Source: Methylomonas sp. LW13 | GTDB lineage: Bacteria; Pseudomonadota; Gammaproteobacteria; Methylococcales; Methylomonadaceae | Direction: 5' to 3' | Assembly (NCBI RefSeq): GCF_016865255.1 | Contig: NZ_CP033381.1 | Span: forward strand, 4,216,001-4,280,000 | DNA length: 64,000 bases | Shown here: one piece after another, positions 1 to 64,000 of the stretch | How positions within the stretch are numbered: position 1 is the stretch's first letter | Layout of the letters: the number at the start of each line of letters is the position of its first letter | Notes under the pieces: model-generated | The model's database searches: none | Seen by the model: the letters and a program-made list of their open reading frames with translations, nothing else | What the model was told of the DNA's origin: nothing | Position numbers and translations under genes: made by a program

Positions 1-42
1 CGCACTTCGCTAGTATCCGACGCACTTTCGTTCAAGGAGAAT

Positions 43-405
43 ATGCAGGTCGAGATCGACAAGTTGCATCAGCAAGCGTTCAAACCAACCCATCCCGGCA
101 GCGCTCTACTTCACGAGATTCAATACGAAGAGGCGTCCCTGGCTCAATTGATTCTTTTCGGCATCTCCAAGTGCACGACTGCCCCCAGACAGCAACTAGA
201 GCACCTCGGAAAATGGAAGGTTTCGACACGAACCAAACAGCAAGAACTTGTGGAGATTGAGAATCAGCGGTTGGCCTTGCGAGAGCAAACGGTCAGCGCC
301 TCGACGTTTTCTTGGATCCAGTTGAACCTCTGGCCCTACGTGCTCATAGCAGCCCTGTCGCTGAAGTTTGGTAAGGGGGTAGCAGCAGTTCGCAAAGCAA
401 GCTGA
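43..405 (+). CDS. Hypothetical small protein with one C-terminal membrane segment
   Basis: The 120-residue product is not recognised. It has a charged, partly helical N-terminal part with Glu/Gln-rich coiled-coil character around residues 60-85 and one hydrophobic segment near residues 97-112 followed by Lys/Arg, so it is probably a single-pass inner-membrane protein. An AGGAG sits just upstream of the ATG with only about 3 nt spacing. The stop codon is followed within one base by GCCTAAC and an imperfect palindrome, which resembles the end of an integron gene cassette. Nothing in its neighbours points to a function. It is a plausible real gene because of the RBS and the coherent membrane segment. 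Confidence 0.55.
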   Translation: MQVEIDKLHQQAFKPTHPGSALLHEIQYEEASLAQLILFGISKCTTAPRQQLEHLGKWKVSTRTKQQELVEIENQRLALREQTVSASTFSWIQLNLWPYVLIAALSLKFGKGVAAVRKAS

Positions 406-406
406 G

Positions 407-521
407 GCCTAACATGTTGGTCAAACGGTCCCGCCACGGCCAGGGCGCCTCGCCTCCGCGGGTCAGTTACCTCTACGCTAATCGTTCATTCAAAAATCCA
501 CCACGATAGACAGCGTTAGGT
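407..521 (+). repeat. attC-like imperfect palindrome after the first gene
   Basis: GCCTAAC at 407-413 follows the stop codon of the preceding gene and GTTAGGT lies at 515-521. Between them, 428-438 and 462-472 are nearly complementary (9 of 11 positions), and GTTACCTCTACGCTAAT at about 468-482 looks like a decayed right arm. The inverse-core, stem and core order is that of an attC recombination site, but the arms are degenerate and no integrase is visible. It could also be an unrelated hairpin or terminator. Confidence 0.3.
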
Positions 522-571
522 CGAAAACGTTATTCAGGAAGATCTGAGTCGTCGTATACCTGAAATGTTTG

Positions 572-2164
572 TCAGTAAAACACCCTAAACAAACGCTGAA
601 TCTGCCCAAACTCGTAGAGATAGGGCTGGGCCACGTCGCGGTTGGCGGCGACGACGATCAAGTCGTGGGAGAACACCGAGGTGTTGTACCAGTTGAAACT
701 ACCATCAATGACGATGTAATCGTCAATCACGCAATATTTGCTATGGATGGGCGAATACGGCACCGGCAAGTCGTCTTGGCCATAGACCAATCCCACTCGA
801 ATCCCAGCATCGCGCAGACGTTGCACGGCCGGTAACAGTGGTCGTGCCAATTCGTCGGCCATACTGCGCTCGACGCCGATTTTGCCTTGACGGGCCAAGT
901 GGCCGTTGAACAGCAGCTGCACATCAACACCACGGTCGCGGGCCTGGATCAAGGCGTTGACGACGCTATCGTGGTGATCGCCCAGCAAATCGCCGATCAA
1001 AAACAAACACAACTTCAAGGAGCGGCGCGCTCTATGAATTTCCGCCAATATCGCGTGATGCGGCCGGTAAACCCTGCCATTGGCCATGGTGTGGCGGCCA
1101 AAGGTGTATAGCAGATTGAACGGACTGAGCGGATCGACGCCATACTTTTGAATCACGCCGCCGCGCTGGCTCTGGAAGATGTTATCCAGCAAGCGGCACA
1201 CACCCTTGGAATGAAAACTCATCCCGGATTCCCAATTGGCCCACCAACGATCAAAGGTGATGTTAAACGAGCCGATAATGCAATCCTCGTCGTTGAAGAT
1301 CACGAACTTGGTGTGCATGTCCGGCTCGACTTCGATCAAGTGGTGTTTGGGCGTGCAAAACACCCCCACTAGTTCAATACCGGAGCGCTTCAAGCGCGCG
1401 TAATTCTGGCTATTGGTCAGCGTCATCTTCCGCCAATCGACAATGCATTGCACCCAAACACCCTGCTGGCTGGCATGAATCAAGTGATTAATAAAATCGC
1501 CGTCGTCTATGCAATCCACGCTGACTTTGATGGTGCATAAGCGGTCTGGCTGACTGTGTTTGGCCGCGATGACTTTATCGATATGATCGTGAATAAAACG
1601 CTTGGGGTGATACGGGTGAAATTGCTGGCCCTTGGTAAATTTGGGGGTCAGTTGCAGGGAATCGAAATGATGGTTGTACCAATCCACATCACTCTGCAAT
1701 TGACCTGGGTCCAGCTCATAACTGCGGAAATGGTTGGGCGTGGCCCAATGCTCGTTGATATGGCGCTGCTGCGGGTGGTTATCCCTTAACTGGTCGCCGT
1801 CCATGAAAATATACTCATGGCGCGAGGCGATGGAATGCTCACCCAAATGCACGATAAACGAGAACTTGATGCAGCTGATCTTGCCGAACTGCCCGGAATA
1901 CGGCATCACGTAAAAATCCCGCGTCGAGCGTTTGTGCTTGTCCCATTCCACGTCATAAGCATCGGTGTCGACGATATAGGTCTCGCAAATCGACTCCCGA
2001 TACACCTTCAGCACCACCTTCAAGTTAGCGGCTATGCCGTGCGACAGATGAAAGTCTATCTTGCCCCAGCGAACGTCGAAGGTTTCCCTGAAATCGTTAC
2101 CTCGTTGGAAACAACCGCCCAATTTGCCAAATACCGGTTTGGCGTAATGTTCTGCTACTTGCAT
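572..2164 (-). CDS. Phospholipase D-like domain protein, glycogen-cluster associated
   Basis: A 530-residue protein with two phospholipase D-type half-sites. The second is canonical (H474-x-K476-x4-D481, followed by GSFNWY). The first is HTKFVIFND at residues 284-292, where Asn sits at the usual Asp position and Asp follows it, then GSFN. The family cleaves or transfers phosphodiester bonds through a His nucleophile, with substrates from lipids to nucleic acids. The first 150 or so residues form a separate beta-rich-looking domain that I cannot name. No signal peptide is seen, so it is probably cytoplasmic. It is the last gene of a leftward run with a CBM21-EEP phosphoesterase and a GH57 branching enzyme, which hints at a role linked to glycogen or its granule. 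Substrate is unknown. Confidence 0.8.
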   Translation of the reverse strand: MQVAEHYAKPVFGKLGGCFQRGNDFRETFDVRWGKIDFHLSHGIAANLKVVLKVYRESICETYIVDTDAYDVEWDKHKRSTRDFYVMPYSGQFGKISCIKFSFIVHLGEHSIASRHEYIFMDGDQLRDNHPQQRHINEHWATPNHFRSYELDPGQLQSDVDWYNHHFDSLQLTPKFTKGQQFHPYHPKRFIHDHIDKVIAAKHSQPDRLCTIKVSVDCIDDGDFINHLIHASQQGVWVQCIVDWRKMTLTNSQNYARLKRSGIELVGVFCTPKHHLIEVEPDMHTKFVIFNDEDCIIGSFNITFDRWWANWESGMSFHSKGVCRLLDNIFQSQRGGVIQKYGVDPLSPFNLLYTFGRHTMANGRVYRPHHAILAEIHRARRSLKLCLFLIGDLLGDHHDSVVNALIQARDRGVDVQLLFNGHLARQGKIGVERSMADELARPLLPAVQRLRDAGIRVGLVYGQDDLPVPYSPIHSKYCVIDDYIVIDGSFNWYNTSVFSHDLIVVAANRDVAQPYLYEFGQIQRLFRVFY

Positions 2165-2230
2165 ATGGTGCTGCCTAATTAAACAAGCTTTATCTTAATT
2201 GTAAAATCGCCTACGGGGACCTCAAAACAT

Positions 2231-2336
2231 TAAAAACCTCCTTCTCCCTCAGGGAGAAGCTTGGGATGAGGGGATTAAAATCCATTGTTTACATCCCTCA
2301 CCCCAGCCCTCTCCCTGAGGGAAGGGGATTTTTAGA
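2231..2336. repeat. Intergenic inverted repeat of the CCCTCACCC/CCCTCTCCC type
   Basis: Two roughly 40 bp arms, at about 2234-2273 and 2292-2334, are largely complementary (CTCCCTCAGGGAGA-like core, then GGGATGAGGGGA against CATCCCTCACCCC). A loop rich in A/T separates them. The element lies between two genes of the same strand. A shorter relative occurs at 60920-60982. It looks like a miniature palindromic element common in gammaproteobacterial intergenic spaces; an RNA-processing or terminator role is possible. Confidence 0.6.
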
Positions 2337-2358
2337 GGTTGCCCCTTTGCAATTCAGT

Positions 2359-3855
2359 TTATAGCGGCTCAAAGGTTAACAGATAGCCGCAATGATCCGA
2401 TACCGGCCCGTAATCCTGCTCGGTGAACACGGTTCGCGCCGAGCTGGCCCGCAAGCCGCTATTCCTGTCCATGAAAATGTAATCGATTCGATAATCGTCG
2501 GCCAGATAATCCCGCCAATGCGCATCGTTAACCCGAAAAATTTGTTCGAACAACGCCGGGGCGTTGGCGGCGAGATATTGATCTTCGTATTGATGGCCGT
2601 CGACCACCAGTTGATAGCCCGTCGAACCGGCGGCGATATTGAAATCACCGCATAGCAAGGTGGCATCCACCTCGGCGCTGCGTTTATCGTTCGCCCACGC
2701 GGATAGTCGTTGAAATTGTTGCTGGAAACCGTCTTCCCACCAACTTAAATGCGCGGAAAACACATCGACGGTACCGACATACGGCACCTTGATCCGCGCC
2801 GATACCACTTTGCGGGAATGAATGCTATAGGCATCGTGGCTATCGGATACGTAGCGGGCTTCTTGCTCTATAAAGGGATAGCGGCTAAGAATGGCCACGC
2901 CCTCGCGGAATTTGTCGAACCCCAGGTGCGACCAATCCGTGTACAGATGAAACGGTTGCGGCAAGCGCTGGTTGATGATATTAGCAGAATTGGACGGCCA
3001 ATCGCCGCGCCCGTCATTCCAATACTCGGCCACTTCCTGCAGGCAAACCACATCCGCGCCCAACTCGTCGATAGCGTTAGCAATTTGCCAAAATTTCCGG
3101 TCTTGGTCTTCCTCTTGGTAACAGTGCAGATTCAAAATCAACAGCCGTAGCGGCGTGCGGCTTAGCGCGTAATTTTGCCCGGCATTGTTATCCCACAGCC
3201 GTTGCTGCTTGTTTTCACAGCAGATGCTGTATTGCAAACGAAAAGCGTCCCCTACCCTGATCCGCCCGTTCCACACTTGCGCAAGATGCAAGCCGGCATA
3301 GAGGGCTTTATGGGCAGACTTCCTTTGCGCCTGGCGGCGGCAGCTGGTGGTGTGACTGTGTTGCCAATCGTCGATAGTCCAATGGATCGTGACATGGTCT
3401 ATTTCCAGCGCAGCGTCCACCGCCAGTTTGACCGGCACGGAATGTTGCCCGTCCTGAAGTTGTTCGGCGTGGCTCAATTGCAGCATGGCCGCGGCACTGG
3501 TCAATCTAGCCCCACTACCCGCGCCGCTAAAATAGTCGCCACCTTCGTTGTTGTCCCAATATTCGCTGCCGGCTGCTTGCAGACGCAAAGCAAAACGAAT
3601 ATCGCCGGGTATGTCGGCATGCGGCTGCGGCGGAAATAGGATGTCGGCCTGCCAATACTCCTGCCTGTCTTCCGCCTTACGGTTGAATAAGGCCGGCAAA
3701 ACATGCCAGACGCCATCTTCGCCGGCCCAGAGCACGTCAACTTGCTTGTGATAATCCAGGTCGGCCACCCGCATCAAAAACTGCAAGGATTGCTGACAGG
3801 CGGCGGCTTTGCCGGTGACGTTATTGGCTACATACAACAATTGGATGTTATCCAT
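2359..3855 (-). CDS. EEP-family phosphoesterase with two CBM21-like starch-binding modules
   Basis: A 498-residue protein. Residues about 236-498 form an endonuclease/exonuclease/phosphatase (EEP) domain: LLILNLHCYQ at the start, LQE with the metal-binding Glu near 274, CGDFN near 405, and a terminal SDHCG. The first 235 residues carry two copies of a WDNNxGxxY motif (W100-Y108 and W221-Y229), each ending a roughly 110-residue beta-rich stretch. This is the hallmark of CBM21-type starch/glycogen-binding modules. The fusion suggests a Mg-dependent phosphoesterase docked on glycogen, for example removing phosphate or acting on a lipid or sugar phosphate there. That is inference, since EEP enzymes include DNases, sphingomyelinases and inositol phosphatases. 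It is co-oriented with the GH57 branching enzyme 48 bp upstream. No signal peptide is seen. Confidence 0.8.
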   Translation of the reverse strand: MDNIQLLYVANNVTGKAAACQQSLQFLMRVADLDYHKQVDVLWAGEDGVWHVLPALFNRKAEDRQEYWQADILFPPQPHADIPGDIRFALRLQAAGSEYWDNNEGGDYFSGAGSGARLTSAAAMLQLSHAEQLQDGQHSVPVKLAVDAALEIDHVTIHWTIDDWQHSHTTSCRRQAQRKSAHKALYAGLHLAQVWNGRIRVGDAFRLQYSICCENKQQRLWDNNAGQNYALSRTPLRLLILNLHCYQEEDQDRKFWQIANAIDELGADVVCLQEVAEYWNDGRGDWPSNSANIINQRLPQPFHLYTDWSHLGFDKFREGVAILSRYPFIEQEARYVSDSHDAYSIHSRKVVSARIKVPYVGTVDVFSAHLSWWEDGFQQQFQRLSAWANDKRSAEVDATLLCGDFNIAAGSTGYQLVVDGHQYEDQYLAANAPALFEQIFRVNDAHWRDYLADDYRIDYIFMDRNSGLRASSARTVFTEQDYGPVSDHCGYLLTFEPL

Positions 3856-3903
3856 AGCTCCCCCTGGAGGTTGGGTTAAGCAGTGCCCAAAACGGGCCTT
3901 TGT

Positions 3904-5493
3904 CTAGGCGGCATAATGGCGAAAATCGATGTCAGGAAAAATATCGTCCATGATTTCCAGCGCGGTCAGGTAGCGTTCATCGATACGGTTTTTGCGAATC
4001 GCATCGTGCAGATAATTAAAACGAGCCAAATGGTCGGTGATGCGTTTGCGCGCATAATCGATAGTGGTACCGGCCTTCATGATAAACGGCCAATCCGAAG
4101 ACTGCGCCAGCAACAATGACCGGGCAGCCTGATTTAACGCCCGTTGTTGTAAATCACTCACAGTAAAACCGCGTAAATCGTTGGCCAGCTTTTCCATTTC
4201 GGCGGCGGCCTTGTGTAACAGGGGATAAATCCAGTCATTGCTTTCGTTCAGCCAATAACTGGAATAACCGTGTTCGCCCCAACTGGAAGCGGCCGGCGTA
4301 GCCTGCACATGCTGCAACGGCAATTGCAAATAATCGCCGCAACTGACGGTCTGGATACCGTTTTCGCTGCTCGCCGCCAAGCGTAACACTTGTTCAAGCC
4401 ATAAAGGCCCTTCGAACCACCAATGTCCGAATAGTTCAGCATCGTAAGGCGCGACGATAAGCGGCGCTTGCGGCATTTCCGCAGTCAGCGCGTCAATTTG
4501 CTGCTGACGGCGCACGATAAAATCCTCGGCATGTTGGCGCGCCTTCTGCTTGGCCCGCTCCGGTTGGTACACCTGCTTGGTTTGCTTGGCGCCGGTAATC
4601 CGGTAGTACTTGATGCCGGTGTTGATCCGGGTTTCGCCGTCCAGAATATAAGGCGCGATATATTCCAAGGGCAAGTCAAAGCCGATGTCGCGATAATACT
4701 CGCGATAATCCCCATCCCCCGGATAGCCTTCCTCGGCGCTCCACACCTGCCGCGACGAAGCCGGATCGCGGCCGAACGCCGCCACGCCATTGCCGCAATC
4801 CAACGGCGCATACACACCATGGCGCGGCGGTTGGTCGGCATCCATGACTGCATGGCTATCGACGAAAAAATAAGTGATGCCTTCGGCTTTTAGCGCCTGT
4901 TCCAGGCCCGGATAGTAACCGCATTCCGGCAACCAAAATCCGCTGGGTGCAAAGCCGAATTGGCTCTTAAAACTGGCGATACCCACGCCGATTTGATTAC
5001 GCACCGACACCGGACTGACATTTAACAAGGGTAAAAAGCCATGGGTGGCTGCGGTGGTAATCAACTCCAGGCAGCCCGCGCTGTGATGCCGTTGAAACTC
5101 CGTCAGCAAATCGCATTCATAGCGGTGCTGGTAGCGATGCAAGGCGTCCTGAAACCACTGCATATACATCTGCGCCAGCGGCTCGAACTGCGGTAGCCCG
5201 CGCGTGCGCTCCAACTCCCGCTCCGCCAGTTCCAGCCGGCCTTGCAGATAATGCAGATAACGGTTTTGCAGCAAGGGATCGCGCAACATCGTCATCAACG
5301 TCGGCGACAAGGACAAGGTCAGCCGGTACGGCACTTGATCGACATGCAAACGTTCCAGCATCGCCAACAAGGGCAAATAGCATTCGGTAATGGCTTCGAA
5401 CAACCAGTTTTCTTCAAAAAAACTGTCGTGTTCGGGATGATGCACATAGGGCAAATGGGCATGCAAAACGATGCTGAGATAGCCTTTGTTCAT
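3904..5493 (-). CDS. GH57-family 1,4-alpha-glucan branching enzyme
   Basis: A 529-residue protein of glycoside hydrolase family 57 with the DUF1957-type C-terminus. Visible family motifs are HAHLPYV at residues 11-17, GFWLPECGYYPG with the predicted nucleophile Glu190, and APYDAELFGHWW with the predicted acid Asp351. Length matches the roughly 520-560 residue bacterial branching enzymes. It should transfer alpha-1,4-glucan segments to make alpha-1,6 branches during glycogen synthesis in the cytoplasm. The DUF4912-type gene lies upstream with only about 7 bp between stop and start, so the two are very likely co-transcribed. The debranching enzyme GlgX is divergent just beyond. Some GH57 relatives are amylases or 4-alpha-glucanotransferases, but the C-terminal domain favours branching activity. 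Confidence 0.88.
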   Translation of the reverse strand: MNKGYLSIVLHAHLPYVHHPEHDSFFEENWLFEAITECYLPLLAMLERLHVDQVPYRLTLSLSPTLMTMLRDPLLQNRYLHYLQGRLELAERELERTRGLPQFEPLAQMYMQWFQDALHRYQHRYECDLLTEFQRHHSAGCLELITTAATHGFLPLLNVSPVSVRNQIGVGIASFKSQFGFAPSGFWLPECGYYPGLEQALKAEGITYFFVDSHAVMDADQPPRHGVYAPLDCGNGVAAFGRDPASSRQVWSAEEGYPGDGDYREYYRDIGFDLPLEYIAPYILDGETRINTGIKYYRITGAKQTKQVYQPERAKQKARQHAEDFIVRRQQQIDALTAEMPQAPLIVAPYDAELFGHWWFEGPLWLEQVLRLAASSENGIQTVSCGDYLQLPLQHVQATPAASSWGEHGYSSYWLNESNDWIYPLLHKAAAEMEKLANDLRGFTVSDLQQRALNQAARSLLLAQSSDWPFIMKAGTTIDYARKRITDHLARFNYLHDAIRKNRIDERYLTALEIMDDIFPDIDFRHYAA

Positions 5494-5500
5494 CGCGGAA

Positions 5501-6193
5501 TTAGTTTTGTTGGCCGGACGCGGTTACGGCAAGCGCCGAAGACGCCTGGGAAGGCAGCATTATAAACTGCGCCATCGCCGGCGACAGCCTTTCCGTCATC
5601 GGCGACACTTGCGGCGCGACTGCGGCAGCCTGCGAATACGCCAAGGGATTGAATTCCTGCTGAGCATTGAGCCGACCAATCGCCACCTGATAAATCCCGG
5701 CGATGCAGGTGTCGCCGCTGGGCAGCGTAATCTGCTGTTGGCTGCGTTCGGCGGCAACCGGCACATCGAACCAGGTTTTGGCCGATTCAGCCGGCAACGG
5801 GACCGCTTCGGGCGGCGCAGGATGACTGTATACGCGCAAGGTCAAAGGCTGGACATCTGCCGGTGGCTCGGTAAGCGGCACAGACGCCTGAGCGGCTTCA
5901 TCCAGCTGCCAATAGACATGAATATGTTCCGGATCGACCGGCAACGCCACCAGCTTGGCGCTTTCAGCTTGGGCGGCAGCGCGTTGCTGGGGTGGGGCAA
6001 ATTCGCGATTAATCTGCTGACTAATGCTTAACAACTCTTGCGGCGAGAAGCCAGTACTCGTTAACCGCGCCGCGCCGGCTCTAAACCGGCGCGGGGCAAA
6101 ACCCCGGCTAATCTCCAGACTGATAGCCCGCATTTCCTCCGCAGAAAGCGGCATGCGGACTTGAGACGGTGAGGAGGAAAAGGCCATCGGCAA
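5501..6193 (-). CDS. DUF4912-type protein with a duplicated N-terminal motif
   Basis: A 230-residue protein. Residues about 85-185 match the DUF4912 pattern (PVDPEHIHVYWQLDE, then a beta-rich stretch ending in AGIYQVAIGRL), a domain often found next to GH57 branching enzymes. The N-terminus holds two copies of a roughly 20-residue motif: residues 16-34 (LSAEEMRAISLEISRGFAP) and 49-67 (FSPQELLSISQQINREFAP). The last 40 residues are Ala/Gln/Ser-rich. No signal peptide or membrane segment is seen. It is the first gene of the leftward glycogen operon and may be a regulator or scaffold of branching. The function of the family is not established to my knowledge. Confidence 0.7.
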   Translation of the reverse strand: MPMAFSSSPSQVRMPLSAEEMRAISLEISRGFAPRRFRAGAARLTSTGFSPQELLSISQQINREFAPPQQRAAAQAESAKLVALPVDPEHIHVYWQLDEAAQASVPLTEPPADVQPLTLRVYSHPAPPEAVPLPAESAKTWFDVPVAAERSQQQITLPSGDTCIAGIYQVAIGRLNAQQEFNPLAYSQAAAVAPQVSPMTERLSPAMAQFIMLPSQASSALAVTASGQQN

Positions 6194-6371
6194 TGTTAAC
6201 GGGTCGGGTGACTAGGTTTTATCCTGTGGGTAGCGGACACTCCGCGACGTATCGCCGCAGCGACCAGGCTTTATAGACTCTAACCGTTGTCGATTATTTA
6301 CGCAAGGCGTAGGCCCGCAGCCCTTATATGCAGTAAAATCAGGACTAATTCACAGTTTCTCGGTAAAGGGC

Positions 6372-8570
6372 ATGCACAAACCATACAGTTTAAAGTCAGG
6401 GAGTCCCTATCCTCACGGCGCCCGGGTCAGCGAGGGCGGCGTCAACTTCTCCATCTCCAGCCGCCACGCGACGGACGTGGAACTGCTGTTATTTGCCGAA
6501 TCCGACAGCATAAAACCTTTACAAGTCATACCCTTACAAAAAGAGAAAAACCATACGTTTTTCTCCTGGCACGTGTTTGTCGAAGAACTGCCGGTCGGCA
6601 CCTGGTATGCGTGGCGCATCGACGGCCCCGCCAACACGCGCGAATCGGGCTTGCGGTTTGATCGCGAAAAATTATTGCTGGACCCTTGGGCGCGCGCAAT
6701 CAGCGACAAATTATGGAACCGCGCCGCCGCCTGCAAGCCCGGTGATAATAGCCAACATGCCATGCGCGCGGTGGTGGTAGATGACCGTTACGACTGGGAA
6801 GGCGACACACCGCTGGCTATTCGCAGCGAAAAAGCCATTATTTACGAATTGCATGTCGGCGGCTTTACCCGTCACACCTCCGCCAAGGTTAAACACCCCG
6901 GCACCTTTATCGGCCTGATCGAAAAAATCCCTTACCTGAAAAAGCTGGGCATTACCCATGTCGAACTGCTGCCTATCATGGCCTTCGACGAGCAAGACGT
7001 GCCGCCGCATACCGCCGATCTGGGCTTGAAAAACTATTGGGGCTACAGCACGCACAGCTTCTTTAGCCCGCATCCCGGATACTGCGTCACGCCGGAACAA
7101 GGCACGCATATCCGCGAATTCCGCGATCTGGTGAAAGCCTTGCACAAGGCCGGCATCGGCGTGATCATGGACGTGGTGTTCAATCACACCTCCGAAGCCG
7201 GCGCCGACGGTCCGGTGATCAATTTCAAAGGCATTACCGGCAACAGCTTTTATTTGACCGACAAGCACGACAAACGCATCTTTCACGACTATACCGGCTG
7301 CGGCAACACCGTGAACGCCAACCACCCGCTGGTCACCAACTTCATCATCAGCTGCCTGGAATACTGGGTGCGGGAAATGCATGTGGATGGCTTTAGATTC
7401 GACCTGGCCAGCGCGTTGGCGCGCGGCGAAGACGGCAGCGTACTGCAGGATCCGCCGCTGGTCTGGGGCATAGAACTATCCGAACAACTGGCCAAAACCA
7501 AGCTAATTGCGGAGGCCTGGGATGCCTCGGGACTATACCAAGTCGGCAACTTTCCCGGCTACCGCTGGGGCGAATGGAACGGCCGCTACCGCGACGTAAT
7601 TCGCCGCTTCCTGCGCGGCGACACCGGCATCATCGCCGAAGTGGCCACCCGAATTTGCGGCAGTAGCGATCTCTATCAACATCAGCACCGCTTGCCGATC
7701 AGCGGCATTAACTTTGTCACCTGCCACGACGGTTTTACGTTAAAAGACTTGTTCAGCTACAACGAAAAACACAATACCGCCAACGGCGAAAACAATCGAG
7801 ACGGTTGCAGTAATAATCTCAGCAGCAACTGCGGCGTGGAAGGCCCAACCCCCGACCCGGCCATAGTCAAACTGCGGCGGCAACAGGTGAAAAACGCCTT
7901 TACGGTTTTGCTGCTTAGCCATGGCGTACCGATGTTGCTGGCTGGCGACGAATTTCTGCACACCCAGCAAGGCAATAACAACTGTTATTGTCAGGATAAC
8001 GAATTGAGCTGGCTGAATTGGGATAAAGCCAAGGACAATGCCGACGTGCTGCACTTTGTGCAGCAGATGATCCGTTTGCGCAAACGCCATCCGGCCTTGA
8101 TGCGCCGAAACTTCCTCACCGGCCGAAAAATGGAAGATAAGGATATGGCCGACATCAGCTGGCATGGCCTGGAAGTAGATCAACCGCCGCGTTGGGACGA
8201 CCCGAACACGCGGATTCTGGCCTTTACGCTGGCGGCATTAGGCAAAGATGAACCCGACCTGCACGCAATAATGAACATGTCCGACAGCAAACACAACCTG
8301 CAGCTACCGGAGGTTGAGGGCAAGAGCTGGTGTCTGGCCGTGGATACCGCGCAAACATCGCCCAAAGACATTATCGAGCCGGCCGAGCAAAAAGCACTGA
8401 GCAGACCCTGGTATACCGTGGAGCCGCACTCCATTGTGGTGTTTGAAAACACCCATCAAACCGGTATCGATGGAGGCGATAGCGTGGCCAAACGGTCCGC
8501 CAGTTTTTTCAGCAAATTGACCGGCATCAAGTTGCTCGACCAGCCGGCGACGGAAATACCGACAAGTTAA
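6372..8570 (+). CDS. glgX: Glycogen debranching enzyme GlgX
   Basis: A 732-residue GH13 isoamylase-type protein. It begins with an E-set/CBM48 module (about residues 8-110, SPYPHGARVSEGGVNFSIS). The catalytic barrel follows with all signature regions: DVVFNHTSE, DGFRFDLASAL with the nucleophile Asp, LIAEAWD with the acid Glu, and VTCHDGF with His-Asp. A C-terminal beta domain completes it. It removes alpha-1,6-linked branches from phosphorylase-limit dextrin during glycogen breakdown in the cytoplasm. It is transcribed divergently from the DUF4912/GH57 operon, so synthesis and breakdown genes share the intergenic space 6194-6371. The C-terminal 40 residues past the barrel are a little longer than in typical GlgX. 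Confidence 0.93.
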   Translation: MHKPYSLKSGSPYPHGARVSEGGVNFSISSRHATDVELLLFAESDSIKPLQVIPLQKEKNHTFFSWHVFVEELPVGTWYAWRIDGPANTRESGLRFDREKLLLDPWARAISDKLWNRAAACKPGDNSQHAMRAVVVDDRYDWEGDTPLAIRSEKAIIYELHVGGFTRHTSAKVKHPGTFIGLIEKIPYLKKLGITHVELLPIMAFDEQDVPPHTADLGLKNYWGYSTHSFFSPHPGYCVTPEQGTHIREFRDLVKALHKAGIGVIMDVVFNHTSEAGADGPVINFKGITGNSFYLTDKHDKRIFHDYTGCGNTVNANHPLVTNFIISCLEYWVREMHVDGFRFDLASALARGEDGSVLQDPPLVWGIELSEQLAKTKLIAEAWDASGLYQVGNFPGYRWGEWNGRYRDVIRRFLRGDTGIIAEVATRICGSSDLYQHQHRLPISGINFVTCHDGFTLKDLFSYNEKHNTANGENNRDGCSNNLSSNCGVEGPTPDPAIVKLRRQQVKNAFTVLLLSHGVPMLLAGDEFLHTQQGNNNCYCQDNELSWLNWDKAKDNADVLHFVQQMIRLRKRHPALMRRNFLTGRKMEDKDMADISWHGLEVDQPPRWDDPNTRILAFTLAALGKDEPDLHAIMNMSDSKHNLQLPEVEGKSWCLAVDTAQTSPKDIIEPAEQKALSRPWYTVEPHSIVVFENTHQTGIDGGDSVAKRSASFFSKLTGIKLLDQPATEIPTS

Positions 8571-8581
8571 TGAAACAGCCT

Positions 8582-8615
8582 GTTGTCAGGGTACGCTATG
8601 GTGCGCCCTGACAAC
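8582..8615. terminator. Hairpin between convergent genes
   Basis: GTTGTCAGGG at 8582-8591 and CCCTGACAAC at 8606-8615 are perfect 10 bp inverted arms around a 14 nt loop. The hairpin lies between the convergent ends of glgX and the small membrane protein gene, where a bidirectional terminator is expected. There is no clear T-run on either side, so rho-independent function is not certain. Confidence 0.5.
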
Positions 8616-8630
8616 AAGCTGCCAAAATCA

Positions 8631-9143
8631 TCAATCAAACACATCCCCCCAATCCGGTGGTGGTGGAGCCTCTTCGGGAGGGGGTTCATCAGAGCTCTGC
8701 GACTTTGGCTGCTCGGAATCGGTGTCGGCAAATTGTTCTTCGGTCTCCGCAGGCGGCTCGTCGGCAACCGGTTTTTCAGCCACTTTGGGTAAGCCGTCCA
8801 GATAACTATCCAGCAAAAGGCACAGGTTTTCGTAAAAACCGGCCACGGTCTGCTGCTGCATTTGCTGCTCAACAAACCCATACAAAAACTGCTTTTCCGC
8901 CGCAATCAGGGTGTCGCTGACTGCTTGCGCGGCTTGTTCGTCTAAGTGATGCTTACCGGCCAAGGCCAAGGCCAACCTGTCGCCGCGCCGCTCCTGCCGG
9001 TCCTTAATGTCTTCCAGCAACTCTTCGATGCCGGCCAGCCGCCGACGTTTATGCCGCCGATTAACGACTAACACCGCGATCAAGCCGGTCAACAACACCA
9101 GCGATAGCTCTCCTAAGCCGATAAGCAGCAGAGATTGCATCAT
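8631..9143 (-). CDS. Small membrane-anchored protein with acidic Pro-rich tail
   Basis: A 170-residue protein. One N-terminal transmembrane helix (residues about 5-27, LLIGLGELSLVLLTGLIAVLVV) is followed by a basic stretch (NRRHKRRR). A helical middle and an acidic, proline-rich tail (PPPEEAPPPPDWGDVFD) make up the rest. I do not recognise a family. It is the third gene of an operon with a coiled-coil membrane protein and a VWA protein; its ATG overlaps the upstream stop by 4 bp. The tail looks like a docking peptide for a partner. It probably works in the inner membrane with the VWA protein. Confidence 0.65.
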   Translation of the reverse strand: MMQSLLLIGLGELSLVLLTGLIAVLVVNRRHKRRRLAGIEELLEDIKDRQERRGDRLALALAGKHHLDEQAAQAVSDTLIAAEKQFLYGFVEQQMQQQTVAGFYENLCLLLDSYLDGLPKVAEKPVADEPPAETEEQFADTDSEQPKSQSSDEPPPEEAPPPPDWGDVFD

Positions 9144-9775
9144 TTCCCCAGCTCCGTAATGCTTTCACGCACACCGCGTTCGGCATCATGAAAAATTTGC
9201 AGCATCTTTTTACTGCTGTTTTCCAACTCTAAGGCGGTCTGATTGCCGCTAAACACTCGGGTATATTCGGCGGACATTTCGTCTATGGTTTTCATCGCGT
9301 TATCCAGTTGCCGCACCAGTTGTTGGTTAATCCGCTCCAAGCCGGCCAATTGGTTCGCTTGGGGCGAATCCTGCGCCGCAGCAACCGGCGCAAGCGTGCC
9401 CCGATTCGCCAGCAAATTCTGATATGGCTCGGTTAGCCGACCGATACGTTGCTCAATCTCACTCAACAACACCAATTCGCGTTTTAAAAACAAGCGAATA
9501 ACCCCTTCAAACACAGCGCGTTCTGATGCATTGACTTCTTGCAACAATGGCTCAATCTCCGCTGTAGCCAACCCGCAGTTTTCTTCCAGAAATTGCTCCA
9601 ACCAGCGAGTCTTCACGATGGACTGCTCTTCAAGCTCGGTAATGAAATGTTCAATTTCGGCCATCTCCTTCCCTCGCCGGTTTCTCGAGATAAAAAACAG
9701 CACGATAACCAACAGCGTCAAAACCCCCAACGCCTCCGCCGCTAATATCACTACCACGGAATCGAATGGATTCAT
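9140..9775 (-). CDS. Membrane-anchored coiled-coil protein
   Basis: A 211-residue protein with an N-terminal transmembrane helix (residues about 8-29), a basic RNRRGKE boundary, and a long helical, Glu/Gln-rich cytoplasmic part that includes a predicted coiled coil at about residues 145-180. No catalytic motif is visible. Its start codon overlaps the stop of the VWA gene by 4 bp, so the two are translationally coupled. It probably oligomerises with the adjacent VWA and Pro-rich proteins. Function unknown. Confidence 0.65.
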   Translation of the reverse strand: MNPFDSVVVILAAEALGVLTLLVIVLFFISRNRRGKEMAEIEHFITELEEQSIVKTRWLEQFLEENCGLATAEIEPLLQEVNASERAVFEGVIRLFLKRELVLLSEIEQRIGRLTEPYQNLLANRGTLAPVAAAQDSPQANQLAGLERINQQLVRQLDNAMKTIDEMSAEYTRVFSGNQTALELENSSKKMLQIFHDAERGVRESITELGK

Positions 9776-11580
9776 GACAATCTCTCCAGTAACTGCTGAT
9801 GTTTATCTGCTTGGCTTTTTTTCAGGTATCGATAGGTAAAAAATCCACCCACACCCAATATCAGATTGATGGCCAACATGATGCCGCCAACCAACAACCA
9901 ATTGGTTTCCGGGGCGTCCGGCGGCGGATGTAGCTCATGCTCAGCCTGCTCATGCTGCCCGGCATCGGCTTCGTGATCGGTTTTTTCAGGATCAGCTGAT
10001 TCGTGATGCGCATCCGTATATGCCGCCGGTGCGGCAGCCTCGACTTTCTCGGCAGGAACGAACCAACTGTCATCGATACTCAGCGGTTTGATCGCCGGCG
10101 CCAACGGCTTGCCGGCATGATCTTTAGCCATCACATTAAAATTGACATGCGTGGTGGTCTGCGCCGGCAAACCGGCCAAATCCAGCAGCCAAACCCCGTC
10201 TTTATTTGTCAATGCGCGGGTTTCCGGCTCATGCCCGGTTTGGTTAATCACTGCATTGACCACCAAACCGGCGGGATCGATCAGTTTGGTATCCGGTAAC
10301 AGTTTTAGGGTGACTTGGCGTTGTGCTGCATCGACGTGCTTCTCGACCGTAATCGGCGTGGCAACCACTTCGATCTCATGAATAATTTCCCGCTTGAAGG
10401 TCTTGCCGTCGGCAACGATTTTCAGCAAATGCTTGCCCAAACTTAAATGCTCAGTCTTGTGCTGGTAAAAACCGGGTTCTGCAACCACGACCAGCATTTT
10501 TGCCGGTGCTTGCTGATCCTGGATCACTTCCAGGGTCAGCATGCCCAGGAAATCGGCGCGGGTTATCAGCTTATCCTTGTCGGTGAAATGCGCCTTAATC
10601 GGCAAGGCTTCATTCTCGCCCAGAAAATTAGGTATCTCACTGAGTTGCAATTTCAGGTCGGTGACGATCATGACTTGGTTATCGGGATCGACTTCCGCCA
10701 CCAAACGCCATTCGCCGATCAAGGGTTGCTTGACGGTGATCAGGTCGTAAGCCTGGCTTTCCAGCCAGGACACGTTGGCGACCATGCTTTGTTTACTGAT
10801 ACTTTTGCCGTCCGGCGCAACCAATTGGGTTGGCGCGGCATGCGGTTTTTTGAACACCAACACCGAAAACTCGTGGATGCCGCTATCGACCTGGAATTTA
10901 TTATCGGTCAGCGGCAAAGTCTCTTTCGGCGCGGCTTTTTGGGCCATTTTCAAAAACACCCGTTGCAATTGCTCCGCCGATTGCGCGGTTTCCGCCCAGC
11001 CGCCGGTCTCGAAAGCCAGTTTTTCCAACAATTCTTTATCGGCTTGCTCGGACAATGCCACGGTTTGTACGTTGATGTTTTGCTGCTGGAGTTTGGGGAT
11101 CCACTCGCTGAGGATGCGCTCGCGGGAATCCGCGCTTTGCATGATGTCCTTGGAAATGTCCACAAAACCGTCGGTCAATAAAATCAGATGTTTCTTGCCG
11201 CCGCCCTTAAAGCCCTGGCTCAGCACCGTCTGAATCGCGTCCTCGATGTGGGTATACAAACCGCGAGAATGAATATTGCCGATGGTTTTGCCGGCTTGCT
11301 GTTTCCAGGTTGCATTGACAGCATCGGTAGCGGACAGCGGCGCGGTTTTTTCGGCGAATAACCAAAACGCGGCCTTGGCACCGTCCGGCAACAAATTGAC
11401 TAACAAACGGCTGGCCTCGACGCGCAGATTGTCCGGATCGTTCTGTTTCATGCTGCCGGATACGTCTATCAACACTTGAATTTCGTCGGCGCCGGCAGCG
11501 GCAGGCAAGGGTTGGCAGCGCGCAGAATCAACAGTAACCACCAACACACAGAACACCGTAAAAATAAACGCCTTGAACAT
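9772..11580 (-). CDS. von Willebrand factor A domain protein, exported and membrane-anchored
   Basis: A 602-residue protein with an N-terminal signal peptide (FIFTVFCVLVVTVDSARC) and a VWA domain at about residues 33-215. The MIDAS metal site shows DVSGSM at the start and LLTDG later. A long beta-rich region follows (about 230-500), then an acidic His/Glu-rich linker, a C-terminal transmembrane helix (about 565-590) and a short basic tail. The topology is periplasmic sensor or adhesion domain, one membrane helix, short cytoplasmic end. It is the first gene of a three-gene overlapping operon. VWA proteins bind partner proteins through Mg; no ligand can be named here. Confidence 0.8.
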   Translation of the reverse strand: MFKAFIFTVFCVLVVTVDSARCQPLPAAAGADEIQVLIDVSGSMKQNDPDNLRVEASRLLVNLLPDGAKAAFWLFAEKTAPLSATDAVNATWKQQAGKTIGNIHSRGLYTHIEDAIQTVLSQGFKGGGKKHLILLTDGFVDISKDIMQSADSRERILSEWIPKLQQQNINVQTVALSEQADKELLEKLAFETGGWAETAQSAEQLQRVFLKMAQKAAPKETLPLTDNKFQVDSGIHEFSVLVFKKPHAAPTQLVAPDGKSISKQSMVANVSWLESQAYDLITVKQPLIGEWRLVAEVDPDNQVMIVTDLKLQLSEIPNFLGENEALPIKAHFTDKDKLITRADFLGMLTLEVIQDQQAPAKMLVVVAEPGFYQHKTEHLSLGKHLLKIVADGKTFKREIIHEIEVVATPITVEKHVDAAQRQVTLKLLPDTKLIDPAGLVVNAVINQTGHEPETRALTNKDGVWLLDLAGLPAQTTTHVNFNVMAKDHAGKPLAPAIKPLSIDDSWFVPAEKVEAAAPAAYTDAHHESADPEKTDHEADAGQHEQAEHELHPPPDAPETNWLLVGGIMLAINLILGVGGFFTYRYLKKSQADKHQQLLERLS

Positions 11581-11680
11581 AAGTCCGCCGGTAAAAGTTT
11601 AGGCAACGGATAGCAAATATAGTCCAAGCGCCTGACTATTCTGTTATTTTTTAATTCAGGCTGCGGCCGGCGTTACACTT

Positions 11681-11686
11681 TATAAT
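11681..11686 (+). promoter_or_regulatory. Candidate -10 box of pgk
   Basis: A perfect TATAAT lies 30 bp upstream of the pgk start, within an A/T-rich stretch. No good -35 hexamer is present at 16-18 bp upstream, so this is a weak promoter prediction based on position and the hexamer alone. Confidence 0.35.
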
Positions 11687-11716
11687 GTTTTCACTATTTC
11701 AACCAAAGGAGAACTT

Positions 11717-12889
11717 ATGTCTATCAAACGAATGGTCGATCTGGATTTGGCCGGCAAGCGCGTACTAATCCGCCAAGATTTGAATGTGCCGGTTAAAGAC
11801 GGCAAAGTCACCAGCGACTTGCGTATCCAGGCCAGCGTCCCGACCGTGGAAGCCGCATTGGCCGGCGGCGCGGCAGTGATTTTGATGTCGCACTTGGGCC
11901 GTCCCACCGAAGGCGAGTACGACGAAGCATCAAGCCTTAAACCCGTCGCCGAGCGTTTTTCAAAATTGCTGGGTCAACCGGTACGTTTGGTGAAAGATTG
12001 GCTGGAAGGCGTGGAAGTTAGACGCGGCGAAGTAGTGCTTTGCGAGAACGTGCGTTTCAATAAGGGCGAAAAGAAAAACAGCGCCGAACTGGGCCAAAAA
12101 ATGGCCGCGCTGTGCGACATATTCGTGATGGACGCCTTTGGTACCGCGCACCGCGCCGAAGCCTCGACTCATGCGGTAGCCGAACACGCCGCCGTCGCAT
12201 GCGCCGGCCCACTATTGGCTGCCGAACTGGACGCGCTGGGCAAAGCCCTGGAAACCCCGGCCCGGCCGTTAGTTGCCATCGTTGGCGGCTCCAAAGTGTC
12301 TACCAAACTGACCGTGCTGGAGTCCTTGTCGTCAAAAGTCGATCAATTGATTGTCGGCGGCGGCATCGCCAACACCTTTATCGCGGCTGCCGGTTACTCT
12401 GTTGGTAAATCCTTATACGAAGCGGATTTAATTCCGGAAGCCAAACGCTTGATCGCGTCGGCAAAAGAACGCGGCGCGGATATTCCGGTACCTGTGGATG
12501 TGGTCTGCGCAAAAGAGTTTTCCGAAAGCGCTGCGGCTACCGTGAAAAACGTCGCCGACGTGGAAGCCGACGACCTGATCCTGGACATTGGACCGGAAAC
12601 CAGCAAGCAATATGCCAAGATTCTGAAAACCGCCGGCACCATCGTCTGGAACGGCCCAGTCGGCGTATTCGAAATCGACCAATTCGGCGAAGGCACCAAA
12701 TCTCTGTCGTTAGCGATTGCCGAAAGCCCTGCCTTCTCCATCGCGGGCGGCGGCGACACATTAGCGGCGATAGACAAATACGGCATCGCCGATAAAGTGT
12801 CTTACACCTCGACTGGCGGCGGCGCGTTCCTGGAGTTCCTGGAAGGTAAGGAATTGCCGGCGGTAGCGATATTGCAAACTCGCGGCTAA
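11717..12889 (+). CDS. pgk: Phosphoglycerate kinase
   Basis: A 390-residue protein with the full phosphoglycerate kinase pattern: [13 protein letters not shown] near the N-terminus, LMSHLGRP, the substrate-binding [20 protein letters not shown] at the start of the nucleotide domain, and the Gly-rich GGGDTLAA near the C-terminus. It interconverts 1,3-bisphosphoglycerate and 3-phosphoglycerate with ATP formation in glycolysis and gluconeogenesis. The start is fixed by an AAAGGAGA ribosome site 7-8 nt upstream. It stands alone here rather than in a gap-pgk operon. Confidence 0.97.
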
Positions 12890-12964
12890 GCGCGCTGGTC
12901 TTGACGGGGCTTAAAGTCTCGTAATCTCTAAAATGTCGTACTAGTCGATCTACATGGAGAATTG

Positions 12965-13729
12965 TTGATCGACTGGTTGCGCCCCCTCAGCAACAACGGC
13001 CCTTTTATGTTCGGTTTCACCATGAATATTACGCTGCTAATGGCTCTGTCATTGTTGCCCAAACCTTTAGTTGCGAATTCCGAGAATCCTACCCTCCCAA
13101 AGACGGATATCGCCACACCTTCTTTAGGTGAAAATGATTCCTGCGTGTCAGGTCCCTTTGAGACAGATATCGAAAGACTGAAGAATGCAGCCCCCTTGCA
13201 AGACATTACGATTGCTGAGCGGAAGGCTGCAAACCTTAGAATCCCAATTGAGATTGAAAAAATTCGTGAGGGTGGCTACTCACTATTTGTTGGCAGTTAT
13301 ATCAACAATGGCCTCATAACGTGGTATGGGTTTGACGTAGAGCGTCGTCTCTTTATCGCTGTCCTTGGGCATATTGGACCGTTGCTAGATAAGGTGCCAA
13401 GCGAAGAAAAATTAAGTGACGCGCAATTGCTTCGCTACACAGACGCTGCTGGATATCGTCGAAGTGAATTTGTAACTGTGTCGGATGCGACTCCGGAGCA
13501 AGTAAGAGAGTTTTCGTGCTTGGCTAACGAATTATCAGCGACTCACAGGGATCCACAACCTACGTTTCGTAGGATGACGGATACTCTAAAGAAGGAGTTC
13601 GTGCTTATCCATAATGGGAATCGGCTGCCTAGCGGTGGAGGCGATGCAAGGCGGAAATCTGAAGGCATGCTTGAAAAATTTGTGGCCAAGCCACTCCGAG
13701 AACCAATTATGCAAACATACCGAAAATGA
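12965..13729 (+). CDS. Hypothetical exported protein
   Basis: About 254 residues, not recognised. A GGAG at 12956-12959 fits a TTG start at 12965; the alternative ATG at 13022 would begin directly with a signal peptide (MNITLLMALSLLPKPLVANS). Either way the protein is probably exported. The mature part is mixed alpha/beta with two cysteines and no known motif. Codon use is more A/T-rich than in the neighbouring pgk, which suggests an accessory gene. Its 3' end is 60 bp from a palindromic element that precedes a RAYT transposase. Confidence 0.55.
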   Translation: MIDWLRPLSNNGPFMFGFTMNITLLMALSLLPKPLVANSENPTLPKTDIATPSLGENDSCVSGPFETDIERLKNAAPLQDITIAERKAANLRIPIEIEKIREGGYSLFVGSYINNGLITWYGFDVERRLFIAVLGHIGPLLDKVPSEEKLSDAQLLRYTDAAGYRRSEFVTVSDATPEQVREFSCLANELSATHRDPQPTFRRMTDTLKKEFVLIHNGNRLPSGGGDARRKSEGMLEKFVAKPLREPIMQTYRK

Positions 13730-13788
13730 CGCGAAACCTCGCGTTGAATGGTTGCCTTTGGGCACTTTCACCTCTCATTAGCAAGCAA

Positions 13789-13900
13789 GTAGCCTCGATG
13801 TAATCGAGGTTTCGAAGACCAACCCCCTTCAATTGCCGATGTGGGTTTGGTGGTCTGTAAGCCGACGCCCTCGATTCCGCTATCGCTGCATCGAGGCTAC
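13789..13900. repeat. 112 bp palindromic element upstream of RAYT gene
   Basis: The element begins GTAGCCTCGATG and ends CATCGAGGCTAC, perfect 12 bp terminal inverted repeats, with a further inner CATGTAATCGAGG-like arm. A related partial copy lies at 14459-14524, just past the transposase gene. The pair fits the REP elements that a RAYT transposase recognises. Confidence 0.75.
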
Positions 13901-13934
13901 AATGGCCTGACTTCAATCGACGTAAGGAATGGCG

Positions 13935-14462
13935 ATGGTCGCGTATCGGCGTAATTTCGTGGCGGGTGGCACTTATTTTTTTACGGTGACGTTGCGTGAT
14001 CGTCGGGCGCGTTTCCTGGTCGAACATGTCGGCGATTTACGCCGAGCATTTGCGCAAACCCGCGCCCGAAAACCCTTCGTGATTGAGGCTATGGTGGTAT
14101 TGCCCGATCATTTGCATGCCATCTGGCGTTTGCCGGAACACGATACCGATTATCCCGGACGCTGGAAGTCAATCAAGTCGCTGTTCACTCAAGCGCTGAA
14201 CAGCCATGGTATCGATGTCGGCAAACGGCATGACGGCAGCGCATCCATCTGGCAACGCCGTTATTGGGAACACACCATTCGCGACGAACAGGATGGGTTG
14301 CATCACATCGATTACATTCACTTCAACCCGGTGAAGCACGGTTGGGCGCACCGCGTGCAAGATTGGCCGTTTTCATCGTTTCACCGTTATGTCCATCGCG
14401 GTTGGCTCCCTCTGAACTGGGCTGGCGAGAATGTTGCCGATCAGAGTTTCGGCGAACCGTAG
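13935..14462 (+). CDS. REP-associated tyrosine transposase (RAYT)
   Basis: A 175-residue Y1_Tnp/RAYT-family protein. It shows GGTYFFTVTL, the HUH-type metal motif in LPDHLHAIW, the conserved IWQRRYWEH segment, and YIHFNPVKHGW near the C-terminus, which are typical of RAYTs. It should nick single-stranded REP hairpins. TAAGG at 13923-13927 favours the ATG at 13935; another in-frame ATG is at 13929. The TAG stop codon is supplied by the downstream repeat (GTAGCCTCGATG), so gene and repeat are fused end to end. The 59.7 kb RAYT is a distinct paralogue with different repeats. Confidence 0.88.
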   Translation: MVAYRRNFVAGGTYFFTVTLRDRRARFLVEHVGDLRRAFAQTRARKPFVIEAMVVLPDHLHAIWRLPEHDTDYPGRWKSIKSLFTQALNSHGIDVGKRHDGSASIWQRRYWEHTIRDEQDGLHHIDYIHFNPVKHGWAHRVQDWPFSSFHRYVHRGWLPLNWAGENVADQSFGEP

Positions 14463-14524
14463 CCTCGATGAAATCAATGCTCCGAACGCCAACACCCTTC
14501 AATTGCCGGTATAAGCTTGATGGC
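14459..14524. repeat. Downstream partner of the RAYT-associated repeat
   Basis: GTAGCCTCGATG and the inner CACCCTTCAATTGCCG match the left part of the element at 13789-13900, with about 20 percent divergence. It lacks the right terminal arm. It overlaps the RAYT stop codon. Confidence 0.65.
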
Positions 14525-14623
14525 CGGCAGGATAGTTCGAACATCGCCTGACGCCCTACCCTAGCCCGACCGCTTCTGTTTCATCTTTCCGAATGCGCTA
14601 TGGATGATGCCGTGTTTCGAAAA

Positions 14624-17600
14624 TCACGATTCGACAGCAACAGCTTTGGGCCCCGTAAAGCGTTTCCAAACTGCCAAACCCAGATTTTTGAAATCGTCCA
14701 GATAGGTATAAGCCACCGGAATCACCAATAAACTCAGCAAGGTGGACGTCACCAAACCGCCGATTACGGCGACGGCCATCGGGCTGCGGAAGGAGGAATC
14801 GGCGTTGCCCATGCCTATCGCAATCGGCAACATACCGGCACCCATTGCAATCGTGGTCATCACAATCGGCCTGGCCCGTTTGTGGCACGCATCCAATAGT
14901 GCATCCACGCGGCTCAAGCCCTGTTCGCGGCGAGCAATGATGGCGTAATCAACCAACAATATCGAGTTTTTGGTGGCTATCCCCATCAGCATCACCAAAC
15001 CAATCAAAGACGGCATCGAAAAGGCCTTGCCAGTCAACAGCAGCGCGACGAAGCCGCCGCCGAAGGACAAAGGTAGCGCCGCCAAAATGGTGATGGGTTG
15101 CAGGAAGTCTTTAAACAACAACACCAGCACGATGAAGATGCACAACACGCCGGTCAGCATGGCCAAACCAAAACTGGCGAACAGCTCCCCCATCATTTCC
15201 GCATCGCCAATGTTGATGCGTTTGACGCCGGCCGGCAGGTTTTTAATGCTGTCCAGATTTTCCACCGCAGCGGCAACGTCACCCAGCGGCTGGCCGGATA
15301 ATTCGATTTCGAAATTGATATTCCGCGACCTGTCGTATCTATCGATCACGGCCGGTCCGCTGGACAGTTCCAGTTTCGCCACCTGGCCGACCATCACCGC
15401 GCCGATGCCCGGTTTGGCGGACGGCACGGCCAAGCGTTCCAATACGCTCAAATCTTGCCGGCCTTCATCGGCCAGTTTGACGACCATCGGCACCTGGCGT
15501 TGCGCCAGATTGAGCTTGGATAAAGACCAATCGTAATCGCCCAAAGTGGCGATGCGCAGGGTTTCCGCTAGTGCCGTGGTGGTCACGCCCAGATCGGCGG
15601 CGCGGGCGAAGTCCGGCCTTACCGCTATTTCCGGCCGCACCAGCGCGGCGCTGGAGGCGATGCTGCCCAGGCCGGGAATGGTTCTGAGGTCGCGTTCCAG
15701 ATTGCGGGCGGCGGCGCTCAAGGCTTGCGGATCGTCGCCGCTCAATACCAACACGTATTTTTCGCCGGAAGCGCCCAATCCCACCTTGGTGCGCACGCCG
15801 GGTAGTTTTTGCAGGGCCAGGCGGATATTTTGTTCAATGGCCTGTTTACGCACCGGGCGATCCTGGCGATTGGCCAAGGTAATCGTCAGCGTGGCCTTGC
15901 GTACCTCGCCGGCGCCCTGGTTGCCGGCCATCGGATCGCTACCCGCCGAACCGCTGCCGATGGTGGTATAAATCGTTTTTACGTAGTCGATCCTGGCAAT
16001 CAATTGTCTAGCCGCTTCGGCGGAAGCGCGGGTTTGTGCCAGACTGGAACCGGGCGGCAGTTCCACGAATACCTGGGTTTGCGGATTATCGTCCGCCGGG
16101 ATAAAGCCGGTCGGCAACAGCGGAATCAAAAACAGCGAGCCGATAAAAAACGCTGCCGCGCCGCCCATCGTAGCCAGACGATGATGCAGACACCAGCCCG
16201 CCAACTTCATATACGTGCGCATCACCGCACCTTCCTTGGGCTCAGAATGGTCGAGATTTTTCAGCATATACGCCGCCATCATCGGCGTCAGCATCCTGGC
16301 GACCACCAAAGACGCCATTATCGCCAGCGCCGCCGTCCAGCCGAATTGCTTGAAAAACCGCCCAGCCACACCGCTCATAAACGCAGTCGGCAGAAATACC
16401 GCGACCAGCGCAAACGTGGTCGCCACCACGGCCAAGCCGATTTCATCGGCAGCCTGCATCGCGGCTTGGTAAGGCGTTTTGCCCATCCGCAGGTGGCGGA
16501 CGATGTTTTCTACTTCGACGATGGCGTCGTCCACCAGAATGCCGATTACTAACGATAAGGCCAACAAGGTAATCACGTTGAGCGAAAAGCCCAAATAATC
16601 CATACCCAGGAAGGCCGGAATCACCGACAGCGGTAATGCGACAGCCGAAATAAAAGTGGCCCGCCAATCGCGCAAGAACAGCCAGACCACCAAAACCGCC
16701 AACAACGCACCTTCGTAAAGCATGGTCATTGAGCCTTGAAATTCTTCCTCGACCGGCGTGACAAAGTTAAACGCTTCGGTGAATTCGATATCCGGGTTGG
16801 CGACACGCAATTCGGCCAAGGCTTTTTGTACGCCGGCGCCGACCTCCACTTCACTGGCACCCCGGCTACGGGTCACTTCAAAGCCCACTACCGGTTTACC
16901 GTTCAGCAGCGCCAACGCGCGCGGTTCCGCTACCGAGTCGTCCACCTTGGCGACTTGATCGAGCCGAATATGGCGGCCATCGGCCAGTGAAAGCTGCAAG
17001 GGCCGTATTTCCTCGACCGAGGCCACGTTGGCCAAGGTCCGCACCGGTTGCTCGCCGCTACCCAAATCGATCCGGCCGCCGGCGCTCTCACGCTGGATTT
17101 GCCGCAATTGCCGGGAAATGTCCGACGCCGTGGCACCCAAGGCTTGCAGCTTGACCGGGTCCAGCGCAATAGTCACTTCGCGGCTGACGCCGCCCACCCG
17201 ATTGACCGCACCGACGCCGCGTACCGCCAGCAGGCGTTTGGCGACCGTGTCTTCCACAAACCAGGACAGCGCTTCTTCGTCGCGCTGCGCGGAGCTGACG
17301 GTTAAGGCCAAAATCGGCGAACCGGCCAAATCCAGTTTGGTGACAACCGGATCGCGCAGGTCGCCCGGCAAATCGGCGCGGACTTTGGACACCGCTGAAC
17401 GCACATCGTCCAAGGCTTCCTGCACCGGTTTTTCCAGACGAAATTCGGCGGTAATCGTGGCGCTGCCGTCCTGGACCTTGGAGGTGATGTGTTTCAAACC
17501 CTGCAAGGTGGCGATGGCGTTTTCGATTTTCCGTGCCACCTCAGTTTCCAGTTGCGACGGCGAAGCGCCGGGCAGCGAGGTCGAGACCGTGATGGTGGGC

Positions 17601-17725
17601 AAATCCAGATCGGGGAAGTTCTGGATTTTCATCGATTTAAAGCTGAGCAAACCGGCGAAGCTGAGCAGCACGAACAACATCATGGCCGGAATGGGGTTGC
17701 GGATACACCAGGCTGAAACGTTCAT
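14624..17725 (-). CDS. RND efflux pump permease, HAE1 family
   Basis: A 1033-residue resistance-nodulation-division transporter. It starts with the first membrane helix (PIPAMMLFVLLSFAGLL), then the porter domain (NFPDLDLPTITVSTSLPG). A block of helices at about 330-470 includes the proton-relay pair in LVDDAIVEVENI. A second porter half and a second helix block (about 850-1015) follow. It drives drug or organic compound export with proton influx as the inner-membrane part of a tripartite pump. It is the last gene of a TetR-NodT-adaptor-RND operon, with an ATGA overlap to the adaptor. Substrate cannot be read from sequence. Confidence 0.93.
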   Translation of the reverse strand: MNVSAWCIRNPIPAMMLFVLLSFAGLLSFKSMKIQNFPDLDLPTITVSTSLPGASPSQLETEVARKIENAIATLQGLKHITSKVQDGSATITAEFRLEKPVQEALDDVRSAVSKVRADLPGDLRDPVVTKLDLAGSPILALTVSSAQRDEEALSWFVEDTVAKRLLAVRGVGAVNRVGGVSREVTIALDPVKLQALGATASDISRQLRQIQRESAGGRIDLGSGEQPVRTLANVASVEEIRPLQLSLADGRHIRLDQVAKVDDSVAEPRALALLNGKPVVGFEVTRSRGASEVEVGAGVQKALAELRVANPDIEFTEAFNFVTPVEEEFQGSMTMLYEGALLAVLVVWLFLRDWRATFISAVALPLSVIPAFLGMDYLGFSLNVITLLALSLVIGILVDDAIVEVENIVRHLRMGKTPYQAAMQAADEIGLAVVATTFALVAVFLPTAFMSGVAGRFFKQFGWTAALAIMASLVVARMLTPMMAAYMLKNLDHSEPKEGAVMRTYMKLAGWCLHHRLATMGGAAAFFIGSLFLIPLLPTGFIPADDNPQTQVFVELPPGSSLAQTRASAEAARQLIARIDYVKTIYTTIGSGSAGSDPMAGNQGAGEVRKATLTITLANRQDRPVRKQAIEQNIRLALQKLPGVRTKVGLGASGEKYVLVLSGDDPQALSAAARNLERDLRTIPGLGSIASSAALVRPEIAVRPDFARAADLGVTTTALAETLRIATLGDYDWSLSKLNLAQRQVPMVVKLADEGRQDLSVLERLAVPSAKPGIGAVMVGQVAKLELSSGPAVIDRYDRSRNINFEIELSGQPLGDVAAAVENLDSIKNLPAGVKRINIGDAEMMGELFASFGLAMLTGVLCIFIVLVLLFKDFLQPITILAALPLSFGGGFVALLLTGKAFSMPSLIGLVMLMGIATKNSILLVDYAIIARREQGLSRVDALLDACHKRARPIVMTTIAMGAGMLPIAIGMGNADSSFRSPMAVAVIGGLVTSTLLSLLVIPVAYTYLDDFKNLGLAVWKRFTGPKAVAVES

Positions 17726-18834
17726 TGTGTCACCACCCGCACGCTGTCACCGTCGGCCAAAAACGAGGCACCGCCAGCCACCAACCGATCTTCGGCGGCC
17801 ACGCCGGCTAAAATTTCCACCTGGTCGCCGTTTCTGCGGCCCAACTGCACTTTGACCTGCTTGACGCGGGCCCGGTCTTCGGTTTGTTCGGTCAACAAAA
17901 ATACATAACTAAAGCCATCCCGCAGCGACAGCGCCTCTTGCGGCACCGTTAGCGCCGCGGAACTGCCCAATTCAAATTCGCCGCGGGCGAACATACCGGC
18001 ACGCAAACCGGTCTGCGCGGCACGAGGTAAGTCAACATAAACCAGGCCATTGCGGTTTTGCACATCCAGGGTAGGCGCCAGGAAACGCACTTCACCGTCG
18101 ATACTGCCAACATTCGGGACCTCTACCCTCACCTTATTGCCTGGTTTCAGTTGCGTCATTTCCGCGGCGGTAAGCTCGCCGCGCCACTCCAAGCGGTTTT
18201 GCCGAATCAAACGAAACAATTCCTGGCCTTTGGTGGCGACGGCGCCCAAAGTGGCGCTACGCGCGGAAATCACGCCGTCGTCGCTGGCCAATACTTTGGT
18301 GTATTTCAGGCGTAACAATTGCGCATCCAACTGCGCTTTGGCGGATTGCAGTTTGGCCTCTGCGGTTTTCGCGCCGGTCAGGTACTGGTCCACTTGTTGC
18401 GCGCTCAATGCGCCGGATACCGAGACCTTGCGCGCCCGCTCGGCGTTAAGCCGGGCTTCGGCCAGATTGGCTTCGGCTTCGGCCACTACACCTCGGGCTT
18501 GCGCGACATCGGCCAATACGCTTTCGTCGGAAAAGGTGGCCAACACCTGGCCTTTTTTAACGGCTTCGCCGATTTGCACGTTAACCGCGCTCAGACGCAG
18601 ATCGCCGATTTCGGCGCCGATCACGGCTTCCTGCCAAGCCGCAATCGAACCGTTAGCCGTGAGACTGAGCGGAATATCATGCGTCTGCGGACGGATCGCG
18701 GACACGCTGAGCGCCGGATTGGCAGCCGGTGCTTCGCTAGATGGCGCGGGCTGGCTGACGCGGCCGATCGCTACGCCAATGCCGATTAATAACAGTAAGG
18801 CGGCGAATAGCACGCCTATTTTTCCCTTGGTCAT
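17722..18834 (-). CDS. RND efflux periplasmic adaptor protein
   Basis: A 370-residue membrane fusion protein. An N-terminal anchor (IGVLFAALLLLIGIGVAIG) is followed by a lipoyl-like half motif (AVIGAEIGDLRLSAVNVQIGEAVKKGQ), an alpha-helical hairpin rich in Ala/Glu at about residues 90-160, the second lipoyl half, and beta-barrel and membrane-proximal domains. It links the RND pump to the outer-membrane channel. The start at 18834 is set by a GGAGG 6 nt upstream; a longer reading to 18990 would run into the preceding gene and has no membrane anchor at its front. Its ATG overlaps the upstream stop (ATGA). Confidence 0.92.
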   Translation of the reverse strand: MTKGKIGVLFAALLLLIGIGVAIGRVSQPAPSSEAPAANPALSVSAIRPQTHDIPLSLTANGSIAAWQEAVIGAEIGDLRLSAVNVQIGEAVKKGQVLATFSDESVLADVAQARGVVAEAEANLAEARLNAERARKVSVSGALSAQQVDQYLTGAKTAEAKLQSAKAQLDAQLLRLKYTKVLASDDGVISARSATLGAVATKGQELFRLIRQNRLEWRGELTAAEMTQLKPGNKVRVEVPNVGSIDGEVRFLAPTLDVQNRNGLVYVDLPRAAQTGLRAGMFARGEFELGSSAALTVPQEALSLRDGFSYVFLLTEQTEDRARVKQVKVQLGRRNGDQVEILAGVAAEDRLVAGGASFLADGDSVRVVTQ

Positions 18835-20393
18835 GAGTTTCCTCCGTTGAGCATGTCGTTTTGATTCGGATATAAATGCGTGTTGCCGATGGCTCTGAGT
18901 TTGGCTGGGCCTGCCGCCGCCGTGTCCGGATTCGGCGACTCGCCAGCATCGGTCCAGCCTCCGCCCGCCGCGCGATACAGCGCGATCCAAGCCCCGACCT
19001 GTTCCTGCTCCAGCTCTTCGAGCGCCAGTTCAGAGGCCAGCACGTTGCGGCGGGCAGTTTCCACATCCAGCAAATTACCCAGTCCGCTTTGGTAGAGCGT
19101 TTGCAGCGCCTGAAAGTTTGCCCGGTAACCGCTGACCGCCTCGCGGCCTTGCGGCAAGCGTTGGCGGGTGCTATCCAAACGTACCAGGGCATCTTCGACT
19201 TCCTTGACCGCCGTGCGCACCTTGGCGCGGAAGCGGCTTTCCGCCGCTTGGTATTGCACCTTGGCGACTTCCACGTCGGCTGCGCGCTTGCCGGCGTCGA
19301 ACAGCGGCAAGCTCAGCGTCGGCCCTATCGCCCAAGTCTGCGCCAGCATCAGCGCCGCGCCGTTGATGTTTTGCAGGGTCGGGGTGATGTTGCCCGACAG
19401 GCTCAATTTCGGAAATTGTTTGGCCCGTTGCACGCCGATATTGGCGCTGGCCTCGGCGAGGTCGCGTTCGGCGGCCGCCACATCGGGCCGTTGCAATAAC
19501 ACCTTGGCCGGTAAGGACGCGATTTCGAACGCTGGCGGAGTGGGCAGTTTCGCCGTCTGATCGGCCGAACCGTTCAGTAACGACCGCAAGTCGGCTTCCG
19601 CGAGGCCGGTCATCGCCACCAGGCTTTTGATGGAACGTTCGCACTGGGCTTGTTGTTGCAGCAAGGTTCTGTTGCCTTCGGCGGCGCTGGCGGTAGCCAA
19701 GGCTACATCGCCCGGTGAGCGGAACCCGCTCTGGCCGGCAACCGCCGCTACCCGCGCCGACTCGCGGCGCGAATCGCTGTCGGTACGCAATAGTTGCACT
19801 TGCGCTTCGCAATAGCGGTAAGACAGGTAGGCATCGGCCACTTCCACCGCTACCGCGACCCTGGCGTCGTGCCAGGAGGCGTTGCGCGATTCCAGTTGGC
19901 TTTGGGCCGCTTCCTGCTGCCGGGCCAAACCGCCGAACAAGTCTATTTCCCAGCTGGATTGCAGTCCGGCCGAGAATTGGTTCCAGATGAACGGCGTGCC
20001 GCCAAACGAAGACGAGGAGCGTTTGGAGGCGAACTCTGAATCCAGTTTCGGCAGGATGGCCGCATCGGCGCCCACGAGATTTGCTCTAGCTTCTTCGATG
20101 CGCGCTCTGGCGTCGGCGACCGAGGCGCTCACCTGTTCGGCGGCGCTTAACAGGCGAGTCAGAGCCGGGTCTTGAAAACGCTCCCACCAGCGCATCAGCT
20201 CGGCGGGGTCGCCTTGATGCGCCTGTTGGCGCTTGGCCGCATCGGCTTGCGGCGCTTGCCAGCTCGCAGGCGCCGGCAATGGTTCTGTTTGATAATCAGG
20301 GCCGACGGTCGTCAATAAACCGCCGGACCCGCAAGCCGAAAGCAGCAAGGGGATCAGACTCAAACCCAGCGGCCGCGAGATATTATTGTTCAT
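18831..20393 (-). CDS. NodT-family outer-membrane efflux lipoprotein
   Basis: About 520 residues. The N-terminus is a lipoprotein signal with the lipobox LLSAC near residue 22. Two outer-membrane efflux (OEP) repeats follow, each with long helical segments such as VADARARIEEARANLVGADA and LAEASANIGVQRAKQFPKLSL. It forms the trimeric TolC-like exit channel for the RND pump. Translation probably starts at 20393, with an in-frame ATG at 20402 as alternative; both overlap the 3' end of the TetR gene, and no clear ribosome site is present, so coupling to TetR is likely. Confidence 0.9.
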   Translation of the reverse strand: MNNNISRPLGLSLIPLLLSACGSGGLLTTVGPDYQTEPLPAPASWQAPQADAAKRQQAHQGDPAELMRWWERFQDPALTRLLSAAEQVSASVADARARIEEARANLVGADAAILPKLDSEFASKRSSSSFGGTPFIWNQFSAGLQSSWEIDLFGGLARQQEAAQSQLESRNASWHDARVAVAVEVADAYLSYRYCEAQVQLLRTDSDSRRESARVAAVAGQSGFRSPGDVALATASAAEGNRTLLQQQAQCERSIKSLVAMTGLAEADLRSLLNGSADQTAKLPTPPAFEIASLPAKVLLQRPDVAAAERDLAEASANIGVQRAKQFPKLSLSGNITPTLQNINGAALMLAQTWAIGPTLSLPLFDAGKRAADVEVAKVQYQAAESRFRAKVRTAVKEVEDALVRLDSTRQRLPQGREAVSGYRANFQALQTLYQSGLGNLLDVETARRNVLASELALEELEQEQVGAWIALYRAAGGGWTDAGESPNPDTAAAGPAKLRAIGNTHLYPNQNDMLNGGNS

Positions 20394-21051
20394 GGTCGCC
20401 ATCCCGAGCCCGGCGCGCGGCTTCGCCTTCGATCATGGCCAGTGCGTAGCCGGCCAGACGTTCCGCTAGTACGTCGATGTTTTGTGGAGAATTTAAAATT
20501 TGCGGGGAAATCATCGAGATGACGTCTTGTCCCACATAGAAATGCACCGCCATGCCTATCATCGCGAAAACCAGCCGATGCAAGTCGTCGTCGATGCCGC
20601 TCAATCCCAAATGTTCCTTGAGCAGCAACACCAGGGATTCATGCTGCGGTTTGATTTCCGCATCGATTTCCTGCTGCCAGGCGCCCGTCGGCTCGATCAT
20701 CTCCCGGAAGTGCAGCTTCATCACAAGCCCAAAGTCCTCGCCTTCTTTCAGCGGCTCCAGGAATTCGCTGAAAAACCGGGTCAATACTTCGGGCAACGGT
20801 AAGTCGGCATAGGCCGCGACATCGGAACCGCAACGTGCGTCGCCCATCGGTTCGAAGAATGCGGCGCGATATAGACCGGCCTTATCGCCGAAGTAGTAGC
20901 GAATGGCCGAAATATTGGCGCCAGCCGCCTCGCAGATTTCCCGCGTGGAGGCCGCCTTGTAGCCTTTTTCGGCAAACAGCCGCAACGCTGCCATGACCAG
21001 CCGGCTGCGTGCGTCGTGAGTTTCGGTTTCGGAGTTTTCAGGTGCGACCAT
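20383..21051 (-). CDS. TetR/AcrR-family repressor of the efflux operon
   Basis: About 222 residues. The N-terminal helix-turn-helix is clear (LVMAALRLFAEKGYKAAST, REICEAAGANISAIRYYFGDK). The C-terminal ligand domain resembles the CerR/DUF1956 type. It probably binds the palindromes directly upstream and represses its own operon until a ligand arrives. The ATG at 21051 gives a normal TetR length; a TTG at 21087 would add 12 residues but overlaps the operator. It is the first gene of the TetR-NodT-adaptor-RND operon, an arrangement that allows autoregulation. Confidence 0.88.
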   Translation of the reverse strand: MVAPENSETETHDARSRLVMAALRLFAEKGYKAASTREICEAAGANISAIRYYFGDKAGLYRAAFFEPMGDARCGSDVAAYADLPLPEVLTRFFSEFLEPLKEGEDFGLVMKLHFREMIEPTGAWQQEIDAEIKPQHESLVLLLKEHLGLSGIDDDLHRLVFAMIGMAVHFYVGQDVISMISPQILNSPQNIDVLAERLAGYALAMIEGEAARRARDGDHEQ

Positions 21052-21085
21052 GCTGCCTCTGCGGAAGTGCTTGTTAGAAAAAATC

Positions 21086-21125
21086 AATCGATCGATTTAA
21101 ACAATATCAATCAATCGATTGATTG
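21086..21125. promoter_or_regulatory. Tandem palindromic operator for TetR regulator
   Basis: A perfect 18 bp palindrome (CAATCAATCGATTGATTG, 21108-21125) and a 12 bp palindrome (AATCGATCGATT, 21086-21097) lie 35-75 bp upstream of the TetR start. The shared AATCGATT core and the position are typical of a TetR-family operator. Binding by the adjacent regulator is inferred. Confidence 0.7.
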
Positions 21126-21395
21126 TCAATTTTTGGATTGTGTTTAAAGGACAACTTTTCCTCGATTCCTACCGAAGAATGACTTCCATTGCAGCTGATT
21201 TGCACAGAAAAATCAGGTCATATGCCACAGGTAATTGCGTTAAATGACATAGTTTTAAACGTAAGTCTCCCCCTACACCTCCCCTCAACAACCTTACAGC
21301 CGAGCACTATTGGAATTGGACGGCTTTATGCGTTTATTGGCACACAGCTTGCGGCAGTTTCCGTCTTTCGTTCACAAAAATCCGGAGCTAGTCGC

Positions 21396-21911
21396 TTGTC
21401 CGTCATCGCCATTAAGCACGATCAGATAGCCGAATTATTTCTGACTCATAAAGAAGCCATCGTCGATTTTTTGCTGCGCAAGGTAAAGTGCCCCGATGCG
21501 GCACAAGATCTGAGTCAGGAAACTTATTTGCGTTTGCTGGGCAAGGACAGTCTGACACACACCGACAATCTACCCGGTTATCTGTTTCGTACCGCCGAAC
21601 GCCTGTCGATAGACTTTATTCGCCACCATCAGCGCAGCGGTGCAAAAACCCAAGAATTGAACGACGAGCTGACTTGCCCGCTGATGCAACCGGAAGACTT
21701 TGCCATTCTTAGCCAACAATGCGAACGCCTGTTGCAGGCTATCGCCAGCCTGCCGCGGCAATGCCGGCATATTTTACTGCTGCGCAAGATCGACGAACTC
21801 ACTTATGCCCAAATCGCCGGAAAACTGGGTATTTCCGAGAAAACGGTGCAACGCCAGTTGGTCAAGGCCATGTTGCACTGCCATCACATGCTAATCGGCA
21901 CGCAGCACTAA
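21396..21911 (+). CDS. ECF sigma factor, FecI-like
   Basis: About 171 residues from a TTG start at 21396, preceded by GGAG at 21383-21386. An upstream ATG at 21189 gives 69 extra residues that do not look like sigma. Region 2 is seen in HKEAIVDFLLRKV, AAQDLSQETYLRLL and LFRTAERLSIDFIRHH, and region 4 in LPRQCRHILLLRKIDELTYA followed by the helix-turn-helix KLGISEKTVQRQLVKAM. It should direct RNA polymerase to the downstream TonB receptor gene when signalled through FecR. It is followed 12 bp later by fecR. The start is the uncertain part. Confidence 0.85.
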   Translation: MSVIAIKHDQIAELFLTHKEAIVDFLLRKVKCPDAAQDLSQETYLRLLGKDSLTHTDNLPGYLFRTAERLSIDFIRHHQRSGAKTQELNDELTCPLMQPEDFAILSQQCERLLQAIASLPRQCRHILLLRKIDELTYAQIAGKLGISEKTVQRQLVKAMLHCHHMLIGTQH

Positions 21912-21923
21912 ACCGGCCAATCG

Positions 21924-22880
21924 ATGACGGCGCCCAAGCTTTCGCAATCGCCAAAAATTCTTCAGCAAGCTGCGACGTGGTTCGTGGAGTTACAGTCTGA
22001 ATCCTGTGATGAGCAGCGGCGTCAAGCATTCGCGCAATGGCTTCTGCAAAATCCAGCGCATCAGACCGCTTACGACGACATCGCCAGCCTTTGGGGCAAT
22101 CTGGACGAGCTAAAAACCGCTGAGGTCGCCGGCTTGAATACCGCGCGCTCCGCAAGGCCCCGCGTCTGGCGAAACGGCAAAATGTTAACCGTTAGCCTGC
22201 TGCTTGCCACCGTGTTGACCGGCGCATGGCTGGACTTCAAGGCGCCTAGTAGAGTTTACCAAACAGGCATAGGCGAACGGCAAACCGTGCAACTGGCCGA
22301 CGGTTCCCAACTGCAATTGAATACCGATACACAACTGCGCGTACGTCTGTCCTGGTGGCGCCGCGAGATCGAGTTGCAGCAAGGCGAAGCCATGTTCAAC
22401 GTCGCCCATCAGGCCTGGCACCCGTTTACCGTTCATACCGGCAATCTACAAATTAAAGACATCGGCACCGTGTTTAACGTGCGGCATGATAATCACGGCA
22501 CCGCCGTATCGGTCTTGGAAGGCGAAGTTGCCCTACATGCCGGCCGCAGCTGGTTTGGCGAAAATTTACCCGCCGGCTTCAGCCGCAAAATAGATGCGGG
22601 CGGCCACTGGCAAAAACCCGAAAAAACCAATACCAAGCAAGTGGCGGCATGGCTCAACGGCCAACTGTTGTTCGACCACACGCCGCTGACCGAAGTCGTC
22701 GCGGAATTGGAGCGTTATCACGCCGTGCGTTTTGCGTTTGCCGATCCTGCCTTGGCCAAGCAAACCCTGAGCGGCAGTTTCAATAGCGCCGATCTCAAGC
22801 CGTTTCTGCAGGCCCTGGAAAAAATCCTGCCTATCCGCGTGCAGCGCCAAAAACAAACCGTCGTGCTTTACAGCCGCTAA
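21924..22880 (+). CDS. FecR-family anti-sigma regulator
   Basis: A 318-residue protein. A cytoplasmic N-terminal part has the DUF4880-like motif (AFAQWLLQNPAHQTAYDDIASLW), one membrane helix lies at about 88-105, and a periplasmic FecR domain follows (QTVQLADGSQLQLNTDTQLRV, GEAMFNVAHQAWHPFTVHTG). A C-terminal STN-binding region includes LTEVVAELERYHAV. It relays the state of the TonB receptor to the ECF sigma factor encoded 12 bp upstream. This pairing is typical of siderophore signalling. Confidence 0.92.
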   Translation: MTAPKLSQSPKILQQAATWFVELQSESCDEQRRQAFAQWLLQNPAHQTAYDDIASLWGNLDELKTAEVAGLNTARSARPRVWRNGKMLTVSLLLATVLTGAWLDFKAPSRVYQTGIGERQTVQLADGSQLQLNTDTQLRVRLSWWRREIELQQGEAMFNVAHQAWHPFTVHTGNLQIKDIGTVFNVRHDNHGTAVSVLEGEVALHAGRSWFGENLPAGFSRKIDAGGHWQKPEKTNTKQVAAWLNGQLLFDHTPLTEVVAELERYHAVRFAFADPALAKQTLSGSFNSADLKPFLQALEKILPIRVQRQKQTVVLYSR

Positions 22881-23006
22881 CAAACAGGTGTTCGTGTTTG
22901 GGTTAAAAAAATATTCCCCAAACCTGTCCAGTTTGACCAGTCTGCTTCGTTAATGGGGTATGGCGAGTCAAAAAATATTGCCACCCACGACTAACAGGAG
23001 ACGATC

Positions 23007-25352
23007 ATGGATTGCAAACTTAACACCACACCCGCGAAAAAACCGCGCCGACAGGCGCCCCTGCTGGCGTTGGCCCTAGCCGCTTCAATCGACGCAAGCG
23101 CGGCAGGCAGCACCAGCGCAAGCATAGACCTTCCCGCGCAACCGCTGGCAGCGACGCTGGAAAACTTGGCAAAGTCCACCAATACCAAATTGATCTATGC
23201 CGACTCGATGGTGCAAGGCTTGCAAGCCCAGCCGTTGAAGGGCCAATACACCGTACAACAGGCGCTAGAAAAAGTGTTAAGTCAGAATGGCTTACAGTAC
23301 GAGCAAGTAGGCGAAGGCGTCATTGCGGTTAAAAAAGTCCCCGCGCCAAAACCACCAGCCGTTAAGGACGATTCGACTTTCGAACTGGGTGCGGTCACAG
23401 TGAGTGATCAAACCGAGAGCATGAAATTAACCAGCAAGGACATTGCCACTTCGGTGGACATCATGTACGCCGATAAAATTGCCGACCAAAACGTATTAAC
23501 GGCCTACGATTTGTTCCACCGCATGCCCGGCGTTCAAGTGACCCAATTCGGCCAAGGCATCACCACCGGCAAAATGTCGTTTCGCGGTTTCAATGGCGAA
23601 GGCCGGGTCAACGCGGTGAAATTGCTGATCGACGGCGTGCCTAGCAACACCAACAGCGGCGACACCTATTTTATCGACTCGCTGTTTCCGCTCGACATCG
23701 AGTCCATCGAAGTGGTGCGGGGTACCAACGACGCCCGCTACGGCCTGCACTCCTTCGCCGGCAACATCAGCATGAACACCACCACCGGCGGCAACTACGC
23801 TAAGGCCCGGGCCAGTTTTGGCAGTTTCAATACCCACGACATCCAATCCGGTCTGGGCTATGAAAAAGACGGTTTCTCGCAGAACTATCAAATTTCCTAC
23901 CGCGCCAGCGACGGCTACCGCGACCATAGCGACACCGACAAAAACAGCTTTTCCGGCAAGTGGTTTTACACCCCGGACAACCAAAAATACAAAATAGGTT
24001 TGATCGCCCGCTGGAGCGAAGCCGGCGCCCAAGAACCCGGCTATATGACATACCAGGAACAGTTACTCAATCAAACCCAAACCTTCACCCGAAATGCCAC
24101 TGACGGCGGCAAACGCACGGTTGGTCAGGTCAGCACCCACTTGGACGTCAACCTCAGCCCGACCTTATTCTGGTCGTCCAAGGTCTACGGCACTTTATTC
24201 GACGACCAGCGTTATGTCACCTATGGCCCTGGCGCAGCACAGCAAGAACGCGACCGCGACGAAATTCAGTACGGCGCGATGACCTCGCTGACCTACCATC
24301 CGGTGGTCAGTTGGCTGGACGACTTTTCGCTGGAAACCGGCTTCGACTTCCAGCAACAGGAAAACAAATATCTGCGTTATCTAACCGATAGCAGGGTTCG
24401 CCGAAGCAGCGGTTTGCGTAACGACGAGAAGTGGGACTTCCTGAACTACGGCGGCTACATCCAGGCGATCATCAAGCCTTTCAAATGGTTGAAACTGACA
24501 CCGGGTTACCGCGCCGACATCGTCGACGGCAGCTTCTTCAGCTATCGCCCCGGCTCAGCGTTCGGCTCCTACCCCCTTAACGACTACGGCACGATTTCGC
24601 AACCCAAAATAGGCGCGGTGATTACGCCGATCGAAGGCTACAGCCTTTATGGCAACTGGGGCCGCACCTTCCAGGTCGGCCTGGGCCAAGCCACCTTCAT
24701 CGGCCGCAACCAAGCGAATATCGGCCCCTCGTTGAACGATGGCTGGGAAGTGGGTGTCAAGCTGAAACCGGTCAATTGGGCCGAGGGCCGGGTCGCCTAT
24801 TGGTCGCAAAAAGCCAGCAACGAAATTAGCCGCGACCTGGCCAGCGTGGAGTCGAGCCAAATAGGCCCCACACTGCGTCAAGGCGTGGACATTGAAGTCA
24901 AAGTTTATCCAACCGATAAAGTCGGGGTTTGGGCGGCGTACTCGTTGCAGGAAGCTAAAGTCACCAATCCGCCGGCGGTTTCGGCTGGCACTATGGAATA
25001 CGTCTCGGGTAATCAGGTCGTCAATACCCCGAATTATTTGTTCTCGGCCGGCATCGACTACCAAATCCTGCCGCAATTGCGTTCTTCACTGTGGACCAGC
25101 GGCCAAGGCGACTACTTTGTCGATCAAGCCAATCAGCGCGGCCAATACGGCGAATACGCCCTGCTCAACCTGGATTTAGGCTACCAGGTGACCAAGGAAG
25201 TGGAATTGCAATTTCAAGCTAAAAACCTGACCGACGTTCGCCGGGAATACGTTTGGTACTCCGAATCATTCGGCGCCACCGCCCAACCTTTCTTCTCGCC
25301 GGGCGACGGCGTTGCCTTCTACGGCGCCGTCAACGTCAAGTTCGACTACTAA
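23007..25352 (+). CDS. TonB-dependent siderophore receptor with STN signalling domain
   Basis: A 781-residue outer-membrane protein. It has a signal peptide ending near SAAG (residue about 33), an STN domain (residues about 40-105, LAATLENLAKSTNTKLIYAD), a plug domain (about 145-260, LLIDGVPSNTNSG and IESIEVVRGTNDARYG) and a 22-strand-type barrel ending in VNVKFDY with a terminal aromatic. The STN domain marks it as a transducer that also signals to FecR. An AGGAGA lies 7 nt before the ATG. The ligand is probably a ferric siderophore, judged from the sigma/FecR/PepSY context. Confidence 0.93.
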   Translation: MDCKLNTTPAKKPRRQAPLLALALAASIDASAAGSTSASIDLPAQPLAATLENLAKSTNTKLIYADSMVQGLQAQPLKGQYTVQQALEKVLSQNGLQYEQVGEGVIAVKKVPAPKPPAVKDDSTFELGAVTVSDQTESMKLTSKDIATSVDIMYADKIADQNVLTAYDLFHRMPGVQVTQFGQGITTGKMSFRGFNGEGRVNAVKLLIDGVPSNTNSGDTYFIDSLFPLDIESIEVVRGTNDARYGLHSFAGNISMNTTTGGNYAKARASFGSFNTHDIQSGLGYEKDGFSQNYQISYRASDGYRDHSDTDKNSFSGKWFYTPDNQKYKIGLIARWSEAGAQEPGYMTYQEQLLNQTQTFTRNATDGGKRTVGQVSTHLDVNLSPTLFWSSKVYGTLFDDQRYVTYGPGAAQQERDRDEIQYGAMTSLTYHPVVSWLDDFSLETGFDFQQQENKYLRYLTDSRVRRSSGLRNDEKWDFLNYGGYIQAIIKPFKWLKLTPGYRADIVDGSFFSYRPGSAFGSYPLNDYGTISQPKIGAVITPIEGYSLYGNWGRTFQVGLGQATFIGRNQANIGPSLNDGWEVGVKLKPVNWAEGRVAYWSQKASNEISRDLASVESSQIGPTLRQGVDIEVKVYPTDKVGVWAAYSLQEAKVTNPPAVSAGTMEYVSGNQVVNTPNYLFSAGIDYQILPQLRSSLWTSGQGDYFVDQANQRGQYGEYALLNLDLGYQVTKEVELQFQAKNLTDVRREYVWYSESFGATAQPFFSPGDGVAFYGAVNVKFDY

Positions 25353-25364
25353 GCTCGTATCACC

Positions 25365-26561
25365 ATGAAATCGACGGCCAACAAGAAGCAGGCTAGACGC
25401 CAATTCTGGCTGGCCGTACATTTATACCTCGGGCTGTCGTTGGGCTTGATCATCGCCCTGGTCGGCCTGACCGGCAGCCTTTTGGTGTTTTATATCGATC
25501 TGGACGAGTGGCTGAATCCACAGTTGATCATTTCCGAATCCAGCGCCCAGCGGCAAAGCTACGAGGATATTTTTCAAGCCCTACGTCGCGCGGAGCCTAC
25601 GCGGCAACGCGGCTGGCGGCTGGAAATTCCCGACGATCCGCGGCGCGCCATCACCGCCCGCTACTATAAGCCGCAAGAAACCGAGCATCACGGCTTTGCC
25701 CCGCTGATGCTGTCGGTCGATCCTTATACCGGCACGGTCCTCGCCAATCGTTTCTGGGGCGAATTTGCGATGACCTGGCTTTACGATTTGCATTACAAGC
25801 TGCTACTGGATAATCCCGGCAAAATTTTGATGGCCATCGTCGGCGGCTTGTTGTTGATGTCCGTGATCAGCGGCGTCTATCTGTGGTGGCCTCCACTACA
25901 CAAATTAAAGAGCGCTTTGAGCCTAAAGCGCCATGCCAGCCGCGAACGCCTAAATTACGATTTACATAAACTGGCGGGCGTCTACAGCCTGATTGTGATG
26001 CTGGTATTGGCAGTCACCGGAGTAGCCTTGGAGATTCCGCAATACGTCAATCCGATACTGGGCTATTTCTCGCCCTTGCAGGCATCGCCCGCGCCAAAAT
26101 CCGCCATCACCGAAAACAAGCCGGCGCGCATCAGCCTGGATCAAGCCGTCGCGGTCGGCCAAGCCCGGTTTCCGCAGGCGCGCCTGTGTTGGATAGAGAC
26201 ACCGCACGATGCTAATGGCAGCTACCGCATCAATCTGCGCCAGGCTGGCGAGCCTAGTCAGCGCTTTCCCAAAACCAATGTCTGGGTCGATCAATATTCC
26301 GGCCAGGTGTTGGCGGTCAGCAGTCCCGACGAACTGGGCGGCTCGGACACCGTCATCAACTGGCTGCATCCGCTGCATACCGGAGAGGCGTTTGGCTTGA
26401 CCGGGCAATTGCTGGTGTTGGTTGCCGGCTTGCTCTGCCCGCTGCTGTTCCTCACCGGCGTGATACGCTGGCTGCAAAAACGCCGCGGCCGGCAACTGCA
26501 TCCTCGGCACCAGCAATCGGCAAAAAACCCACCTCTACCGCCCGCCTTACAGAATCGATAA
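25365..26561 (+). CDS. PepSY-associated transmembrane protein
   Basis: A 398-residue inner-membrane protein with four transmembrane helices: about 15-40 (LAVHLYLGLSLGLIIALVGLTGSLL), 155-175, 203-225 and 345-370. Periplasmic PepSY-like segments lie between them. The HLYLGL and HKLAGVYSL histidines are typical of the family. Members beside ferric-siderophore receptors act in siderophore reduction or iron release, for example FpvG-like proteins. It starts 12 bp after the TonB receptor gene, so the two probably share a transcript. Confidence 0.88.
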   Translation: MKSTANKKQARRQFWLAVHLYLGLSLGLIIALVGLTGSLLVFYIDLDEWLNPQLIISESSAQRQSYEDIFQALRRAEPTRQRGWRLEIPDDPRRAITARYYKPQETEHHGFAPLMLSVDPYTGTVLANRFWGEFAMTWLYDLHYKLLLDNPGKILMAIVGGLLLMSVISGVYLWWPPLHKLKSALSLKRHASRERLNYDLHKLAGVYSLIVMLVLAVTGVALEIPQYVNPILGYFSPLQASPAPKSAITENKPARISLDQAVAVGQARFPQARLCWIETPHDANGSYRINLRQAGEPSQRFPKTNVWVDQYSGQVLAVSSPDELGGSDTVINWLHPLHTGEAFGLTGQLLVLVAGLLCPLLFLTGVIRWLQKRRGRQLHPRHQQSAKNPPLPPALQNR

Positions 26562-26576
26562 GCTCTCTATTGCCTA

Positions 26577-26609
26577 GTTGACAGTCAATGACTCAAGTTG
26601 TCTGTCAAC
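26577..26609. terminator. Hairpin after the iron-uptake unit
   Basis: GTTGACAG at 26577-26584 pairs with CTGTCAAC at 26602-26609, and an inner AGTCA/TGACT can pair as well. It lies 16 bp after the PepSY gene stop. There is no T-run, so a terminator role is only suggested by position. Confidence 0.4.
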
Positions 26610-26732
26610 ACCTAAGTATTTGCAGCAAATCCGCTCGACTCATCTAAAATCTGCATAATTACTTGATTTGTTTCGGTGCTGTCTGCTGCAAACAATCGCC
26701 GCCTAATTCTTAATTTTTTTGGCCCATAGCTC

Positions 26733-27635
26733 ATGTCTCATAGCAATTCCGCCTCAGCCATCATTTATGCGTTCGCCGCTAATCTGGGTATCGCTTTGAT
26801 CAAAACCGGCGCAGCAGTCTGGACCGGTTCCGGCTCGCTGCTGGCGGAAGCCATTCATTCCTTTGCCGATTGCGGCAATCAGGTCTTGCTGTTTATCGGC
26901 ATGAAACGCTCCGCGCGGGCGGCAACCCAACACCACCCGATGGGCTATGGCCGGGAAGCGTATATCTGGTCGATGATGGTAGCGATTACGCTATTCTCGG
27001 TTGGCGGCTTGTTCTCTATCCACGAAGGCTGGTTGCGTTTTCAAGAATCGCACACCGTGGAAAACGCCAGCATGGCTCTGGCGATACTGGCTATCGCCGT
27101 GGTTTTGGAAGGCTTTTCATTGCGCGCGGCCTTGGGGGCCATGGCAAGCGAACGCGGCGAACGAGGCATGTGGCAATGGTTTAAAGAAACGCAATCCAGC
27201 GAATTGATGGTGGTCATCGGCGAGGACTTGGCGGCGCTGATTGGTCTGGTGATAGCCGCGGCGATGCTGGGCTTGACTATGCTTACCGGTAATTCAATGT
27301 ACGACGCGGTGGGCTCGATGTTGATTGGCGCCTTATTGGTCGTCGTAGCGGTGTTAGTCGGCCGGGAAGTGCATTCTTTGCTGCTCGGTGAAGCCGATAC
27401 TGAGATTCGCGATGCCGTTCGCGGCTATCTGGAAAAGCAAGGCTGCGTCAATCGCGTACTGAATATTTGGGCTATTAGCCACGGCAGCCAAGTGATGCTG
27501 GCCATTAAAGCCGAACTGCTGGCGGATTTAAGCGTGGGGGAAGCTGTTGAATTAATTAACGGAATGGAAAAACAGATCAAAACCGACCATCCCCGCATTA
27601 ATTGGGTCTTTTTCGAAATCGATAATTCTGATTAA
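26733..27635 (+). CDS. Cation diffusion facilitator family transporter
   Basis: A 300-residue CDF protein with about six transmembrane helices. The first metal-site region reads AEAIHSFADCGNQ, which places His and Asp at the usual site, and GYGREAYIWSMMVAITLF follows. A second site region with VIGEDLAALIGL and a C-terminal cytoplasmic domain complete it. The pattern is closest to the SLC30A9-like branch. It exports Zn, Fe, Mn or a similar divalent metal by proton exchange. It has no operon partner here. Confidence 0.88.
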   Translation: MSHSNSASAIIYAFAANLGIALIKTGAAVWTGSGSLLAEAIHSFADCGNQVLLFIGMKRSARAATQHHPMGYGREAYIWSMMVAITLFSVGGLFSIHEGWLRFQESHTVENASMALAILAIAVVLEGFSLRAALGAMASERGERGMWQWFKETQSSELMVVIGEDLAALIGLVIAAAMLGLTMLTGNSMYDAVGSMLIGALLVVVAVLVGREVHSLLLGEADTEIRDAVRGYLEKQGCVNRVLNIWAISHGSQVMLAIKAELLADLSVGEAVELINGMEKQIKTDHPRINWVFFEIDNSD

Positions 27636-27683
27636 ATAATATAGTCAAATGTTTAGGCCACATATCTGGAGCAAAGTAATAAC

Positions 27684-29012
27684 TTGAGCACCCTACCCAA
27701 AACCCGTTTAGCGTTACTTTCTCTAGCTTGCCTAATGCTGCAAAGCGCTCCTGCGTCCGCCAGATATGCGGCGATTGTGATCGACGCCGACACCGGCCGC
27801 GTGGTTCACGAAACCGAATCCACTCAACGCTGGTATCCCGCGTCATTGACCAAAGTCATGACTATCTACTTAACGCTGTCGGCATTGGAAAATGGTCGCC
27901 TGCGACTGACCGACACCGTGTTCGCATCAAAACACGCCGCCTCGCAACCGCCTTCCAAACTAGGTTTGCGCACTGGCCAAAGTTTGACGGTGGAACAAGC
28001 CATCATGGCGGTCACCACCCGGTCCGCGAACGACGCGGCGGTCGTGCTGGCGGAAAAGCTGGGCGGTACGGAAAGCAATTTTGCGGCGATGATGACCCAG
28101 CAAGCGCGCACGCTGGGGATGTACAACAGCTCGTTCGAAAACGCCAGCGGCTTGCCGGACGACGGGCAAATCAGTAGCGCCCGCGACCTGGCCTTGTTAT
28201 CTGCTGCTTTGATTCGCGATTTTCCGCAACATTATCATTATTTTTCGGCAACGGAATTTAACTACAAAGGCCGGGTAATGCCCAATACCAACCGCATCCT
28301 GAAAAGCTATCCGGATGCCGACGGGCTGAAAACCGGTTTTACCTGCGGCTCCGGCTACAACCTGATCGCCTCGGCCAAACGCAACGGCCACCGCTTGATT
28401 GGGGTGTTATTGGGCGCGCACAGTAGCGGCGAGCGTTTCGAGCAAATGGGCAACCTGTTGGACATGGGCTTTGCCAATAGCGAAAAAGGCCTGTTCGGCG
28501 AGCATATCTCGCAATTGAAGGATTACAGCGCCCTGCCGCCACCGTTTCAATTGTCGTCCAACCGTTGTGCCGGCAGTGCGGAACAAATGGGTGCCGACTC
28601 CGGCAGTAGCCGTTATGAGCCGATTCGCATTAATGCGCCATACAACAGCCGCCGCGAAAAGCTCACGCAATTAGCCCAAGCCAAACCGCAAAGCCGCGGC
28701 AATGTTTGGACCGTCAGCATGGGAAGTTTCCCCAGAAAAATCGACGCCGATGTGAATCTGCAGCGTGCGCGTAATGCTCTCGGCCCGTTAGCTAAAACCG
28801 GGCGGGCCGGCATTGTCAAAACCAAAGTCAAAAACGCCACATCTTGGCGGGCGCAATGGACCGGCTTACAGCAAGACGACAGTCAGGATTTTTGTCGGCG
28901 CTTGCGCGCCAAACATATGGATTGCAGCGCCTCGCCGCAACCTCGAACCAGCTTGGCAACAGCATCCAACCCGACGAAGCAGCTTCGCCGCGTTAGCCAT
29001 CGCAAATCGTAA
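27684..29012 (+). CDS. D-alanyl-D-alanine carboxypeptidase with C-terminal SPOR-like domain
   Basis: A 442-residue peptidase S11 (PBP5/6-type) protein starting at TTG, since no in-frame ATG precedes the signal peptide (LALLSLACLMLQSAPASA). The catalytic motifs are complete: SLTK with the nucleophile Ser, SAN and KTG (in DADGLKTGFTCGSGYN). Residues about 340-415 resemble a SPOR peptidoglycan-binding domain (VWTVSMGSFPRKIDADVNL). It trims the terminal D-Ala from muropeptides in the periplasm, and the SPOR tail would target it to septal denuded glycan. This is an unusual addition compared with E. coli DacA, which has a membrane amphipathic helix instead. Confidence 0.9.
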   Translation: MSTLPKTRLALLSLACLMLQSAPASARYAAIVIDADTGRVVHETESTQRWYPASLTKVMTIYLTLSALENGRLRLTDTVFASKHAASQPPSKLGLRTGQSLTVEQAIMAVTTRSANDAAVVLAEKLGGTESNFAAMMTQQARTLGMYNSSFENASGLPDDGQISSARDLALLSAALIRDFPQHYHYFSATEFNYKGRVMPNTNRILKSYPDADGLKTGFTCGSGYNLIASAKRNGHRLIGVLLGAHSSGERFEQMGNLLDMGFANSEKGLFGEHISQLKDYSALPPPFQLSSNRCAGSAEQMGADSGSSRYEPIRINAPYNSRREKLTQLAQAKPQSRGNVWTVSMGSFPRKIDADVNLQRARNALGPLAKTGRAGIVKTKVKNATSWRAQWTGLQQDDSQDFCRRLRAKHMDCSASPQPRTSLATASNPTKQLRRVSHRKS

Positions 29013-29020
29013 TTGATAAG

Positions 29021-29227
29021 TCAGTAATGGGGCGGACGCTCATCGACCGCCCCCGCTTGGCGCTCATCCAGCGCCAGGCTTTTGATCTTGTCGTGCAGCA
29101 ACTTACAGGTTTCTTCCAGTTTGCCGATTTGCTTTTGCTGGTCTGCCACCACTTGGTTCAACGCCTGAATCAAATCTTCCTGATACGCTTGTTTAATCTC
29201 CAATTCGATGAATCTTTCTTCGCTCAT
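29021..29227 (-). CDS. slyX: SlyX family protein
   Basis: A 68-residue protein that is almost entirely coiled coil (IELEIKQAYQEDLIQALNQV, VADQQKQIGKLEE) and ends in PPHY, the signature end of SlyX. The molecular role of SlyX is not established. It is convergent with the D,D-carboxypeptidase gene. Confidence 0.88.
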   Translation of the reverse strand: MSEERFIELEIKQAYQEDLIQALNQVVADQQKQIGKLEETCKLLHDKIKSLALDERQAGAVDERPPHY

Positions 29228-29356
29228 GGCTCCCGCCGCTGACTGTGTAAATTTGCCATTCTAATCGAAAATCCCGACAGTTTTGCCGCATGCACTCGCA
29301 CAGCTTCTATAAACTCGCTATCATTGATAAGTCATCAACATAGCGAGGATGCAACT

Positions 29357-29659
29357 ATGGCAACTATTACAGATCCGGTCATTGGCCGCTGGTATAAAGA
29401 CCTGGAAAGTAATCTTACCTTCAAGGTCGTAGCGATTGAGGGTAACGACGAATCGGTGGAAGTTCAGTTCGCCAATGGCGATTTGGGCGAATACGACAAC
29501 GAATCCTGGTACGGCTCCACTATCGATTACATCGAAGATCCGGAAGACTGGAGCGCGCCGTTCGACGAGTTGGAAGCCGACGATCTGGGCTACACAGACC
29601 CCGATAGACACGCCCGCCCGGATGCGGAAGATTTGGACATTAGCGATTTGTTGGATTGA
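29357..29659 (+). CDS. Small acidic conserved protein (DUF6763-like)
   Basis: About 100 residues, strongly acidic, opening with ATITDPVIGRWYKDLESN and closing with a DLDISDLLD tail. The beta-rich middle (KVVAIEGNDESVEVQFANGD) looks like a small barrel. A GAGG precedes the ATG at 29357; an ATG at 29324 would add 11 residues. It is the first gene of a tight operon with a P-loop protein, metA and a guanine deaminase. It matches my memory of the DUF6763 family, but the function is unknown. Confidence 0.75.
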   Translation: MATITDPVIGRWYKDLESNLTFKVVAIEGNDESVEVQFANGDLGEYDNESWYGSTIDYIEDPEDWSAPFDELEADDLGYTDPDRHARPDAEDLDISDLLD

Positions 29660-29667
29660 GATAATTT

Positions 29668-30516
29668 ATGAGAATGACCCCGCAACAATTTCTGGACTGG
29701 GAATCCAAGAGTATCACCCTGCTGGCCATGTCCGGCGCCGGCAAAACCACCCTCTCCGCCAAGTTACCCAGGGATAAATGGTTTCATTATTCCGGCGACT
29801 ACCGCATCGGTACCAAATACCTGGAAGAGCCGATTCTGGATAACATCAAGCAGCAAGCGATGGGCGTGCCGTTTTTGCGCGATCTGCTCAAATCCGACTC
29901 GATCTATATTTGCAGCAATATCACTGTGGAAAACCTGGCCCCCGTATCCAGCTTTCTGGGCAAAATCGGCGACCCGGCCAAAGGTGGCCTGTCGCAAGCC
30001 GAATTCAAACGCAGGCAAGCGCTGCATCATCAAGCCGAAATCGCGGCGATGAACGACGTGCCGGACTTTATCCATAAGGCCGAAGACATCTACGGCTACA
30101 AGCATTTCATCAACGACGCCGGCGGTAGCGTTTGCGAACTGGATTGTCCGGAAGTCCTGGAAAATCTGGCTAAACACACGCTGATCGTCTACATCAAAAT
30201 TCCGCCGGCTTTGGAACAGACCATCATCGACCGCGCCAAAAAAGATCCCAAACCCCTGTATTACCGCCCTGAATTCGTCGATGAAAAATTGGACCAATTC
30301 ATGAGTGAGCGCGGTTACAGTTCGACCGACCAAATTCCACCGGACGAATTCGTCAGCTGGGTATTTCCGGAGCTGTTCAAAGCCAGGGTACCGCGCTACG
30401 AAGCGATTGCCGCCCAGTACGGCTACACCATCAGTGCCGACGAAACCGCTAAAGTCAATAACGAAGACGACTTTATCCGTCTGATTGCCGAGGCGATTGC
30501 CCGGCAACAATCTTGA
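29668..30516 (+). CDS. P-loop ATPase or kinase-like protein of unknown function
   Basis: A 282-residue protein with a clear Walker A motif (AMSGAGKTT, residues about 20-28). The middle holds HYSGDYRIGTKYLEEPI and FINDAGGSVCELDCPEVLE. The second part has a DRAKKDPKPLYYRPEFVDEKL segment. The layout resembles small-molecule or nucleotide kinases, but I cannot assign a substrate. It lies 8 bp after the DUF6763-like gene and 13 bp before metA, so a link to methionine or homoserine metabolism is possible. No membrane segment is seen. Confidence 0.75.
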   Translation: MRMTPQQFLDWESKSITLLAMSGAGKTTLSAKLPRDKWFHYSGDYRIGTKYLEEPILDNIKQQAMGVPFLRDLLKSDSIYICSNITVENLAPVSSFLGKIGDPAKGGLSQAEFKRRQALHHQAEIAAMNDVPDFIHKAEDIYGYKHFINDAGGSVCELDCPEVLENLAKHTLIVYIKIPPALEQTIIDRAKKDPKPLYYRPEFVDEKLDQFMSERGYSSTDQIPPDEFVSWVFPELFKARVPRYEAIAAQYGYTISADETAKVNNEDDFIRLIAEAIARQQS

Positions 30517-30529
30517 GACCGTTCTTGTA

Positions 30530-31594
30530 ATGCCGCTAGTTGCCCATACTGCTTTACCCACTTTTCAGCGTCTGCACGAAGAAGGCGAAGAAATTCTCAG
30601 CCCGGACCGCGCCAGCCATCAATCGATTAGAGAGTTGCACATCGGCTTGTTGAATATCATGCCGGACGCGGCGCTGGAAGCCACGGAACGCCAGTTTTTC
30701 CGCTTGGTCGGCGCTTGCAATCAGATTGCCCAGTTTCATGTGCATCCGTTTACGATTGCGGGCCTGGAAAGAAGCCCGCAAGCCCTGGCGCATATCCAGC
30801 AATATTACGAATCCTTCGAACAAATCAAGCAAGACGGGCTGGATGCCTTGATTATCAGCGGTGCCAATGTCACCCACGACCATTTGCAGGAGGAAGATTT
30901 TTGGCGGCCGTTAACCGAAGTGTTCGAATGGGCCACGCAAAACGTCACCTCGGTACTGTGTTCGTGCCTGGCCACCCATGCCTTTATTCAGCATTGTTAC
31001 GGTGTGGAGCGCACGCGCCTGCCGGCCAAGCGTTGGGGCGTGTTTTCCCATAAAGTGGTCGATAGGCAGCATCCCCTGGTGGCGGAAATCAACACCCGCT
31101 TCGATGTGCCGCATTCGCGTTTTAACGAAGTGTTTCGGCGCGACATGGAAACACACGGACTGAAAGTCCTGGTGGCCAGCGAATCCGCCGGTGTGCATCT
31201 GGCCGTTAGTCCGGACGGATTTCGCGTCGTCTTCTTCCAGGGTCATCCGGAGTACGACGATATTAGCCTGCTCAAAGAATACAAGCGCGAAGTACTGCGT
31301 TATTACAACGGCGAGCGCGACGACTACCCACCCTACCCCGAGCATTATTTCGATAACGAAGTGCAACAGCTACTGGCCGAGTACACAGAACACGTGAAAG
31401 AAGCCAAGCTTGGTAACTGCCCACTGCAAGCCATGCCTGAGCAACAAATCATCGAGCACTTGGACATCACCTGGCGGGATTCCGCTAAAGCCGTGTTTAA
31501 TAACTGGCTGGGGAAGGTTTATCAGATCACCAACGAAGACCGCCGATTGCCGTTCATGGACGGTATTAATCCTGATAATCCGCTGGATTTGTAA
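30530..31594 (+). CDS. metA: Homoserine O-succinyltransferase (MetA)
   Basis: About 354 residues of the MetA family. Visible are LHIGLLNIMPDAALEATERQFFRL, the nucleophile Cys in TSVLCSCLATHAF (second Cys), and the His-Glu of GHPEYD with YQIT near the C-terminus. It acylates homoserine, the first step of methionine synthesis; acetyl versus succinyl preference cannot be read safely. The start is the ATG at 30530, since an earlier reading from 30485 overlaps the preceding gene. The stop shares TAATG with the next gene. The protein is longer than E. coli MetA by about 45 residues. Confidence 0.9.
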   Translation: MPLVAHTALPTFQRLHEEGEEILSPDRASHQSIRELHIGLLNIMPDAALEATERQFFRLVGACNQIAQFHVHPFTIAGLERSPQALAHIQQYYESFEQIKQDGLDALIISGANVTHDHLQEEDFWRPLTEVFEWATQNVTSVLCSCLATHAFIQHCYGVERTRLPAKRWGVFSHKVVDRQHPLVAEINTRFDVPHSRFNEVFRRDMETHGLKVLVASESAGVHLAVSPDGFRVVFFQGHPEYDDISLLKEYKREVLRYYNGERDDYPPYPEHYFDNEVQQLLAEYTEHVKEAKLGNCPLQAMPEQQIIEHLDITWRDSAKAVFNNWLGKVYQITNEDRRLPFMDGINPDNPLDL

Positions 31595-32058
31595 TGCACG
31601 AAGGCTTTCTAAACCAAGCCATCGCACTAGCCTGCGATAACATCGACCAAGGTGGCGGGCCGTTCGGCGCGATTGTCGTTAGAGACGGCGAAATTATTGC
31701 CGCCAGCGGGAATCGGGTGACGCCGGATCTGGACCCGACTGCTCACGCCGAAATCGTCGCCATTCGGCTGGCTTGTCAAAAACTAGGCGATTTTCAATTA
31801 ACCGATTGCACCCTCTACACGAGTTGCGAGCCTTGCCCGATGTGCTTGGGTGCCATCTATTGGGCAAGACTGCAAGCCGTTTACTTTGCTTGCGACCGTT
31901 TCGACGCCGCTAAAGCCGGGTTCGACGACGGTTTTATTTACACCGAAATCGACAAACCCGCCCTGCAACGCCGGATCGTCATGCAGCAACTCTCGCTCGA
32001 CTCGGCCAATCGCCCCTTCCAAATGTGGCGGATCAAAACAGATAAAATTCGCTACTGA
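31594..32058 (+). CDS. guaD: Guanine deaminase, cytidine-deaminase fold
   Basis: A 154-residue zinc deaminase. The catalytic HAE (DPTAHAEIVAIR) and the Zn ligands of EPCPMC are intact, and the rest (LGAIYWAR, AAKAGFDDGFIYTEIDKPA) closely follows the Bacillus GuaD pattern. It converts guanine to xanthine in the cytoplasm. Its ATG overlaps the metA stop by one base (TAATG), which suggests translational coupling. The 3' end overlaps the convergent exported-protein gene by 7 bp. Confidence 0.88.
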   Translation: MHEGFLNQAIALACDNIDQGGGPFGAIVVRDGEIIAASGNRVTPDLDPTAHAEIVAIRLACQKLGDFQLTDCTLYTSCEPCPMCLGAIYWARLQAVYFACDRFDAAKAGFDDGFIYTEIDKPALQRRIVMQQLSLDSANRPFQMWRIKTDKIRY

Positions 32059-32498
32059 GCCGCCGCCGGCTGTTCCGCCGGTTTAGCGGTTGCCTCACCT
32101 TTAATTTTAAGCAACCAGCCATCCTGACCCAAACAGCCGCTCTCCAATTTGCTTTCTGCGGATTTAGCGGTGACATGCACACGGGCAAATCCCGGCGTCA
32201 ATGGCGGCAATTTCGCGGTCACAAAGTAAAAGTTCTTTTTATCCACCACATTGACTTTCATTTTTTCGCCACGCGCTTCGGCGGTCACGGTCAATGGATC
32301 GGCATTGTGGGAGATATGAAAAGAGATTTCCGTGCCCGCATCGACCTCGGCTTTTTGCTCGGGCACAAAATCCCGGAATTTAGGCCTTTTACACTCTTTC
32401 AAGCGCTCTTCTTCTTCCGGCGATAAAGCCAGGGCTGCCGTTGAAAACACCATAGCACCCAGCAAGCACGCACCTCTCCAGCGATTTGACAATTTCAT
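32052..32498 (-). CDS. Exported hypothetical protein
   Basis: A 148-residue protein with a signal peptide (LLGAMVFSTAALA) and a mature part that is a single beta-rich domain of about 100 residues with two cysteines (KECKRPKF and ESGCLGQDGWLL), possibly forming a disulphide. It ends in an Ala/Pro/Gln tail. It probably works in the periplasm. No family is recognised. Confidence 0.7.
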   Translation of the reverse strand: MKLSNRWRGACLLGAMVFSTAALALSPEEEERLKECKRPKFRDFVPEQKAEVDAGTEISFHISHNADPLTVTAEARGEKMKVNVVDKKNFYFVTAKLPPLTPGFARVHVTAKSAESKLESGCLGQDGWLLKIKGEATAKPAEQPAAAQ

Positions 32499-32708
32499 GA
32501 CTAGCTACCCTCTTGTTGTTATTGTAATGTTGGAAACGCCGGTCAATGCGGCGCATCCTTAAAATACCAGCACTTTGAACTTTAATCAGTTTTCTTGCTT
32601 TGTTCAATCTTTGCGCCTTTTACCCACCGGGCTTACGGTTTTAAACTTCTACCCTATCGCCGTCGAGAACATGTAAAATCGCCGCCTTTCCCTTTCTCAT
32701 TCACAGAC

Positions 32709-33269
32709 ATGACGAACTTCAGAGGCACCACCATTCTTTCCGTCAGACGCGGCGATAAAGTCGTGATCGGCGGCGATGGCCAAGTCACCCTGGGCAACAC
32801 CGTGATGAAGGGCAATGCCCGTAAAGTCAGACGCCTGTACCACGACAAAGTGATTGCCGGTTTCGCCGGCGCGACGGCCGATGCGTTTACCTTATTCGAA
32901 CATTTCGAAGGCAAGCTGGAAAAACATCGCGGCAATCTGACCCGTGCCGCCGTGGAAATGGCCAAAGACTGGCGCACCGACCGCGCCCTGCGCAAACTGG
33001 AAGCGTTATTGATCATTGCCGACAGTAAAACCTCGCTGGTCATTTCCGGCACCGGCGACGTCATCGAACCGGAATACGACTTTATCGCCATCGGCTCCGG
33101 CGGCGCGTTTGCGCAAAGTGCTGCGCGCGCCTTACTGGAAAACACCGAACTCAGCGCCCGCGAAATCGTCGAGAAATCGCTAGGCATTGCCGCCGATATT
33201 TGCATTTACACCAACCACAATCTGCGCATCGAAGAATTAGACGCCGAACCCCAACCGGCACAAGAGTAA
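32709..33269 (+). CDS. hslV: ATP-dependent protease peptidase subunit HslV
   Basis: About 186 residues. The catalytic threonine lies in [20 protein letters not shown], after a short leader (MTNFRG) that must be removed, unlike the E. coli protein, where Thr follows Met directly. [29 protein letters not shown] and [20 protein letters not shown] complete the pattern. With HslU it forms a barrel protease of the heat-shock response. hslU starts 5 bp after the stop. The ATG at 32709 is chosen because upstream residues have no match to the family. Confidence 0.95.
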
Positions 33270-33273
33270 AACC

Positions 33274-34593
33274 ATGAGTCAAATGACCCCGAGAGAAATC
33301 GTCAGCGAACTGGACAAACACATCGTCGGCCAAGCCGCCGCCAAACGCTCCGTCGCAATAGCCCTGCGTAACCGCTGGCGCCGCAGCCAGGTTACCGCCG
33401 AGCTGCGCGATGAAATCACCCCGAAAAACATTCTAATGATAGGCCCCACCGGCGTCGGTAAAACCGAAATCGCCCGCCGTCTGGCTCGCTTAGCTAACGC
33501 GCCTTTCATCAAAATCGAAGCCACCAAATTTACCGAAGTGGGTTATGTCGGCCGCGACGTGGAATCGATTATTCGCGACTTGATCGATAGCGCCGTGAAA
33601 ACCACCCGCATTTCGGCGATGGAACGTGTGCAAAACCGCGCCGCCGATGCCGCCGAAGAAAAAGTGCTGGATATATTACTGCCACGCGCCGAAGGCGGCA
33701 TGCTCTCGGAATCCGAGGAATCCACCCGGCAGAAAATGCGCAAAAAACTGCGCGAAGGCGATTTGAACGATAAGGAAATTCAAGTAGACGTTGCCGCACC
33801 GGCAGTGGGTGTGGAAATCATGGCCCCACCGGGCATGGAAGAAATGACCAGCCAGTTGCAAGGCATGTTCCAAAATCTGGGCAGTGGCCGCACCAAAACC
33901 CGCAAACTAAAAATTAAAGATGCCTTGAAACAGTTGCAGGAAGAAGAAGCCGGCAAACTGGTCAACGAAGAAGAAATCAAGCAAGCCGCGCTGGAAGCGG
34001 TTGAGCAACATGGCATCGTGTTTCTGGACGAGATCGACAAGATCTGCAAACGCGCGGAAATGGGCGGCGGCGAAGTGTCCCGCGAAGGCGTGCAGCGCGA
34101 TTTATTGCCGTTAGTGGAAGGCAGCACCGTCACCACCAAATACGGCATGATCAAGACCGATCATATTCTGTTTATCGCCTCCGGTGCGTTTCATTTGACC
34201 AAGCCGTCGGATTTGATTCCGGAATTGCAAGGCCGCTTTCCAATCAGGGTCGAGCTGAACGCCTTGAGCGCGGACGATTTCGTGCGGATTTTGACCGAGC
34301 CGGACGCCTCGCTGACCGAGCAATATCAGGCACTCTTGAAAACCGAAGGCGTAGACGTACAATTTACCGCCGACGGTATTCAGCGCATTGCCGAACTGGG
34401 CTGGCAAGTCAACGAAAAAACCGAAAACATTGGCGCGCGCAGATTACATACGATTCTGGAAAAATTGCTGGAAGACATTTCCTTCAACGCGCCGGACATG
34501 GCCGAAAAATCCATTACCATCGATGCCGCTTACGTGGATTCACATTTGATGGAACTGGCCGATGATGAAGACCTTAGCCGCTACATTTTGTAA
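33274..34593 (+). CDS. hslU: ATP-dependent protease ATPase subunit HslU
   Basis: A 439-residue AAA+ unfoldase. Walker A is [17 protein letters not shown], Walker B is [12 protein letters not shown], and the pore motif region contains GYVGRDVES. The long I-domain lies at about residues 110-230, and the C-terminus ends DEDLSRYIL as in the family, where it inserts into HslV. It unfolds substrates for HslV. Directly downstream of hslV. Confidence 0.97.
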
Positions 34594-34595
34594 TT

Positions 34596-34985
34596 ATGCG
34601 CGTCAAAATCACCCCCACTCAGCGTGTGCCGACCGAAATCAAGCTGCATAAGGTTTCGGCGATCCTGGAAATCCATTTCGACGACGAGAGCATTTACGAG
34701 CTGCCCAGCGAATATCTGCGCGTGTTCACCCAATCGGCAGAAGCGGTTGGCCACGGCCCCGGCCAGGAAACCCTGCAAATCGGCAAGGAAGACGTGACGA
34801 TTACCGACATCCAGCCGGTGGGCAATTACGCCATCAAACTGGTGTTCAGCGACGGCCACGACACCGGCATTTACAGCTGGGATTTACTGTATAAATTGGG
34901 TTCGGAATTTCCGCTGCTTTGGTCGCAGTATCTTGAAACCCTGAAAGCCGCCGGCCTCAGCCGCCGCTCGCCCATCCATAATTAA
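34596..34985 (+). CDS. DUF971 protein (gamma-butyrobetaine hydroxylase N-terminal-like)
   Basis: A 129-residue protein with the DUF971/GBBH-like pattern: [20 protein letters not shown] at the front and [20 protein letters not shown] at the back. The domain in other proteins binds Zn or an iron-sulfur partner. It starts 2 bp after hslU and precedes ubiE, a common gammaproteobacterial order. It is probably a small accessory protein; function not established. Confidence 0.88.
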
Positions 34986-34993
34986 ACGACATC

Positions 34994-35743
34994 ATGACAA
35001 ACGACAATACCACCCATTTTGGTTTCAAACAGGTTCCTAAACAGGAAAAAGTGGCGCTGGTGCGCGGCGTGTTCGACTCGGTCGCCAGCCAGTACGACGT
35101 CATGAACGATCTCATGTCGATGGGTATCCACCGCATCTGGAAACGAGTGGCCGTGCAACTGGCGAATGTTCGTGAAGGCGACAGCGTGCTGGACCTGGCG
35201 GGCGGCACCGGCGATTTGACCAAACTCTACGAAAAGCGCGTCGGCAAATCCGGCCAGGTGATACTGGCGGACATCAACGCCGCCATGCTGCGCACCGGCC
35301 GCGACCGGCTGATCGACCACGGTTTGAGCGGCAATATCCGCTACGCCCAAGTCAACGCCGAATGCCTGCCTTTTGCCGACAACACTTTTGATTGCGTGAC
35401 CATCGGCTTTGGCTTGCGCAACGTCACCGACAAGGACGCCGCCTTACGCTCCATGTACCGCGTGTTAAAACCCGGTGGCCGCGTCATCGTCCTGGAATTT
35501 TCCCACCCTATCGACCCGATCACCGAAAAAGTCTACGACTTTTATTCCTTCAAACTACTGCCCAAAATCGGCGCCGTAGTAGCGAAGGACGAAGACAGCT
35601 ACCGTTATCTGGCCGAATCGATCCGCATGCATCCCAAGCAGGACGAACTCAAGCAAATGATGGAAAACGCCGGCCTGGAGCGTTGCGAGTATTTCAACAT
35701 GACGCAAGGTATCGTTGCCGTACACCGGGGCTATAAATTTTAA
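34994..35743 (+). CDS. ubiE: Ubiquinone/menaquinone biosynthesis C-methyltransferase UbiE
   Basis: A 249-residue class I methyltransferase with the UbiE signatures: [21 protein letters not shown], the SAM-binding [11 protein letters not shown], and [20 protein letters not shown]. It methylates the benzoquinol ring in ubiquinone (and demethylmenaquinol) synthesis. The gene starts 8 bp after DUF971, and the ubi genes ubiJ and ubiB follow after a Uma2 gene. Confidence 0.96.
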
Positions 35744-35780
35744 GCTCCCGTTCGCCGGTCGTGAAAGCGGAGAATTGCCA

Positions 35781-36389
35781 ATGGCACTAAAACCAGCTCA
35801 GCATTACATCAGTGAAGCCGAATACTTGGCCGGCGAAATGATCAGCGACACCAAGCATGAATTGATCGACGGCGAAGTTTACGCAATGGCGGGCGCCAGC
35901 CGTAACCATCAAAGATTAGCCGGGAATGTTTTCACGACTTTCGCCCAACATCTGCGAGGCACGCCGTGCGAGACGTTCATGGCTGACATAAAAGTCAAAG
36001 CCGAAAACAACTTTTTCTATCCCGATGTGATGGTAGTCTGCGCCGACGAAAACGGCGACGAGTACTACACCGAAAAGCCAACCATTATCGTCGAAGTGCT
36101 ATCCAAAGCCACCCGACGCATGGACAAATCCACCAAACTGGCGGCCTATAAGGCCTTGCCGAGCTTGCAAGAATATGTACTGATCGAACAGGATTTTGTC
36201 GACGTCGAAATCTTACGCCGCTCGACCCACTGGCTATCGGAACATTACTTCCTTGGCGACAGCCTCACCCTGGAATCAATAGACTTAACCGTGACAGTCA
36301 GCGATTTATACCAACGAGTCAATAACGAAGACATGCAAGAGTTTCTGCAACAACAGCAAGCACAGGCGAGTGATGTCGAGCAGCGTTAA
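35781..36389 (+). CDS. Uma2-family (DUF820) putative endonuclease
   Basis: About 202 residues of the Uma2 family, with a PD-(D/E)xK-type core visible in FFYPDVMVVCADENG and PTIIVEVLSKATRRMDKSTK, then AAYKALPSLQEYVLI. The ATG at 35781 has GGAG 8 nt upstream. Residues after 190 are Gln-rich. It sits between ubiE and ubiJ, and its 3' end overlaps ubiJ by 17 bp, which is unusual since ubiE-ubiJ-ubiB are normally contiguous. It may be a DNase of mobile or defence character; biological role unknown. Confidence 0.85.
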   Translation: MALKPAQHYISEAEYLAGEMISDTKHELIDGEVYAMAGASRNHQRLAGNVFTTFAQHLRGTPCETFMADIKVKAENNFFYPDVMVVCADENGDEYYTEKPTIIVEVLSKATRRMDKSTKLAAYKALPSLQEYVLIEQDFVDVEILRRSTHWLSEHYFLGDSLTLESIDLTVTVSDLYQRVNNEDMQEFLQQQQAQASDVEQR

Positions 36390-37008
36390 GTCCCTATTAA
36401 TCTCCGCGCTGGAAACCGCACTGAATCGTTATTTAGCGCTGGACGATCACATCGAACAGTATTTAACGCCCATGACCGGCAAAGTCATCGCCCTGCATGT
36501 GACGTCTTTCGACAGCAGCCTGTATCTTTGCCCTACCGCGCAAAGCATACAAATTCTGGAGAGCTATCCGGGCAGCGTGGACGCCACGCTCAGCGGTTCA
36601 TTGTCGGCTTTGGGCTTGATGGGTTTAAGCGCTACACCGATGCGCTCATTGTTCAAAGGCGAAGTCCGCATCGACGGCGACACCCAAGTCGCGCGCCGCC
36701 TGCAACGTCTGTTTGAAAAACTGGACATCAACCTGGAAAGCAAAATCGCCCGTTATACCGGCGACGCCTTTGCTCAACGCTTGGGCCAGTTGTTCCGCGG
36801 CAGCCGCGACTGGACGCAGCACACTCTGACCACCTTTCGCTTAAACCTAGAAGAATTCCTGCAAGAAGAAACTCGCGAGCTGCCGGCCAAATCGGAAGCC
36901 GAGTTATTTTTCCGCGACATCGACGCTTGCCGCAGCGACTGCGACCGCCTTGATGCCCGCCTCGCCCGCCTGGAAGCCGCAATCCAAACTACATCCGCGC
37001 CTCAATAA
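36373..37008 (+). CDS. ubiJ: Ubiquinone biosynthesis accessory factor UbiJ
   Basis: About 211 residues, N-terminal SCP2-like lipid-binding fold ([53 protein letters not shown]) and a helical C-terminus with a coiled coil at about 185-205. UbiJ binds ubiquinone intermediates in the soluble Ubi metabolon with UbiK. GTG at 36370 and ATG at 36373 both fit; the ATG is chosen. It overlaps the Uma2 gene and is followed 14 bp later by ubiB. Confidence 0.9.
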
Positions 37009-37022
37009 CAAGGACCTGCCCC

Positions 37023-38591
37023 GTGATTCGCCCGAAAATTCTGATGCGCCTCATCCATATCAACTGGGTGATGATGTTCCATGGCTTGGATGAAATTGTT
37101 TTAAAAACCCATTTATTTCGCCCCATCCGTTATATCGCGTTTTTATCGCCCAACTATTGGACCAGCAACTCCCGCGAACCGCGCGGCGCCCGCATCCGTA
37201 AAACCCTGGAAGACCTGGGGCCGATTTACGTCAAATTCGGCCAAACCCTGTCCACCCGCAAGGATTTACTGCCGGAAGACATCGCCGAAGAACTGGTCAA
37301 ACTGCAAGATAAGGTGCCGCCGTTTTCCGCTGACACGGCCCGCAAAATCATCGAACAACAACTGGGGCAATCGATAGAAGAGGCCTTCGCAGAGTTCGAT
37401 CCGCAACCGCTAGCCTCGGCGTCGGTTGCGCAAGTACACACCGCCACGCTGCACACCGGCGAAAAAGTCATCGTTAAAGTCTTGCGGCCGGACATCGAAG
37501 ACAAAATTCATTCCGACGTCGGCTTGCTCTACGAACTGGCGCGCCTAGCGGAACGCTTCTGGAGCGATGCCCGCCGCCTGCGGGCGATGGAAATCGTTGC
37601 CGAGTTCGAAAAAACCATTCTCGACGAACTGGATCTGGTGCGGGAAGCCTCCAACGCCAGCGCCATCCGCGCCAATTTCAAGAATTCCGAGATGCTCTAC
37701 ATCCCGGAAATTCACTGGCCGCTGACCCGCCGCAAAGTCTTGGTAATGGAACGCATCTACGGCATTCCGGTCGGCGACATCGACGCCCTGCGCAAAGGCA
37801 ATGCCGATTTCAAAAAGCTGGCCGAGCGCGGCGTGGAAATCTTTTTCACCCAAGTCTTTCGGGATAATTTCTTCCACGCCGACATGCATCCGGGCAATAT
37901 TTTCGTGCAATTGCCGGACAAATACCTGGCGGTAGACTTTGGCATCGTCGGTAGCCTTTCCAGCTCGGATCAACGCTATCTTGCCGAAAACTTCCTGGCC
38001 TTCTTCAATCACGACTACCGGAAAGTGGCGCAAATGCACATAGAATCCGGCTGGGTGCCCGCCACAACGCGGATCGAAGAGTTCGAAGCGGCAATCCGTA
38101 GCGTCTGCGAACCGATTTTTGAAAAACCGCTGAAAGACATTTCCTTCGGCTTGTTACTGCTAAGACTGTTCCAAACCGCCCGCCGCTTCGATATGGTGGT
38201 GCAACCGCAATTGGTCTTGCTGCAAAAAACCCTACTCAACATCGAAGGCCTGGGCCGTCAGCTTTACCCGGACCTGGACTTGTGGCAAACCGCCAAACCC
38301 TTCCTGGAAAACTGGTTCAAGGAACGAGTTGGTCCGGGTAAAAAGATCAAGGAGCTGTTCGCCAAATTCCCGGAAATCACCGAACAGATCCCGGAAGTCC
38401 CCGGCCTGGTATTCCAAGCCCTGCAAAGCGCCGCGCACATGCAGCAGCAACTTCAGCAGCAGCAAAAAGACATGCTGGAGCTACGTAAGCAACTTAAACG
38501 CAACAATACCCGGACTTTGCGGGCTATTCTCAGTGCGGCGGTGTTGATTGCGGCGGCGATAGTGTTGCGGTCGCCGTTGTTGGGGGGGTGA
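37023..38591 (+). CDS. ubiB: Ubiquinone biosynthesis kinase-like protein UbiB
   Basis: A 522-residue atypical protein-kinase-like family member starting at GTG with AAGGA upstream. Visible are the KxGQ motif ([18 protein letters not shown]), SVAQVHTA, the catalytic-type [15 protein letters not shown] and AVDFGIVGS (DFG-like), and one or two C-terminal membrane helices (about 495-518). It is needed for ubiquinone synthesis and has ATPase-type activity. It ends the hslV-hslU-DUF971-ubiE-Uma2-ubiJ-ubiB run. Confidence 0.95.
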
Positions 38592-38633
38592 GTTGCCGCT
38601 TATCCCTGCGGAAGCATCTGATGGGTAATTTGC

Positions 38634-38742
38634 AAGACAGGGACGATAGACAAAAGGAAATATGCATTAATAAACATATATTTATCGGGAGAATATATGA
38701 TATGTGGTAGATATACAGTTAACCATCAAATTACTTGTTAGA
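38634..38742 (+). repeat. Imperfect direct repeat, copy 1
   Basis: This roughly 105 bp stretch resembles 40282-40382. The best shared block is GTG-TAGAT-T-CAGTTAAC followed by ATC-AATT-TTGTT, about 36 positions with 7 differences, and an outer AAGGAAATA block matches too. It ends at the start of the orphan gene in GTTAGAG. It may be a promoter-bearing spacer or a decayed recombination site. Confidence 0.55.
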
Positions 38743-38755
38743 GGCTAAACATCTC

Positions 38756-39505
38756 GTGTCGCATATCCCTCTCCCTTTTCTGAGCTTCGCTGCTGATATC
38801 TTGGCCGATACCAGCCGAGGCTTGAGTGGAAACGAAGTTGTGAAATCCTTTAACGCTTACGCTGTCGAGTACAACATCAATATTCCTCATGCGGCGTATC
38901 CGTTTGAGGCCCCAAACAAGCGAACGGCGCTGCTAGAAAATCTGAAGTGTTTCCCTCCCCCTCTTCAGTTCAAAATTATTAGAGAGTTGTGTGATCACCG
39001 AATCTTCTCCAACAAGCAATACGACGAGCTGAAATCACTAAAGGTAAAGCTAGTCTCCCAATTCGCGCACCTCGCACCAAAAGACGAATTTTCTAAGCTT
39101 AACGAGACACTCACCGAAGAAACGCGCCACTGGCTCGACAGCTTCCCTAATGCACTAGAGTTGTACTTGCAGGCAATTCAAAAATACAAACACGGAATCT
39201 TTAGCAGAAACTTGCTTGATGATCTCCGACTCAGTTTGGAACTATTGCTGAAATGTGTTTTTAAAAACGATAAGTCTCTCGAAAATCAGCTCGGCAATGT
39301 CGGTAGTTTCGTCAATGAGGCCGGAGGTTCGAAAGAATTCTCGAATATGTTCTCGAAGCTGATCGACTACTACGCGAAATACCAAAACACATACATCAAA
39401 CACGATGACGCTGTGGTGGAGGAAGAAATCGAGTTCGTGTTTGAAATTTCATCATCTTTTATGCGCCACATAATTCGGCTTCATGCAAAGTCACCAAGCC
39501 TATAA
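38756..39505 (+). CDS. Orphan protein, possibly HEPN- or Abi-like
   Basis: About 249 residues from GTG at 38756 (AGAGG upstream); a TTG at 38735 would start inside the repeat. The protein is mostly helical. Its C-terminus (YIKHDDAVVEEEIEFVFEIS then SSFMRHIIRLH) has a loose likeness to HEPN-type tails of abortive-infection proteins, including an RxxxxxH, but this is only a suggestion. Base use is clearly A/T-richer than in the ubi genes, so the gene was probably acquired. It is followed by a palindromic stretch and REP elements. Confidence 0.6.
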   Translation: MSHIPLPFLSFAADILADTSRGLSGNEVVKSFNAYAVEYNINIPHAAYPFEAPNKRTALLENLKCFPPPLQFKIIRELCDHRIFSNKQYDELKSLKVKLVSQFAHLAPKDEFSKLNETLTEETRHWLDSFPNALELYLQAIQKYKHGIFSRNLLDDLRLSLELLLKCVFKNDKSLENQLGNVGSFVNEAGGSKEFSNMFSKLIDYYAKYQNTYIKHDDAVVEEEIEFVFEISSSFMRHIIRLHAKSPSL

Positions 39506-39566
39506 CATAGCGATCAACCTCCCTCCATTCGGTCGCTGGACGCTAAGAGGTAAAGGCGCGCAGCCC

Positions 39567-39648
39567 TTAGGGCGCATTAGCGACAGCGCAATGCGCCGAA
39601 TGAACATCACATGGCGCAATAACCGTTGGTTTTTATGCCCACCCGTTT
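39567..39648. repeat. REP-family palindrome, degenerate copy
   Basis: TTAGGGCGCATTAGCGACAGC and GCAATGCGCCGAATG are followed by TGGCGCAATAACCGTTGG. It matches the 78 bp palindromes at 40025 and 40875 but with a worn right end. Confidence 0.6.
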
Positions 39649-39664
39649 AATAGGCTTTCGTGTT

Positions 39665-40024
39665 TGGTGTCGCTAACGCGACGGCTGATTTTAATGTCGG
39701 GTCTCGGCCCGACAACCGAGATACTTTTCTTTGCTTGTCCAAAGAAAAGTATCCAAAAGAAAAGACACCCGGATGCCGCTTAGCTCACTCGGCACATCCC
39801 TGTGCCTCGCCCTTCGGGTGCGATGCATGCAAATCGGCTATCCTGCCGATTTGTCCTGCGCTCCTCGCTTTTGAACGGGGTTGCCGAAAGGGGCTTCCTG
39901 CCCCTTCGGCAACGCGCCGCATCCCTGCGGCGCCCCTAACGGGCTGAACCGTTCAAAAGCTCCGGTGCTCGGCGCGGCATACGGGAGAAAACCATCCCGG
40001 TTTTCGGTGGGCTTTCGAGAGACC
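39665..40024 (+). repeat. Large repeat, copy 1 (inverted relative to 40960-41265)
   Basis: This roughly 360 bp non-coding stretch shares many blocks with the reverse complement of 40960-41265. These include TGGTGTCGCTAACGCGACGG, TTTTAATGTCGGGTCTCGGC, CACCCGGATGCCGCTT, GGGGCTTCCTGCCCCTTC and AAAGCTCCGGTGCTCGGCGC. It carries a roughly 60 bp insertion. An open reading frame in it (39838-40071, minus) is repeat-derived and not a gene. It directly abuts a REP palindrome. Confidence 0.8.
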
Positions 40025-40102
40025 GTAGGGCGCATTAGCTTTAGCGTAATGCGCCGAATGAATCGACACACAGCGCAATGCCCGTTGGTTATTGCGCCCT
40101 AC
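40025..40102. repeat. REP palindrome, 78 bp
   Basis: GTAGGGCGCATTAG at the left end and ATTGCGCCCTAC at the right end form the outer arms; TAATGCGCC and GCGCAATGC form an inner stem. It is nearly identical to the copy at 40875-40952. Confidence 0.85.
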
Positions 40103-40281
40103 GAGCTGTTCGAACACATGTTGGCAATCCCTTAATCACTCTAGACGTGTGCTACCTCGCAAATGGTCCAAACGATGTTTCGCATACCCCTCGTTCCTCC
40201 GAATACGCTTCGCTATTCGCAGCTACGCCACTGATTTTTCACCGCGAGGAGAAACCCGGCTAGCCATTTTCGATGGCTTGG

Positions 40282-40382
40282 AAGACAGTCATAAGGAAAT
40301 ACATTCTATAAAGCATAGGCTTATTGCAGCCAGATCGGATTCGTGCTAGATGTGCAGTTAACTATCTAATTCTTTGTTGGGC
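40282..40382 (+). repeat. Imperfect direct repeat, copy 2
   Basis: Counterpart of 38634-38742; it ends in GTTGGGC, 6 bp before the ATG of the broken tsaA-like gene. GTTGGGC fits the GTTRRRY core of integron cassettes, but no full attC stem is visible. Confidence 0.55.
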
Positions 40383-40388
40383 ATCAAA

Positions 40389-40871
40389 ATGGAAAATGTT
40401 TCAATGCACTCACAAGTCACAGCAATCGGATTTGTCGAAGCCGTTCGGCCTCATGCGGAAGATGATTTTTGGGGAGGATAGGAAGCGTGTATTGCGCTGA
40501 CGTCGGAATTTACTTTTGAGGCATTGCAAGGGATTTCTGATTTTTCCCATGTCGAAGTACTGTTTCTTTTCCATGAAGTCGAGCCATCAAAAATTGTCAA
40601 GGGCGCGCGCCACCCTCGGAACAATAGCGCGTGGCCAGCCGTAGGCATCTTCGCGCAACGTGGTAAGAATCGGCCAAACCGCATCGGCAGCACGATCTGC
40701 CGTGTGATTCGTGTGGAAGGGGCGAAGCTTTTCGTCGCTGAATTGGATGCCATCAATGGCACGCCAGTGCTCGACATCAAACCCGTCATGGTTGAGTTCC
40801 TGCCACGCCAGGAAGTTCATCAGCCCGTCTGGTCACATGAACTCATGCGTGACTATTGGCTGCACAAGTAG
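40389..40871 (+). pseudogene. tsaA/trmO-like methyltransferase broken by an in-frame TAG
   Basis: Read from the ATG at 40389, the frame gives a TsaA/TrmO-type protein (TAIGFVEAVRPHAEDDFW, then a TAG at 40479-40481, then FSHVEVLFLFHEVEP, RPNRIGSTICRVIRVEG, LDAINGTPVLDIKPVM). The family is a SAM-dependent tRNA N6-methyladenosine methyltransferase or close relative. The amber codon lies exactly where the family continues without a gap (GG, stop, EACIAL), so this is a single nonsense change rather than a fusion. A truncated product could start at a TTG near 40524. It lies between REP elements and large inverted repeats. Confidence 0.8.
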
Positions 40872-40874
40872 CCC

Positions 40875-40952
40875 GTAGGGCGCATTAGTTTCTGCGCAAT
40901 GCGCCGAATGAATCGACACACGGCGCAATGCCCGTTGGTTATTGCGCCCTAC
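40875..40952. repeat. REP palindrome, 78 bp, second copy
   Basis: Almost identical to 40025-40102; it starts 3 bp after the stop of the broken tsaA-like gene. Outer arms are GTAGGGCGCATTAG and ATTGCGCCCTAC. Confidence 0.85.
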
Positions 40953-40959
40953 GAGCTAC

Positions 40960-41265
40960 GAGCAAAATCCAAAAGAAACGTCAAAGCCCTGAGCTCGCGA
41001 CGGGGTTTCCCCGTATGCCGCGCCGAGCACCGGAGCTTTTGGTGGGAATAGCCCGAAGGGGTACGGCAGGGATGCCGCACGTTGGCGAAGGGGCAGGAAG
41101 CCCCTTTCGCCAACCCCCGCCAAAAGCTCTGGAGCGCAGGAAACAAGCGGCATCCGGGTGGCTTTTCTTTTGGTGACTTTTCTTTGGCCAAACAAAGAAA
41201 AGTTACTCGGCTGTCGGGCCGAGACCCGACATTAAAACAACCGTCGCGTTAGCGACACCAAAAGC
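40960..41265 (-). repeat. Large repeat, copy 2 (inverted)
   Basis: The reverse complement of this stretch matches copy 1 at 39665-40024 in order, without the roughly 60 bp insertion. The two copies and the two REP palindromes frame about 930 bp that hold the tsaA-like pseudogene. The open reading frames at 40949-41195 are repeat-derived. The shared CTTTTCTTTGG...CAAAGAAAAG block is a hairpin. Confidence 0.8.
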
Positions 41266-41357
41266 CCTCCCAGACTTGCCTCGATACAGACTTTTAAGTG
41301 CAATTTCCCCCGGTTTGAATTAGCATCGTCCGACCATTTTCTTGAAGCCCCAGAACC

Positions 41358-42944
41358 TTGTATCAGCAATACTTCAATTTCAGCGAATTGCCATTTTCGA
41401 TCTCGCCTGACCCGCATTTCATGTTCATGAGCGAGCGACATCAGGAAGGTTTGGCGCATTTGCTGTATGGCATTAATCAAGGAGGTGGGTTTGTCGCTTT
41501 GACGGGCGAGGTGGGCACCGGCAAGACCACGCTGTGCCATTGCTTGCTGCAACAATTGCCCGAAAATGTGGATATTGCCTTGATTTTGAACCCTAAATTA
41601 ACGACACAGGAATTACTGGCGACGATCTGCGACGAGTTGGGCATCAGCCATGCCGGTTTCGCGGCCAAACAGCTGATCGACGCCATCAATCAATACCTGC
41701 TGGCCGCTTATTCGCAAGGCCGGCGCACGGTATTGTTGATCGACGAAGCGCAGAACCTTAGCTTGGACGTATTGGAGCAAATTCGCTTGCTGACCAATCT
41801 GGAAACCAGCAAAGCCAAGCTGTTACAGATCATCTTGGTCGGACAGCCGGAACTTAATGCGTTGCTGGCCCGCCAAGATTTGCGCCAGCTCAATCAGCGC
41901 ATCACCGCCCGCTATCATTTGCTGCCTTTGTCATTGGACGAGACCCGAGCTTATATTCGCCATCGCTTGCGGGTCTGCAAGGGCAACCATCGGCTGTTCA
42001 ATCCAGCGGCCATCCGCAAGATTTACCAGTATTCGCAAGGCGTGCCGCGCCTGATCAACATTCTGTGCGACCGGGCCTTGTTGGGCGCTTACGCCACCAA
42101 TGCGCGGGAAATCAACCCCGCAATCATTCGCCGGGCGGCACAGGAAGTGTTGGGGTCGGTAAAAACCAAACGGCGCTGGTATAGCGCAACCGCCGCGATT
42201 TTGGTGATCGGCGCTTGGGCCGGGCTGCAGTTTTGGTCTCAGCCGATGCCCGTTGTTGAACCGGCCAAACCGGCTATTGCCCAACAACCCGTAGTCCCGG
42301 CAGCGCCCATCCCCGCCGCCAAGCCGGTCAGCTTTGCCGATCAGCTGGATCAGGCCGGCCTCAGCTTTGCCGAAGCCGTGACCGAGTCGTTGAATACTTG
42401 GCATCTATCCGCCCCTCCTGGCCGCACTGCGGATTGCGCTACGGTAGCGACGCTGGGTTTGCAGTGCTTATTCGGCAAGGGCAATTGGCAAGAGTTACTG
42501 ACCTTAAACCGGCCGGCGATTCTGGCTTTTTCCGACCCGACCGGCGCCAAGCGCTATGTATTGTTGACCGGCGTTGAGCATGATTCGGCGATCATCCGTT
42601 TGAAGGACACCGTCAACATCCCGCTCGCGGAGTTGGTAACCCTCTGGGACGGCAATTATTTGTTGCTGTGGCGACCGCCGCATCCAGGGGTCACGGAAAT
42701 CGCTCCCACGCAGCAATCCGCAGCAGTGCTCTGGCTGCGCGAACGGTTAAGTAAAATCACCGGCAAACCTGCTGGCGACATGGCTTCCCGAATTTTCGAT
42801 GAAACGCTGAAAGCCGAGTTGTCTAGTTTCCAACGCCGGCACCATCTGACGCCCGACGGCATAGCCGGCGCCCGCACCCTGATCCATCTGGATAACCAAA
42901 GCGGCGCCTCTGCTGCGCCCCATTTGGCAATCACCACTCGCTAG
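41358..42944 (+). CDS. gspA: ExeA/GspA-type AAA ATPase with peptidoglycan-binding domain
   Basis: A 528-residue protein starting at TTG. The N-terminal AAA domain has Walker A (GEVGTGKTTLCHCLL) and Walker B (VLLIDEAQN), as in ExeA/GspA. A membrane helix lies at about 274-290, an Ala/Pro linker follows, and a periplasmic part with a C39-like segment (ATLGLQCLFGKGNWQ) precedes a C-terminal peptidoglycan-binding domain (AELSSFQRRHHLTPDGIAGA). It helps insert the type II secretion secretin through the cell wall. gspB follows. No other gsp genes are in the window. Confidence 0.88.
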   Translation: MYQQYFNFSELPFSISPDPHFMFMSERHQEGLAHLLYGINQGGGFVALTGEVGTGKTTLCHCLLQQLPENVDIALILNPKLTTQELLATICDELGISHAGFAAKQLIDAINQYLLAAYSQGRRTVLLIDEAQNLSLDVLEQIRLLTNLETSKAKLLQIILVGQPELNALLARQDLRQLNQRITARYHLLPLSLDETRAYIRHRLRVCKGNHRLFNPAAIRKIYQYSQGVPRLINILCDRALLGAYATNAREINPAIIRRAAQEVLGSVKTKRRWYSATAAILVIGAWAGLQFWSQPMPVVEPAKPAIAQQPVVPAAPIPAAKPVSFADQLDQAGLSFAEAVTESLNTWHLSAPPGRTADCATVATLGLQCLFGKGNWQELLTLNRPAILAFSDPTGAKRYVLLTGVEHDSAIIRLKDTVNIPLAELVTLWDGNYLLLWRPPHPGVTEIAPTQQSAAVLWLRERLSKITGKPAGDMASRIFDETLKAELSSFQRRHHLTPDGIAGARTLIHLDNQSGASAAPHLAITTR

Positions 42945-42954
42945 GCTTGTTGAT

Positions 42955-43767
42955 ATGTCTTACATCTTGAATGCATTGCGCAAATCCGAACGAGAACGCC
43001 AAGCCATGCAGCCCGACTCGGTGACCAGCCGCATCGCTATCGAGCAAATGCCGGAACGACATGGCATGACTAAGATCATCGTTGCGCTGGTCCTGTTGAA
43101 CTTGGCGATTTTGATTTATTTTCTGGGCATCGCGCCACAGACACCCGCAGAAAAACCACAGCCCCTCGTCAATATCGAAGAAGCGGCGCCGTTGATCGCG
43201 AAAGCAAATCCACAATTGCCGGCCGATAGTCCACCGAAACCGGCAAAGCTTGCCCCCACGCCCAAAACTGAGCCGCCTCGCAATCCGACGTCGGCAGCCG
43301 AAAAACTCGCCGCTAACACAAAACAAGCAGTTGAGCCGGTCGAGCGGGTTAAACCGGCCGTTGCGCCAGCGCAGCCGGTTAAGCCCTTACCGACGGTAAC
43401 CACCGCAGCAGCGCCGGCTAGCAAGCCGACAGCCGAGATAGAACGACAATCTAAACTTGTTCCGCAACGCATCGAAGAACCCAGTGAACAAGCCGTAGCG
43501 AAAAAACCGGAGCCAGTCGCGCTAGCAAGTCCACAAAACGACTTGCCCACTTTACAAGACTTACCGCCGGAAGTGCGCCAGTCGTTGCCAAATCTACCGA
43601 TTAATGTATTTAGCTATTCACCCACACCGGCGGAGCGTTTCGTGATGATAGACATGGTAAAATACGTACCCGGCCAGACGATCAAAGACCAGTTGGAACT
43701 GAAGGAAATAGTGGAGGACGGGATTGTCGTCCGCTATCAGGGCCGAGTGTTCAAGATCAAACGCTAA
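42955..43767 (+). CDS. gspB: General secretion pathway protein B (GspB)
   Basis: A 270-residue protein. The N-terminus MSYILNALRKSERERQ is a GspB signature, then one membrane helix (IIVALVLLNLAILIYFL, about 42-58). A long Pro/Ala/Lys-rich periplasmic linker follows and the C-terminal domain reads NLPINVFSYSPTPAERFVMI and EDGIVVRYQGRVFKIKR. It partners with GspA in the assembly of the secretin. It starts 10 bp after gspA. Confidence 0.9.
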   Translation: MSYILNALRKSERERQAMQPDSVTSRIAIEQMPERHGMTKIIVALVLLNLAILIYFLGIAPQTPAEKPQPLVNIEEAAPLIAKANPQLPADSPPKPAKLAPTPKTEPPRNPTSAAEKLAANTKQAVEPVERVKPAVAPAQPVKPLPTVTTAAAPASKPTAEIERQSKLVPQRIEEPSEQAVAKKPEPVALASPQNDLPTLQDLPPEVRQSLPNLPINVFSYSPTPAERFVMIDMVKYVPGQTIKDQLELKEIVEDGIVVRYQGRVFKIKR

Positions 43768-43829
43768 TAGCGGCTGGCGGAATGCCTATCGCCTTCAGCC
43801 CAGCCCATTGGAATTTGTTGCAGCCAAAT

Positions 43830-45320
43830 TCAAAAACTATATTTGGCTGAAAACTGCACCCGCTGTAACACGCCATCCCGCCCATCGATCAACTCGCGCG
43901 TCGCATAAGTATATTCCACGCCGAACATGGCCTGACTGACCGGGCTCCATAGCAAATTGGCATGCACGGATTGTACTTGGCGGCTCAGCACCGTATTTGC
44001 GTAACTGGGGTAATCCGCCTGCGCAAAACCATAGGTAACATTAGACCGCCATTGCTTATCCCACCAATGCTGATAAGACAACATGCCGCCGTAGGCATTG
44101 ACCATCTCGATAGCGCCGTGTTGATCCAGCGCCGCATCGGCGAAGGTGTTATTGGTAGACACGTAGCGCCCGTCGCCTTTGCCGTAATGCGCCATAAAGC
44201 GCATATTATCCAGGCCAAACGTATTAATCCGTCCGGCCACGTTAACCCCGCCGCCCCACTCCGCTTGTCGATAACCGGTCGTGCCATGGGTATAGCGCAA
44301 CTGCCTGCCGACCGCCGCCAAAGACACATTGCCCCAATCCGGATTCAGATTGAGCCTAGCGATTACATCCGGATAACGATCAGCGTTAGGCGTAGTGTAA
44401 TACCCCGCATCCAAATTGGGATTGGTACTTTTACTGGAAGAAGTCTCCAGCGCACTATCGACCCACAAACGGCTGCGCGGCGCCTCCAACGCCACTTGCC
44501 ACTCCATCGGCGTATCCAGCCAATTAAACGGCTCGCTCCAGCGCACCAAAGGATCGCGCAGGCTGGCGACAGCGCCAGCAGAGCCACCCACATCCAACGT
44601 ATCCGGCAATGCGGCTACGTTAAGAAAGGTAGTCCAGGTTTGTCCAGCCAGAAAATGACCGATGGAGCCGTAGGCGTGGCGCAAACGCGGCGTGTATGTG
44701 TACGTTGCCGGATCGCCGTAAAAGTCAAACTCGATATAGGTGTTGATGTCGCCCCAGTCAGTCGTCGGGGTAAACGATTTGAACCACAAACGGCTTTCTT
44801 TGCCGTGAAACGTAATTTGCCCACGTTCACCGGCCGCACCCACCGGAATTTGCGCCATCGCCAGTTGCTGATCGCCCAGCCTGTCACGCCCGGCGCTGAC
44901 GCTGTTAAACAAGGTGTCCATTTTCACGAACCCGCCCAAACCCACCGAAGTGTCGGTGCCGGGAATTTTAAACGTGCCTTTCACATCGCCAACCGTCACC
45001 GCCGGCTTCTCTTTGGCCTTATCGCTCACCAAAGCGGAAGCGGTGCCACCCGTCGCTACCGTTGTCGGAGACGCCACCGCAGCTTGCACCGTATTGCTGA
45101 CCGGTGCCTTGCCGGCAGCAACTTGCTCGGCGCGGACATGCTGCAACTCCTGCTCCAGCTGTTCGATCCTGGCATTGGAACGCTCAACCTGACTCTGTAA
45201 TTGAGTGACTTGCTGACTTAAGGCCTTCAGCAAAGCCTTGATGTCTTCGTCGGCCGCTTGCGCGGGATTAACCATCCAACAGCACAGCCACATGAGACAT
45301 AGTTGTAAAAATTTGCTCAT
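43830..45320 (-). CDS. DcaP-family trimeric outer-membrane porin
   Basis: A 496-residue outer-membrane protein. A signal peptide ends near AQAADE (residue about 24). An N-terminal coiled coil (LLKALSQQVTQLQSQVERSN) spans about residues 28-65, and a barrel ends in FSAKYSF. The DcaP pattern is visible in IPGTDTSVGLGGFVKMDTL and AGQTWTTFLN. DcaP-like porins take up aromatic or dicarboxylic compounds, but the substrate is not known here. It lies 3 bp downstream of a cytochrome lipoprotein gene, so the two are likely co-expressed. Confidence 0.85.
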   Translation of the reverse strand: MSKFLQLCLMWLCCWMVNPAQAADEDIKALLKALSQQVTQLQSQVERSNARIEQLEQELQHVRAEQVAAGKAPVSNTVQAAVASPTTVATGGTASALVSDKAKEKPAVTVGDVKGTFKIPGTDTSVGLGGFVKMDTLFNSVSAGRDRLGDQQLAMAQIPVGAAGERGQITFHGKESRLWFKSFTPTTDWGDINTYIEFDFYGDPATYTYTPRLRHAYGSIGHFLAGQTWTTFLNVAALPDTLDVGGSAGAVASLRDPLVRWSEPFNWLDTPMEWQVALEAPRSRLWVDSALETSSSKSTNPNLDAGYYTTPNADRYPDVIARLNLNPDWGNVSLAAVGRQLRYTHGTTGYRQAEWGGGVNVAGRINTFGLDNMRFMAHYGKGDGRYVSTNNTFADAALDQHGAIEMVNAYGGMLSYQHWWDKQWRSNVTYGFAQADYPSYANTVLSRQVQSVHANLLWSPVSQAMFGVEYTYATRELIDGRDGVLQRVQFSAKYSF

Positions 45321-45323
45321 CCT

Positions 45324-45797
45324 CTAGCTCCCCAGTTTTCTGAATAAGGCATGACAAGAGGTACAGGTGGTGTTGATTTCATGCAAGCTATCCGGAATGG
45401 CGTCTATATGATTTTGCTCGGCAAGCAGCTGCAATTGGCGCATCTCTTCGCGCAGCTTGCCGGCCAAGGCCAGAAACGTGGTTTGTTCGGCTGCGTTTAA
45501 CTGCAAACCGGGCATACGGGCAATCATGATCTCGACAGTAGCCGCCAAATCCCGCGCTGCTTCGCCGATTTGCCGTGAATATTTGCGGCGCTCCACGTCT
45601 AATTGCTGCTCGGTCATAAACCGCTCCTGCATCAGGCTATTCATCCGGTCCATCAATTCATGCAAGCGCTTGTCCCGCACCGCATGCAAGGCCGGCTGGC
45701 CGGTTTGGCTGCGCCCACCCTCCAAGTTCGCATACTGATTATTTTGGCTACAAGCGCCCAACATCAATAGTAGTGCGGCTAGATACAGGGTTTTCAT
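45324..45797 (-). CDS. Cytochrome c-like lipoprotein
   Basis: About 157 residues from ATG at 45797. The lipoprotein signal (LYLAALLLMLGAC) is followed by a helical bundle and one c-type haem motif, CTSCH, near the C-terminus, as in cytochrome c-prime-like four-helix proteins. It should be periplasmic and lipid-anchored. The adjacent porin suggests shared regulation, but a direct electron partner is not visible. A reading from 45902 would add 35 residues without homology and is less likely. Confidence 0.75.
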   Translation of the reverse strand: MKTLYLAALLLMLGACSQNNQYANLEGGRSQTGQPALHAVRDKRLHELMDRMNSLMQERFMTEQQLDVERRKYSRQIGEAARDLAATVEIMIARMPGLQLNAAEQTTFLALAGKLREEMRQLQLLAEQNHIDAIPDSLHEINTTCTSCHALFRKLGS

Positions 45798-45964
45798 GCG
45801 TTGCGCTCCGATTTGATCAATCTGCAAGATGCGGCGTTCAGCCGCATCCTGGCCTGGTTTAAGTTTACCCGATTCCTGTGTGGATATTTTTTCAGCCGCC
45901 ATCTAGGGTAGCGTCTGCAGTTTAGGTATCATGCTGCTTCCGTTCTTCCGACAGGATCCCGCCT

Positions 45965-48838
45965 ATGTCACTTTTCGATTCGCTGTCCCAGCACACGGTA
46001 CTGTTGCCGGATGAACTGCGGACTTTGGCCTCCGACTTTTGCACCAAGCTCGACGAAAAGCTTAGCCAAGAGCAACGCCAGATTTTCGACAACGCCGTAT
46101 TTTGCGCTTCGGTACTAAAAGTCTGTGTTTGCAGCCAATTTATCAGCGAAAGCTGGCTGCGCCATCCCGATCTGATTCCGGAGCTGGTGACATCCACCGA
46201 TCTATTCGCCCCGCTGCGCCGCGCCGATTACGCCGCCGCACTGCAACAAAACGGCAATGCCGACGGTGAACCTGCCCTAGCCAGGCAATTACGCATATTC
46301 CGCCGCCGGGAGATGATCAGAATCGCCTGGCGCGATCTGGCCGGCTGGTCCGATCTGGACGAAACGCTGTCGGATTTAACCGCCTTGGCCGAGGTCTGCA
46401 TTCAAACCGCGCTGGATTTTTTATACCGGCAGGCTTGCGCGCGCTGGGGCACACCCACGCTGGCCGACGGCACGCCGTTTAACATCGTGGTGCTGGGGAT
46501 GGGCAAACTCGGGGCCTGGGAATTGAATTATTCCTCCGACATCGACCTGATTTTTGCTTACGCCGAAGACGGCGTCCTTACCGAGAAAAAGGAAATCAGC
46601 TACGGCGAATTCTTCACCCGTATCTGCCGCTCACTGGTGAAAATGCTGGATGAAATTACCGTGGACGGTTTTGTATTCCGTACCGATGTGCGCTTGCGCC
46701 CGTTTGGCGACAGCGGCCCGTTAATCATGAATTTCGACGGCATGGAGCAATACTACCTAACCCAAGCCCGGGAATGGGAACGCTATGCGATGATCAAGGC
46801 CCGACAAGTGGCTGGCGATTTGAATACCGGCAAGCAACTGGCGGGGCTGATCAAACCGTTTGTCTATCGCCGCTATCTGGATTACGGCGCTTTCGAGGAA
46901 CTGCGCTCGTTAAAATTCCAAATCGCCCAGGAGCTAAAACGCCGCGACCGCGCCGACAACGTCAAACTCGGCCCCGGCGGCATCCGCGAGGTAGAGTTCA
47001 TCGGCCAAGCCTTTCAATTGATCCGCGGCGGCCAGGACGTCGCCTTGCAGCAACGTGAAATCCAAACCATCCTCAGCGTACTGGAAGAGTTGGGGTTGAT
47101 GATGGTCGAGGATGTGGCCACCTTAAAATTTGCCTACCGGTTTTTACGGCGCGTGGAAAACCACATCCAGCAATACCAGGACAGACAAACCCACGACCTC
47201 CCCGCTAACCCGCTGGTACAACAAATTCTGGCGTATTCGCTGGATTTTGAGGATTGGAGCGCGTTCAAAGCCGAACTGGACCAGGTGCGCGAATCGGTGC
47301 AGGACATTTTCGAGCAGGTGTTTTCACTCAGCGAACAGGACAATAAACAGCAAAGCGCGCGCTTGATCTGGGCCAGCCCCGCCGACAACGAACTGGCGCT
47401 GGAAGCACTGGCCGACTATGGCTTTGCCGATCCGATGAACATCCAAAAAGCCCTCGTCGATTTTAAAGAATCGCACGCGATTAAACGCATGACCAGCAAG
47501 GGGGCCGGGGTGTTGGACCGGTTAATGCCACAACTGATAGAACAAGTGGCAAACAGCGAAAAAAGCGATGCGAGCTTGCTGCGCATTCTGGATTTATTCG
47601 AAGCCGTAGCCGGCCGCAACGTCTATCTAGCCTTGCTGGCCGAAAATCCGGACGCGCTGAATCAGCTGATCAAACTGGCGGCTGCCAGTCCGTGGATTTG
47701 CGAATATCTGTCGCTGTATCCGATTCTGTTCGACGAACTGCTGGATACCCGTTCGCTCTACGACCCACTGCAAAAGCAGGCCTTGCGCGAGGACTTGCAG
47801 CGCGAACTGGCGCGCGTCGATACCCAGGACAGCGAACAACTGATGATTGCGCTGCGCCAATTTAAGCATCTGAACGTGTTGCGGGTGGCCGCCGCCGACA
47901 TCATGGGCGTGATACCGGTCATGATCGTCAGCGATTACCTGACCTGGACCGCCGAAGCCATTCTGGAGCAGGTGTTGCAATGCGCCTGGCAAATGCTGGT
48001 CAGCAAGCACGGCCACCCGCCCGGCACCGGCCCCGATCCGCAAAACTTTGCGATCATTGCCTTCGGCAAATTCGGCGGCATCGAACTGGGCTACGGCTCG
48101 GATCTGGATTTGGTATTTTTATATGCCTGCGCCGACGGCGACGCGCAAACCAACGGCGAAAAACCGATTAACGCCGGCCAGTTTTATTTGCGCCTGGGCC
48201 AAAAAATCCGCCACATTCTGGATACCAAAATGCTGTCCGGCATCCTCTACGAAGCGGACTTACGCTTGCGGCCCAACGGCGATTCCGGCTTGCTGGTCAC
48301 GCATATCGACCATTACGAAACGTATTTAAAAAACGAAGCCTGGACCTGGGAACATCAAGCCTTGGTGCGCGGCCGTTTCGTGGCCGGCGACGAAAGTTTG
48401 AAACACAGCTACAAAGCCATCCGCGGCCGGATTTTAGCCTTACCGCGGGATCGCGAAGAACTGAAAACCCAGGTGCGGGAGATGCGTGAAAAAATGCGCG
48501 ACAACCTGGCCCCCAAAGACCCGTCGATATTCGATCTAAAGCAAAGCCAGGGCGGCATCGCCGACATCGAGTTTATCGTCCAGTTCGGCGTCCTCGCAGA
48601 AACCGCGCAGCAGCCGAGTCTAGCGACTTACACGGACAACGTCCGCCTATTGGAAGGTTTACAGCAGCACGGTTTTATCTCGCCAGCCGATGCCGCCTTG
48701 CTAAAACAAGCTTATTGCGCCTACCGCGATTACGGCCATCATCAGGTATTGCAAGGCCTCAGCGCCACCGCGCACGGCGACGAATTTCAAGAACTGCGCA
48801 AGGAAGTGGAGCGGATTTGGCAGCAGTTTATGCTCTGA
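45965..48838 (+). CDS. glnE: Bifunctional glutamine synthetase adenylyltransferase/removase GlnE
   Basis: A 957-residue protein with two nucleotidyltransferase domains: NYSSDIDLIFAYAEDG (N-terminal, adenylyl-removing) and GYGSDLDLVFLYACADG (C-terminal, adenylylating), each followed by a helical regulatory region such as RLRPFGDSGPL and RLRPNGDSGLL. Length matches E. coli GlnE (946). It switches glutamine synthetase off and on with nitrogen status through PII. Confidence 0.96.
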   Translation: MSLFDSLSQHTVLLPDELRTLASDFCTKLDEKLSQEQRQIFDNAVFCASVLKVCVCSQFISESWLRHPDLIPELVTSTDLFAPLRRADYAAALQQNGNADGEPALARQLRIFRRREMIRIAWRDLAGWSDLDETLSDLTALAEVCIQTALDFLYRQACARWGTPTLADGTPFNIVVLGMGKLGAWELNYSSDIDLIFAYAEDGVLTEKKEISYGEFFTRICRSLVKMLDEITVDGFVFRTDVRLRPFGDSGPLIMNFDGMEQYYLTQAREWERYAMIKARQVAGDLNTGKQLAGLIKPFVYRRYLDYGAFEELRSLKFQIAQELKRRDRADNVKLGPGGIREVEFIGQAFQLIRGGQDVALQQREIQTILSVLEELGLMMVEDVATLKFAYRFLRRVENHIQQYQDRQTHDLPANPLVQQILAYSLDFEDWSAFKAELDQVRESVQDIFEQVFSLSEQDNKQQSARLIWASPADNELALEALADYGFADPMNIQKALVDFKESHAIKRMTSKGAGVLDRLMPQLIEQVANSEKSDASLLRILDLFEAVAGRNVYLALLAENPDALNQLIKLAAASPWICEYLSLYPILFDELLDTRSLYDPLQKQALREDLQRELARVDTQDSEQLMIALRQFKHLNVLRVAAADIMGVIPVMIVSDYLTWTAEAILEQVLQCAWQMLVSKHGHPPGTGPDPQNFAIIAFGKFGGIELGYGSDLDLVFLYACADGDAQTNGEKPINAGQFYLRLGQKIRHILDTKMLSGILYEADLRLRPNGDSGLLVTHIDHYETYLKNEAWTWEHQALVRGRFVAGDESLKHSYKAIRGRILALPRDREELKTQVREMREKMRDNLAPKDPSIFDLKQSQGGIADIEFIVQFGVLAETAQQPSLATYTDNVRLLEGLQQHGFISPADAALLKQAYCAYRDYGHHQVLQGLSATAHGDEFQELRKEVERIWQQFML

Positions 48839-48901
48839 TACTGAGCTAAAAAATATAGACGGCGAATTCCTCGCCCTAAACTCTAAGACTTGGAGAAATT
48901 T

Positions 48902-49534
48902 ATGAAAGCTTGGTTACTGCTGTGTTTGGCAGCGTTCTCGACCGCCCTGGCCGCCAACGGCAAGCCCGGCAAGTTTGATGGGTATGTGCTGGCCTTATCC
49001 TGGTCACCCACCTATTGCGAGGAACAGCCCAAAGACCGCGAACAATGCGGCAAAAAACTGGGTTTGGTACTGCATGGCCTTTGGCCGCAATACAACGTTG
49101 GTTATCCAAGCTTTTGCACCAAGGAAGCCTACGCACCTAGTCAAGCTCAAGCGTTTCCAGAGCTTTATCCGTCCGAATTTCTGTTCGAACACGAATGGGA
49201 AAAGCACGGCACCTGCTCCGGATTAACCCAAGCCGGTTATTTTCAATTATCGCAAGCACTGAAAAGCAAAGTCGCCATCCCGGAGGCCTACCAGCGGCCG
49301 CAAAAACCTTTCCGAACCACAGCCGAAGTTTTGAAAAACGCCTTTGCCGACGTCAACCCCTGGCTGAAAGAGCAAGCCATCGCCCCATTCTGCAGCGGCG
49401 GCGGACGGTTTTTCAAGGAAATGTTCGTGTGTTTGGATAAGAGCGGCGCGACAGCTAGTTGCAGCGCCGACGTGGTGAAAAGTGCGGCGAAATCTTGCGG
49501 GCAAAAGGATTTTTTGGTGCGGAATATTAAATAG
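48902..49534 (+). CDS. RNase T2 family ribonuclease
   Basis: About 210 residues with a signal peptide (LLLCLAAFSTALA). The two catalytic segments are present: CAS I in LHGLWPQY and CAS II in FEHEWEKHGTC, with four or more cysteines for disulphides. It cleaves RNA through a 2',3'-cyclic phosphate, in the periplasm as in E. coli RNase I. GGAG at 48892-48895 fixes the ATG at 48902; a TTG at 48890 would add four residues. Confidence 0.92.
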   Translation: MKAWLLLCLAAFSTALAANGKPGKFDGYVLALSWSPTYCEEQPKDREQCGKKLGLVLHGLWPQYNVGYPSFCTKEAYAPSQAQAFPELYPSEFLFEHEWEKHGTCSGLTQAGYFQLSQALKSKVAIPEAYQRPQKPFRTTAEVLKNAFADVNPWLKEQAIAPFCSGGGRFFKEMFVCLDKSGATASCSADVVKSAAKSCGQKDFLVRNIK

Positions 49535-49634
49535 CTGCGGGGGCTTTACAGCGATTTCTTGACGCTTGCCAGCCTCGCAACCGAGGGTTAACAGACCTAA
49601 ACTTGTCATCCACTCTATCTAAACGGAGACGGCC

Positions 49635-51281
49635 ATGCGTAGCGAAATTAATATCAGCCCCAAGGGCTTGCAAGTCAGAGCGATCGCCGGCACCTACGTG
49701 GTGCTGCTGGCATTTACCTGCCCGAAAGCCTATTGCAGCGGCTTGCTCGGCTTCGGCATCCAACGCACAGACCATGAAAACGGCGAAATCACTTGGCTGC
49801 GCGGCTTAAAGCGCTTCGAGCTACCCGGCGACGACGGCTCCAGCGTTAGCAGCCGTCATCACCCGATCCAGAAATTTCATTGGGGTGACTACACTACCAA
49901 GCCTGGGCGCAGTTATACCTACACCGTCCATGCGCTGACCGGCAAACCAGGCGCGTTAAAGACTTTCGATTCGGTAGCCGTGCAAGTCAATTGCGAACAA
50001 CCCGCCGCCATCGGCAGCCAAGGTCATGCGGTGCATTTCAACCGCAGTGCGGCTGCCAGCCAAGCTTTTGCATCGCGCTTTCCACATTTGCCGGCCGGCG
50101 AGATTGTCGATGAAAATGCGCGCCGCTGGCTGTCGCGCGGCCTGGAGGAGGCCTTGATCGCCTATATAGACGCGGCCAAAGCCAAACAGGGCTTACATTT
50201 ATTTTTATACGAATTTGCCAAGGACGCATTTTTCGAGGCACTTAAACGCGCGAAGCAACGCAAGGTCAGGCTGGAGATTTTGTACGACGGCTTGCTGGAC
50301 GCCAAAGGCGACGGCCCTTCACTCGACGCGCTGCCGCAGATCAAAAAATACGGTTTGAAAAGCGTCTGCAAAGCCCGCACCGGTGCCGGTTTGAATATCT
50401 CGCATAACAAATTTATGGTGTTGAGCAACGGCAAAGGCAAACCGCTGTCGGTGTGGACCGGCTCGACCAATTTCACCGATAGCGCGATTTACGGGCAATC
50501 CAACGTCGGCCACGTCATCAGTGATGCCACAGCCGCCAAACAATATTTCGAGTGGCATCAAACCGTCTGGAAAAACCCCAGCTTGCCCGGCGCCGACTCG
50601 CGGAAAGTCGCGATGGGTTTAACCCAACCGCCGACCACGACCGCGACGGGTTCGCATCTGGTACTAAGCCCACGCAAATCCACCGAAGCCATCAACGAAT
50701 GCGCGGAATGGGTAACGGCAAGCAAACGCCTGATTTGCTTTACCGCGCCGTTTGCCATGCACGACGACCTGGAAGCGGCCCTGGCCGCAGCGCCTGCTCA
50801 CGTCTTGGGCTTGTTGAACACCCGCAGCGTAGTCGGTCAAGCCTTGCACGACGCGCCCAACACCCAATTGGCGGCCAGTGCCGCTATAGATGAAAAATCC
50901 ATTTTGGAGCAATGGCAAGGCCGGCTGCTGGCCGAATCCAAACATCATTCCGGTGTGCATGTGCATACCAAAATCCTGCTGGTAGATCCGCTTTCCGACA
51001 AGCCCTTGGTCGTCACCGGCTCGGCCAACTTCAGCACCAATTCCTGCCGTTACAACGACGAGAACCAGCTATTCATCATCGGCGACACAGCGGTCGCCGA
51101 CGTGTATTTGGGCGAGTTCATGCGTATGTTCGATCATTACTATTTTCGCGACTATGTCAGCTGGACCGCCAAACAAAAGAAAACCGATCCCAAAGCCGGC
51201 TTTCTGGACCCTACCGACCAATGGGCTTTGCGATTTTTCGACGGCGGCGAGCGCGAGGCGGCAAGGTTGGCGTTTTTTTAG
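49635..51281 (+). CDS. Phospholipase D-like domain protein, second paralogue
   Basis: A 548-residue protein with two HKD-type half-sites. The first (SHNKFMVLSN, then VWTGSTNFTD) has His and Lys but Ser at the Asp position. The second (HVHTKILLVDP, then VTGSANFST) is complete. The N-terminal 120 residues look like a fibronectin-type or Ig-like beta domain (YTYTVHALTGKPGA). There is no signal peptide. It stands alone, unlike the glycogen-cluster PLD protein at 572-2164. The substrate is unknown. A GGAGA lies upstream of the ATG. Confidence 0.82.
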   Translation: MRSEINISPKGLQVRAIAGTYVVLLAFTCPKAYCSGLLGFGIQRTDHENGEITWLRGLKRFELPGDDGSSVSSRHHPIQKFHWGDYTTKPGRSYTYTVHALTGKPGALKTFDSVAVQVNCEQPAAIGSQGHAVHFNRSAAASQAFASRFPHLPAGEIVDENARRWLSRGLEEALIAYIDAAKAKQGLHLFLYEFAKDAFFEALKRAKQRKVRLEILYDGLLDAKGDGPSLDALPQIKKYGLKSVCKARTGAGLNISHNKFMVLSNGKGKPLSVWTGSTNFTDSAIYGQSNVGHVISDATAAKQYFEWHQTVWKNPSLPGADSRKVAMGLTQPPTTTATGSHLVLSPRKSTEAINECAEWVTASKRLICFTAPFAMHDDLEAALAAAPAHVLGLLNTRSVVGQALHDAPNTQLAASAAIDEKSILEQWQGRLLAESKHHSGVHVHTKILLVDPLSDKPLVVTGSANFSTNSCRYNDENQLFIIGDTAVADVYLGEFMRMFDHYYFRDYVSWTAKQKKTDPKAGFLDPTDQWALRFFDGGEREAARLAFF

Positions 51282-51411
51282 TTGAGTTAGGCAAGTCTTT
51301 AGCGAACCAATTGTTTGGATTAAGTGGCATTCAATGGGCCTCTTTATCCTGAATACAGACGGGCGGTCAATTCCAGGGATTCGGCCTTTCTGATTGTGGG
51401 ATAATGGAAAC

Positions 51412-51432
51412 GCCGCCTTTGAGGCGGCTTTT
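51412..51432 (+). terminator. Rho-independent terminator
   Basis: Perfect 7 bp stem GCCGCCT/AGGCGGC with a 3 nt loop and a TTTT run. It follows the PLD-like gene by 131 bp and precedes the restriction gene. Confidence 0.75.
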
Positions 51433-51458
51433 AGACCAAGAATGAAGAGGAATCGCCG

Positions 51459-52250
51459 GTGGCGACAGAGAAAGAGTTGTTGAAGAAGTTTTTAGACCCG
51501 CTGAAGGTATGCAAGCGGTACAAACCAAAGTTTGGACAGGGAAATAAAGAAGAAGGCGTATCCCTTCCGCAGTTTCTTGACTTGTACGGGGCCGACCCGT
51601 TCTATGCGTGGTGCGGCCTGAATTCTGAACTGATGTATGCAGCCCACAAAGCCGCAGGCGGTATGACCTCGGTGTACCGGCAAATCGGCAAGGGGTGCGA
51701 GAACCTTTTTCGTGAAATCATCATCGATGCCACGGGCTACACGGACAGGAACAGCGCCACATGGTCCTACAAGACTAAGACGAGCGCAGGGAAAGACAAA
51801 ACACTCTCGCTTGATGGTCGCCTCCAATTCGATGACATTACGAACGCTGCGGTGAAGGCACGGGTGAACGAGTGGGTTGCCGAATACTGCCGAATTCTTG
51901 GTGCGAAGATCCCCGACCACGGCGCGGTGTTCGAGGTTCGTCAGGGGTACAAGAGCAAGGATAGTAAACGGCAGAACGGCGATATCGACAACATCGCCGT
52001 AGCTTGGGCACAAGGCTACATGCCCGTGTTTGCCATCTTCTCCGGTCAGATTGACGGTGATTTGGTCCTTCGCTATCAAAACAGCCGAGGTGGAGTTTTG
52101 GTCGGTCGTGCAGACGACGCATCGACCGCATCCCTGTTCGCCTTCTGCAAGGAGGTCTTGGGCTTTGATCTTGCCGACTTTTTCAAGCGCAACTCCCCCG
52201 CAATCCAGAAGGAAGTCCAAGAAGCGCTGGAAGCCTTGTTGAATGCTTGA
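51459..52250 (+). CDS. Probable type II restriction endonuclease
   Basis: A 263-residue protein of unrecognised subfamily, starting at GTG with AGAGG upstream. The C-terminal half has an EVRQGYKSKDSKRQNGDIDN segment (about residues 166-185) that could carry a PD-(D/E)xK-like catalytic set, but no exact motif can be asserted. The assignment rests on the overlap by 8 bp with a DNA methyltransferase gene downstream. It would cut unmethylated DNA at the site protected by its partner. The recognition sequence is not readable. Confidence 0.65.
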   Translation: MATEKELLKKFLDPLKVCKRYKPKFGQGNKEEGVSLPQFLDLYGADPFYAWCGLNSELMYAAHKAAGGMTSVYRQIGKGCENLFREIIIDATGYTDRNSATWSYKTKTSAGKDKTLSLDGRLQFDDITNAAVKARVNEWVAEYCRILGAKIPDHGAVFEVRQGYKSKDSKRQNGDIDNIAVAWAQGYMPVFAIFSGQIDGDLVLRYQNSRGGVLVGRADDASTASLFAFCKEVLGFDLADFFKRNSPAIQKEVQEALEALLNA

Positions 52251-53475
52251 AGTCACGCGCCATTCCGTTAAGCAACGCTCGGACCTCACGTTTAAGCATA
52301 ACAAGTCGCTCGGTCGCCACGGCTGGCTCCGGCTTACTCCGGCCTACTCTGTAAAGCTGGTGAAGGAGATAATCGCCAGATTCCCCCCCAATATTGCGAT
52401 TCTTGATCCGTTCTCCGGGACTGCGACCACGACACTTACGGCGGCGGAGCATGGCAACTCTGCGCTTTCATTCGACATCAATCCGTTCTTGATCTGGCTT
52501 GGCAATGTGAAGTGTCGGTCATACTCGTCTGATCACTTGGCCTTAGTGCAAGACGGTGCGCAACAGGCTATCGCTCGGGTTCCCGCCTTGATGAAGAAGG
52601 ACAATTGGACCCCCCGCCTGTTCAACATCGAGCGCTGGTGGTCAGCCGATACACTCCAAGCTCTAGCGGCACTTCGGACAGGGCTTGTCGAAGTGTTCGG
52701 AGAGCCGGCGAAAGATCGAGCGACCGGGCTGGCGTGGGTGGCCTTCTGTCGGTTGGTGATAGAGACTTCTGCAGCCGCCTTCAATCACGTGTCCATGTCA
52801 TTCTCGTCGGAGACGATAGACCACGAAGTCGAGCATGTGACAGACCTGTATCTAGTCATTCTCGATGCCGTGCTTGCCTCTAGCGGTACCCAGCTACGCG
52901 GCCAGGGGGCGGTTGTTGCGGTGGATGCCCGCGCTATTCCAGAAATGGGGCGGCGCTTCAACCTTGTCGTCACCTCCCCCCCTTATCCGAATCGCATCAG
53001 CTATATTAGAGAACTTCGCCCATACATGTATTGGATGAAGTTTCTTGAAGAAGCCCGAGAAGCGGGTGAGATGGATTGGAAGGCGATAGGCGGCACTTGG
53101 GGGATCGCTACAAGTCGCCTAAATGAATGGGGACCAAATGGCAAAGTGCTCCCGGAGGTTCTAACTGATGCGGTTGGACGCATCGCAAAGAGCGACGGCA
53201 AGAATGCTCAGCTCATGGCGACCTATGTGCTCAAGTACTTCTATGACATGCACCTGCATTTATCGTCGCTACCAAACGTACTGGAGCCGGGTGCAGAGCT
53301 TCATTACATTGTCGGCAATTCCAGCTTCTTCGGAAACATGGTTGATACCCCAGCGATTCTGACTGCCTCCCTGCTGATGCTTGGGTACGAAAACACTGAT
53401 TCGATGGTCATACGGAAGCGGAACTGCAACAAGGCGCTTTTCGAGTATGACGTTACTGCTCGTTGGCCGGGGTAA
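52243..53475 (+). CDS. DNA methyltransferase of the restriction-modification pair
   Basis: A 410-residue class I methyltransferase. Motif I reads ILDPFSGTATTTLTA (about residues 47-61) and motif IV reads VTSPPYPNR (about 243-251). The SPPY form of motif IV is typical of N4-cytosine enzymes. A target-recognition region probably lies between (order X-I-...-IV). It modifies the recognition site of the overlapping endonuclease gene. Its start overlaps the upstream stop. It is followed by a REP-like palindrome, consistent with mobile acquisition. Confidence 0.85.
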   Translation: MLEVTRHSVKQRSDLTFKHNKSLGRHGWLRLTPAYSVKLVKEIIARFPPNIAILDPFSGTATTTLTAAEHGNSALSFDINPFLIWLGNVKCRSYSSDHLALVQDGAQQAIARVPALMKKDNWTPRLFNIERWWSADTLQALAALRTGLVEVFGEPAKDRATGLAWVAFCRLVIETSAAAFNHVSMSFSSETIDHEVEHVTDLYLVILDAVLASSGTQLRGQGAVVAVDARAIPEMGRRFNLVVTSPPYPNRISYIRELRPYMYWMKFLEEAREAGEMDWKAIGGTWGIATSRLNEWGPNGKVLPEVLTDAVGRIAKSDGKNAQLMATYVLKYFYDMHLHLSSLPNVLEPGAELHYIVGNSSFFGNMVDTPAILTASLLMLGYENTDSMVIRKRNCNKALFEYDVTARWPG

Positions 53476-54058
53476 TTACATTTAGGATCAATTTGGGAGT
53501 ATTCCTCCAACTCAAATTGCCTATTCAATGACAGCAAGCTGCGAGATGCCGGCCACAATCACTCGATTGTATGACCGCGACCGGCGGCAAAGGCCGTGTA
53601 ATTAGCTTACAGGCTCAGCACTATACGACTGGAAAGGTCACAAACCTACCCCAGGGCCGTAGGGTGGATAAGCGAAGCGTCATCCACCTATTTGCGTTCC
53701 CATGGTGGATGGCGCTTCGCTTATCCACCCTACAATTTTTATTATTTGAATGGCCGATTTAAATTTTAAACCGACATTCAAGATAAATACACGAACTTCC
53801 GCGTTGGGTCGACTGCGACTACTTCCCTGCTTGATTGACGCTAACCAAAATCCGATACCTCATCTTTACCAAGCTTTACCTTCCCAGTATTGCCAAGCCC
53901 GATACCAAAGCATAAACTCCCTGCAGACTTGGCGGGCGGCTTGAGCTAGCGTTCCTGCATCCCGCCAAGCCATATCCTGCTATCCGCTGTCGAAGCCATC
54001 GCCACTACTGCCGGTCGGGAAACTATCCGTCATCCTCAAGTAGACATACATTATTGCC
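53476..54058. other. Intergenic region with palindromes, no gene seen
   Basis: The 580 bp between the methyltransferase and the macA-like gene has only short open frames of no coding character. It contains the near-perfect 75 bp hairpin at 53659-53733 and a 9 bp inverted repeat (CTTGGCGGG at 53928-53936, CCCGCCAAG at 53961-53969). No clear promoter is visible. Confidence 0.5.
53659..53733. repeat. 75 bp near-perfect palindrome (REP/MITE-like)
   Basis: Left arm GTAGGGTGGATAAGCGAAGC and the matching right arm GCTTCGCTTATCCACCCTAC pair over about 30 bp with one mismatch. It is a different family from the GTAGGGCGCATTAG repeats. Confidence 0.85.
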
Positions 54059-55267
54059 ATGCAGCAATCGCTCGTTTCCTCCCCAAACCGCCGGCGTCTG
54101 CGCTGGCTTGCTCTGTTTTTATTGGCTATCGCGGTCGCAGTTGGCGGCTGGTATTTTGCCAAGCAACCCAAACACGCAAACCAGGACAAAGCCGATAGCG
54201 TGGAAGTAACGCTGGGCGATCTGGAAGAAAACGTCACCGCCCAAGGCAAGCTGGAACCCAAGGAATACGTGGATGTCGGTGCGCAGGTGACCGGCCAGTT
54301 GCAAAAAATCTACGTTAAAATCGGCGACAACGTCCAGGCCGGCCAATTGCTGGCGCAGATTGACCCACGGATCTACGCCGCTCGCGTTGCGGCCGACGAA
54401 GCCAATATCAAAAATTTGCAGGCGCAACTGGCCGGCCAGCAGGCGCAAGTGGTGTTTGCCCAACAACAATACGACCGCAACCGCGAACTGCTGAAAAGCC
54501 AGGGCGTCAGCGTCCAGGACTTTCAGAACAGCGAATTCACCTTGAAAAACGCCAAAGCTACCGCCGAATCGCTGCAAGCCCAAATCGAACAGGTGCAATC
54601 GACTTTAAACGGCGACAAAACCAATCTGGGTTTCACCAAAATCTTTGCCTCGATGGACGGCACCATGGTCGATCAGAAAGCCCGCGAAGGTCAAACCCTG
54701 AACGCCAACCAAACCACTCCCACCATCCTGCAACTGGCCAAACTGGATACGATGACAGTGCGCGCTCAAGTGGCCGAGGCCGACGTGATGCGCCTGCGTT
54801 CGGACATGCCGGTGTATTTCACCACGCTGGGTTCCGGCGAACGCCGCTGGCAAGGCGCGGTGCGGCAGATTTTGCCGACACCGGAAGTGATCAATAACGT
54901 GGTGCTTTACAACGTGCTGGTGGATGTCGATAACCGCGACCGGCAACTGATGACCGGCATGAGCACCCAGATGTTTTTTGTGCTGGGCAAGGCCGAACAA
55001 GTGCCGCTGATTCCTGTGAACGCACTGGGCCCACGCCAACGCAAGGAAGATAAAGCCAGCGGTCATGCTTACCAAATCAAAGTCCTTACCGAACAAGGCG
55101 TGCAAGACAAAATCGTCCAAATCGGCTTGAGAACCCGGCGCTTTGCACAAGTGCTGGATGGCCTGACCGTCGGCGACAAACTACAAATCAACGCCGGCAT
55201 GGACGACAAGGCTAAAAACCGCAAAAACAATCAAGGCTATCCCGGCGCCGGAGTGCCCAGACTATGA
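54059..55267 (+). CDS. MacA-like periplasmic adaptor
   Basis: A 402-residue membrane fusion protein: N-terminal membrane helix (WLALFLLAIAVAVGGWYFA), lipoyl-like half (VDVGAQVTGQLQKIYVKIGD), helical hairpin at about 100-190 (QQAQVVFAQQQYDRNRELLK), second half and barrel domains. It works with the MacB-type ABC transporter directly downstream (4 bp overlap) and the NodT channel. No strong ribosome site is visible. Confidence 0.9.
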   Translation: MQQSLVSSPNRRRLRWLALFLLAIAVAVGGWYFAKQPKHANQDKADSVEVTLGDLEENVTAQGKLEPKEYVDVGAQVTGQLQKIYVKIGDNVQAGQLLAQIDPRIYAARVAADEANIKNLQAQLAGQQAQVVFAQQQYDRNRELLKSQGVSVQDFQNSEFTLKNAKATAESLQAQIEQVQSTLNGDKTNLGFTKIFASMDGTMVDQKAREGQTLNANQTTPTILQLAKLDTMTVRAQVAEADVMRLRSDMPVYFTTLGSGERRWQGAVRQILPTPEVINNVVLYNVLVDVDNRDRQLMTGMSTQMFFVLGKAEQVPLIPVNALGPRQRKEDKASGHAYQIKVLTEQGVQDKIVQIGLRTRRFAQVLDGLTVGDKLQINAGMDDKAKNRKNNQGYPGAGVPRL

Positions 55268-57201
55268 GCACCCTGCCCCTGCTGCAACTTGAGCATATTC
55301 AACGCTTTTACCCCAACGGCGATGCCATCGTCCGCGCGCTGGACGATGTCTCGCTAAGCATCTGGCCCGGCGAATTTGTGGCGATCATCGGCCAGTCCGG
55401 CTCGGGCAAATCCACATTAATGAACCTGATCGGCTGTCTGGATAAAGCCGATGTCGGCAGCTACCAAGTGCTGGGGCAAAATGTCGCGGATTTAGACCCT
55501 GACCAACTGGCAGAGCTGCGCCGGGAAAGCTTTGGCTTTGTCTTCCAACGCTACAACCTGTTGAACACAGCAACCGCCACCGAAAATGTGGAAATTCCGG
55601 CCTTGTACGCCGGTCTACCTAAAGCCGAACGCCAGCAACGCGCCTTGCAATTGCTCGGCAAACTCGGTTTGGCAGAACGCAGCGGTCACAAACCCATGCA
55701 ACTGTCCGGCGGCCAACAGCAACGGGTTGCTATCGCCCGCGCCTTGATGAACGATCCGCCGGTCATCCTGGCCGACGAACCTACCGGCGCGCTGGACAGC
55801 CAAAGCGGTACGGAAGTGATGGCCTTGTTGAAAGCCTTGCATCAGGAAGGCCGCACCATTTTATTGATCACCCACGACGACAAAGTCGCCGCCCACGCCC
55901 AGCGTGTCATTCATATCGCCGACGGCAAAATCGTCAGCGACGGCACCGCCAATCAAAGCGGACAGCGATTGCCCCCTCCCCAGCACCGCGGCATCGGCGC
56001 GGCTGGTTTGCTGGCCGAACTGGGCGAAGCCGCCAAAACGGCATTGCGCTCCTTACGCGCCAATTTATTTCGTACCGCCCTCACCTTGCTGGGCATTGTG
56101 ATCGGCGTCGCCGCGGTCGTCACGATGCTGGCCGTCGGCCAGGGCAGCCAGGAAAAAGTGTTGGAACAGATGCGGACGATGGGCACCAATATCCTGTCTA
56201 TCCGTCCCGGCCTGACCGGCTTTCGCGGTGGCGGCGACGTGGCAACGCTAACGCTGGCCGATGCCGAGGCGGTTGCTGAACTGGACAATGTCGAATCGGC
56301 CTCACCGGAACGCAACAGTCGTTTGACGGTGCGTTATGGTTCGATTGATTATTCAACCAGTGTGCAAGGCGTTGCGCCGAGTATGCCCTCGGTGCGCGAC
56401 TGGCCGGTCGGCAGCGGCGACTTCTTCGACGAACGCGACCAACGCCGCTATGCACCGGTGATGGTACTGGGCGAAACCGTGCGCAAACTGCTTTTTGTGG
56501 AAGGCGAAGACCCTATCGGCCGCTTTGTGATGATAGGCAATATTCCGTTTGAAGTGATCGGCGTGATGTCGCCCAAAGGCGCCGATGCGATGGGCAGCGA
56601 CCGCGACGATGGTGTGTTTGTGCCGATCAGCACCGGTTTGATTCGGCTGTTTGGGCAGAAATATCTGGGTGGCATCACCGTCAAGGTCGGCGATTTAAGC
56701 CAAATCGACGCTACCCAACAAGCCATCAGCGACTTGTTGATCGCCCGCCACCAGACCGAGGATTTTCGGATACGCAACATGGCCTCCATCATCGAATCGG
56801 CCACCGAAACCCAGAACACCTTTACCCTGATGCTGGGCATCGTCGCGGCGATTTCCCTGCTGGTGGGCGGCATTGGCGTGATGAACATCATGCTGGTCAG
56901 CGTTACCGAACGCACCCGGGAGATTGGCATCCGCATCGCCACCGGCGCCCGCCGCCGCGACATCTTATTGCAGTTCAATACCGAAGCGGCAGTGGTCTGC
57001 ACCCTGGGCGGGCTGATGGGCGTGTTGCTGGGCTTTGCCGCCGGTTATGTGCTGAAGTATTTTGACATGGCGGTATTGTTCTCGCCGTTGCCGGCGATAT
57101 TGGCCTTCTCCTGCGCCTTCGGCACCGGCTTGCTGTTTGGTTATTTACCTGCCCGCAAAGCCGCCCATCTGGACCCGGTCGTGGCCTTGGCGGCGGAATG
57201 A
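55264..57201 (+). CDS. MacB-like ABC transporter, fused ATPase and permease
   Basis: A 645-residue protein. The ATPase part has Walker [15 protein letters not shown], signature [15 protein letters not shown] and Walker [13 protein letters not shown]. The permease part has the first helix at about 270-295 ([21 protein letters not shown]), a large periplasmic domain, and three more helices near the C-terminus ([20 protein letters not shown] and following). It drives mechanotransmission export of macrolides, peptides or haem intermediates in MacAB-TolC systems. The 5' end overlaps macA and the 3' end overlaps the NodT gene. Confidence 0.93.
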
Positions 57202-58706
57202 ATAGGTACTATCTCAAGAAAGGCCGAAATTCGTCCTTCGACAAGCTCAGGACGAACGGTAAACAGTTGAAGCCGTTCGTGGTGAGCTTGTCGAACCATG
57301 AGCGGAATCAAATTGTTCCAAATTTCCTAACCGTCGCCGCGTTAGCTGGTCTATTGACGTTGACGACCGGCTGCAATTTATTGACCGAATACCAGCGCCC
57401 CGTCGTGGAAACGCCTACGCAATGGCGGGAGGCCGAACAAGCCAACAGCGCCAACATCAATCCGCAATGGTGGCAGGCGTTTGCCAGCGAACAGTTAAAC
57501 CGGTTGATGGCCGACGCACTGGCCTATAACAACGATTTGAACGCCGCCCGCCAGCGGATCGAACAAGCCCGCGCCCAGGCACGCATCGCCGGTGCCGGGC
57601 TATGGCCGGCCGCCAGCGTAAACGGCGATTTTACCGACACCCGCAACAACGCCAGCGACACGCAAAAAACCAGCGGCCAGCTGGACATTGCTTACGAAGT
57701 GGATTTGTGGGGCGCCAACCGGGCCCGGCGCGATGCCGGCAGCGCGCGCTTGCTCAGCCAGGTGTTTGCCCGCGATGCCTTGCAATTGGTAGTGATGGCC
57801 GATGTCGGCCAGGCCTACTTCAATTTGCTGGCTATCCAGGAGCGCCGGCAAATCGCCAGCGACTTTTTGGACACGGTCAGTGCGATTTTGACCATCATCG
57901 AAGCCCGGCAGCGGGCCGGTGCCGCTTACGAACTGGAAGTGGCGCAGCAGCGCACCGCCCAAGCCAACGCCCGCGCCAATCTGGATTTACTGACTCAACA
58001 GCAAACCCTGGCGGAAAACACGCTGGCCATTTTGCTGGGCCATCCGCCGCAACATCTGGTGCTGGAACCGGCCCAATTCGCCGCACTGAGCGTGCCGGCA
58101 ATCGCCGCCGAGCAGCCGGCCACGCTGTTGCAACGTCGGCCCGACATCGGCCAGTTGGAAATGGAATTGATCGCCGCCAATGCCGACATCGCCGTGGCCC
58201 GCGCGGCGTTTTATCCCAAACTGCAGCTCAGCCTGAGCAGCGTATTATCCAACCCGCAACCGGCCGGCGTGGCGGCCAGTCTGGCGGCCGGCTTGACCCA
58301 GCCTTTGTTTCAGGGCGGCCGCCTGGAAGGCGCCCTGGGCAACGCCCTGGCAACGAATGCCGAATTGGTGGAAAACTACCGAAAAACCGTATTGACCGCC
58401 TTCAAGGAAGTCGAAGACGCGGCCACCACCTACGCCAACTCCAGCCGCCGCCTGCAAGCCCTGCAACACGCCGCCGCCCAAGCCAAACTGGCCTACGACA
58501 TCTCGCAAAACCGCTACCGGCTCGGCGCGGTCGATTACCAAGCCCTGCTGAACGCGCAAAGCAGCTACCTGACCACCGAAAACAGCCGGGTGCAGGCCAG
58601 ATTGGATGTGTTGGTCTCCCAGGTGCAGATGTATAAGGCGCTGGGTGGCGGTTGGGCGTTGAATGAGCAGAATACGGATTTGTCGGCTGTGGGGCCAGGG
58701 CCTTAG
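57198..58706 (+). CDS. NodT-family outer-membrane efflux lipoprotein with REP-derived N-terminus
   Basis: A 502-residue protein: two OEP domains in the second to last part (LRLM... as VEDAATTYANSSRRLQALQH, and PDIGQLEMELIAANADIAVA). The lipobox is LTLTTGC near residue 59. Ahead of the signal sequence, residues about 12-36 are the translation of an inserted REP-like repeat (57230-57305). The insertion kept the frame, so the gene reads from ATGA overlapping macB. The true start may lie downstream. It completes the MacAB exit channel. Confidence 0.85.
   Translation: MNRYYLKKGRNSSFDKLRTNGKQLKPFVVSLSNHERNQIVPNFLTVAALAGLLTLTTGCNLLTEYQRPVVETPTQWREAEQANSANINPQWWQAFASEQLNRLMADALAYNNDLNAARQRIEQARAQARIAGAGLWPAASVNGDFTDTRNNASDTQKTSGQLDIAYEVDLWGANRARRDAGSARLLSQVFARDALQLVVMADVGQAYFNLLAIQERRQIASDFLDTVSAILTIIEARQRAGAAYELEVAQQRTAQANARANLDLLTQQQTLAENTLAILLGHPPQHLVLEPAQFAALSVPAIAAEQPATLLQRRPDIGQLEMELIAANADIAVARAAFYPKLQLSLSSVLSNPQPAGVAASLAAGLTQPLFQGGRLEGALGNALATNAELVENYRKTVLTAFKEVEDAATTYANSSRRLQALQHAAAQAKLAYDISQNRYRLGAVDYQALLNAQSSYLTTENSRVQARLDVLVSQVQMYKALGGGWALNEQNTDLSAVGPGP
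57230..57305. repeat. REP-like inverted repeat inside the NodT 5' coding region
   Basis: CTTCGACAAGCTCAGGACGA at about 57236-57255 and its counterpart CGTTCGTGGTGAGCTTGTCG at 57274-57293 pair imperfectly around a short spacer. This resembles the widespread CTTCGACAAGCTCAG intergenic repeat. It is in frame and translated. Confidence 0.8.
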
Positions 58707-59074
58707 CGGCAGATGGATTGGGGAAGATGTTACAGCCTTGCTTAATATCGGAAAGGCAACTATTCTCCTGATCAAGAACAAGAAATTGAAAACGGCTTTT
58801 CTTGGGTACTTGGGTTGTGCAGATTCTTGGATAGCACCGGTGTCGTACTTGTTTTCACGGCATGTCCTTTTTCTCGAAGTTAATTACTTAATAAACAATA
58901 ACTTGTCTAAATTGCAATCGAGTTATACGACATAATGTATTGGATTATTAGACAGACAATGTCTTATATACTACGTTAGGCATCACCGGAACATCTATCG
59001 CTCGCTCTGTACTTCGGATTGAGGACGGCGCGGACAATCAGCTGAGAGTTGAGAGCCAAGGTTCACACCTAAAC
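58707..59074. other. Intergenic region ahead of the cassette-like orphan
   Basis: The 370 bp after the NodT gene is A/T-rich between 58860 and 58975 and then holds GTTAGGC at 58975-58981. A 90-residue open frame at 58663-58935 overlaps the NodT end and lacks coding features. Confidence 0.4.
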
Positions 59075-59089
59075 AGGAGGAGATGAAAA

Positions 59090-59467
59090 ATGGGACATCT
59101 TGGGATGCTTGCGCTCGGCGTATTTATCGGCAGTCTCATCTGCATTGCGGTACGCAAAACGACAAACTGGTCAGACGCAGCGAAAGTAGTTGTTGCACTC
59201 ATAGGAGCAGCACTGTCCGGAACCGTCTTTACCTTCATCGAGAAAATTCTCGGCACTTCGCTAGGCGCGGCGATGTTTATGTACCCAGTTGGCCTAGCTT
59301 GGAGTCTAGTCTGGCTTTACGCCGACCAATCAATTGAACACATTAAGTCCACGGACTCCAACCAGAGAACCGCCGGTTGGCTGCATATCGCTGGAATCAT
59401 TTTGGGGACCATCTTTGTTCTGTTACTTCTGCTTTCGGAGAGCTTCCGCGCACTACTCCCAAAGTGA
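59090..59467 (+). CDS. Small multi-pass membrane protein
   Basis: A 125-residue protein with about four predicted membrane helices (residues 3-20, 30-52, 60-80, 95-117). No family is recognised. AGGAGG at 59075-59080 is a strong ribosome site. The gene is bounded by GTTAGGC at 58975-58981 and GCCTAAC at 59469-59475, the order expected in an integron gene cassette. After the stop, CCTCAATCAAGCCGAGCC and a GGCC hairpin resemble a truncated attC. Confidence 0.7.
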   Translation: MGHLGMLALGVFIGSLICIAVRKTTNWSDAAKVVVALIGAALSGTVFTFIEKILGTSLGAAMFMYPVGLAWSLVWLYADQSIEHIKSTDSNQRTAGWLHIAGIILGTIFVLLLLLSESFRALLPK

Positions 59468-59468
59468 T

Positions 59469-59544
59469 GCCTAACCCCTCAATCAAGCCGAGCCCCAACA
59501 GCCGTGCACTTGGCCGTCGCGGCCGTGCGGTGCATCATCAGCTC
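59469..59544 (+). repeat. Truncated attC-like element
   Basis: GCCTAAC at 59469-59475 follows the orphan stop by 2 bp; CAATCAAGCCGAGCC and a GGCC/GGCC hairpin (about 59509-59525) come next. A GTAGGGCGCATTAG REP begins at 59545 where the right arm of an attC would end. The resemblance is partial. Confidence 0.35.
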
Positions 59545-59630
59545 GTAGGGCGCATTAGCGATAGCGTAATGCGCCGCATGCTTGAAGGCCAACATATGCC
59601 GCAATACGGCTGCGCCTATTGACGCCCTAC
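59545..59630. repeat. REP-family palindrome near the RAYT gene
   Basis: GTAGGGCGCATTAGCGATAG at the left and GACGCCCTAC at the right belong to the family at 40025 and 40875, with a different middle. It lies about 65 bp beyond the 3' end of the second RAYT. Confidence 0.75.
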
Positions 59631-59696
59631 AATTGGACTTGTAACACGAAAACCGTAAGGCACCATAGCCAAAGGGCATTGTGCCGTATTTTAAAG

Positions 59697-60221
59697 TTAC
59701 TCAAAGTCATATAAATCTCCGTCAATTCCTGCCCAATCTAACGGATAGACGCCCTTTTCAACCCATCGGTGAAAAGTCGAGTATGGCCAGTGTTTTACTT
59801 GTGTTACCCAGCCATGTTTCACCGGGTTGTAATGTATATAATCCAAGTGGGCTTGAAAATCAGCTTCATCCCGTATCAGGTGCTCCCAATAACGCCGTTG
59901 CCATATTCCGCGTTCTCCGCGTCTAACTCTCACGTTCGATCTGCTTTCGGTTTTGGGTATTGCCTTGGAAAATCCAATTTTTATCAGCCGTATTCGCGTA
60001 GCGTAGTCGATGTCGTTTTCCGGTAACTCGATTAAACAATGCATGTGTTCGGGTAATACCACCCAACCGTGAATTTTGAACGGGTGATGTGTTTTTACCG
60101 TTTTGATCGCATCTTTTAACGGTTGAATATGTCGAATCAACAGATCGTTACCATTCCTTTGTAACAAATTGATGGTAAAAAAATAGGTACCGCCAGGGTG
60201 CCAAATTCTTCGGTAATCCAT
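59697..60221 (-). CDS. REP-associated tyrosine transposase (RAYT), second type
   Basis: About 174 residues. GGTYFFTINLLQRN, LPEHMHCLIELPE with the HxH metal pair, IWQRRYWEHLIRDE and YIHYNPVKHGW are the RAYT signatures. It differs from the RAYT at 13.9 kb. It lies between REP elements at 59545-59630 and 60251-60285, the latter at its 5' side. It is the probable mobiliser of the GTAGGGCGCATTAG family. Confidence 0.88.
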   Translation of the reverse strand: MDYRRIWHPGGTYFFTINLLQRNGNDLLIRHIQPLKDAIKTVKTHHPFKIHGWVVLPEHMHCLIELPENDIDYATRIRLIKIGFSKAIPKTESRSNVRVRRGERGIWQRRYWEHLIRDEADFQAHLDYIHYNPVKHGWVTQVKHWPYSTFHRWVEKGVYPLDWAGIDGDLYDFE

Positions 60222-60250
60222 TTTTTTATTTTCAATAGCAAGTTGATTCA

Positions 60251-60285
60251 ATGCGGCGCAATGCCCGTTGGTTATTGCGCCCTAC
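60251..60285. repeat. Half REP element at the RAYT 5' side
   Basis: GCGGCGCAATGCCCGTTGG and TTATTGCGCCCTACG match the right half of the 78 bp REP copies. Confidence 0.75.
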
Positions 60286-60899
60286 GTTGGACGCCCCAAC
60301 ACTTGCAGCCAGGCCGCATGCGCCTGAATAGTTGCCAACGCCGCTTGCAGCAAACCGGCACCCGGCTCGGTGCGATGCCAGGTGGAGGCGCCGGAGGGGT
60401 GCGGCAGTGGGATGACGTCGGTGTCGTGGCCGTGAAAATTCAAGTGGTGCAAACCGCCGATGACATCGCTGAGTTTATCGACCGGTAGCATTTGTTGAAT
60501 TGCCAGCTTGCCGACCGGGATGATTAACTTGGGCTGCAACAGCTCGACTTCCGCTTGCAGCCAGGACGCGCATTGCTGGATTTCCTGCGGATTGGGTACG
60601 CGGTCGCCGCCTTTGGGATTTTTACCGGGAAAGCAGCGGCAGACCGCCGCCATATAGACCCGCTCCCGAAAACTGGCTTCGTCCAGGCCGATCTGGGCAA
60701 ACCATTTGAACATCGTCTTACCCGCCGTCCAGGCAAACGGCCTGCCCAACACCCCTTCTTTATCGCCGGGTGCCTGACCGATTAGCAACACCGGCGACAG
60801 CACCGGCTTGCCGCTGACCACCGGGCGGATCATGGCCGGGCAGCGAGTACAGGCCAGCAGCGCTTGACGGTGTTGTAGCAAATGCTGTTGGTCGCTCAT
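60282..60899 (-). CDS. Uracil-DNA glycosylase family protein
   Basis: About 205 residues with family features: GQAPGDKEGVLGRPFAW for the active-site loop, CTRCPAMI and AAVCRCFPG as cysteine pairs of the kind that hold a 4Fe-4S cluster, and PHPSGAS near the C-terminus. It removes uracil from DNA in base-excision repair. The ATG at 60899 is chosen since the longer reading to 61118 includes sequence overlapping the exodeoxyribonuclease III gene. The two repair genes are in the same orientation. Confidence 0.85.
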   Translation of the reverse strand: MSDQQHLLQHRQALLACTRCPAMIRPVVSGKPVLSPVLLIGQAPGDKEGVLGRPFAWTAGKTMFKWFAQIGLDEASFRERVYMAAVCRCFPGKNPKGGDRVPNPQEIQQCASWLQAEVELLQPKLIIPVGKLAIQQMLPVDKLSDVIGGLHHLNFHGHDTDVIPLPHPSGASTWHRTEPGAGLLQAALATIQAHAAWLQVLGRPT

Positions 60900-60919
60900 G
60901 ATTGTCGGAATAAAAAAAT

Positions 60920-60982
60920 TAAAAACATCCCTCACCCTAACCCTCTCCTTTATGCCCTGCGGGTACGGAGGGAGAGGGGACT
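60920..60982. repeat. Intergenic repeat of the CCCTCACCC type, short copy
   Basis: AACATCCCTCACCCTAACCC followed by CTCTCC and then GGAGAGGGGACTTTT. It is a shorter relative of 2231-2336 and lies between two co-oriented repair genes. Confidence 0.55.
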
Positions 60983-60997
60983 TTTCGATCATTTCGC

Positions 60998-61762
60998 TCA
61001 AAGCGCCAGCTCGATGCCGACCGGGCAATGATCTGAGCCGAATACGTCCGGCAGAATGAACGCATCGCTGATTTGCCCGAGCAGCGCCTGGCTGGTCAGC
61101 ACGTAATCGATCCGCCAACCGATGTTCTTTTCACGGGCATTGGCGCGGTAGCTCCACCAGCTGTAAGCCACGGTATCCGGATGCAGGTGCCGAAAACTGT
61201 CGATCAAACCGGCCTCCACAAAATTGCTGAAACCATCGATCTCGACTTGGGTATAGCCGGCCGATTTGTTGTAATTGGCTTTGGGGCGGGCAATATCGAT
61301 GGCTTGATGGGCGACGTTGAAATCGCCGCAGGCAATCAGCGGTTTTTGGCTTTGCAGCTTTTGCATGTAGGCTAAAAACTCTTTATCCCAAGTCTGCCGA
61401 TAATCCAGTCTCGCCAAACCGTCGCCAGAGTTAGGCACGTAGACATTCAACAAATAAAATTTCTCGAATTCGGCGACGATGATCCGGCCTTCCTGGTCGT
61501 GTTCAGCGATGCCCATATCGTGCATCACTTGCAGCGGCTCCTGCCTACTTAATATCGCCACGCCGGAATAACCCTTGCGTTCCGCGGAGTTGGAGTACAG
61601 GTGATAGCCGTGTATATTTTCCAAAGCCTTGCTGACTTGCTCGTCTTGAGCCTTGGTTTCTTGCAGCAACACGCAGTCGGCATCGAGTTGGCTGAGCGTA
61701 TCGGCAAAACCTTTATCTTGCACGGCGCGAATGCCGTTGACGTTCCAGGAGATGATTTTCAT
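60998..61762 (-). CDS. xth: Exodeoxyribonuclease III
   Basis: A 254-residue EEP-family nuclease: KIISWNVNGIRAV, LQETKAQD with the metal Glu, LNVYVPNSG, CGDFNVAHQ and a terminal FGSDHCPV with the catalytic His. It acts as AP endonuclease and 3'-exonuclease in DNA repair. The ATG at 61762 matches the family N-terminus; one at 61774 adds four residues. Confidence 0.93.
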   Translation of the reverse strand: MKIISWNVNGIRAVQDKGFADTLSQLDADCVLLQETKAQDEQVSKALENIHGYHLYSNSAERKGYSGVAILSRQEPLQVMHDMGIAEHDQEGRIIVAEFEKFYLLNVYVPNSGDGLARLDYRQTWDKEFLAYMQKLQSQKPLIACGDFNVAHQAIDIARPKANYNKSAGYTQVEIDGFSNFVEAGLIDSFRHLHPDTVAYSWWSYRANAREKNIGWRIDYVLTSQALLGQISDAFILPDVFGSDHCPVGIELAL

Positions 61763-61834
61763 GTGGGGTTCCATTGGGATAGACCGAATTGACTGGGTAT
61801 TTTACCGGCTTGCGCGCCGCAACGGGGACGCGAT

Positions 61835-63238
61835 ATGAACAATTGGCGCCAGCGTAAACCCTGGCCGGCTGCTGACAATGTGCCGACAGAACATAGATTA
61901 ACCGCCACGTTAAGGTGGCCGCACCTGATGGCGCTGGGCGTGGGGGCGATTGTCGGCACTGGCATCTTAACCTTGATCGGGGTTGGCGCGGCCAAGGCCG
62001 GGCCGGGGGTGATATTGGCGTTTGTGATTGCCGGAGCGATTTGCGCCTGCGCGGCCTTGGCTTATGCGGAAATGGCCACGCTGATGCCGGCCGCCGGCGG
62101 CGCTTACACCTATGCCTATATCGTGATCGGCGAATGGGCCGCCTGGTTTGTGGGCTGGAGTTTGATTTTGGAATATTCGCTGGTGGTCAGTGCGGTGGCG
62201 GTGGGTTGGTCCGGTTATGCAGCGCCGCTGTTGCACGAAGGCTTGGGCGTACCGATGCAATGGATGCAAGGCCCGGAACTGGGTGGCTTGATTAACCTGC
62301 CGGCGATTTTCATCATCCTGGTAGTCACCGGCCTATTGCTGATCGGCACTAAAGAGAGCGCCAGCGTCAATGCCTTGTTAGTGGTGGTCAAGCTGACCGC
62401 ATTGCTGGTATTTATCGCGGTGGTGTTGCCGCTGTTCCAAGCCGAACATTTCCAACCTTTTATGCCGTTTGGTTTCATTAAAACCTTCGGCGCGGACGGC
62501 GTCGAGCGTGGCGTAATGGCTGCGGCGGCGATCATCTTTTTTGCCTTCTACGGCTTCGATGCGATTGCCACCGCGGCTGAGGAAACCCGTAACCCCGACC
62601 GCGATTTGGCGCTAGGCATCGTCGGCTCGATGCTAATCTGCGTGGCCATTTACGTCGTGGTGGCAGTGGCGGCACTGGGCGCTTTGGATTATCGGCGCTT
62701 CGCCGACAGCCCCGAGCCCCTGGCGCTGATTTTGCGCGAGTTGGGCAAACCTAACGCGGCGCGCTGGCTGGCGGCATCGGCCGTCATCGCCCTGCCGACG
62801 GTAGTGCTGGCGTTTTTTTACGGACAGAGCCGGATTTTCTTTGCGATGGCCCGCGACGGCTTGCTGCCGCGCGGCTTGGCCAAGGTGTCGCCACGCGGTA
62901 CGCCGGTTCGCACCAGTGTGTTTACCGCCGTGATCGTCAGTATCATCGCCGGCGTGTTTCCGCTGGCGGACATCGCTGCGCTGGCCAATGCCGGCACGCT
63001 GCTGGCATTCTGTGTCGTGGCGGTTTGCATGTTGTTGCTCAGGCATCAACAGCCGGAAATGCCGCGGAAATTCTCGGCACCGTTTGTCTGGATCACCGGA
63101 CCGGTGGCGATACTGGGCTGCCTGTATCTGTTTATCAGCCTGCCGAGCACTACGCAGCTGTATTTTCTGATCTGGAACCTGATCGGCTTTGCGGTTTATG
63201 GCCTGTACCGTTTGCGGCAGCCCGCGCCCCACGGCTGA
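61835..63238 (+). CDS. APC-family amino acid permease
   Basis: A 467-residue protein with about 12-14 transmembrane helices. The first helix reads LMALGVGAIVGTGILTLIGVGA (with the substrate-binding GxGTG), a central FFAFYGFDAIATAAEETRNP is typical of the CAT/YfnA subgroup, and the C-terminus is short and basic. It takes up amino acids, probably cationic, by proton symport. It lies divergent to xth. Confidence 0.9.
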   Translation: MNNWRQRKPWPAADNVPTEHRLTATLRWPHLMALGVGAIVGTGILTLIGVGAAKAGPGVILAFVIAGAICACAALAYAEMATLMPAAGGAYTYAYIVIGEWAAWFVGWSLILEYSLVVSAVAVGWSGYAAPLLHEGLGVPMQWMQGPELGGLINLPAIFIILVVTGLLLIGTKESASVNALLVVVKLTALLVFIAVVLPLFQAEHFQPFMPFGFIKTFGADGVERGVMAAAAIIFFAFYGFDAIATAAEETRNPDRDLALGIVGSMLICVAIYVVVAVAALGALDYRRFADSPEPLALILRELGKPNAARWLAASAVIALPTVVLAFFYGQSRIFFAMARDGLLPRGLAKVSPRGTPVRTSVFTAVIVSIIAGVFPLADIAALANAGTLLAFCVVAVCMLLLRHQQPEMPRKFSAPFVWITGPVAILGCLYLFISLPSTTQLYFLIWNLIGFAVYGLYRLRQPAPHG

Positions 63239-63257
63239 CGGGCCGGATTTGGCTGCA

Positions 63258-63746
63258 TTACATTTTCAGCTTACCGAGTTGCGCCTCAAATTCTTCCAAC
63301 GACATCGCCCCGCTCTTACCCACCCGCTGATGGCCAGCGTCGAAGAAATAGGTTCTGGGTAATTCGCCATACCAGGCCGGGTCGATCTCGTAACGCAGTT
63401 TTTCCGGATTATCGGAGGCGAAAGCCCAATTCTCCAGCCCGCCGAGTTTATGGCTGTCGATGATACGTTTGATCTCCGGCAAGGCTTCCGCGTCGTCGGT
63501 GGCTAGCATGACGATTTTCAAAGCCGGATGTTTCTCGTGCAGCTTACCCAGTATGTCCATGTCCTTCAGGCAGGATGGGCAATCCACCGACCAGATTGCC
63601 AGCATTAGCGGCTTGTTGGCATTTACCGCCAAAATCTGTTGGTAGCTGCCGGGAGTGAAGGGTTTTATTTCGGGCTGTTCCGCCAAAACCACGCTACAGC
63701 CAATGAGATTTAAAGCTAGACCAACCAGAATGGTTCTTGTGTTCAT
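63258..63746 (-). CDS. Exported thioredoxin-like (TlpA-type) protein
   Basis: A 162-residue protein with a signal peptide (LVGLALNLIGCSVVLA, containing Cys that may mark a lipoprotein) and a thioredoxin fold. The redox motif is CPSC in AIWSVDCPSCLKDMD, and LPRTYFFDAG places the cis-Pro. It probably acts in the periplasm in cytochrome or disulphide handling. It is convergent with the permease gene with 19 bp between. Its upstream region at 63747-64000 shows no gene. Confidence 0.82.
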   Translation of the reverse strand: MNTRTILVGLALNLIGCSVVLAEQPEIKPFTPGSYQQILAVNANKPLMLAIWSVDCPSCLKDMDILGKLHEKHPALKIVMLATDDAEALPEIKRIIDSHKLGGLENWAFASDNPEKLRYEIDPAWYGELPRTYFFDAGHQRVGKSGAMSLEEFEAQLGKLKM

Positions 63747-64000
63747 AGTATCCTTATTAAATTAGCTGCCAGGGCCGAATTTGCCATCAAAAAGAGGAAC
63801 ACCTTAGCGCCAGTCCAGACGACATTCAAGCCCAAACGGAAGAGATGACAATAAAGTTGCTGTGGTCCATGTTCAACTCAGGCGATGTAGTCATTTAACA
63901 TAGTTTATTACTTTGCTTTTACCTACCGGCTGCTTTAACGAATGGTTTAATCTTTTTAAGCCACGCAATCTTGTGCAAACCAATACGCCTATCAAATTAT

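Follow-up and report, generated by a model that had tools for sequence, protein, structure and literature searches.

We analyzed a 64,000-nucleotide (nt) stretch of the Methylomonas sp. LW13 genome (NZ_CP033381.1, positions 4,216,001 to 4,280,000), hereafter the window, and concentrated on one gene near its start that lies among genes of glycogen metabolism (Table 1). The gene is a single open reading frame (ORF) of 498 residues with an ATG start, running on the minus strand from 3855 to 2359, with a strong Shine-Dalgarno-like sequence, GGGGGAG, immediately 5' of the start codon. An earlier reading of this DNA from its letters alone (here, the sequence-only reading) had given the right coordinates and left out the strand; the plus strand of the same interval has several stops in the frame from base 2359. 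That reading had also proposed that one chain joins a pair of CBM21 modules to a complete EEP domain. Both the ORF and Pfam bear this out, as the whole protein matches CBM_21 in two stretches (1.6e-15) and Exo_endo_phos, the EEP family, at 7.2e-18. All nine named relatives come from Methylomonas, four of them at 91-95% identity, in keeping with a Methylomonas genome as the source of the window.

The genes on the minus strand run in the order DUF4912, GH57 branching enzyme, CBM21-EEP, and PLD-like, with GlgX divergent. A 48-bp gap separates the branching enzyme from the CBM21-EEP gene downstream. The next gap, 194 bp long and leading to the PLD gene, holds a terminator-like stem, so the PLD gene may have its own transcription; terminator-like sites in the region from 400 to 6500 are no commoner than in shuffles (5 found versus 7.2). 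The glycogen gene neighborhood noted in the sequence-only reading is real, with the GH57 branching enzyme, DUF4912, and GlgX all recognized by Pfam or NCBIfam, and the NCBIfam branching-enzyme models match the window GH57 protein at scores below their cut-offs. The DUF4912 gene precedes the branching enzyme in the window and in 16 of the 29 related loci compared, and its product diverges fast (29-92% identity).

Table 1. Features of the CBM21-EEP locus, in window coordinates.
Feature	Position	Strand	Evidence
Predicted glycogen-tethered phosphatase (CBM21-CBM21-EEP), 498 aa	2359..3855	-	ORF; Pfam CBM_21 (two) and Exo_endo_phos
CBM21 module 1	3532..3798	-	Pfam match residues 20-108; WDNN motif 100-108 at 3532-3558
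CBM21 module 2	3163..3486	-	Pfam match 154-231, with strands between about residues 124 and 221; WDNN motif 221-229 at 3169-3195
EEP domain (predicted phosphatase), residues 236-498, MapP-type branch	2362..3150	-	Pfam, 3teb profile match, tree, motifs
Terminator-like stem between CBM21-EEP and PLD genes	2241..2259	-	Pattern scan only
PLD-superfamily protein, 530 aa, genomic partner of CBM21-EEP gene	572..2164	-	PLDc_2 9.1e-35
GH57 1,4-alpha-glucan branching enzyme	3904..5493	-	Pfam GH57 and BE_C
DUF4912 protein, first gene of likely operon	5501..6193	-	Pfam 2.9e-09
GlgX glycogen debranching enzyme, divergent	6372..8570	+	TIGR02100 700.7 bits, cut-off 640.9

The two N-terminal modules had been recognized from their WDNN motifs, which lie at the residues claimed. 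Scanned alone against the CBM21 profile, module 1 (residues 1-120) of the window protein scores 30.0 bits and module 2 (residues 121-233) scores 35.1 bits, with the Pfam gathering cut-off at 28.9 bits. We compiled a family set of 25 sequences, the window protein plus 24 relatives at 47-76% identity, and CBM_21 is matched in both modules by all 25 members (E≤1). Against the PDB, the module 1 profile finds the fungal glucoamylase starch-binding CBM21 2djm (1.8e-08) as well as PPP1R3A/B/C, and the best match of module 2 is PPP1R3C (1.7e-09). The modules also resemble each other, at a probability of 97.4% in a profile-profile comparison.

Aromatic and asparagine positions of the ligand-binding kind are kept in both modules across the family alignment of 25 members. 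In module 1 these are W43 (25/25), W50 (24/25), and N102 (25/25), and in module 2 W164, W221, N224, and Y229 (25/25 each); W100, which opens the first WDNN motif, is kept in 24/25. When module 1 is aligned to 2djm, W50 falls over W47, Y35 over Y32, and N102 over N96, which we take to be sugar-binding residues in that domain; position Y35 is occupied by Tyr in 18, Phe in 5, and other residues in 2 of the 25 members. An AF2 model of moderate mean pLDDT (70.1) has beta-strands between residues 4 and 221 and an alpha/beta domain from residue 236. No CBM21 structure is among the 50 Foldseek matches listed for this model, which leaves sequence profiles and predicted strands as the basis for the module folds.

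The EEP domain is complete, as had been claimed: it matches its profile along with an invariant set of catalytic positions, N242, E274, H369, D404, N406, D458, and H488, in all 25 family members. We presume that N242, E274, D404, N406, D458, and H488 have the catalytic roles usual for EEP enzymes. These positions line up with E. coli XthA, in which a Tyr stands opposite H369. In the PDB, the EEP domain profile matches 3teb at 1.1e-30, with the next chains at 0.0011, and 3teb is also the top Foldseek match (2.0e-13).

To place the domain within the EEP superfamily, we built a profile from seven MapP-type proteins, a label resting on gene context and relatedness. All 15 CBM21-EEP rows match this profile at 122-152 bits (137.8 for the window protein), as do all seven stand-alone EEP paralogues described below (125-141 bits) and one further gammaproteobacterial protein (139 bits). 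All 10 other EEPs score 35.4 bits or less, the E. coli proteins ExoIII, YbhP, and YafD reaching 16.0, 20.1, and 3.0. A tree unites the CBM21-EEP proteins, the stand-alone paralogue, the one further protein, and the MapP-type proteins, apart from the ten other EEPs (96/91). A second tree, with four long outgroup rows omitted, recovers the same branch apart from six other EEPs (100/100); both trees carry long-branch warnings. ExoIII and YbhP fall outside the branch in the first tree, as does YbhP in the second. CBM21-EEP lies nearer to the stand-alone paralogue than to MapP-type proteins in the first tree, and the order is unresolved in the second. Short motifs follow the same division, with SDHxG and EGx[AG] present in 40/40 sequences inside the branch and 0/10 outside, and HxxW, anywhere in the sequence, in 39/40 branch members and 1/10 others. 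At the level of sequence, then, the EEP domain groups with MapP-type proteins rather than with nucleases by profile, tree, and motifs.

PMC3737437 reports that MapP, an EEP-family enzyme, is a maltose-6-phosphate phosphatase and that its gene lies downstream of malT. The MapP-type genes that we found on plasmids follow a PTS IIBC gene in 5/5 annotated neighborhoods examined, with GH65 and pgmB (beta-phosphoglucomutase) genes in two; a sixth record is unannotated at that place. Another MapP-type EEP gene, gammaproteobacterial and from another family (L071:1-3729), is flanked by genes for glycogen phosphorylase and PTS EIIC. Because MapP-type genes have these PTS and glycogen phosphorylase contexts and MapP has the activity reported in that source, branch membership points to a sugar phosphate.

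Other members of the branch have different architectures. The stand-alone EEP paralogue occurs in 24 of the 101 genomes surveyed below, although not in the window's own, and is 33-38% identical (seven loci: L058:5880-6722, L059, and L061-L065); in two of the seven it shares the locus with PhoD or alkaline phosphatase genes. A further EEP of the same branch (L070:1297-2283) has, by eye, a signal resembling a lipoprotein N-terminus and so is possibly exported.

We then examined the distribution of the fusion in 101 genomes, the window's own and 100 relatives. CBM21-EEP is full length in 45, all among the 61 genomes of its own family, and two further genomes of the order have weak matches to the EEP part only. 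In a class sample, 12 of 369 genomes match the EEP-protein profile, with the CBM21 part covered in the window's own alone; the other 11 matches lie within the EEP part or immediately before it. In a phylum sample of 349 genomes, the Pfam CBM21 family is found in one, the window's own, and none of 14 control genomes has it. No full-length CBM21-EEP was thus seen outside the family in the order, class, and phylum samples, whose listed matches are of the same class or nearer and which may cover other classes thinly. Plasmids were the sole search for the fusion beyond the phylum: 63 records match the CBM21-EEP protein, with genus tallies equal to those of the 61 records found with a MapP-type query plus two, and no CBM21 part is matched among the matches listed, which are 30 of the 63 records.

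Within the family, the gene keeps company with glycogen metabolism. CBM21-EEP lies within 3.5 kb of a GH57 branching enzyme in 33 of the 45 genomes. At least 6 of the 45 have GlgA no more than 3.5 kb from the EEP or PLD gene (gene places were typed for 14 genomes), and at least 36 of the 45 have either the GH57 branching enzyme or GlgA/glycogen synthase within that distance of one or the other gene. One of the GlgA-containing clusters also has GH77, GH57, a GlgC-type nucleotidyltransferase, and GlgB. Across the 61 genomes of the family, 43 have both the GH57 branching enzyme and CBM21-EEP, 1 has the enzyme alone, 2 have CBM21-EEP alone, and 15 have neither (Fisher p 3e-11, with kinship ignored). 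GlgA is above its cut-off in 79 of the 101 genomes versus the 45 with CBM21-EEP, so many genomes make glycogen without this protein.

The distribution of the PLD-like protein follows that of CBM21-EEP. Full-length copies occur in precisely those 45 of the 101 genomes, with a weak fragment in one further genome, and in the class sample the protein is present in 1 of 369 genomes, the window's own. In 36 of the 45, the two genes are neighbors on the same strand; three genomes have them on one contig but separated by 177 kb to 1.6 Mb, and six have them on different contigs. This strict co-occurrence suggests a second phosphoester step.

Other features of the PLD-like protein were also examined. 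Its first HKD-like motif has Asn (N291, 19/19 rows) in place of the usual Asp. No Pfam family matches its N-terminal 160 residues, and we rejected this region as a further CBM21, at profile-profile sensitivity, on probabilities of 0.2 and 0.1 against the two modules. Two analogies for the pair were set aside. YbhP-ClsB of E. coli is an EEP-PLD pair, but YbhP lies outside the branch and was rejected as close kin. A defense system was discarded as well, since the DrmC and Mko matches of the PLD-like protein look like general PLD similarity and PADLOC gave no match to the EEP protein. The EEP protein also has no match in PHROGs.

On balance, we favor the prediction that the CBM21-EEP protein is a cytosolic, glycogen-bound phosphomonoesterase. 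The two CBM21 modules would hold the protein on alpha-glucan, where the MapP-related EEP domain, presumably metal dependent, would remove phosphate esters from the polymer, most likely from glucose-6-phosphate residues. Such removal could keep branching, debranching, and phosphorolysis unblocked. The sequence-only reading had suggested a phosphatase or nuclease of the glycogen surface. Its architecture and the idea of a surface enzyme gain support from the profiles, conservation, neighborhood, and predicted strands, and of its two options the evidence favors a sugar phosphatase, as the CBM21-EEP rows score 122-152 bits with the MapP-type profile versus 35.4 bits or less for the other EEPs. We infer that the substrate may be narrowed to phosphorylated alpha-glucan. 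Several observations count against a glycogen phosphatase. No glucan water dikinase is apparent in the window's own genome, where two of the three PPDK_N genes were scanned and have no glucan-binding domain. In 9 of the 45 genomes, neither a branching-enzyme nor a GlgA gene lies within 3.5 kb, and in four of these nine (L039, L041, L043, and L048) the EEP-PLD pair stands, by eye, among genes that do not look related to glycogen. GlgA also passes its cut-off in more genomes (79) than have CBM21-EEP (45), and the PTS context typical of MapP-type genes is absent at this locus. The moderate confidence of the AF2 model and the differing order within the branch in the two trees weigh on the same side.

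The catalytic domain is compatible with other substrates, among which small sugars deserve the most attention. Because the substrate of MapP, the closest characterized relative, is a soluble disaccharide phosphate, and because a CBM-free paralogue exists in 24 of the 101 genomes, the enzyme might hydrolyze maltose 6'-phosphate, maltodextrin phosphates, or trehalose 6-phosphate, with the CBM21 modules serving only to keep it close to the enzymes of glycogen breakdown by which such sugars are made or used. We consider this rather unlikely: the presence of two CBM21 modules in all 25 family members argues for a polymer, and no PTS gene lies beside CBM21-EEP among the neighbors examined. A tethered nuclease or phospholipid phosphodiesterase would fit EEP superfamily membership, and Foldseek does list Tdp2 and DNase1L3 after 3teb. 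ExoIII, YbhP, and YafD nevertheless lie outside the branch, far below the 137.8 bits of the window protein in the MapP-type profile; Tdp2 is absent among the 17 PDB matches of the EEP profile (E≤10), and no PADLOC defense model matches the EEP protein, which together leave such an activity very improbable. Even less credible is a glycogen-targeted protein phosphatase that acts on glycogen enzymes in the manner of the PP1 glycogen-targeting subunits. The best solved relatives of module 2 are indeed PPP1R3 subunits, but the catalytic domain belongs to the MapP-type EEP branch and to no protein-phosphatase family.

The remaining alternative concerns the genomic partner. Phosphoesters are the substrates of PLD and EEP enzymes alike, and the two genes share the same 45 genomes, with adjacency on one strand in 36. 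The two proteins could therefore act jointly on phosphodiester-linked material on glycogen, the PLD-like protein opening the diester and the EEP domain removing the monoester, or the reverse. The N-terminal region of the PLD-like protein has no similarity to CBM21 and its AF2 model (mean pLDDT 42.6) is too poor for use as evidence, and we regard joint action of this kind as the primary function as quite unlikely. Combined with the favored glycogen-bound phosphomonoesterase, the co-occurrence allows a broader and more tentative proposal, namely that Methylomonadaceae might clear covalent phosphate from glycogen with two enzymes, an EEP phosphatase tethered by its CBM21 modules and a PLD-like protein that is its obligate partner and acts on phosphodiesters.

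Dephosphorylation of glycogen has so far been described in animals, plants, algae, and protists, where it is performed by enzymes unrelated to EEP. For bacteria and archaea, a 2009 survey of laforin and SEX4 (PMC2714694) states that both kinds of domain exist but that no protein combines a phosphatase with a carbohydrate-binding domain, and it judges a bacterial glucan phosphatase unlikely. According to the relevant passages of a 2025 article (PMC13011383), all known glucan phosphatases are dual-specificity phosphatases. The same passages leave the phosphorylation of bacterial glycogen open, allowing that bacteria perhaps have no glucan phosphate and that their branching enzymes may meet none, which counts against the glycogen phosphatase that we favor. 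They also report that glucan phosphate reduces the substrate affinity of branching enzymes, with no mention there of GH57 enzymes; the CBM21-EEP gene follows a GH57 branching enzyme at a distance of 48 bp. In the open-licence literature, we found no bacterial glucan phosphatase, no clear answer on phosphate in bacterial glycogen, and no previously described family with the CBM21-EEP architecture. If the two-enzyme proposal is true, bacteria would have their first glycogen phosphatase, one that is also the first to lack the dual-specificity phosphatase fold, and the phosphate on some bacterial glycogen would be added without glucan water dikinase. The question is directly testable, as it turns on a single conserved gene and metabolic engineering is already practiced in Methylomonas.

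Comparison with known systems brings out which parts of this protein are familiar. The nearest solved EEP structure by both sequence and fold is 3teb, an EEP protein of Leptotrichia buccalis, but it is matched over the EEP part only and is uncharacterized, with an entry title that names no function. The catalytic domain falls in the same EEP branch as the MapP-type proteins, and the gene context is related to alpha-glucan in both cases. The MapP-type proteins examined consist of one domain and are encoded behind a PTS IIBC gene, whereas the window protein has two CBM21 modules and is encoded beside glycogen genes. The PP1 glycogen-targeting subunits PPP1R3A/B/C share CBM21 with the window protein and include the best PDB profile relatives of module 2. 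These subunits recruit a separate PP1 catalytic subunit, whereas the window protein has an unrelated catalytic domain in the same chain.

Two parallels in design are laforin (CBM20-DSP) and SEX4 (DSP-CBM), the glucan-binding module of the latter being termed CBM21 in part of PMC2714694. In both, a glucan-binding module and a phosphatase occupy one chain, as would be the case here if the activity predicted from the branch is correct. Laforin and SEX4 are, in the passages of PMC2714694 and PMC13011383 that describe them, dual-specificity phosphatases of eukaryotes, whereas the window protein is bacterial and has an EEP domain; Pfam (E≤1) finds no DSP domain in it, only EEP and CBM families. The CBM21-EEP protein may thus do the same job as laforin and SEX4 with a different catalytic fold, which, if true, would be a case of convergence.
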